Shown here: piece after piece, positions 1 through 7,010 of the stretch
Layout: each line of letters begins with the position of its first letter
How positions within the stretch are numbered: position 1 is the stretch's first letter
Assembly (NCBI GenBank): GCA_020793555.1
Contig: DQIO01000201.1
Location: forward strand, 1-7,010
Direction: 5' to 3'
Length of the DNA stretch: 7,010 nucleotides
Origin: Methanosarcinaceae archaeon
GTDB taxonomy: Archaea > Halobacteriota > Methanosarcinia > Methanosarcinales > Methanosarcinaceae
The notes under the pieces: generated by a model
The model's input: only the letters and a program-made list of their open reading frames with translations
What the model was told of the DNA's origin: nothing
The model's database searches: none
Program-made: the position numbers and the translations under genes

Positions 1-287
1 CGACCGTTCGAATGAGCACAGCCAAGAGTTATAGGAGTATTCGGGAACAATTCTGATGCATAGCAAAAAACCTCTGCGAAATCACGTGGGTCGGGTTTGA
101 CCGATGACATCGGAGTCCCTGCAAGCGGCATGAGTCCGGTTATCACGACTGTGGCCGGATTGATCTTGCGGATGAGTTCAAGTGCCCGAAGTTCCCCTCG
201 CATGTTGCCAAAATCAAGACCCACAGATGCATGTAAGGTATAACAGCCATTGCAGTTTATGGAACACACGTATTGCAGGTCAAATAT
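1..287 (-). pseudogene. Radical-SAM protein remnant, C-terminal part (runs off left edge)
   Basis: An open minus-strand frame runs from just after a TGA at 288-290 to the window edge. It encodes LHASVGLDFGNMRGE, then VVITGLMPLAGTPM, then PNTPITLGCAHSNGR. This spacing of a VGLDFG strand, a G-L-x-P-x-x-GTPM block and an LGCA block resembles the C-terminal half of the biotin-synthase-like radical-SAM group I recall as COG1856, which includes archaeal lipoate-synthase-type enzymes. The 150-200 residues normally upstream are missing: the DNA beyond 287 shows no matching protein and another gene ends at 687. The open frame contains C-S-I-N-C-N-G-C, a C-x3-C-x2-C spacing like the iron-sulphur motif, only a few residues before the C-terminal half. 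That could be an internal deletion or chance. A neighbouring frame (ATG at 250) reads AMAVIPY just before the join, which would instead suggest a frameshift near 236-241. The family call is from recalled motifs and is moderate; the exact enzyme is unknown. Confidence 0.5.
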
Positions 288-686
288 TCACAGAGGGGCT
301 AACTGATGATTTTGGAACTGTGCCACGCACTACATTAAAAATCGGACACAAATCGACTAAAAGTCGTGCACTTTTAAAGGCTATGGCATGCGTTTTTGAA
401 CGCCGGTAAATACGTGCATTATCGATAAATTCCCAAGCCAATCTTGACGCTATGGCAAAATACGCAGTCACTGCTTATCTTATAGATATTAGGCAACATT
501 TTCATGGAATATACAGTTTTCAAATTATACATTATGATTGATCTGACTGATATGAAGGATTTTTTTGGTCAATGGTATGGGAATCCGCCGCCTGCGGCGG
601 TTGCATTGTTTTTAGTTTCAGATAGAACAATCTCATTTAAGCGCTATCTTACCACGGCTATACAAATAAAAGTTCCATTCATAACT
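288..686. other. Gene-poor stretch, no convincing coding sequence
   Basis: About 400 bases lie between the radical-SAM remnant and the end of the nucleotidyltransferase gene. Short open frames on both strands (the longest about 63-75 codons) resemble no family I recognise and lack clear ribosome sites. The stretch contains one GC-rich hairpin (585-600) and a small CGACT/AGTCG stem at 354-366. It sits where the missing 5' part of the radical-SAM gene should be, so it may be replacement or decayed DNA. Confidence 0.5.
585..600 (+). other. GC-rich hairpin followed by a short T run
   Basis: CCGCCG and CGGCGG form a perfect 6-bp stem around CCTG (a seventh C-G pair is possible). Nine bases downstream on the plus strand there is a run of five T (609-613). 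The shape is terminator-like for plus-strand transcription, but no recognisable plus-strand gene ends here, so the role is unclear. It could also be a dispersed intergenic palindrome. Confidence 0.3.
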
Positions 687-1634
687 CTAAATTGATTCAG
701 ATTTTTCAAGTAACGTCAGCGAGCGGATCCACTCACCTTTGGGTTCGCGCGACGTACCGACAACCAGACGTTTAATATCCCCTACCTGCTCAACCACACC
801 CTGCGCCTCAATAATCTCACCGACAAGCGCCTGACCTGCGTATGTGTGGGTGTATGAAAGCACATGATCGATTTCTTCATGGTCAACCTTATATATCGAA
901 GGACTGTCAAAAGCAAAATCCGCATTCGTGACTGTGGCTTCGATCTTCATTGTACCAACATCCTTGCCATGTTTCATTGGCTCTTTAATCTGATCCCAGT
1001 CGCGTACGAACAACAGATCAAAATATGTACCATCCACCATTCCACGATTGCCTTTTCGTTTCTCATGCAGTATGAATTCATCAAAAGATATCTCAGGTAT
1101 CCGTTTTTTATAGATACGCTGCCACATCGCATCATCAATGTCCTCAATGCTGCCTGCCTTTGAATTTATCTTTGCAGCCGCAATGGCATCACGTGCCGTG
1201 AACCAGTCATTGCCATACACAACAAAATCAATGTCAGATGTCTCATTTTGCAATCCTGGTAGTAAAGACCCTGTAACACCCATCCGGGAAAGTTGGATGC
1301 CTGCATCCTTCAGTACCCCAACAATTGCGGCAACCCTGTAGTTATTCTCAACAAGTTGCGAGATACAATCGGTTGGATGCAACAAATGTTTGACCTCATT
1401 TTCAGGAACCACATGAACATCCTCAACCCACTCGGGTCGATTTTTCCGCATGAAGTCAAAAGCCACATCGAAATCATATTTCTTATAGCGAACACCATCA
1501 AGTTCCCGCTCACCATTCTCATGCGGGACATACCGAAATGTTGATCGTATGCCGTCAGGGTGAAAATAATCTGCAACTGCAAATATCCAATCATCCTTTG
1601 TAATAATAAAATCCCTAAGCCTTGTTTTAATCAT
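687..1634 (-). CDS. Nucleotidyltransferase-fold protein of unknown function
   Basis: A predicted 315-residue cytoplasmic protein of the polymerase-beta nucleotidyltransferase superfamily. The signature is G-V-T-G-S-L-L-P-G-L followed by S-D-I-D-F-V-V-Y-G: the GS pair at residues 122-123 and the two metal-binding aspartates at 134 and 136. A likely third carboxylate is in YFDLLFV (D206). The N-terminal 90 residues (TRLRDFIITKDDW, FRYVPHENGER) and the C-terminal beta-rich segment (VGEIIEAQGVVEQVG) are outside the core fold. I recall similar archaeal proteins as COG1665, 'predicted nucleotidyltransferase', with no assigned substrate. I chose the ATG at 1634 because GGATTGAG lies just upstream; a TTG at 1643 would add three residues but has no useful ribosome site. 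The gene lies downstream of methionine aminopeptidase on the same strand, separated by the 60-bp repeats, one of which may supply its TATA box. The fold is well supported; substrate and pathway are not. Confidence 0.85.
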   Translation of the reverse strand: MIKTRLRDFIITKDDWIFAVADYFHPDGIRSTFRYVPHENGERELDGVRYKKYDFDVAFDFMRKNRPEWVEDVHVVPENEVKHLLHPTDCISQLVENNYRVAAIVGVLKDAGIQLSRMGVTGSLLPGLQNETSDIDFVVYGNDWFTARDAIAAAKINSKAGSIEDIDDAMWQRIYKKRIPEISFDEFILHEKRKGNRGMVDGTYFDLLFVRDWDQIKEPMKHGKDVGTMKIEATVTNADFAFDSPSIYKVDHEEIDHVLSYTHTYAGQALVGEIIEAQGVVEQVGDIKRLVVGTSREPKGEWIRSLTLLEKSESI

Positions 1635-1681
1635 GATACTCAATCCAATGTCTATTAAGCATTCTTCTGTTTTTATCGTAG

Positions 1682-1701
1682 TATATATTTATAAATATAT
1701 A
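1682..1701. promoter_or_regulatory. Palindrome of repeat copy 1; candidate TATA element for the nucleotidyltransferase gene
   Basis: A perfect 20-bp palindrome with arms TATATATTTA and TAAATATATA. Its centre contains TTTATAAAT, close to the archaeal TATA box. It lies about 50-65 bases upstream of the ATG at 1634 on the minus strand, which suits a transcript start near 1665. The alternatives are a regulator-binding operator or an AU hairpin in the 3' part of the upstream transcript. The palindrome is seen; the promoter role is inferred. Confidence 0.45.
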
Positions 1702-1741
1702 GTTCGAGTCAATCCAAGCGTCAGCGAGGTTTTTCTCGTAG

Positions 1742-1762
1742 TATATGTTTTATAAACATATA
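1742..1762. promoter_or_regulatory. Palindrome of repeat copy 2
   Basis: Arms TATATGTTT and AAACATATA form nine base pairs around the loop TAT. Relative to copy 1, one A-T pair has become G-C on both arms, so the pairing is kept although the sequence has changed. It also contains a TATA-like core and may be a second promoter or operator. Confidence 0.45.
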
Positions 1763-1822
1763 GTGCAAGTTAATCCGAGCATAGCGAGGATTTTCTTGGT
1801 CTGTTGCTAATTATTTGGTCAA

Positions 1823-2737
1823 CTATGTGGTTACGGTACATCCTGACTCTTCCACAATAACGGTATGTTCGAACTGGGATACGATCCCACCCGATGTTTC
1901 ATGGAGCACAGGATATGCAATTATGTCACCTTTGACCACATAATCCTCAATCTTAACACCATCCCTGTCTTTGACCCAACGACATGCGAACGGGAGATAC
2001 CCATACTGCTGATAAAGGTCATCAAGCAAACCATTGCTGTGCGTATTGAATTTATTATTATGCTTATCGCGTATATGCTTATCGAATCGTTTATTCAGGC
2101 CAAGGCTAAATATATGCGCATCCCCATTTCCAGTAGTACCTTTTCCATACGTCGCAAAAGGCTCGATCGCGATCACATCCCCTGCGTGTAGCGTGTTCCC
2201 ATAAGATGCCGCATAATTTGGTATATTCAAATCACCATGAAGGCTATATTGCCCGAGGCTGTGTCCTGTAAGGTCATATATTGGTGTGAAACCTTTCTTG
2301 TTTATTGTATCCTCAATGATTTTCCCCAATTCATTGGTGTTTACTCCTGCACAGGTTATGGATATCGCATTCTCAAGTGCTTTTTTTGATGCATCGATCA
2401 AGTCTGCGTGATCCATAGTTGATATCTCAACTGTTGCTGCCGTGTCTGCTATATACCCATCGATATGCACCCCGATGTCAATCTTAACCACGTCGCCTTT
2501 TTGCAATAGAAGCGAATCATTGGCAGGTGGCGTATAATGGGATGCGATCTCGTTTATCGAAATGTTGCATGGGAACGCTATTTTCCCACCAAGTTCAATA
2601 ATACGTGCTTCTGCTGCCATGGCAAGTTCCAATATAGACGTACCCTCATTACGTGAAGCATGTCCTGTCGTTTCCTGTAAAACTCTTGATGCGATCTGCC
2701 CCGCATCAGTATAGCATTGTAGTATATCGGCATCCAT
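1823..2737 (-). CDS. map: Type II methionine aminopeptidase
   Basis: Removes the initiator methionine from new proteins in the cytoplasm when the second residue is small. The 304-residue length matches archaeal type II enzymes (about 295). All five metal ligands of the pita-bread fold are visible: D87 and D98 in KIDIGVHIDGYIAD, H159 in TGHSLG, E192 in IAIEPFA and E290 in SQFEHTVIV. The substrate-side histidines H67 (ASHYTPP) and H167 (LHGDLNIP) are also present. The helical insert that separates type II from type I enzymes falls around residues 210-265, including YGYLPFACRWV. The start is the ATG at 2737, preceded by GGGTTGAAATAG, a weak ribosome site. It diverges from the amidohydrolase gene, sharing the 2791-2810 promoter region. 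The nucleotidyltransferase gene follows on the same strand. The enzyme appears intact. Confidence 0.97.
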   Translation of the reverse strand: MDADILQCYTDAGQIASRVLQETTGHASRNEGTSILELAMAAEARIIELGGKIAFPCNISINEIASHYTPPANDSLLLQKGDVVKIDIGVHIDGYIADTAATVEISTMDHADLIDASKKALENAISITCAGVNTNELGKIIEDTINKKGFTPIYDLTGHSLGQYSLHGDLNIPNYAASYGNTLHAGDVIAIEPFATYGKGTTGNGDAHIFSLGLNKRFDKHIRDKHNNKFNTHSNGLLDDLYQQYGYLPFACRWVKDRDGVKIEDYVVKGDIIAYPVLHETSGGIVSQFEHTVIVEESGCTVTT

Positions 2738-2790
2738 CTATTTCAACCCGTGCCTGAAAATGTGTAATCTTTATTATGTTGAAAACGGTA

Positions 2791-2810
2791 GGTAATTATA
2801 AAACATTACC
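2791..2810. promoter_or_regulatory. Divergent promoter with inverted repeat around a TATA core
   Basis: GGTAAT (2791-2796) and ATTACC (2805-2810) are perfect inverted repeats flanking TATAAAAC. Read on plus, TTATAAAA gives a TATA box about 50 bases before the TTG at 2852. Read on minus, TTTTATAAT lies about 60 bases before the ATG at 2737. One bidirectional TATA region could serve both genes, and the flanking arms could bind a dimeric repressor that blocks both. The sequence pattern is direct; the function is inferred. Confidence 0.5.
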
Positions 2811-2840
2811 CAAATACTCCTGTAAAACCAAAAGACCACC

Positions 2841-2848
2841 GAGGAAAG
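2841..2848 (+). promoter_or_regulatory. Ribosome binding site that fixes a TTG start
   Basis: GAGGAAAG lies three bases before the TTG at 2852. No in-frame ATG occurs until residue 96 of the protein, inside a catalytic block, so this site decides the start. Confidence 0.6.
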
Positions 2849-2851
2849 ATT

Positions 2852-4057
2852 TTGCCCCTAATACCAATCGAAGAATGGATAATAAAGCTCCGCCGCGTGT
2901 TCCACAGCGAGCCTGAAATAAGTTTTAAAGAATACAAGACTCAGGAACGGATCATCAAAGTATTGCAGGACTTAGGAATTGAACCGCAAAAAATCGCAGA
3001 CACCGGTGTTGTCGCAACAATACAAGGAAATGGGACCGGACCATGTATCGCACTTCGGACAGATGTCGATGCCCTTGAGATACTTGAAGTGCCCACCGCG
3101 CGAAATAAGGATTACATCTCCCGTAACATCGGTTTCATGCATGCATGCGGACATGATGGCCATATTGCCATGGTTTTGGGTGCAGCGCGCCTTTTACAGG
3201 AGAGCAGACACACCTTTGCAGGAAGTGTCAGGTTGATATTCCAACCTGCAGAAGAGCAGCCGCCCGGGGGCGCGATAAAGGTTATCGAAGAAGGCGGGCT
3301 TAACAGCGTGGATGCGATTGTTGGGATGCACATCTTTAGTGCTGTGGATGTTGGTAAGATCGCATTTCGGGAAGGGAGTTTCATGGCAAGTTCGAACATG
3401 TTCACCATCAAGATCATCGGTAAAGGCGGGCACCATTCGAATCCCGAGGACTGTATCGACCCCATACTCATTGCGGCAGACTTTATAAGCGCAATTAACA
3501 AAAATATTAAGAGCAGGGTAGACCCTTCGAAATACGTGCTTGGCATCGGTAAGATCGAAGGCGGCGCACAATTCAACAGGACACCGGATGAAGTAAACAT
3601 AATCGGGAGTTACCGCACGTTCGATCACAACGATACCAAAACCATTGATGATATGATAACGCAGACACTTGATCGCCTTATGGGATCATACACACCCAAC
3701 GATCGCAACAGTGCACCTGCATATGATCTTGACATACTGCACGGCTATCCTGTACTTGTGAATGGTGTCCCATTTACAAAAGCGGTATACACACTGCTAA
3801 ATGAAAAGTATCAGGATGTTGATGGTAACGCTAAACCCATCTTTGGAGCAGAGGATTTTGCATTTTATCTGCAAAAAGTGCCCGGCGTCTATCTTACACT
3901 TGGAACTAAAAATCCTGATAAAGATATTGTTGAAGGGAACCATTCAAGCAGATTCGACATTGACGAGGATATACTGATCACTGGCACAGAAATTTTGATG
4001 TCGATCGCATTGGACTTTCTGGAATATCCAGACAATTACGGGGTTCTTATGCAATGA
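2852..4057 (+). CDS. M20-family amidohydrolase (N-acyl-amino-acid / hippurate hydrolase type)
   Basis: A metal-dependent hydrolase that cleaves an amide bond, probably releasing an amino acid from an N-acyl conjugate; the real substrate is not evident. The 401 residues fit the M20D subgroup (usually 380-440). Catalytic blocks in order are ALRTDVDALE (67-76), MHACGHDGH (96-104, metal ligands C99 and H101), QPAEE (131-135, the general-base and ligand glutamates), GMHIF (H160), GAEDFAFYL near residue 330, and GNHSSRFDIDE (H364). The dimerisation 'lid' domain is roughly residues 180-295 and begins after ASSNMFTIKIIGKGGHHS. There is no signal peptide, so it is cytoplasmic. Translation starts at TTG. 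The last four bases (ATGA) overlap the start of the GNAT gene, implying translational coupling. Family members include hippurate hydrolase, indole-acetyl-amino-acid hydrolases and N-acetyl-diaminopimelate deacetylase, and sequence reading alone does not separate these. Confidence 0.93.
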   Translation: MPLIPIEEWIIKLRRVFHSEPEISFKEYKTQERIIKVLQDLGIEPQKIADTGVVATIQGNGTGPCIALRTDVDALEILEVPTARNKDYISRNIGFMHACGHDGHIAMVLGAARLLQESRHTFAGSVRLIFQPAEEQPPGGAIKVIEEGGLNSVDAIVGMHIFSAVDVGKIAFREGSFMASSNMFTIKIIGKGGHHSNPEDCIDPILIAADFISAINKNIKSRVDPSKYVLGIGKIEGGAQFNRTPDEVNIIGSYRTFDHNDTKTIDDMITQTLDRLMGSYTPNDRNSAPAYDLDILHGYPVLVNGVPFTKAVYTLLNEKYQDVDGNAKPIFGAEDFAFYLQKVPGVYLTLGTKNPDKDIVEGNHSSRFDIDEDILITGTEILMSIALDFLEYPDNYGVLMQ

Positions 4058-4494
4058 TCATAAAGATATTTTCCACATCCCTGACCGGCGAGGTCAAGGA
4101 CTTTGTTCTTGGCGTGCTCAAAGAGCAGGGGTTTGAATTCGATTTGAACAAGGATTTTGATCTTGGCAACATTGATAAATATTATCTACAATCCGGCGGT
4201 GTTTTTTATGTGGGGGTTGTGGATGGTGCGATAATTGGTACGAGTGCTGTTCGAAGGATAGATGACGAACAATGCGAGATCAAACGCATCTATGTCAGGA
4301 AAGATTTCAGGGGTAGGGGGTTTGGCAGGGAATTATTCCTGAAGAGTTTGGAATTTGCCAGCCATAATTTTTCGGTAGCCTTGCTCAAAACGGATGCTAA
4401 ATTGACAGATGCGATTGGGTTGTATCTTAAAAATGGATTTTCGGTTGTGAAGGAAGAGGATGGTGTGGTTTATTTTAGTCAAAATATGACGTAG
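4054..4494 (+). CDS. GNAT-family N-acetyltransferase
   Basis: A 146-residue single-domain acetyltransferase that would transfer an acetyl group from acetyl-CoA to an amine. The acetyl-CoA loop is RGRGFG (residues 86-91) after the strand CEIKRIYVRKDF, the usual motif A arrangement. The end, GLYLKNGFSVVKEEDGVVYF, is typical motif B and C-terminal strand of small GNAT proteins. The ATG lies within the stop of the upstream amidohydrolase (ATGA), so the two are almost certainly co-translated. An acyl-removing and an acyl-adding enzyme made together suggests related substrates, perhaps an amino acid or small amine, but this is inference. The gene ends about 30 bases from the convergent RhuM gene. 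Substrate unknown. Confidence 0.92.
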   Translation: MIIKIFSTSLTGEVKDFVLGVLKEQGFEFDLNKDFDLGNIDKYYLQSGGVFYVGVVDGAIIGTSAVRRIDDEQCEIKRIYVRKDFRGRGFGRELFLKSLEFASHNFSVALLKTDAKLTDAIGLYLKNGFSVVKEEDGVVYFSQNMT

Positions 4495-4505
4495 TATATT
4501 CCCCA

Positions 4506-4538
4506 TCATTCCATATTTGTAATTTTATTCGTAGTCAT
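4506..4538 (-). pseudogene. Fossil start of a further RhuM-type gene (10 codons)
   Basis: ATGACTACGAATAAAATT begins here, overlapping the stop of the downstream-most RhuM gene in another frame and preceded by GGGAGG six bases upstream. It encodes MTTNKITNME and stops. The same arrangement (GGGAGGG, then ATGACTACAAATAAAA) forms the working start of the 5544-6575 RhuM gene at the previous junction. This looks like the leftover 5' end of another tandem copy that has been deleted. It could still be translated as a short peptide, but nothing supports a function. Confidence 0.5.
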
Positions 4539-4599
4539 CTTTTTCCTCCCGAATGCGCCGTACCTCTTTGTCAAAATCTGAAATGTAATTTGTATCCTG
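4525..4599 (-). repeat. 3' end repeat shared with copy C
   Basis: These 75 bases, covering the last codons and stop of copy A, match 6562-6636 (end of copy C) without gaps at 64 positions by my count. Both encode ISDFDKEV-x-RIRE-x-KDDY at the C-terminus. The intervening copy B lacks this tail. It suggests recent duplication or gene conversion. Confidence 0.7.
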
Positions 4600-5544
4600 A
4601 ATTTTCTTGAATGTTTCGTATTCTTTGCTTGCCAGAACCAAAGCAACTTCATGACTGATTTGTCCGGCATTAGTGAGTATTTCATATTCACTGAACTTCA
4701 GGAAGGCGTTTAGTTTTTCAGTCCAATTTTTCATGTACATTGGCTTATTACGAACCGCCTGTAATTCCGCATAATCAAGATACATGGTGACTATACGGTT
4801 CAAATGATCAAGTTCTGTTTTATCCAGGTAGTTTTTTGCTATGGCAACGTCACCTGGCATGATTTTACCGTCAGGTCCTTTTCGCCATGATGTCAATCCC
4901 ATATTTTGCTTATCACTCTTGGCTCGTTCGGCTACGATTTCTGCGGCGGTCTGTCCGGTAATGGCAAAATGCAGTTTGTTATGCACCGTTGCAAAGAACT
5001 GTTTTGTATCCTCTGCTTTTGGTGAATAGTCAATGGAAGTGGCGTAAATATCAGTAATTTTCTGATATAACATCCGCTCACTTGAACGGATGTCACGGAT
5101 TTCTTCGAGTAAGTCATCAAAATAGCGTGTACTGAAACGGGAACCATATTTGAAACGGTCGCTGTCCATTGTAAAGCCTTTATGGATGTATTGCTGAAGA
5201 ATTGAAATTGCCCATTGCCGGAACTGTATGCCGCGTTTTGAGTTAACCCTGTATCCCACCGCGATAATTGCTTCAAGCGAATAAAACTTTGTTTGATATT
5301 TCTTGCCATCTTCAGCAGTATGTGCAAAATATGCACATACTGAATCTTCCTGTAATTCGTTATCAGAAAATATGTTTTTCAGGTGTTTGGTAACAACACT
5401 ACGGTCTACATCGAACAGTTCCGCAATCCGCTTCTGGGGGAGCCAGATGTTTTCATTAGCGTACAGCACCTCAATGTTGATTTTTCCATTAGGGGCTTGA
5501 TAGACGGTAATTTGATTATCTGGTAATTTTTTATTTGCAGGCAT
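4525..5544 (-). CDS. RhuM-family protein, copy A (downstream-most)
   Basis: A 339-residue member of the RhuM family ('virulence protein RhuM', named from a Salmonella pathogenicity-island gene); biochemical activity not established as far as I know. The N-terminal domain (about 10-125) has a helix-turn-helix-like stretch QKRIAELFDVDRSVVTKHL (37-55), then SVCAYFAHTAEDGK (68-81) and FYSLEAIIAVGYRVNS, ending QFRQWAI. The C-terminal region carries family blocks FFATVHNKLHFAITGQTAAE (183-202), MGLTSW, GPDGKI and DVAIAKNYL (232-240). It has no signal peptide or membrane segment. The start is the ATG at 5544, sharing one base with the stop of copy B (TAATG), with GAAGGAAAA just upstream. A perfect hairpin lies in codons 68-77. 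Related genes are, as I recall, often found inside type I restriction-modification operons, so a defence or DNA-binding role is plausible but unproven. Confidence 0.92.
   Translation of the reverse strand: MPANKKLPDNQITVYQAPNGKINIEVLYANENIWLPQKRIAELFDVDRSVVTKHLKNIFSDNELQEDSVCAYFAHTAEDGKKYQTKFYSLEAIIAVGYRVNSKRGIQFRQWAISILQQYIHKGFTMDSDRFKYGSRFSTRYFDDLLEEIRDIRSSERMLYQKITDIYATSIDYSPKAEDTKQFFATVHNKLHFAITGQTAAEIVAERAKSDKQNMGLTSWRKGPDGKIMPGDVAIAKNYLDKTELDHLNRIVTMYLDYAELQAVRNKPMYMKNWTEKLNAFLKFSEYEILTNAGQISHEVALVLASKEYETFKKIQDTNYISDFDKEVRRIREEKDDYE
5316..5342 (-). other. Perfect 11-bp hairpin inside RhuM copy A
   Basis: Arms CAGTATGTGCA and TGCACATACTG pair fully around a 5-base loop (TATTT on the coding strand). 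It spans codons 68-77 (SVCAYFAHTA). The same position in copy B holds a hairpin of identical geometry with a compensated, different inner stem, which argues against chance. It could be a site on DNA for the protein itself or a recombinase, or an mRNA hairpin. Confidence 0.8.
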
Positions 5545-6575
5545 TACTTTTTTCCTTCGCTGTTATCTTCCAATTTTTTAATCATTTTGTCAAAATCGGA
5601 TTCGAATAACCTGTCTTGTACAATGCGGTACTTCTCAAATTCACTTTCAGCGAATGCTTTTGCTATCTCTTGTGTTACTTTACCGGGATTATCTAATAAT
5701 TCTCTATTATTGAATTTTAAAAACACATTCATCTTTTTAGACCAATCTTCCATTGTCATCGGAATATTTTGTTCTGCCTGATCTTCTGCATAATCAAGGT
5801 ACATTGTAGTAATACGATTTAATGCTTTAATCTCTTTTTCTGAGAGATAATTTTTGGCAATGGATACATCTGGTTTTATGATTTTTCCATGAGGCGCATT
5901 TTTCCATGTAGTTAATCCCATGTATTCTTTATCACTGTTCGCCCGCTCAATTATCAATTCAGCGGCAGTGTTCCCATGAGTGGCAAAATGTAATTTATTC
6001 TGTACTGTCGCGAAGAATGTTTTTGTAATTTCACTCTCAACATTATAATCAACAGCAGTGGCATATATGTCTGTTATTTTCTGATAGAAGCGACGCTCAC
6101 TTGCCCGGATTTCCCGGATTTCAGCGAGCAAATGGTCGAAATAGTCCTTATTGAAGAAAGAACCGTTTTTTAACCGTTCATTATCAAGCACAAAACCTCG
6201 AATAGTAAAATCTCGCAAGATATTAATTGCCCATTGACGGAATTGGGTTGCACGTTCTGAATTGACCCGAAATCCAACGGCAATAATGGCATCGAGATTG
6301 TAGAATTTCGAAGTATATTCTTTTCCATCTTCGGCAGTATGTCGGAAATCCCGACATACTGAAATCTCTTTTAATTCGCCTGTTTCGAAGATGTTTTGTA
6401 AATGCTCTGTTATAGTGCTGCGACCTTTTTCAAACAAAACGCTCATCAGCTTTTGAGTAAGCCATACCGTTTCATCTTCAATGCGAACCCCGATAGTATT
6501 TTTATCGTTCTGTTTTGTAAAAATCAGAAATTCCACAGTGCTGTTTCGAATTTGAAGTTTTTTATTTGTAGTCAT
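5544..6575 (-). CDS. RhuM-family protein, copy B (middle)
   Basis: A 343-residue RhuM-family paralogue, clearly similar to copy A along its length. Blocks include LTQKLMSVLFEKGRSTITEHL (39-59; HTH-like), SVCRDFRHTAEDGK (72-85), FYNLDAIIAVGFRVNSE, QFRQWAINIL, FYQKITDIYATAVDY, FFATVQNKLHFATHGNTAAE, MGLTTW and DVSIAKNYL. The HTH-like helices differ most from copy A, as if binding specificity had diverged. I start it at the ATG at 6575, with GGGAGGG five bases upstream. The longer frame from 6632 is only an out-of-frame reading of copy C's tail. It overlaps the end of copy C by 14 bases and shares one base with the start of copy A, so the array is one transcript. Its C-terminus (LEDNSEGKK) lacks the RIREGKDDY tail of its neighbours. 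It looks AT-rich: 5701-5760 has 16 G/C of 60 by hand count. Activity unknown. Confidence 0.92.
   Translation of the reverse strand: MTTNKKLQIRNSTVEFLIFTKQNDKNTIGVRIEDETVWLTQKLMSVLFEKGRSTITEHLQNIFETGELKEISVCRDFRHTAEDGKEYTSKFYNLDAIIAVGFRVNSERATQFRQWAINILRDFTIRGFVLDNERLKNGSFFNKDYFDHLLAEIREIRASERRFYQKITDIYATAVDYNVESEITKTFFATVQNKLHFATHGNTAAELIIERANSDKEYMGLTTWKNAPHGKIIKPDVSIAKNYLSEKEIKALNRITTMYLDYAEDQAEQNIPMTMEDWSKKMNVFLKFNNRELLDNPGKVTQEIAKAFAESEFEKYRIVQDRLFESDFDKMIKKLEDNSEGKK
6335..6361 (-). other. Perfect 11-bp hairpin inside RhuM copy B
   Basis: Arms CAGTATGTCGG and CCGACATACTG pair fully around a 5-base loop (GATTT on the coding strand), in codons 72-81 (SVCRDFRHTA). Compared with copy A, the outer eight pairs are the same and the inner three pairs are all different yet still paired. 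Confidence 0.8.
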
Positions 6576-6636
6576 CCTTACCCTCCCGAATGCGCCACAC
6601 CTCTTTGTCAAAATCCGAAATGTAATCCTCATCCTG
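6562..6636 (-). repeat. 3' end repeat shared with copy A
   Basis: Partner of 4525-4599; the stop codons align and the following bases contain the start of copy B (ATGACTACAAATAAAA), matching the fossil start after copy A. The duplicated unit therefore included a gene end plus the beginning of the next gene. Confidence 0.7.
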
Positions 6637-7010
6637 TGTTACCCGATATTCGTCATATTCCTGCTCGGCTTTTAGCTTCGCTTCCAGTGCACTGACTTTA
6701 CCTTTATCAGGTAGTATCGGGTAGCTGGATAATTCCAGGAAACTATGGAGAAATTGCCCCCAGTCATCCATTTTCATCAAAATCTGCCGCTGTGCCCTGT
6801 TTTCCGCCAGATCGAGATATGCGGAAATTATTTGATTCAATTCCTTGATGTGAGTTTTGCCCAGATAATTTTTGGCAATGGAAACATCGGACTTCATTAT
6901 TTTCCCATCCGGCGCCTGTTTCCAGTTTGTCAAACCCATATGGATCTTTGTTGCATCTGCCGAATCATAAATAATCTCTGCCGCCGTTTTTCCTGTAATC
7001 GCCCAGTGGA
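6562..7010 (-). CDS. RhuM-family protein, copy C (C-terminal part, runs off right edge)
   Basis: The last 148 or so codons of a third RhuM paralogue; the frame stays open to the window edge. It begins HWAITGKTAAEIIYDSADA, which aligns with HFAITGQTAAEIVAERAKS of copy A, followed by MGLTNW, APDGKI, DVSIAKNYL and a LNQIISAYLDLAENRA helix matching the family's C-terminal region. It ends with ISDFDKEVWRIREGKDDYK. Its last 14 bases overlap the start of copy B. The N-terminal domain, with the segment expected to carry the hairpin, lies beyond 7010. The family assignment is secure from the shared blocks; function unknown. Confidence 0.9.
   Translation of the reverse strand, partial: HWAITGKTAAEIIYDSADATKIHMGLTNWKQAPDGKIMKSDVSIAKNYLGKTHIKELNQIISAYLDLAENRAQRQILMKMDDWGQFLHSFLELSSYPILPDKGKVSALEAKLKAEQEYDEYRVTQDEDYISDFDKEVWRIREGKDDYK
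6581..6587 (-). promoter_or_regulatory. Strong ribosome binding site of RhuM copy B
   Basis: GGGAGGG lies five bases before the ATG at 6575, inside the coding end of copy C. It is the reason for choosing 6575 over the upstream start at 6632. Confidence 0.75.

Follow-up and report, generated by a model that had tools for sequence, protein, structure and literature searches.

A Palindrome inside rhuM Genes Covaries with the Recognition Helix Predicted for the Encoded Protein

Genes of the RhuM type hold a palindrome within their own coding sequence, and the bases of its half-sites follow the residues of a recognition helix that the same gene is predicted to encode. Comparison of homologous genes establishes the place of the palindrome, its symmetry beyond null expectation, and its covariation with the helix, all of which extend across modules joined to RhuM, Fic (L070, L071, L209, and L267), or unassigned C-terminal parts. 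On these grounds, a RhuM module very probably binds the palindrome in its own gene. Granted binding, autorepression by an in-gene roadblock is a fairly likely consequence; the explanation as a whole, a cognate in-gene operator that serves autorepression, best accounts for the data and is put forward with slightly less confidence than that step.

In this reading, a dimer of the winged helix-turn-helix (HTH) domain encoded just upstream in the same gene would bind the palindrome, of ~25 bp, in double-stranded form, with each recognition helix of the presumed dimer reading one half-site. A dimer bound within the gene would stop an elongating polymerase and thereby keep rhuM expression low. Such an operator would travel with the gene at each transfer, and diversified helix-site pairs would keep paralogs apart, such as the two described below. 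A roadblock inside the gene would also leave a promoter-side operator unneeded, so that rhuM could sit in operons with overlapping genes. Consistent with an in-gene operator, rhuM overlaps its neighbors in restriction-modification (R-M) operons as well as in the DNA analyzed here.

An uncharacterized and very widespread family would in this way gain a function that can be read, in that a member's DNA site can be predicted from its sequence. The helix-to-base code, readable from the genes, amounts to a natural specificity library in which most proteins would come with their own target. Moreover, the protein sequence is constrained by coding for a DNA site, and amino acid covariation at such a place can be nucleic acid covariation in disguise.

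The rhuM Array of the Window

The window is the whole stretch of DNA analyzed, 7,010 nt of contig DQIO01000201.1 from a Methanosarcinaceae archaeon. Two RhuM paralogs (PF13310) are encoded on its minus strand, rhuM-A at 5544..6632 (listed ORF of 362 aa, with the start codon likely at 6573-6575) and rhuM-B at 4525..5544 (339 aa); the rhuM-A stop codon TAA (5544-5546) overlaps the rhuM-B ATG (5542-5544), leaving no intergenic space. A third copy (copy C, 6562..7008, minus strand) is present as its C-terminal part only, the palindrome codons lying beyond the contig end at 7010. The 3′ ends of rhuM-B and the third copy (4523-4599 vs 6560-6636) are 86% identical over 77 nt, a trace of duplication within the array. 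Elsewhere in the window, inspection by eye shows two tandem copies of an AT-rich unit between two genes at 1673-1800, with a short hairpin (TCGTAGTATAT..ATATATAG) and a tail that contains GCGAGG.

At the same codons, both genes contain an inverted repeat with perfect 11-bp arms and 5 nt between them: 5316..5342 in rhuM-B (minus strand; coding strand CAGTATGTGCA-tattt-TGCACATACTG), which codes for S68 (second base) to A77 (first base), and 6335..6361 in rhuM-A (minus strand; coding strand CAGTATGTCGG-gattt-CCGACATACTG). The original prediction had described both repeats, as well as the change of the inner three bases from GCA to CGG between the paralogs with the opposite arm altered to match, and it was accurate on each count. 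Each palindrome is predicted to be the cognate site of the HTH that its gene encodes (helix VDRSVVTKH in rhuM-B and KGRSTITEH in rhuM-A).

Virulence_RhuM (PF13310) matches the two proteins with 349 and 365 bits vs a curated cutoff of 33.7 (152 bits for copy C), and the PADLOC candidate-defense models PDC-S05 match with E values of 8.9e-142 and 2.7e-152. A homolog search gave at least 7,999 scored proteins. Bro-N (PF02498) reaches 18-23.5 bits vs a cutoff of 25.6 in 5 of 10 relatives scanned and does not appear among the domains of the window proteins at E 0.001. An AF2 model of rhuM-B (mean pLDDT 86, pTM 0.72) predicts a winged-HTH fold, i.e., a helix-turn-helix followed by a beta wing, in the order helix, turn, recognition helix, and two-stranded wing, with the palindrome coding for wing strand 1. 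The predicted recognition helix of rhuM-B (5365..5403, minus strand; R48-S60, RSVVTKHLKNIFS) draws on half-site base prediction and on the model, which puts it at 47-59 in a numbering without Met1; the corresponding helix of rhuM-A (6384..6422, minus strand; R71-E83 of the listed ORF) is placed by alignment. The wing strands of rhuM-B are modeled at 69-75 and 81-88 (model numbering), the first coded by the palindrome itself (5317-5337) and the second by 5278..5301 (minus strand). The best fold match of the model is DdrC of Deinococcus radiodurans, at 11% identity; a common arrangement of this kind would indicate no function.

On plasmids, rhuM lies between hsdM and hsdS in pEJ01, overlapping both; it overlaps a specificity-subunit gene by one base in pSRC6 and the next gene in pTs485. 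Plasmid R-M clusters at L264, L265, L267, and L274 include rhuM or rhuM-fic, with neighbor overlap in three.

A Palindrome at the Same Codons across the Family

The palindrome is much more general than the two window genes. Among 222 unique RhuM-type N-terminal modules, the best palindrome in a 60-nt search span is centered at the same codons in 208, with the dyad center at the third base of residue n in the motif S-V-C-X-n-F-Z-H-T-A (the canonical center). With k as the base distance from the dyad center and arms that run from k2 to k13, a mean of 10.18 of 12 pairs forms at these codons in the 222 modules vs 7.16 after synonymous reshuffling, a protein-preserving null that keeps each gene's own codon use; 195 of the 222 genes lie above this null at p<=0.05. 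Centers shifted by 3 to 30 nt give 2.4-4.1 pairs, and arms re-paired between genes give 5.55 (maximum of 6.02 among 300 draws).

These values answer the covariation check against a protein-preserving null that had been proposed at the outset, with pairing in excess of the null. Arms that vary independently, then named as the refuting outcome, were not found among the modules compared, and the suggested selection on nucleic acid inside a coding region is supported by pairing above the synonymous, displaced-center, and re-pairing nulls. Residues X and Z form a couple permitted by complementarity in 206 of the 208 canonical modules (R/R 51, A/A 46, S/E 42, E/S 35, K/L 23, R/L 6, and others 5), and the couples A/A, R/R, K/L, S/E, and E/S would be a by-product of holding two DNA half-sites complementary. 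Each gene has one palindrome; no second core occurs near 213 genes other than that of a paralog.

Half-Site Bases Follow the Recognition Helix

When module columns up to number 99 are scanned as predictors with the motif left out, the top predictors of k2-k9 are recognition-helix columns of the gene's own protein, and they follow the order of the helix: positions 7 and 4 for k2-k5 (with position 3 between them at k5), position 3 for k6, and positions 2 and 6 for k7-k9. The mean uncertainty coefficient over k2-7 is 0.264 (maximum 0.85) for helix positions 2-7 and 0.021 (maximum 0.29) for columns outside the helix. Bases k10-13 track the segment that succeeds the motif (coefficients as high as 0.94) in a two-class split that is not separable from common descent. 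The relation between helix residues and half-site bases that marks winged-HTH regulators is present in the form of covariation. A self-recognition site for the HTH-like domain, one of the functions first suggested, is strongly supported because helix residues predict half-site bases, from which we infer binding itself.

Helix PAISKH occurs with the half-site core TTTCCA, STIS[KR]H with TTGCAA, SVVTKH with GTGCAA, [RK]TINEH with TCCGGA, STINEH and ATISEH with TTCGGA, NISLH with -AAGG or -GAGG, and HTINYH with TTCGAA. Departures are few (e.g., PTINEH with both TTCGGA and TTAGGA). In the N-V-Q class (L007, L057, and L218), a TGTGCAA core lies in another reading frame with helix SVITKH or TVITKH, and L133, with helix STINEH, has its TTCGGA core 8 nt away.

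When the rest of the module is controlled for, core and helix similarity have a partial rank correlation of 0.49, given without a p-value since the pairs are non-independent; core and rest of the module, given the helix, have one of 0.12. Modules 40-50% identical elsewhere have 5.1-5.5 of 6 core bases in common when 5-6 of the 6 helix residues match and 1.84 of 6 when 0-1 match. Four residue-base links survive phylogenetic control by independent pairs on a FastTree tree of 182 genes with helix and motif masked: position 6 with k7 (17.7:0, p 7.6e-6), positions 4+7 with k3 (13.8:0, p 1.2e-4), position 7 with k4=A (15.4:0, p 6e-5), and position 7 with k4=G (14.4:1.0, p 1e-3). The link of position 3 with k6 has too few independent pairs, namely 4 with support (4:0, p 0.125) and 8 when all branches are counted. 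Base k6 joins two third-codon positions and is thus a doubly synonymous pair. Among the 51 canonical R..R genes, it is C.G in 16 of the 17 with R/K at helix position 3 (one exception) vs 0 of the 34 without (Fisher p 2.4e-12, kinship ignored), and it differs under the identical peptides SVVRKFRTTA, ATIRNFRIVQ, and SVIRKFRITA.

Twelve loci were added later as a hold-out, 11 of them new because L268 duplicates a module already in the set. The canonical palindrome is present in 9 of the 11, and the left-arm core has all 6 predicted bases in 6 of the 11, with partial agreement in L271 (5/6), L270 (4/6), and L266 (3/6) and a core that is not predicted in L263 and L272. The right arm of L273 is not as predicted. 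Over all twelve loci, 58 of 72 bases fit. L272 is a stand-alone module of 143 aa from a Methanobrevibacter virus; all 12 pairs form in its palindrome, which is offset by 17 nt from the canonical center and has TTCCA/TGGAA half-sites spaced further apart. The TCCGGA pattern (ACTATCCGGA) alone led to four new modules (L380, L388, L412, and L423), all with the predicted helix type [RK]T[VA]NEH. For the most part, DNA-pattern scans led back to known members of the set (12 of 12 contigs in the case of TTGTTGCAA) and therefore provide no independent test beyond these four.

Displaced and Free Sites

An exception scan covered eleven modules, namely the ten without an accepted center and L263. Five of them (L195, L196, L198, L199, and L263, from Wolbachia phage WO) form one lineage with helix PAISKH and carry GAGTTGTTTCCA-ttt-TGGAAATAACTG ~190-250 bp upstream of the gene, and L091 (helix PTVSEH) has GAACTATTCGGA-aaa-TCCGAAGAGTTG ~31 bp past the stop codon. 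In both lineages the displaced site is of the type predicted from the helix; it has moved yet stays in cis. The downstream position in L091 is at odds with repression at a promoter. Of the remaining modules, L010 has decayed, three (L023, L068, and L244) are fragmentary, and the intact gene L168 has no site in the scan.

The host genome had been proposed as a place to look for free copies, and there each window palindrome occurs once only: TATGTGCANNNNNTGCACATA and TATGTCGGNNNNNCCGACATA have single exact occurrences in the 2.56-Mb draft genome, the rhuM-B and the rhuM-A palindrome, respectively. Free copies do exist in viral contigs. Across 237 genomes of the class, the B-type palindrome has 12 sites in 10 genomes (backward control 0), 7 of them in module ORFs; a further two, L453 and L462, resemble by eye a cut module and a remnant. 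Viral contigs contain at least 120 matches to ACTATCCGGAN3TCCGGATAGT, and among the matches listed, 113 in 39 contexts lie outside module ORFs, where "outside" denotes no profile match at E 0.001 and some may be decayed modules. By the same definition, 28 of 40 matches to TTGTTGCAA (20 contexts) and 11 of 17 to GTATGTGCA (10 contexts) are outside. Two scrambled control patterns have no matches in viral contigs, and no rhuM module lies within the fetched stretch of the free copies (0/39, 0/20, and 0/10 contexts).

Of the 39 TCCGGA contexts among the matches listed, 37 keep the symmetry at k12 and 7 at k13; P1-like phages make up the largest context. On a rough ORF map, again among the matches listed, 22 of the 34 contexts mapped are intergenic, whereas 7 fall within ORFs of >=100 aa and 5 within small ones; most contexts are not flanked by a divergent gene pair. 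The loci range from 32 to 67% GC. In the P1-like phages L316, L463 (P7), and L468 (P1), a free 25-bp TCCGGA-type site lies in Upf89.5/pmgT, with nearby flanks that differ among the phages. A 30-base query matches 2,183 of 5,426 E. coli genomes, in rhuM genes, prophage DUF551 genes, and elsewhere; in a phage collection, the query matches 147 records vs 48 for a scrambled control (E about 2 for the best 10 of the 48). TTTCCA-type phage matches number 263 records (143 Streptococcus and 56 Lactococcus), many of them only partial, and a pneumococcal phage has an imperfect TTTCCA-type palindrome (L471:2320-2341, 9/12 pairs) that lies between an S24-type repressor gene and the side of the integrase.

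Given that no rhuM module accompanies the free viral copies in the fetched stretches, that by the rough map most of them lack a divergent gene pair around them, and that the L091 site lies downstream of its gene, RhuM may have a function other than autoregulation, with the site acting as a recombination junction, an element marker, or a host-phage recognition tag. Tentatively, RhuM and RhuM-Fic could be self-addressed DNA-binding effectors, each encoded by a gene with the address tag in its wing codons. Tag and helix would co-diversify into many mutually blind types, and the single free copies of a type in phages (P1-like, Streptococcus, Vibrio, and others) would be decoys or targets in host-phage recognition. 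These copies make the role of the candidate defense proteins directly testable.

Other Explanations of the Palindrome

The original prediction also considered a recombination site, which may be a side role in view of hybrid sites, truncations just past the palindrome, and some mosaic junctions that coincide with free copies. It is unlikely that the palindrome serves chiefly as a junction for recombination or breakage, where exchange of the flanking DNA, by the protein or through homologous recombination within the conserved 25 bp, would shuffle HTH modules and phage genes. In the hybrid sites L143, L164, and L273, the left arm fits the helix and the right arm is of another class, a pattern that a crossover at the site, exchanging the HTH cassette, would produce. 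Homology is lost 13-44 nt past the site center in 12 of 16 truncated copies with a spanning match (18 picked), but the truncations coincide with a domain boundary, the picked copies required helix and motif (an ascertainment effect), and in a wider set of 44 three-prime-truncated segments (some duplicates) the ends of 16 fall between residues +3 and +26, with the others spread over -20 to +205. In L436 (1034-1360), an NISLH-type rhuM gene that has its own site CAGTTGCCGAGA is broken at YNLDAIIS, and the break carries a foreign 27-bp palindrome of the SVVTKH type (GTATGTGCA). Some free TCCGGA sites have one flank in common and another that changes at once (L358 vs the L317 family), although many such pairs reflect small indels and none came from the other two patterns. 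Recombination by itself leaves unexplained the helix-site covariation and the re-matching of arms after a swap.

Truncated rhuM copies with homology lost 13-44 nt after the center are seen at L045, L047, L065, L044, L056, L069, L068, L082, and L083, and in some arrays of truncated rhuM a full second rhuM gene begins within ~60 nt.

More doubtful still is a role for the site as a centromere or replication site that acts in cis for a mobile element, where binding would mark the element and not govern expression. Lambda O and Borrelia ParZ are known to act so, the site stays in cis even if shifted up- or downstream, and each free locus among the matches listed has one site (113 of 113). Weighing against it are the single palindrome in place of an array, the differently sited paralogs side by side on one chromosome, and the absence of a ParA-like or replication gene from the seven window proteins scanned.

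An mRNA hairpin that governs rhuM translation or decay is already disfavored and highly improbable, and the mRNA control element once suggested is not supported. The coding strand of a palindrome-bearing gene is able to fold into a hairpin, and an RNA stem is expected to favor G.U. Over k3-12, however, the 2,220 cells comprise 2,000 Watson-Crick pairs, 69 A.C, 54 G.T, and 97 others, and this similar frequency of G.T and A.C favors a double-stranded site over an RNA hairpin. Mismatches at k2 (39 G.T vs 4 A.C) do tilt in the direction that an RNA stem would give; this excess is put down to the fixed second base of the Phe codon and can be weighed otherwise. Also against a hairpin, the bases are predicted by helix residues, displaced sites and free copies lie outside the rhuM coding sequence, and the window has no match to Rfam families at E<=1.

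Finally, a protein-level constraint, by which contacts between helix and wing strand drive residue covariation and the palindrome follows by chance, has in its favor that the motif adjoins the helix in the AF2 model and can be virtually dismissed, being refuted by the synonymous null and by k6 covariation at a doubly synonymous pair under an identical peptide, with the same DNA core also read in another frame.

Comparison with Known Systems

DNA-binding sites in the binder's own gene are already known from lambda O, RepC, SPP1 G38P, and ParZ, and their common trait, a specific site in the own coding sequence, is predicted for rhuM from covariation. According to the available portions of the sources, the origin lies inside the own coding sequence for RepC of repABC plasmids (PMC2783167) and for SPP1 G38P (PMC3485210), both replication initiators whose likeness to rhuM is the in-gene site. 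The potentially phage-derived Borrelia ParZ likewise has a site inside its own gene, in the excerpted account (PMC9712426); it binds a centromere and works with ParA, and is likened to RhuM by the in-gene site only. The several iterons in the gene that characterize replication initiators are replaced in rhuM by one palindrome per gene.

In the literature searched, no binding site or in-gene palindrome was found described for PF13310 or PDC-S05. Within the reach of the paper searches, three things are new: that such a site occurs in this family, that it is one palindrome located in the codons of the wing, and that a helix-to-base code can be read in bacteria, archaea, and phages alike.

The partial text on lambda O (PMC6022878) places its binding region inside its own gene, as predicted here for rhuM, and suggests a protein that binds DNA through its N-terminal part and a partner through its C-terminal part, with a linker as well. 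As far as that text extends, lambda ori combines iterons with an AT-rich region for replication initiation, in contrast to the one palindrome of rhuM, which is without a known replication role, and, unlike in lambda O, the site and helix of rhuM co-diversify on a large scale.
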